Shown here in pieces: positions 1 through 12,090 of a stretch of 12,090 nt of DNA. Origin of the DNA: Lachnospiraceae bacterium (GTDB lineage: Bacteria > Bacillota > Clostridia > Lachnospirales > Lachnospiraceae); assembly GCA_017420605.1 (NCBI GenBank), contig JAFOIS010000315.1:1-12090 (forward strand). Direction: 5' to 3'. Within the stretch, counting starts at the first letter, position 1. Every line of letters starts with the position of its first letter. Position numbers and translations under genes: made by a program. The notes beneath the pieces are model-generated. The model had not been told where the DNA came from. It saw only the letters and a program-made list of their open reading frames with translations, and did no database searches.

Positions 1-1284
1 AAGATGCATGAGGTATATCTGATCCTGGATGCGGAGGATCCGTCCTCTGCGCAGATCACGGCCGTCGTGGACGACGACCCGGTCGCGAGGATCTATTTTG
101 ACGACGTCGACGTCAAAGTTACTTTCGGAGAAGCGGAATCGGACGCGAGGGCGGAAGCGTGGATGCACTCGCCGGTCTATCCGGAGGCCCGTACCGCGTG
201 GGATGATTCGGACATTTTCGTCTTCAATTCCGTTTTCCTGCCGGGATATGGCGAGGACGTGATCCCGTTCCCGCCGTTTGCAAGTTATGCGCTCCTGCTC
301 AACGATCAGGATTTCGTCCTTGAGGATCAGGTGGTGATGCGCGATCCGCATGCGACGGAAGACGACGTAAAGGATTATGCCGCGCTGCTGGAAGAGAACG
401 GATTTGAGAAGACGGAAGAGGACGGAGAGACGTTCTACCGCCGTCTGCTGCGGGAGGAGACGAAGTGCTACACCTCGGTCGCTCTGGCATATAACAACGG
501 CATGGACCTTATTGCGCGGAAGCATTACGATTTCCCGACGTATGACGGTCTTGGCGCGGTCAACGAGAAAATCGCGGAACGCAATTACCGGGCGCTTCCG
601 GAAACGGACGTGCTGACGGATCTCCATGCGACCGACAGGGCCAGTGAATCGACGGAATCCTGGCTGTACTTCTACACGTATGATATGATGCTTTACGTCG
701 ATGCGCACTTTGATGATTACGAAGCGGCGGTCGGATATCTTGATGCGTATGCCGCGGAACTGCAGGAAAAGGACGGCTACACGCCGGTCTATGTCATCGA
801 CGAGGAAGACGGCGAGATCGATTACTACAATTCTCCGGACGGTTCGCAGTCGTTCCGGTATCATTTCAGCGAAGAGGATGAGCAAACGGTGACGCTCCTC
901 TTTAAGGCGGAACAGTTCGTGACGGCACCGGAGGCCGAAGCCCGCCTTGCGGAGGCAGGATTCCCGGCGATCGATCTTGCCGCAGCCGATTCCCTGCGCG
1001 ATCACACGAAGTTCTACAAAACGCAGTACGGTCTTACCTATAAGACGGTACTGACGATCTCGCTGCCGTTCGAGTCCTCGGAGAAAGCGGAGGCGTTCCT
1101 TGACGAGTATGTCGCCGCGCTGGAGGAAGAGGACTTCCTGAGAATGCCGCCCTCGGACATGGGCTCGAACAAGAATAACGCTTATATCGCGGAAGAAGCC
1201 GGCCTGGCCGTAGGTTTTGATTATTTCCCGGCCGATGAAACGAATGAAAAAGCGTGTGTGTACTTCGACTTCAGGGCCGAGTGA
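1..1284 (+). CDS. Acidic repeat protein of unknown function (5'-truncated by window edge)
   Basis: I do not recognise this family. The frame is open at the left edge: codon 1 is AAG and the first ATG is at base 4, with no room to see a ribosome binding site, so the gene probably begins upstream. The visible 426 residues are strongly acidic, with no signal peptide or membrane segment in this part. They contain at least three similar modules of roughly 70-90 residues. Each has a hydrophobic strand, an acidic turn, an amphipathic helix and then strands. The helices fall at about residues 117-133 (YAALLEENGF), 237-259 (LDAYAAELQEKDGY) and 358-378 (LDEYVAALEEEDF). The last module ends VYFDF. This suggests tandem alpha+beta domains, perhaps the soluble or exported part of a longer protein. 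The downstream mscS follows on the same strand after 72 nt without a clear terminator, so co-transcription is possible. Confidence 0.8.
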   Translation, partial: KMHEVYLILDAEDPSSAQITAVVDDDPVARIYFDDVDVKVTFGEAESDARAEAWMHSPVYPEARTAWDDSDIFVFNSVFLPGYGEDVIPFPPFASYALLLNDQDFVLEDQVVMRDPHATEDDVKDYAALLEENGFEKTEEDGETFYRRLLREETKCYTSVALAYNNGMDLIARKHYDFPTYDGLGAVNEKIAERNYRALPETDVLTDLHATDRASESTESWLYFYTYDMMLYVDAHFDDYEAAVGYLDAYAAELQEKDGYTPVYVIDEEDGEIDYYNSPDGSQSFRYHFSEEDEQTVTLLFKAEQFVTAPEAEARLAEAGFPAIDLAAADSLRDHTKFYKTQYGLTYKTVLTISLPFESSEKAEAFLDEYVAALEEEDFLRMPPSDMGSNKNNAYIAEEAGLAVGFDYFPADETNEKACVYFDFRAE

Positions 1285-1343
1285 AAGACCGCCGAAGCTG
1301 CGGAGAAGTGATAGATGCTGAAGAATGCCCGGCAGGGCGTCAC

Positions 1344-1348
1344 GGAGG
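1344..1348 (+). promoter_or_regulatory. Ribosome binding site deciding the mscS start
   Basis: GGAGG lies 8 nt upstream of the ATG at 1357. The alternative in-frame ATG at 1315 has a weaker GGAGAAG 9 nt or so upstream and would add 14 polar residues ahead of an otherwise typical MKKN start. Confidence 0.7.
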
Positions 1349-1356
1349 ATCGGATC

Positions 1357-2286
1357 ATGAAGAAAAACAATGCGAAAACGTATATCGGGATCGTCATCGC
1401 TGCGATCCTGGCGCTGCTGCTGGCCAATCCGGGCTGGCTGCCCCTGCCGGATGACCTCAGGGCGGCGGTTCTGAAGACCGAACAGGAGAACCTTCTTTTC
1501 CAGAACGACGCGCATGCCACGATCGCGCAGCTGATCACCCTGGTGCTGGCCGTTCTGCTGGTCTGGCTCATTTACCAGGTCCTGAAGCTGATCCTGAATG
1601 CCCTCGCGAAGCGGGGCGGCAGGACGCAGACGGTCGTGAATCTGATCACCGGTCTTCTGAAATATGTGGCGGTGATCGCGGCGGTCGTCTGGGGGCTCAG
1701 CATCCTCGGCGTAAACGCGACGGCAGTGCTGGCCGGCGTCGGCATCGTAGGCCTGATACTGGGGTTCGGGGCGCAGAGCCTGATCGAAGATATTATCACC
1801 GGCGCGTTTATCATTTTCGAAAACCAGTACAGCGTCGGGGATATCATCATTCTGGATGATTTCCGCGGTACGGTCCGCAGCATCGGCGTCCGGACGACGG
1901 TGATCGAAGATGCCGGCGGAAACCTGAAGGTCGTGAACAATTCCGATATCCGCAATTTCCAGAACCGTTCCCGGAACAATTCTGTCGCGCTGTGTACGGT
2001 ATCGGTCTCTTACGGCACCGACCTGCGGAAACTGGAGGCGCTCCTTACGGAAAAGCTTCCGGATCTTCTTGCACAGCATCCGGACCTGTATCTGTCCGCG
2101 CCGCGGTATCTGGGTGTGGACGCTTTGGCTGACAGCGGCGTGGACCTCAAGTTCGTGGTCAGTACGACGGAAACAAACGTCTTCTCGGCGCAGCGTATGC
2201 TGGCCAGAGACATCAAACTGCTCTTCGACGATAACGGCGTGGAGATCCCCTTCCCGCAGGTCGTTCTGCATCAGGGAAAAGACTGA
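1357..2286 (+). CDS. mscS: MscS-family small-conductance mechanosensitive channel
   Basis: This is a membrane channel that opens under membrane tension to release solutes during hypo-osmotic shock. The 309-residue protein is close to the usual MscS length (about 286). Predicted membrane helices lie at about 8-24, 55-80 and 94-118. The pore helix follows at about 119-150, a Gly/Ala-rich run (AVLAGVGIVGLILGFGAQ) leading into SLIEDIITG. Next comes the family's beta-domain region, with YSVGD at 158-162 and the GTVRSIGVRTT strand at 171-181. Near the C-terminus is EIPFPQ (296-301), matching the family's IPFPQ signature. I chose the ATG at 1357 over 1315 because of its better ribosome binding site. 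It is the second gene of a plus-strand pair and is followed by a terminator. The family assignment is firm; whether it is the main channel or a paralogue cannot be told. Confidence 0.95.
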   Translation: MKKNNAKTYIGIVIAAILALLLANPGWLPLPDDLRAAVLKTEQENLLFQNDAHATIAQLITLVLAVLLVWLIYQVLKLILNALAKRGGRTQTVVNLITGLLKYVAVIAAVVWGLSILGVNATAVLAGVGIVGLILGFGAQSLIEDIITGAFIIFENQYSVGDIIILDDFRGTVRSIGVRTTVIEDAGGNLKVVNNSDIRNFQNRSRNNSVALCTVSVSYGTDLRKLEALLTEKLPDLLAQHPDLYLSAPRYLGVDALADSGVDLKFVVSTTETNVFSAQRMLARDIKLLFDDNGVEIPFPQVVLHQGKD

Positions 2287-2312
2287 AGCCCCCCCTCCGG
2301 ATCGGGGCAGAG

Positions 2313-2341
2313 AAAAGCCGCTGCGGCCTGCAGCGGTTTTT
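2313..2341. terminator. Bidirectional rho-independent terminator between converging units
   Basis: A perfect 7-bp stem, CCGCTGC (2318-2324) with GCAGCGG (2330-2336), has a 5-nt loop. It is flanked by AAAAG on the left and GTTTTT on the right, so a U-tract follows the hairpin on both strands. It ends mscS, 27 nt after its stop, and also the minus-strand operon whose last gene stops at 2392. A second small GCCCC/GGGGC pairing (2288-2308) lies just before it. Confidence 0.85.
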
Positions 2342-2391
2342 CTATATACGTAAGAACGTTCGCATGACGATCAGATCGGATGTGGATCTTC

Positions 2392-3597
2392 TCAGACGCC
2401 GGACCGGATCATGGCGCCGTCTTCCCAGCGGACCGACCATATATTCTGTGAAAGAAGGGCGGAGATCCCTTCGGTATCCGCGGTGTCCGCAATAAAGTAC
2501 TGCGAAGCGCACAGCGCGAGATCGCCTGCGGTATGCGAATCCGAGATGAGGATAAGCTCCGGCAGGGCAGTCTTTGGCATACCGTCCGCCGGATCGGTGA
2601 AGGCGGATGTTACGCGGCCGTTCCGCCAGGTATAATAGCGGTCCGCATACCCCCGGTCGGTCAGCGGATAACTGTAGATCGCGGCGGAAGCGAACGGCTT
2701 TGCAAAGTGCAGTTCCGTATCTGTATAGAGATGCCCGTCTTTCCGGTAATAGAGAGTCATCGTGTAGTCATTTCCGCTGCTGTCAAGGCACCGCGTAAAG
2801 CCGTCATGACTCGTAAGGAGCCCCTTCGTATACCCGTGCTCCGCAAGGACGCCGGCGATCTGGTCCACGATGAACGCGTTTTTCATCCAGTAGAGGTCCA
2901 GATACGCTGTGATGCCGTATTCCTCTGCAAAGGCTTTGTATTCGTCCGATACATGAAGGCAGGCCTCCCCGTTATCAAAGAGTTCGACCGTAACGTGCGC
3001 CGGATCGTTCGCGAACGCCGCGGCGCTGTGGAAGAATTCCGCGGTCTCTGCGTTCTCAAGCGGATCGAAGGCGGCGGCTTCCGTGTCGTCCGCGCTGAAG
3101 AACAGGTCGTCGAGGACCCGGTAGACGGGTGCAAGGTAAATATGGCGGCTTCCGGCGGAAATACAGCGCGAGAGCGCGTCAAAGAGGACCGGGTCGATCG
3201 CAAGGCGCGTCTCCGGAGAGGAACTGAGGTCGTACAGATTGATCCTGCCGTCGAAATGCATCAGGGGATGGAAGATCTCAAAAGCGTCCTTTGCCGCCTG
3301 CGTATAGAGGATCGTCAGCGCTTTCCGGTCGGCCGTGGAAACGCCCGTAAGGTCATACCGGAAGGTAAGTTCTCCCGCGGCGGTATATCCGGAAGCAGAA
3401 TCGGCAGAGATCTCACTCATACCCTGCGGACCGCGCAGAAGGTGCGTCAGGGCGTAGCCGAAAGAGACCAGCATGACGATAATCAGCAGCACGACGAGAA
3501 CGAGCCTCCGTTTCGGGGCTCGTTCTGATAATTCAATGCGTTCGACCGGCGGCGGTACGTTCTGCGTACGGTCCGGTGCTCTCCGTTCTTTTGCCAT
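2392..3597 (-). CDS. Membrane-anchored ApbE-fold protein, probably catalytically degenerate
   Basis: The 401-residue protein has a basic N-terminus, one membrane helix at about 31-51, and an extracytoplasmic remainder. I read that remainder as a diverged ApbE (FAD:protein FMN transferase) fold. Landmarks in order: a long helical region near 90-112; YLAPVYRV (154-161), where ApbE has FDPTVGPL; AYLDLYWMKN then VDQIAGVLAEHGY (231-256), matching the DLGGIAKGYAVD..AELLKEAG region; TSHDG (262-266) in place of the catalytic-site GGN; FTDPADGMP (333-341) in place of HILDPxTGxP; and AGDLALC (357-363), matching the metal-site motif with D359 kept but the Thr four residues on replaced by Cys. The missing GGN and His argue against normal flavinylation activity. 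It starts 12 nt after the oppF stop with a weak AGGCGG ribosome binding site, so it is the last gene of the opp operon. The fold call is from memory of the family pattern and is moderately confident. Confidence 0.8.
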   Translation of the reverse strand: MAKERRAPDRTQNVPPPVERIELSERAPKRRLVLVVLLIIVMLVSFGYALTHLLRGPQGMSEISADSASGYTAAGELTFRYDLTGVSTADRKALTILYTQAAKDAFEIFHPLMHFDGRINLYDLSSSPETRLAIDPVLFDALSRCISAGSRHIYLAPVYRVLDDLFFSADDTEAAAFDPLENAETAEFFHSAAAFANDPAHVTVELFDNGEACLHVSDEYKAFAEEYGITAYLDLYWMKNAFIVDQIAGVLAEHGYTKGLLTSHDGFTRCLDSSGNDYTMTLYYRKDGHLYTDTELHFAKPFASAAIYSYPLTDRGYADRYYTWRNGRVTSAFTDPADGMPKTALPELILISDSHTAGDLALCASQYFIADTADTEGISALLSQNIWSVRWEDGAMIRSGV

Positions 3598-3609
3598 GTT
3601 CCGCCTGTG

Positions 3610-4929
3610 CTACAGAATCGATATGATGAGCAGGATACCGAAGATGAGGACGATGGCCGCGATGAGTCCGAGACCGATCAGTGCTCCCTTCCGGCACTGC
3701 TTATAGTTCCGGATGTAGTTATGTTTCCGGAAAATGAAAGCGCCAATGAGTCCGAGGATGGGCAGGAAGAAGGACAGCACGGCAAGCCAGACGTTGCCGG
3801 TGTCGTGCAGCGGCGTATCCAGGATATATTCGCCGCTTGTAAGCGATACCTCCTCCGACTTGCGCTGCTTCTCACGTTCGGCTTCCTCTTCTTCGGTGAG
3901 GATGGTGATCGAACGGACGACCTTGCCCGCTTCGCGGATCGCCTTGTATTCCTCGATCTCTTTCTTGTTGCCGTATACATAGTGATCGTGGCCGATGTTC
4001 ACCAGCTCCGGCTTGTCTTCGCTGTAGTCGTGGATCGACGGATCGTAGGTATAGAGCGCTTTGTGCTTCTCGAGCTTCGGATCCGGGATCGGGATCGCGG
4101 AGATAAGAGAGTGCGTATACGGATGCAGCGGGAAGTCGAAGAGCTCCTCTGTCGGCGCGATCTCGACGATATTGCCCTTGTAGATAACGCCGATATGGTC
4201 GGAAATATACCGGACGATCGAAAGGTCGTGCGCGATGAAGAGGTAGGTGACGTCGCGATCCGCCTGGAACTTCTTCAGCAGGTTCAGGACCTGGGCACGG
4301 ATGGAAACGTCCAGCGCGGAGATCGGTTCATCCGCGATGACGAGCTCGGGTTCCATGACCATGGCGCGCGCAAGGCCGATCCTCTGGCGCTGGCCGCCGG
4401 AGAATTCGTGCGGGTACCGGGTCAGGTGCTCGGGCAGAAGGCCGACTTCTTCGATCATGGTCTCGACCTTGCGGACGCGGTCCGCTTCATTTTCGAAGAG
4501 GTTGAAGTTGTAAAGCCCTTCGGAAATGATATAGTCGACCGTCGCGCGTTCGTTCAGGCTCGCCGCGGGATCCTGGAAGACCATCTGGATGTTGCGGATC
4601 ACTTCGCGGTCAAGGCTCTTCGGAATATCGCCGGAGATCCGGACGCCCTTGTAGAGGATCTCGCCGGCGGCGCACGGATTCACGCGGATCACCGCGCGGC
4701 CGACCGTGGTCTTGCCGGAACCGGATTCGCCGACGAGCGAGAAGGTCTCGCCCTTCATGATGTTGAAGCTGGCGTCTTTGACGGCCCTGACGGCGTTGTC
4801 GCCTTTGCCGAAGGTAATGTCTACGTGTTTGACCTCCAGGAGGATCTCCTTCCCGGTCGCAGGATCGATCGGGCCGTGCTCCGGAAGATGGGCTGCCGTA
4901 CTTGCCGCCGCTTTCTTCTCTTTACTCAT
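3610..4929 (-). CDS. oppF: Oligopeptide ABC transporter ATPase OppF/AmiF with C-terminal two-helix membrane extension
   Basis: One of the two ATPases driving peptide import with OppD. The core is complete: Walker [10 protein letters not shown] (67-75), Q-loop Q119 in MVFQDP, signature SGGQ (177-180), Walker B LVIADEP (196-202), switch H234 and the [12 protein letters not shown] motif typical of oligopeptide ATPases (269-280). [19 protein letters not shown] and the rest of the core resemble streptococcal AmiF closely. That family normally ends near residue 330 here. This protein continues for about 110 residues: a Glu/Lys-rich stretch (about 345-360), a membrane helix at about 380-400, a basic loop with [15 protein letters not shown], and a second helix at about 416-438. 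The start ATG overlaps the oppD stop (ATGA), with AGGAGG 7 nt upstream inside oppD. An ATPase carrying its own membrane hairpin is unusual for this class. Confidence 0.95.
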
Positions 4930-6689
4930 AGATCTTCCTCCTCAAGGTGATAAGTCTTCAGAAGCTTTCCGTGGATGTCCCGGATAATGGCCGGTTTTTC
5001 CGTCTTCGGCGCGCGCGGGTCAAGGAGCCACGTTTTCGCGAAGTGCGTTTCGGAGACCTGGAACATCGGCGGTTCTTCGAGTGTGTCGATCTTCAGGCAG
5101 TACGGGTTGCGCGGAGCGAACGCGTCGCCGGTGATCTTGTTGTACAGCGAGGGCGGCGTGCCGGTGATCGAATACAGTTTCGTGTCGCGCTCCGCAAGCT
5201 GCGGGAGCGAGGAGAGCAGCGCCCATGTGTAGGGGTGCTTCGGGTCGTAGAAGACTTCCTCGACCGTGCCGATTTCGATCAGCTGGCCGGCGTAGAGCAC
5301 GCCGACGCGGTCGGCAACGTTCGCGACGACGCCGAGGTCGTGCGTGATGAATACGATCGTGTAGTTCAGTTCACGCTGCAGATCTTTGAGAAGCTTGAGG
5401 ATCTGGGCCTGGATCGTAACGTCCAGGGCGGTCGTCGGCTCGTCGCAGATCAGGATCTTCGGCTGGCAGGAGAGCGCGATCGCGATAACGATACGCTGCC
5501 GCATGCCGCCGGAGTACTGGAACGGATAGTCGTCGTAACGGTTTTCGGCGTTCGGGATACCGACCTTCTTCATCATGATGATCGCGCGTGAACGGGCCTC
5601 CGCCTCGGAGACGTTCTGGTGCTTCATGATAATGGAGCTGATCTGCTTGCCGATCGTCATGATCGGGTTGAGCGACGTCATCGGGTCCTGAAAGACGGTG
5701 GCGATCCGGCTGCCGCGGATCTGGCTCCAGTCCTCGGCGTATTTGATCTTGGCGACGTTGAGGATGCAGCGGCCGTGCAGGGTATCGCCTTCCTCGTCGA
5801 TATAGCGTACGTGGAGCGCCGCGTCTTCAAAGAGCTTCGCGCGTACTTCCGGATCATGGAGATCGGCGCCCATCTTCATGCCGTCGCGGCAGATCGCGAC
5901 AAGTTTTTTGATGGTTTGCAGACGTTTACTGAGCACGTAGCGGCCGACGGTAAGGTAGATCTCCTTCGCAAGCAGCGTGCACAGCGCCTTCAGATCGTCG
6001 TCCGGCGCTTTCTTCGTTTCTTCCGCGTACCGGCTCTTCAGCGCGGCCATCTTGCTGTTCCAGGAATCCTGATAGGCGGTATCGTGCGCAAGCGCGTCCT
6101 TATGCTGTTTGATCAGCGCCTCTTTGTCCGCCTCCGCCTTTTTGACCGCAGTCTCAAGGCCGGCGATCTTTTCGTTGATCTCTTTGATCTTGTCTTTTTC
6201 GTTCTTCGGATCGAACGTCTGACGGAGGTTCATCGCCTCGGTCTTCTGGTAATTCAGCTCATGGATCTCGCCTTCGATCTTCTCCGATTCCTCGTCGGAG
6301 AGGGTGCCGCGGGCTTTCTTCTCGGCTTCGAGTTCCGCCATCTGCTTCCAGGTCTGCGCGCCGTAGGTGAGCGGCGCCGTCGCAAGGAGCTTCTTTTCCG
6401 TGTCGGCAAGAAGACGGCGGCCGACGCTTCCGAGCGTGACGTTCGTTTCGGCCAGCTGGTCGTCGTTGAAAATGACCGAGCCGTTCGCGATGAAGCCGTT
6501 GGAATCGAGCATGCCGGCAAAGGTCTTTGTGAAGACGGATTTGCCGGAGCCGGACTCGCCCACGATCGCGATGGATTCATTTTCGTAGATGTCGAGGGTA
6601 ATCCCGCGGATCGCGGTCAGGATACGGCCGCGGACGCGGAATTTGACTTCCAGATCTTTAACGGATAATAAAACTTTTCTGTCGTCCAT
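4926..6689 (-). CDS. oppD: Oligopeptide ABC transporter ATPase OppD/AmiE with large helical insertion in the nucleotide-binding domain
   Basis: Partner ATPase of OppF. Motifs: Walker A GESGSGKS (44-51), Q-loop Q334 in VFQDPM, signature YSGGM (392-396), Walker B ILICDEP (412-418), switch H450 and [14 protein letters not shown] (485-498). The C-terminal region has [10 protein letters not shown] and [10 protein letters not shown], as in AmiE-type proteins. At 587 residues it is far longer than the usual 330-355. The excess lies between about residues 84 and 318, between Walker A and the EDWSQIRG segment that normally follows the first strands directly. The insert is highly charged and helical, with coiled-coil-like heptads at about 112-225 ([20 protein letters not shown]), then a second helical part ending in a short beta-like stretch. 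All catalytic motifs outside it are intact, so the ATPase should be active. The start has GGAGG 5 nt upstream (6695-6699), and the gene lies 13 nt after oppC. Confidence 0.95.
4937..4942 (-). promoter_or_regulatory. oppF ribosome binding site inside oppD
   Basis: AGGAGG on the minus strand lies 7 nt before the oppF ATG and within the last codons of oppD. With the ATGA stop/start overlap, this indicates translational coupling of the two ATPases. Confidence 0.75.
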
Positions 6690-6702
6690 GCTTTCCTCCC
6701 CC

Positions 6703-7677
6703 TTACATATGTGTTCTCGGGTCGGACGCGTCGCCGAGGTTCTGGCCTACGACGTAGAGCACGACCGTGATGATGGAGGCGATAACGACCGGCGACCAGA
6801 ATTCAAACTGCCAGCCGGGGGTGAGCATGGAGTTTTCCGCCTGGTAAATGAGGCGGCCGAGCGACATGTCGGACATACCCATGCCGATGTAGCTTAAGAA
6901 CACTTCGTAGGAAATGTAGGACGGGATCTCGGTCGCGGCAAGCGTTACAATGACGGACGTCATGAACGGCATGATGTTTCGGACCGCGATCCGTGTGATC
7001 GGCGTCCCGAGGCACCGGGAGGCCAGGTTGTATTCCCGGTCGCGGATGATGATGACCTGCGTCCGGATGAAGTAGGCGATGAACAGCCACCCGGTGACCG
7101 TCAGCGCGAAGACCATGGTCCAGAAGCCTGCCGAGAAGATCAGGACGAGGACGGAGATGAAGAGGATGTACGGCACGTTGCCGATGATGTTGTACACCTC
7201 GGTCATCACGAGGTCGACCTTCTTTGAGAAGCCCCACATCGCGCCGATCAGCGTTCCGAGCGTCAGGTTGATGGCGGCGCAGATGAACGCCATCGTGATC
7301 GAAATACGGGAACCGAACCAGACGGCGTCAAACGTGGACTGGCCTGACGCGCCTGCGCCGAGGATCCAGTGGATGTTCTTTCCGAACAGCTTCATGGCAG
7401 CGCTCGGAAGAAGGTGCTTCGCCGACGCGTTCATCAGGTTGGCGTACGGATTGTAGTCCGTGAGCGCCGGGTAGATGTAGGTGAATGCCAGGATGATGGC
7501 AAACAGCGAGAGGATGATGATGTTGATCTTCTTGCGGAAGAACACACGGAAAACGGACCGCCAGTAGGAGTACCGCGGGGCCGTGATCTTTTCGGATTCC
7601 AGATCGCTGTGGCTGACCGGGGAGAAAAGCTCTTCGTCGGTCAGGACGGGCTGCGTATTGGTTTTCTTGTTTTCCAT
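6703..7677 (-). CDS. oppC: Oligopeptide ABC transporter permease OppC/AmiD
   Basis: Inner-membrane permease subunit that pairs with OppB to form the peptide channel. The protein is 324 residues from the ATG at 7677, a normal length. The N-terminal cytoplasmic tail contains APRYSYWRSVFRVFFRKK, a strong AmiD-like feature, before helix 1 (about 51-72). Further helices lie at about 118-150, 168-205, 240-262 and 293-312. The EAA loop that docks the ATPase is at about 216-240 (EYNLASRCLGTPITRIAVRN). The C-terminus GQNLGDASDPRTHM is typical of the family. A GTG start at 7686, overlapping the oppB stop, is also possible and would add three residues. I prefer the ATG because GAGGTGA (7683-7689), a near-perfect ribosome binding site, lies 5 nt ahead of it. 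Nothing is missing from this subunit. Confidence 0.95.
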   Translation of the reverse strand: MENKKTNTQPVLTDEELFSPVSHSDLESEKITAPRYSYWRSVFRVFFRKKINIIILSLFAIILAFTYIYPALTDYNPYANLMNASAKHLLPSAAMKLFGKNIHWILGAGASGQSTFDAVWFGSRISITMAFICAAINLTLGTLIGAMWGFSKKVDLVMTEVYNIIGNVPYILFISVLVLIFSAGFWTMVFALTVTGWLFIAYFIRTQVIIIRDREYNLASRCLGTPITRIAVRNIMPFMTSVIVTLAATEIPSYISYEVFLSYIGMGMSDMSLGRLIYQAENSMLTPGWQFEFWSPVVIASIITVVLYVVGQNLGDASDPRTHM

Positions 7678-7682
7678 ATCCG

Positions 7683-7689
7683 TCACCTC
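7683..7689 (-). promoter_or_regulatory. oppC ribosome binding site overlapping the oppB stop
   Basis: GAGGTGA on the minus strand contains the oppB TGA stop and lies 5 nt before the ATG at 7677. This favours that start over the GTG at 7686 and implies coupling of oppC translation to oppB termination. Confidence 0.65.
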
Positions 7690-9248
7690 GCCTTGGATGT
7701 AAAGGAGATCCGCGGATCGACCATGCTCATCAGGATATCGCCCAGGATGATGGATACCACGGACAGGCAGGCGTAGAACAGCGTTACGCCTACGATGACG
7801 CCGTTATCGTAGAAGTTGATCGCCTTCGTAAGCAGGTTGCCGGCGCCGGGAACGACGTACACGCGTTCTGTGATGATCGCGCCGACCATCGCGCCGAGGA
7901 TACTGGCCGGAATGCCGTGGACGATCGGGATGATCGAGTTCTTCAGGATGTGATTGGTGAAGATCTCACGCTCGGAAAGACCGCCGGAACGGGCGAATTT
8001 CACGTAATCGGAGTTCATCTGGTCGATCATGTAGCGGCGAAGCCACATCATAAGGTTCGCGATCGACGGAAGCGCGAGCGAAACGATCGGCAGTACATAC
8101 ATCAGCTTCGTCGCGTGCTCCATGTCGAAGGTCGTCGGAAGACCGAGGTTATAGCCGATGGCCTTGAACAGGAAGATGTAAGCAAGGGACGGAACGGCGA
8201 TGATGAAGACGATGTAGACCGTGCCGATCTTGTCCACGAGCTTGTCCTTTTTCTGCGCCATCCAGATCCCGAGCGGAATGCCCAGGAAATACGCCATGAG
8301 CGTGGCGATGATGCCGATCACGAAGGAGTAGCCGATCTTGGAGAGACCGCTCTTGACTGTGATGACGCCGGTGTAGTCATCGGAGAAGCGCGCGATGTTG
8401 ACGGCGCTGGCTTCCCGGGAACCCTGGATATAAACGGCGCTGTGCAGATCGTCTGCGCTGATCTCGGTAAGACTTGTCGGATATGTGATCTCAGAGCGTA
8501 CATAGGAGCCCTGGGAAGCGTTCATAGTCTGAAAAACGTCCACGCCCTGGTTTACACTGTAACTCTTGCCCAGGTTGATCGTAACAAGATTCTGATGGAC
8601 GAACGGGAATTTCGAATTGCAGTAGAGCAGATATTTATGCCGGGTCCCGTTGCCGACAATGGCGGGCGAGAATTTTCCGCCGTATACAGGGTCGTGCAGC
8701 GTAAAGGAAAGACCGCGCTTTCCGACGTCGCCCTGCGCATAGTGGATATTGTCCACTTCGATCAGGCCCGCAAAATACTTCAGCATGCGGCCCAGAAGCG
8801 GTTTGTTTTTAAAGGCGAAGAGCTGCTGCGCACCGCCGGGCGCGACTTTCCTGCCGGACATGACGGCTGCGAGCCGTTTGACCGTGTAGCCCTTCGATTC
8901 ATAGTACTGCGTGAATTTCTGTACGTACTCCTTAACGGCTTTCGGATCCTCGGAGGACTTCTTCTCGATCGCGGCGACTTCGGTCCGCTTCGCGTCGGAG
9001 ATCTCCCCTGAGGAGACGAGTGCCTGGAGATACTCGGTGTAAGGAACGTAATCCAGGTAACCGAATTCCTTCCAGCGCCGGTACTGATAGACGGTTTTGG
9101 CGTTGTTGCCCAGATTGGTATAAGTGGGATCCTGCGCGAAGATGAGCTGCTTATCCATCAGAGAGTAGATCAGTACCATAACGATACCGACAACGATGAC
9201 GATGGAGACGAGACCGTGCAGGATTCGCCGGAGCAGATATTTTCCCAT
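7683..9248 (-). CDS. oppB: Oligopeptide ABC transporter permease OppB/AmiC with large extracytoplasmic domain
   Basis: Second permease subunit. It is 521 residues long against about 310 for enterobacterial OppB, but close to streptococcal AmiC (about 500), which it resembles in detail. After helix 1 (about 8-31) comes LIFAQDPTYTNLG. A large extracytoplasmic region of about 265 residues follows, including GTRHKYLLYCNSKFPFVHQN (201-220), before helix 2 (about 303-330). The remaining helices lie at about 342-364, 382-402, 446-469 and 485-510. The EAA loop is at about 415-443 (YVKFARSGGLSEREIFTNHI), and the C-terminus has GDILMSMVDPRI. The loop probably helps receive peptide from OppA; this is inference. 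The ATG at 9248 has a GGAAGG ribosome binding site 5 nt upstream. The gene follows oppA after 106 nt containing a stem-loop, and its stop overlaps the oppC start region. Confidence 0.95.
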   Translation of the reverse strand: MGKYLLRRILHGLVSIVIVVGIVMVLIYSLMDKQLIFAQDPTYTNLGNNAKTVYQYRRWKEFGYLDYVPYTEYLQALVSSGEISDAKRTEVAAIEKKSSEDPKAVKEYVQKFTQYYESKGYTVKRLAAVMSGRKVAPGGAQQLFAFKNKPLLGRMLKYFAGLIEVDNIHYAQGDVGKRGLSFTLHDPVYGGKFSPAIVGNGTRHKYLLYCNSKFPFVHQNLVTINLGKSYSVNQGVDVFQTMNASQGSYVRSEITYPTSLTEISADDLHSAVYIQGSREASAVNIARFSDDYTGVITVKSGLSKIGYSFVIGIIATLMAYFLGIPLGIWMAQKKDKLVDKIGTVYIVFIIAVPSLAYIFLFKAIGYNLGLPTTFDMEHATKLMYVLPIVSLALPSIANLMMWLRRYMIDQMNSDYVKFARSGGLSEREIFTNHILKNSIIPIVHGIPASILGAMVGAIITERVYVVPGAGNLLTKAINFYDNGVIVGVTLFYACLSVVSIILGDILMSMVDPRISFTSKAR

Positions 9249-9279
9249 GACTGCCTTCCGCTTGTTTAGAAATGAAAGA

Positions 9280-9307
9280 GGGGAACGGCGGGAATCCGCC
9301 GTTCCCC
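9280..9307 (-). terminator. Intercistronic GC-rich stem-loop between oppA and oppB (possible attenuator or 3'-end stabiliser)
   Basis: A perfect 12-bp inverted repeat, GGGGAACGGCGG (9280-9291) with CCGCCGTTCCCC (9296-9307), has a 4-nt loop. In the operon direction it is followed by TCTTTCATTTC, an interrupted U-tract. It therefore looks like a leaky terminator or RNA-stabilising hairpin that would give more receptor (oppA) message than permease message, as known for other binding-protein operons. It lies 47 nt past the oppA stop. Confidence 0.7.
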
Positions 9308-9354
9308 ATCCCTTAGAAGCATGTTGCCTTTTGCCGCGTTAAGCGGCCGGGGAA

Positions 9355-11535
9355 TTAATAGATGCCGAGGGCCTTGACCATATAGCCGGCATAGTCGGCC
9401 TGCATGGTGTCAAGGTAGGTCTGCGGATCGCCGTAGTCCGGGCCCCAGCCGGAGAGGTCGCAGATATCGAAGTTGGCTTCGTAACCTGTGCCGTAGTAAT
9501 AGCCGGCATAGTACCAGTCATCGGAGGTCGGGCAGTCGACCTTGTTGACAATGATGAGGTTGCCCGTCGCGGACTCGACGCTCTGCTTGAAGGCTTCGCC
9601 GCGGTTCGCGTAAACTTCGGAACCGGAGAAGACCGGGAGGTCGACGTAGATCGGGTTCTTTTCGTTGATCTTGACACCGGCTTTGCCGAGTTCTTCGATC
9701 GCGATCTTCAGTTCGGCCTGGGCAGCTTCCGGATTGTACCAGCCGTCAAAGCCGGAGGAAGCGCCGATGCCGCCTTCCATCGTCGGATCCCAGACCTTCG
9801 CGGTGATGCCGTCGGCATCGAGCTGCGCCTGGACGATCTCGCCGTAGAAGGTGCCTGCCGGGAAGGTCGTCGCCGTGCCGTTGATATCGATCGTGGTATC
9901 TTCGGTCAGGAAGACGAAGTTGCCGGGCGTGTAGGAGTTGATCAGCGAGTTGTACTTCAGTTCTTCGCCGACACCCTGCGCGTTGTAGGCGCCGCGGTCA
10001 AGGCTCATAAGGAGCGCGCGGCGGAAGTGCACGTTCTGCATCGCGGCAAGCGTACGCTCAGCCTGGGCGACCGTCTTCGTGGAAACAGCGGCGGTATTGT
10101 CGTTGAAGTTCGAGAAAGCGTAACGGTTGACGTTGAAGAAGCCCATGAAGGAAGTGGCGTTCGTCGCGGAAACATATGCGTGACCTTCGAAGAGACCGTC
10201 CTTCTTGGCCTGCTCAAGCGAGGAGCCCGTAAGACCGCAGCCGGCGATCTTCTCAGCCTTCGCGTCGTTGTAGTTCTTCAGCGCGTCGGTGCCGTCGTTG
10301 TAGTACCAGGTCATGGACTTGATGTTGGTGTTTTCAGCATTCCAGTAGTTCTCGGCAGCCTTGAAAACGATCGTGTTTTCAGCGGTCGCGTTGGTGACGA
10401 CGAACGGGCCGTTGTAAGCGATGTTGTCCGGAGTCTTGCCGTAGGTGTAATCGGAAGCTTCGTCATCGTATTCTTCGCCGAACTTACCGCCCTGGGAGAC
10501 GTAGTATTCGCGGCTCATCGGAGCGAAAACGCTGTAGCCGAGCATCGTCATGAAGAACGGGCACGGAGCAGCCAGCGTGTATTCCAGCGTGTGGTCGTCG
10601 ATCGCCTTGACGCCGACCGTCGAGAAATCGGTGGTCTCACCCGCCATATAGGCATCCGCACCGGCGATGTTGCAGCCGTCCGGGCCGACAAGGTATTCAA
10701 GACCGCCCGCAGCGTCAAGCATGTGCTGCATGCCCGCGACCCAGTCATCAGCCTTGAGGTCAGCGACCTTACGGCCCTGGCTGTCGGTCCAGATGACGCC
10801 TTCACGGATCTTGAAGGTGTACTTGAGGCCGTCGGCGGAAACTTCCACGGAAGTGGCAAGCGCCGGCTGCTGGACGTTTTCCATATCGTATTCATACAGG
10901 CCGTCGTAGGTCTGGATGATCTTTTCGGAGTCGGCTTCCATGGAGGTCGCCAGGACGTCCCAGGTGTTCGGATCAGAGGTGTAGCCCATGTTGTACTCAT
11001 CGTTCAGTTCATAGCCCTTGGAAGCAAGGTAATCCTTTACCCACTGCTCATAGGTGCCGGTGCCGATGAGTTCGCCCCATTTGGCGCGCATCTCGTTGAC
11101 CTGGTCAAGCGGCAGGAAGTCGCCCTTGACGATGATCGCGGAGTGATAACGCTCATTGTCGGAGCCCCACAGCGTGGAGTTGATCGTACGCGGCGCGACG
11201 CGGGAGATCGCGTAGTTGCCGCCGCGGCTCTGCAGCGGGATCATGATAGCGGAGCCGAGCATCTTGCCTTCCGCGACAGCCATCAGGGCATAACGCTTGC
11301 TGAGCTCGTCCTGCTCTTTGTACTGCTTCGCCTCTTCGTAGATGCTGGCGAATTCGCCCAGGACCTGCTCGTAGACCTTCGCGGACTCATCGTCGTAGGT
11401 CTCCGGGTTGTAGCGGGCCGCTTCCGGATCGTTGGCCAGGGTGGTGTCCTTCTTGCTCTTGCCGCAGGCGGCCAGAGAGAACGCCATCACGAGCGCGAGA
11501 ACGACACACAGAAGCCTGGTGAGTTTCTTGTTCAT
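9355..11535 (-). CDS. oppA: Oligopeptide-binding lipoprotein OppA/AmiA, apparently circularly permuted
   Basis: Extracellular peptide receptor (solute-binding family 5) delivering ligand to OppBC. From the ATG at 11535 (GGGAGG about 11 nt upstream) the protein has 726 residues. It has a basic, hydrophobic signal peptide and lipobox LAAC, with lipid attachment at C24. The body matches the family: MGYTSDPNTWDVL (183-195) as its usual first strand, DGLYEYD (211-217), DGLKYTFKIREGVIW (235-249), FSTVGVKAIDDHTLEYTL (304-321), YNGPFVV (374-380), FRRALLMSLDR (504-514) and GWGPDYGDPQTYLD (696-709). Order is odd: the chain stops only 17 residues after the last motif, where homologues go on for 100-130. 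A block with exactly that missing character (about 41-160: LSKRYALMAVAEGKMLGSAIMIP, then ISRVAPRTIN and VNEMRAKWGE) sits between the lipobox and the usual N-terminus. The mature protein has five further Cys (288, 325, 433, 668, 692). Confidence 0.95.
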   Translation of the reverse strand: MNKKLTRLLCVVLALVMAFSLAACGKSKKDTTLANDPEAARYNPETYDDESAKVYEQVLGEFASIYEEAKQYKEQDELSKRYALMAVAEGKMLGSAIMIPLQSRGGNYAISRVAPRTINSTLWGSDNERYHSAIIVKGDFLPLDQVNEMRAKWGELIGTGTYEQWVKDYLASKGYELNDEYNMGYTSDPNTWDVLATSMEADSEKIIQTYDGLYEYDMENVQQPALATSVEVSADGLKYTFKIREGVIWTDSQGRKVADLKADDWVAGMQHMLDAAGGLEYLVGPDGCNIAGADAYMAGETTDFSTVGVKAIDDHTLEYTLAAPCPFFMTMLGYSVFAPMSREYYVSQGGKFGEEYDDEASDYTYGKTPDNIAYNGPFVVTNATAENTIVFKAAENYWNAENTNIKSMTWYYNDGTDALKNYNDAKAEKIAGCGLTGSSLEQAKKDGLFEGHAYVSATNATSFMGFFNVNRYAFSNFNDNTAAVSTKTVAQAERTLAAMQNVHFRRALLMSLDRGAYNAQGVGEELKYNSLINSYTPGNFVFLTEDTTIDINGTATTFPAGTFYGEIVQAQLDADGITAKVWDPTMEGGIGASSGFDGWYNPEAAQAELKIAIEELGKAGVKINEKNPIYVDLPVFSGSEVYANRGEAFKQSVESATGNLIIVNKVDCPTSDDWYYAGYYYGTGYEANFDICDLSGWGPDYGDPQTYLDTMQADYAGYMVKALGIY

Positions 11536-11735
11536 CGTTTCTTTTTCCTCCCTTATAAGAAAAAATAAAATAGTTTCTCCCTCAGCTGCCCTTTGCATCT
11601 GCGGGACAGTTCACAAAAGAACAGTGGCTGCCGCGTGATTTCACGCTTTAATCCGTTGAAAGGCCGCGGCGGCTGTTCCTCTTCAACACAAAACCCAAAC
11701 TGTCATGATGACTCAGGCAGTCTGGAAAGTGCGTT
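11536..11735 (-). promoter_or_regulatory. Long oppA leader with hairpins and a 7-codon upstream ORF
   Basis: The distance from the predicted transcription start (about 11735) to the oppA ATG is about 200 nt, long for a plain leader. It holds a 7-codon ORF (11706 to 11683, MTVWVLC), whose stop sits in the 5' arm of a hairpin (11656-11686, TTGAAGAGG with CCTTTCAA plus an inner GCCG/CGGC). A second perfect inverted repeat, GCGTGA/TCACGC, lies at 11633-11646. An A/U-rich run precedes the ribosome binding site (11547-11552). No known riboswitch class or T-box signature was recognised. Confidence 0.45.
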
Positions 11736-11741
11736 CTATTT

Positions 11742-11769
11742 ATTATAGCACGAGTTTTTCGAATGACAA
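11742..11769 (-). promoter_or_regulatory. Near-consensus sigma-A promoter of the opp operon
   Basis: On the minus strand, TTGTCA (11769-11764, one mismatch to TTGACA) is followed after 16 nt by TATAAT (11747-11742). TGC directly before the -10 makes an extended -10 element. It points into the oppA leader, with transcription expected to start near 11735. It should be a strong promoter. Confidence 0.85.
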
Positions 11770-11791
11770 TCTTTTTTCGTTTTCCGAATGA
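11755..11791. repeat. Imperfect 12-nt direct repeat over the opp -35 region
   Basis: TTTTTCGAATGA (11755-11766) and TTTTCCGAATGA (11780-11791) differ at one base and are spaced 25 nt start to start. The first copy overlaps the opp -35 box and the second lies just upstream of it. They could be a regulator's binding sites, but the stretch is AT-rich and chance similarity is possible. Confidence 0.4.
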
Positions 11792-11899
11792 ATTTTTCAT
11801 AGTACGGAGCGGAATGCCGATTCTGCGGCGTTTTTTGAACGGAATAATGTATTTTTCACAACGGCGGACCATTTCGTAGAAGATTTATCATTGTGATTC

Positions 11900-11908
11900 T
11901 GTTATACT
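11900..11908 (+). promoter_or_regulatory. Extended -10 promoter for the dipeptidase gene
   Basis: TGTTATACT is an extended -10 element (TGn followed by TATACT) with no recognisable -35 box at 16-18 nt spacing. It lies about 48 nt ahead of the ATG at 11957 and is divergent from the opp promoter. Between the two promoters (about 11770-11899) I see only AT-rich sequence with no gene. Confidence 0.55.
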
Positions 11909-11956
11909 ATACAAGATATCGAAAAAGCTGTTCGGGAATACGGTACGGGAAATAAA

Positions 11957-12090
11957 ATGACAGGCGGCGCGGATAACAGACTGACGATGGATCCTTCGGG
12001 ATTTGTGCTCCTCTCCGAGCATATCCCGCATATCATACAGGAGATCCGGTATTATTCCACCTATAACTTCATCGGCGAGCGGATCGACGG
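11957..12090 (+). CDS. D-alanyl-D-alanine dipeptidase, VanX/DdpX family (3'-truncated by window edge)
   Basis: Only the first 44 codons are present, followed by two bases of the next. The translation begins MTGGADNRLTMDPSGF and continues to SEHIPHIIQEIRYYSTYNF then IGERIDG at the edge. The pattern of a short hydrophobic lead, an (I/V)xx(L/I/V)RYxTxxNFxGxxVDGY block and the spacing from the N-terminus match the start of VanX/DdpX-type M15 metallopeptidases, zinc enzymes that hydrolyse D-Ala-D-Ala. The zinc ligands and catalytic residues lie beyond the window and cannot be checked. The ATG at 11957 has a weak GGGA 7 nt upstream; the ATG at 11987 has none. No signal peptide is seen, so a cytoplasmic enzyme is likely. 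Its position next to a peptide importer suggests use of imported peptidoglycan dipeptide, as in ddp clusters, but the partial sequence leaves this as inference. Confidence 0.75.
   Translation, partial: MTGGADNRLTMDPSGFVLLSEHIPHIIQEIRYYSTYNFIGERID

Follow-up and report, generated by a model that had tools for sequence, protein, structure and literature searches.

Overview of the locus

The window, i.e. the whole 12,090-nucleotide stretch of Lachnospiraceae contig JAFOIS010000315.1 (assembly GCA_017420605.1) that was analysed, has the gene composition of an Opp/Ami peptide importer, with a receptor gene, two permease genes and two ATPase genes all on the minus strand (Table 1). The receptor gene, oppA, reads without interruption, and its coordinates, lipobox, GWGPDYGDPQTYLD motif (residues 696–709) and stop codon 17 residues after that motif are as the earlier note had described them. 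PF00496 was the sole credible Pfam family in OppA (residues 223–713; 133.6 bits, cut-off 32.4), residues 1–222 having no credible Pfam match. The source genome contains three PF00496 genes, the other two encoding proteins only 28% and 25% identical to the window OppA.

Table 1 Features of the opp locus in the window and the evidence used to place them.
Feature	Position	Strand	Basis
oppA (class P1), 726-aa permuted peptide-binding lipoprotein of family 5	9355..11535	-	ORF, PDB and Pfam matches, canonical-profile readout
Signal peptide and lipobox LAAC, residues 1–24; Cys24 predicted lipidation site	11464..11535	-	Sequence reading and pattern survey
Relocated block, residues 51–153, homologous to AmiA C-terminal 516–618	11077..11385	-	phmmer, block profile, hhalign
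Junction, residues 154–179, old C-terminus to old N-terminus	10999..11076	-	Gap between the two phmmer-matched stretches
Body, residues 180–713, normal order, homologous to AmiA 15–499	9397..10998	-	phmmer and Pfam
GWGPDYGDPQTYLD motif, residues 696–709	9409..9450	-	Sequence and conservation among 98 aligned permuted proteins
New C-terminus, residues 714–726	9358..9396	-	Sequence
oppB permease, 521 aa, long like AmiC	7683..9248	-	PF00528
oppC permease, 327 aa	6703..7686	-	Domain scan
oppD ATPase, 587 aa, carrying a ~200-aa insertion	4926..6689	-	Domain scan and length comparison
oppF ATPase, 439 aa, two hydrophobic (TM-like) C-terminal segments	3610..4929	-	Domain scan and length comparison

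Permuted order of the window OppA

Comparison with PDB sequences (phmmer) gave two stretches of similarity to AmiA in exchanged order, residues 180–713 corresponding to chain positions 15–499 and residues 51–153, which precede them, to 516–618. The out-of-order stretch was also found in AliB (61–153, chain 517–606), AliC (59–122, chain 520–581) and AliD (64–155, chain 519–609). AmiA/Ali proteins are the nearest solved relatives across both the body and the C-terminal block, and the arrangement in the window OppA differs from their canonical order (Domain I - II - I - III - I - final helix). As these second stretches were weak singly (i-E 0.036–0.48 across AmiA, AliB, AliC and AliD in the single-sequence search), a profile built from 23 N-terminal blocks was searched against all 177,635 PDB sequences. 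AmiA, AliB, AliC and AliD were the only significant matches (E 9.2e-9, 1.5e-7, 3.3e-7 and 6.6e-7), all four at the C-terminal end of the chain, followed by a fifth match at E 0.67. The earlier note had made its claim depend on an HMM match to the C-terminal part of AmiA/OppA, and the block profile provides one. It had placed the block at about residues 41–160; the homology stands, with narrower best-supported limits (51–153). The junction also resembled, weakly (E 0.67), the tail at the C-terminus of histidine-binding proteins, which was taken as chance.

Profile-profile alignment (hhalign) of the block with 14 canonical AmiA-type relatives gave E 6.7e-12 at template columns 581–676 of 678, and a weaker, likewise terminal match in the shorter canonical receptors (E 4e-4; columns 519–557 of 589); reversed-block controls gave 0.093 and 0.079, respectively. 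With the block HMM, 13 canonical AmiA-like ORFs were matched at the C-terminus (E 1e-5 to 6e-11), L123 scored weakly (2e-4) and L115 had no credible match; shorter canonical receptors yielded little (best E 0.004; L089). Among 184 entries of the class to which the window OppA belongs, here termed P1 (121 proteins and 63 locus ORFs, some representing the same gene twice), each had exactly one match, located before the body (184/184; E 8.5e-28 or better). Mapped onto a 622-position profile in canonical order, the window gene covers 512–619 and then 33–511, with an exact seam at 511/512 and no loss or overlap, bearing out the statement that nothing had been duplicated or lost. Across P1 members the start of the block on this profile is blurred (493–545).

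A canonical receptor that had lost its C-terminal part and gained an unrelated N-terminal domain would also present a single PF00496 stretch behind 222 residues lacking a credible match, and the weak single-sequence matches of the block are in keeping with such an origin. This explanation is contradicted by the block profile, significant in the PDB solely for the AmiA/Ali four and there at the C-terminus, by the hhalign score with its clean reversed control, and by the exact seam in the window gene; it is refuted at the sequence level and we consider it highly improbable. Comparisons of sequences, profiles and PDB chains all favour the circular permutation that the earlier note had proposed, and the product of the window oppA is almost certainly an AmiA-type (family 5) peptide receptor with a circularly permuted chain. 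Judged from its sequence, the protein is a permutant derived from the AmiA/Ali group rather than a regular member of it.

All eight P1 proteins scanned show one ordinary PF00496 stretch, so that the permutation is invisible to Pfam, and models of such family-5 receptors easily go wrong. PF27766, which is given in the protein database entry for some relatives, was absent from a Pfam scan of four of them.

Distribution and conservation of the P1 clade

A search for relatives returned 5198 proteins at E 1e-20 or better. The survey of homologues that the earlier note had called for covered the window OppA and the best 120 of these 5198, and the permuted order was found in 121/121. The best 120 matches of a canonical receptor (L082) were canonical in 120/120. 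The distance from the W..D..DP motif to the end of the chain is exactly 22 residues in 118 of the 121 permuted proteins, the other three lacking the exact pattern. Carriers include Aristaeella hokkaidonensis (P0039, a protein cluster with a longest contig of 3.39 Mb), named isolates (for example Butyrivibrio sp. YAB3001), Lachnospiraceae bacterium A4, Acutalibacter sp. 1XD8-36, and metagenome-assembled genomes from ruminant and other guts. The P1 clade occurs in several clostridial groups, a finding that goes beyond the earlier note. P1-class matches were identified in 2/398 genomes sampled at phylum level, 5/391 at class level and 14/299 at family level (source genome counted each time), counts that may be low with only two or three candidates per genome scored against the permuted profile. 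In one of the 14 family-level genomes (G876) the P1 gene is split across two contigs. Canonical AmiA-type receptors (L082, L083) are present in the same genus as well.

Among the 98 of 121 permuted proteins that were aligned, Trp697 never varies and conservation of Asp700 is at least 90%; in Ami receptors the Trp and Asp matching the GWGPDYGDPQTYLD motif bind the N-terminus of the peptide, according to a published structural account (PMC11192437). In a comparison with L004, whose block is 62% and whose body is 75% identical, dN/dS comes to ~0.31 for the block and ~0.24 for the body, showing that both are under purifying selection. An assembly or frameshift artefact could be suspected from the fragmented state of the source assembly (332 contigs), but the same order in 121/121 proteins from many independent assemblies, including a 3.39-Mb contig and isolates, refutes this and leaves such an artefact barely conceivable; the purifying selection also speaks against it.

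Sister permutations in shorter OppA-type receptors

A canonical-frame census of the best 120 matches of L077 (own protein included), a shorter OppA-type receptor, gave 42 permuted and 78 scored canonical. The family has been permuted repeatedly, also at cuts other than that of the window gene, which the earlier note could not see. Three further classes were distinguished. P2 has its cut in the loop that corresponds to the P1 one (profile ~486) and comprises 11 proteins and ten loci (L066, L077, L093, L095, L096, L098-L101 and L202). P3 is cut near profile position 313 (21 proteins, L084 and the second gene in L220), and P4 near 396–405 (9 proteins, L211, L212 and L213; L214 is a broken P4 relative). 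One P3-like protein, P0282, carries the C-terminal block twice, in copies 94% identical.

P2, P3 and P4 were each confirmed as permuted, at the level of sequence, against PDB chains. For P2, L096 reads on DppE as 125–579 = 18–444 and 57–119 = 451–513. For P3, P0301 reads on DppE (8ay0) as 387–591 = 75–284, 52–219 = 292–444 and 252–315 = 448–512, and the second gene of L220 on 6npo as 312–579 = 38–297 and 63–301 = 306–545. For P4, P0305 reads on OppA (8are) as 214–538 = 17–340, 25–111 = 359–449 and 148–209 = 459–520, and L213 on 6npo as 290–644 = 37–382 and 129–277 = 392–543. Some of these permutants remain close to canonical proteins once rotated: P0301 (P3) is 78% identical to L075 over 557 aligned residues, P0348 (P4) 69% identical to L203 and P0304 (P2) 60% identical to P0361, the high identity of P3 and P4 to one canonical protein spanning 557–561 aligned residues. 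By analogy, these values suggest that the receptor fold tolerates permutation.

Number of permutation events

A tree was built from 84 of 571 rotated receptor sequences, thinned at 58% identity within label, with at most 14 P1 rows and a few rows added by hand; four ORFs covering <72% of the profile, P0245 (see below), P0282 and loci L039, L043, L045, L046, L152, L153 and L214 had been excluded before the 571. P1 forms one clade (SH-aLRT 100) and adjoins the canonical AmiA-like L082 and L111 (SH-aLRT 91). Canonical/permuted labels need nine changes on this tree, seven of them forced by starred branches, and the full set of five labels needs ten; after five doubtful long rows (L157_1276, L188_634, L104, L002 and L070) were dropped for a second tree and for AU tests, the numbers were nine (eight forced) and ten, in quick trees that do not distinguish gains from reversals.

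AU tests rejected a single clade of all permuted receptors (p 0.00056), P2+P3+P4 as one clade (p 1.8e-7), P3 as one clade (p 5.8e-7), P4 as one clade (p 2e-37) and, weakly, P2 as one clade (p 0.026), p-values that are optimistic because the naming of the groups followed inspection of the first tree. Several separate permutation events are required, and a lower estimate is six: one for P1, at least one for P2, and two each for P3 and P4.

Candidate intermediates and origin of the permutations

P0245 (879 aa; one member, on one 3.5-kb contig), scored canonical in the census, combines a complete canonical receptor with a further N-terminal half behind it, which stops at the P3 cut (profile 13–564, then 42–314). 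Its N-terminal halves are 73% identical to each other, and the second is 84% identical to its counterpart in P0301. P0245 looks like a duplication intermediate for P3, with the content predicted by duplication and trimming, and is a candidate for such a step; the same picture would result if a P3 gene had later been fused to a canonical half. The doubled block of P0282, as read from its sequence, shows recent internal copying of the C-terminal block. No second block was detected by the block HMM in P1 (0/184 entries, from the 121 proteins and 63 locus ORFs), so that for the window clade the mechanism is argued by analogy: an in-frame tandem duplication followed by trimming would have given rise to the permuted gene.

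The P1 proteins are, at best, only ~29–37% identical to any canonical match after rotation, a distance at which a common parent of block and body is undemonstrable and which leaves some room for the block to have come from a different receptor gene. Under such domain shuffling, the receptor would have lost its own block and the homologous block of a second receptor gene would have been fused behind the signal peptide, and P0282 illustrates that a block can be copied alone. The seam in the window gene, which has neither loss nor overlap, argues against this, as do the younger P3 and P4 proteins, which match one canonical protein with high identity over 557–561 aligned residues, as in a single-gene permutation, and P0245, the content of which is that of a tandem-duplication product. 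Domain shuffling is on these grounds an unlikely origin, and permutation of a single gene, presumably by duplication and trimming, is preferred for the window gene.

Lobes and lipid anchor

In the published description of AliD (PMC11192437), Domain I comprises residues 29–63, 191–296 and 583–617, Domain II residues 64–190 and Domain III (Lobe 2) residues 297–582; Domain I, at both chain ends, belongs to or packs on Lobe 1, on which the final helix (622–652) also packs. The P1 cut maps between AliD chain positions 499 and about 506–519. With these published limits and an estimated offset of ~25 from chain position to residue number, it appears to fall in Domain III, i.e. in Lobe 2. P3 matches AliD up to chain position 283, by the same estimated offset just within Domain III, and the P4 cut lies between those of P3 and P2 along the profile, so that all cuts appear to be in Lobe 2.

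The short junction, into which the final-helix region presumably leads, would connect the former N- and C-termini, which lie at Lobe 1, and the new termini would have been opened in Lobe 2, past the GWGPDYxDP motif. The permuted chain should retain its fold, its clamshell peptide site and its docking to OppB/OppC, and the window OppA is predicted from its sequence to share the three-dimensional fold, peptide binding and transport role of its canonical relatives. The lipid tether has probably moved to Lobe 2 in the permuted receptor, by which the anchor should now hold it.

Transporter partners

The receptor gene is followed by oppB, oppC, oppD and oppF in all 37 P1 loci with at least 5 kb downstream. 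With lengths taken from the first Met in each open frame, OppB measures 507–649 aa and OppD 580–622 aa in 37/37 of these operons, and OppF has a hydrophobic C-terminal segment in 35/37. In the nearest canonical operon that could be read whole (L222, from a genome that also has L111), OppB is 500 aa and the open frames of OppD and OppF are just 360 aa and 331 aa. As a long OppB is also found in this canonical operon, it seems older than the permutation; the OppD insertion and the OppF tail may have arrived together with the permutation. Near the canonical receptors L215 and L216 of the same genus, the stretch examined yielded neither oppD nor oppF. Two canonical labels in the OppB tree are misleading: L039 is a permuted gene cut by the contig end, and L010_A_ca belongs with a second receptor at the locus edge. 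Among the six shorter permuted loci with 5 kb downstream, oppBCDF follows the receptor in L212, L213 and L220 and not in the other three; in L218 and L219 transporter genes lie upstream of the receptor.

Relationship to known systems and significance

The best match of the window OppA, in body and block, is the set of pneumococcal Ami receptors AmiA, AliB, AliC and AliD (PDB 8a42, 8qlj, 8qlh and 8qlc), classed as cluster C in PMC11192437. The systems share the GWGPDY motif, a receptor with two permeases and two ATPases, and a long OppB (521 aa here, 498 residues in AmiC according to the same source); they differ in that ~105 C-terminal residues lie at the N-terminus of the window OppA. The ~200-aa insertion in OppD and the hydrophobic tail of OppF are further differences; L222, the canonical AmiA-type operon with the shorter OppD and OppF frames, is not pneumococcal. 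OppA/DppE/PrgZ-type receptors (PDB 8are, 8ay0, 6npo and 4faj), of which the first three were the reference chains for P2, P3 and P4, belong to the same Pfam family, but have canonical order and chains of 521–564 residues.

Natural permutation has been described in a receptor with a different fold class, TpMglB-2 (Tp0684), the Treponema glucose receptor, designated 'Type Ic / Cluster Bc' (PMC4990184), with relatives mostly in treponemes and Gram-positive bacteria and, per its authors, 13% identity between the permuted parts. Like the window OppA it is a permuted, lipidated ligand-binding protein of an ABC transporter; it differs in being a Type I / Cluster B sugar receptor cut elsewhere, with the first three strands moved to the end. 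The window OppA, with PF00496 and Ami/Ali (cluster C) likeness, is of a different type. The TpMglB-2 authors considered the topology a possible adaptation to anchoring.

The earlier note knew of no permuted receptors in family 5, and none was found in the full-text literature searched, a corpus mostly outside subscription papers. The texts of two papers on permutation-search methods contained no solute-binding proteins, ABC transporters or OppA (PMC12667903) and no binding proteins, ABC transporters or oligopeptides (PMC11757225). In the sole paper found with both 'circular permut' and SBP_bac_5 (PMC2588589), the terms stand in unrelated places. Natural permutants of receptors are thus already known, and within the literature covered the permuted family-5 receptor is a new variant.

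Taken together, the data incline us, by a modest degree, to regard the family-5 receptors of clostridia and other Bacillota as a hot spot of permutation, with at least six events of three cut kinds, all in Lobe 2, some of them recent (60–78% identity), arising by tandem duplication and trimming. The clade of the window would be an old and fixed case, with its tether on Lobe 2 and a rebuilt transporter (inserted OppD, tailed OppF). To our knowledge, most known cases of natural circular permutation are pairs that are old and have diverged; here, permuted and canonical receptors are up to 78% identical (557 aligned residues), cuts of one kind reappear in different parts of the tree, and one protein has the content expected of the duplication intermediate. 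Repeated and partly recent permutation across the family is a more surprising result than the window gene itself.

Export signals and transporter subunits of the permuted receptors

Among the window OppA and its best 120 listed relatives (P0001–P0121), all permuted receptors of the AmiA type (class P1), a pattern test found a lipobox in 70 of 121 and a signal sequence lacking the lipobox Cys in 50; one permuted receptor has neither. Among 120 canonical relatives of the AmiA type, the signal sequence lacking this Cys occurs in 10. The ATPase subunits encoded behind the receptor gene also share traits: in the 37 permuted P1 operons (loci with at least 5 kb downstream), OppD is always 580–622 aa long, and OppF carries a hydrophobic C-terminal segment in 35.

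Features of the window and of other loci with permuted receptors
Feature	Locus (genome)	Position	Strand	Remarks
oppD	window	4926–6689	minus	insertion of roughly 200 aa between ABC-domain parts
oppF	window	3610–4929	minus	two hydrophobic segments at C-terminal end
P1 receptor with Ig-like domains	L106	625–3645	minus	1006 aa; Pfam I-set
Two P3-type receptor genes	L220 (G037)	8448; 15195	plus	one genome
P4-type receptor gene	L214 (G399)	6806–8491	minus	broken by one in-frame TGA
Kinase and P2-type receptor fusion	L217 (G011)	2175–5408	minus	1078 aa, single frame

Additional domains and sister permutation classes

Some P1 receptors carry extra parts at either end. At locus L106, the Ig-like domains are attached after the new C-terminus. 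At L035, L040, L042 and L043 the open frame extends ~300–400 aa ahead of the relocated block; a Pfam scan of this stretch from L035 and L042 gave no match.

The sister classes comprise shorter family-5 receptors, cut at the loop equivalent to that of P1 (P2) or at two other positions (P3, P4). At L220, oppBCDF lies behind the first P3-type gene and another oppB behind the second; the P4-type gene of L214 precedes genes resembling oppB, C, D and F. The P2-type fusion, found within the window's genus and the same gene as the one in L093, has a protein kinase domain (Pfam; residues 65–287), then a hydrophobic segment, identified by eye, and the permuted receptor from about residue 549, an arrangement that looks like a peptide-sensing receptor kinase.
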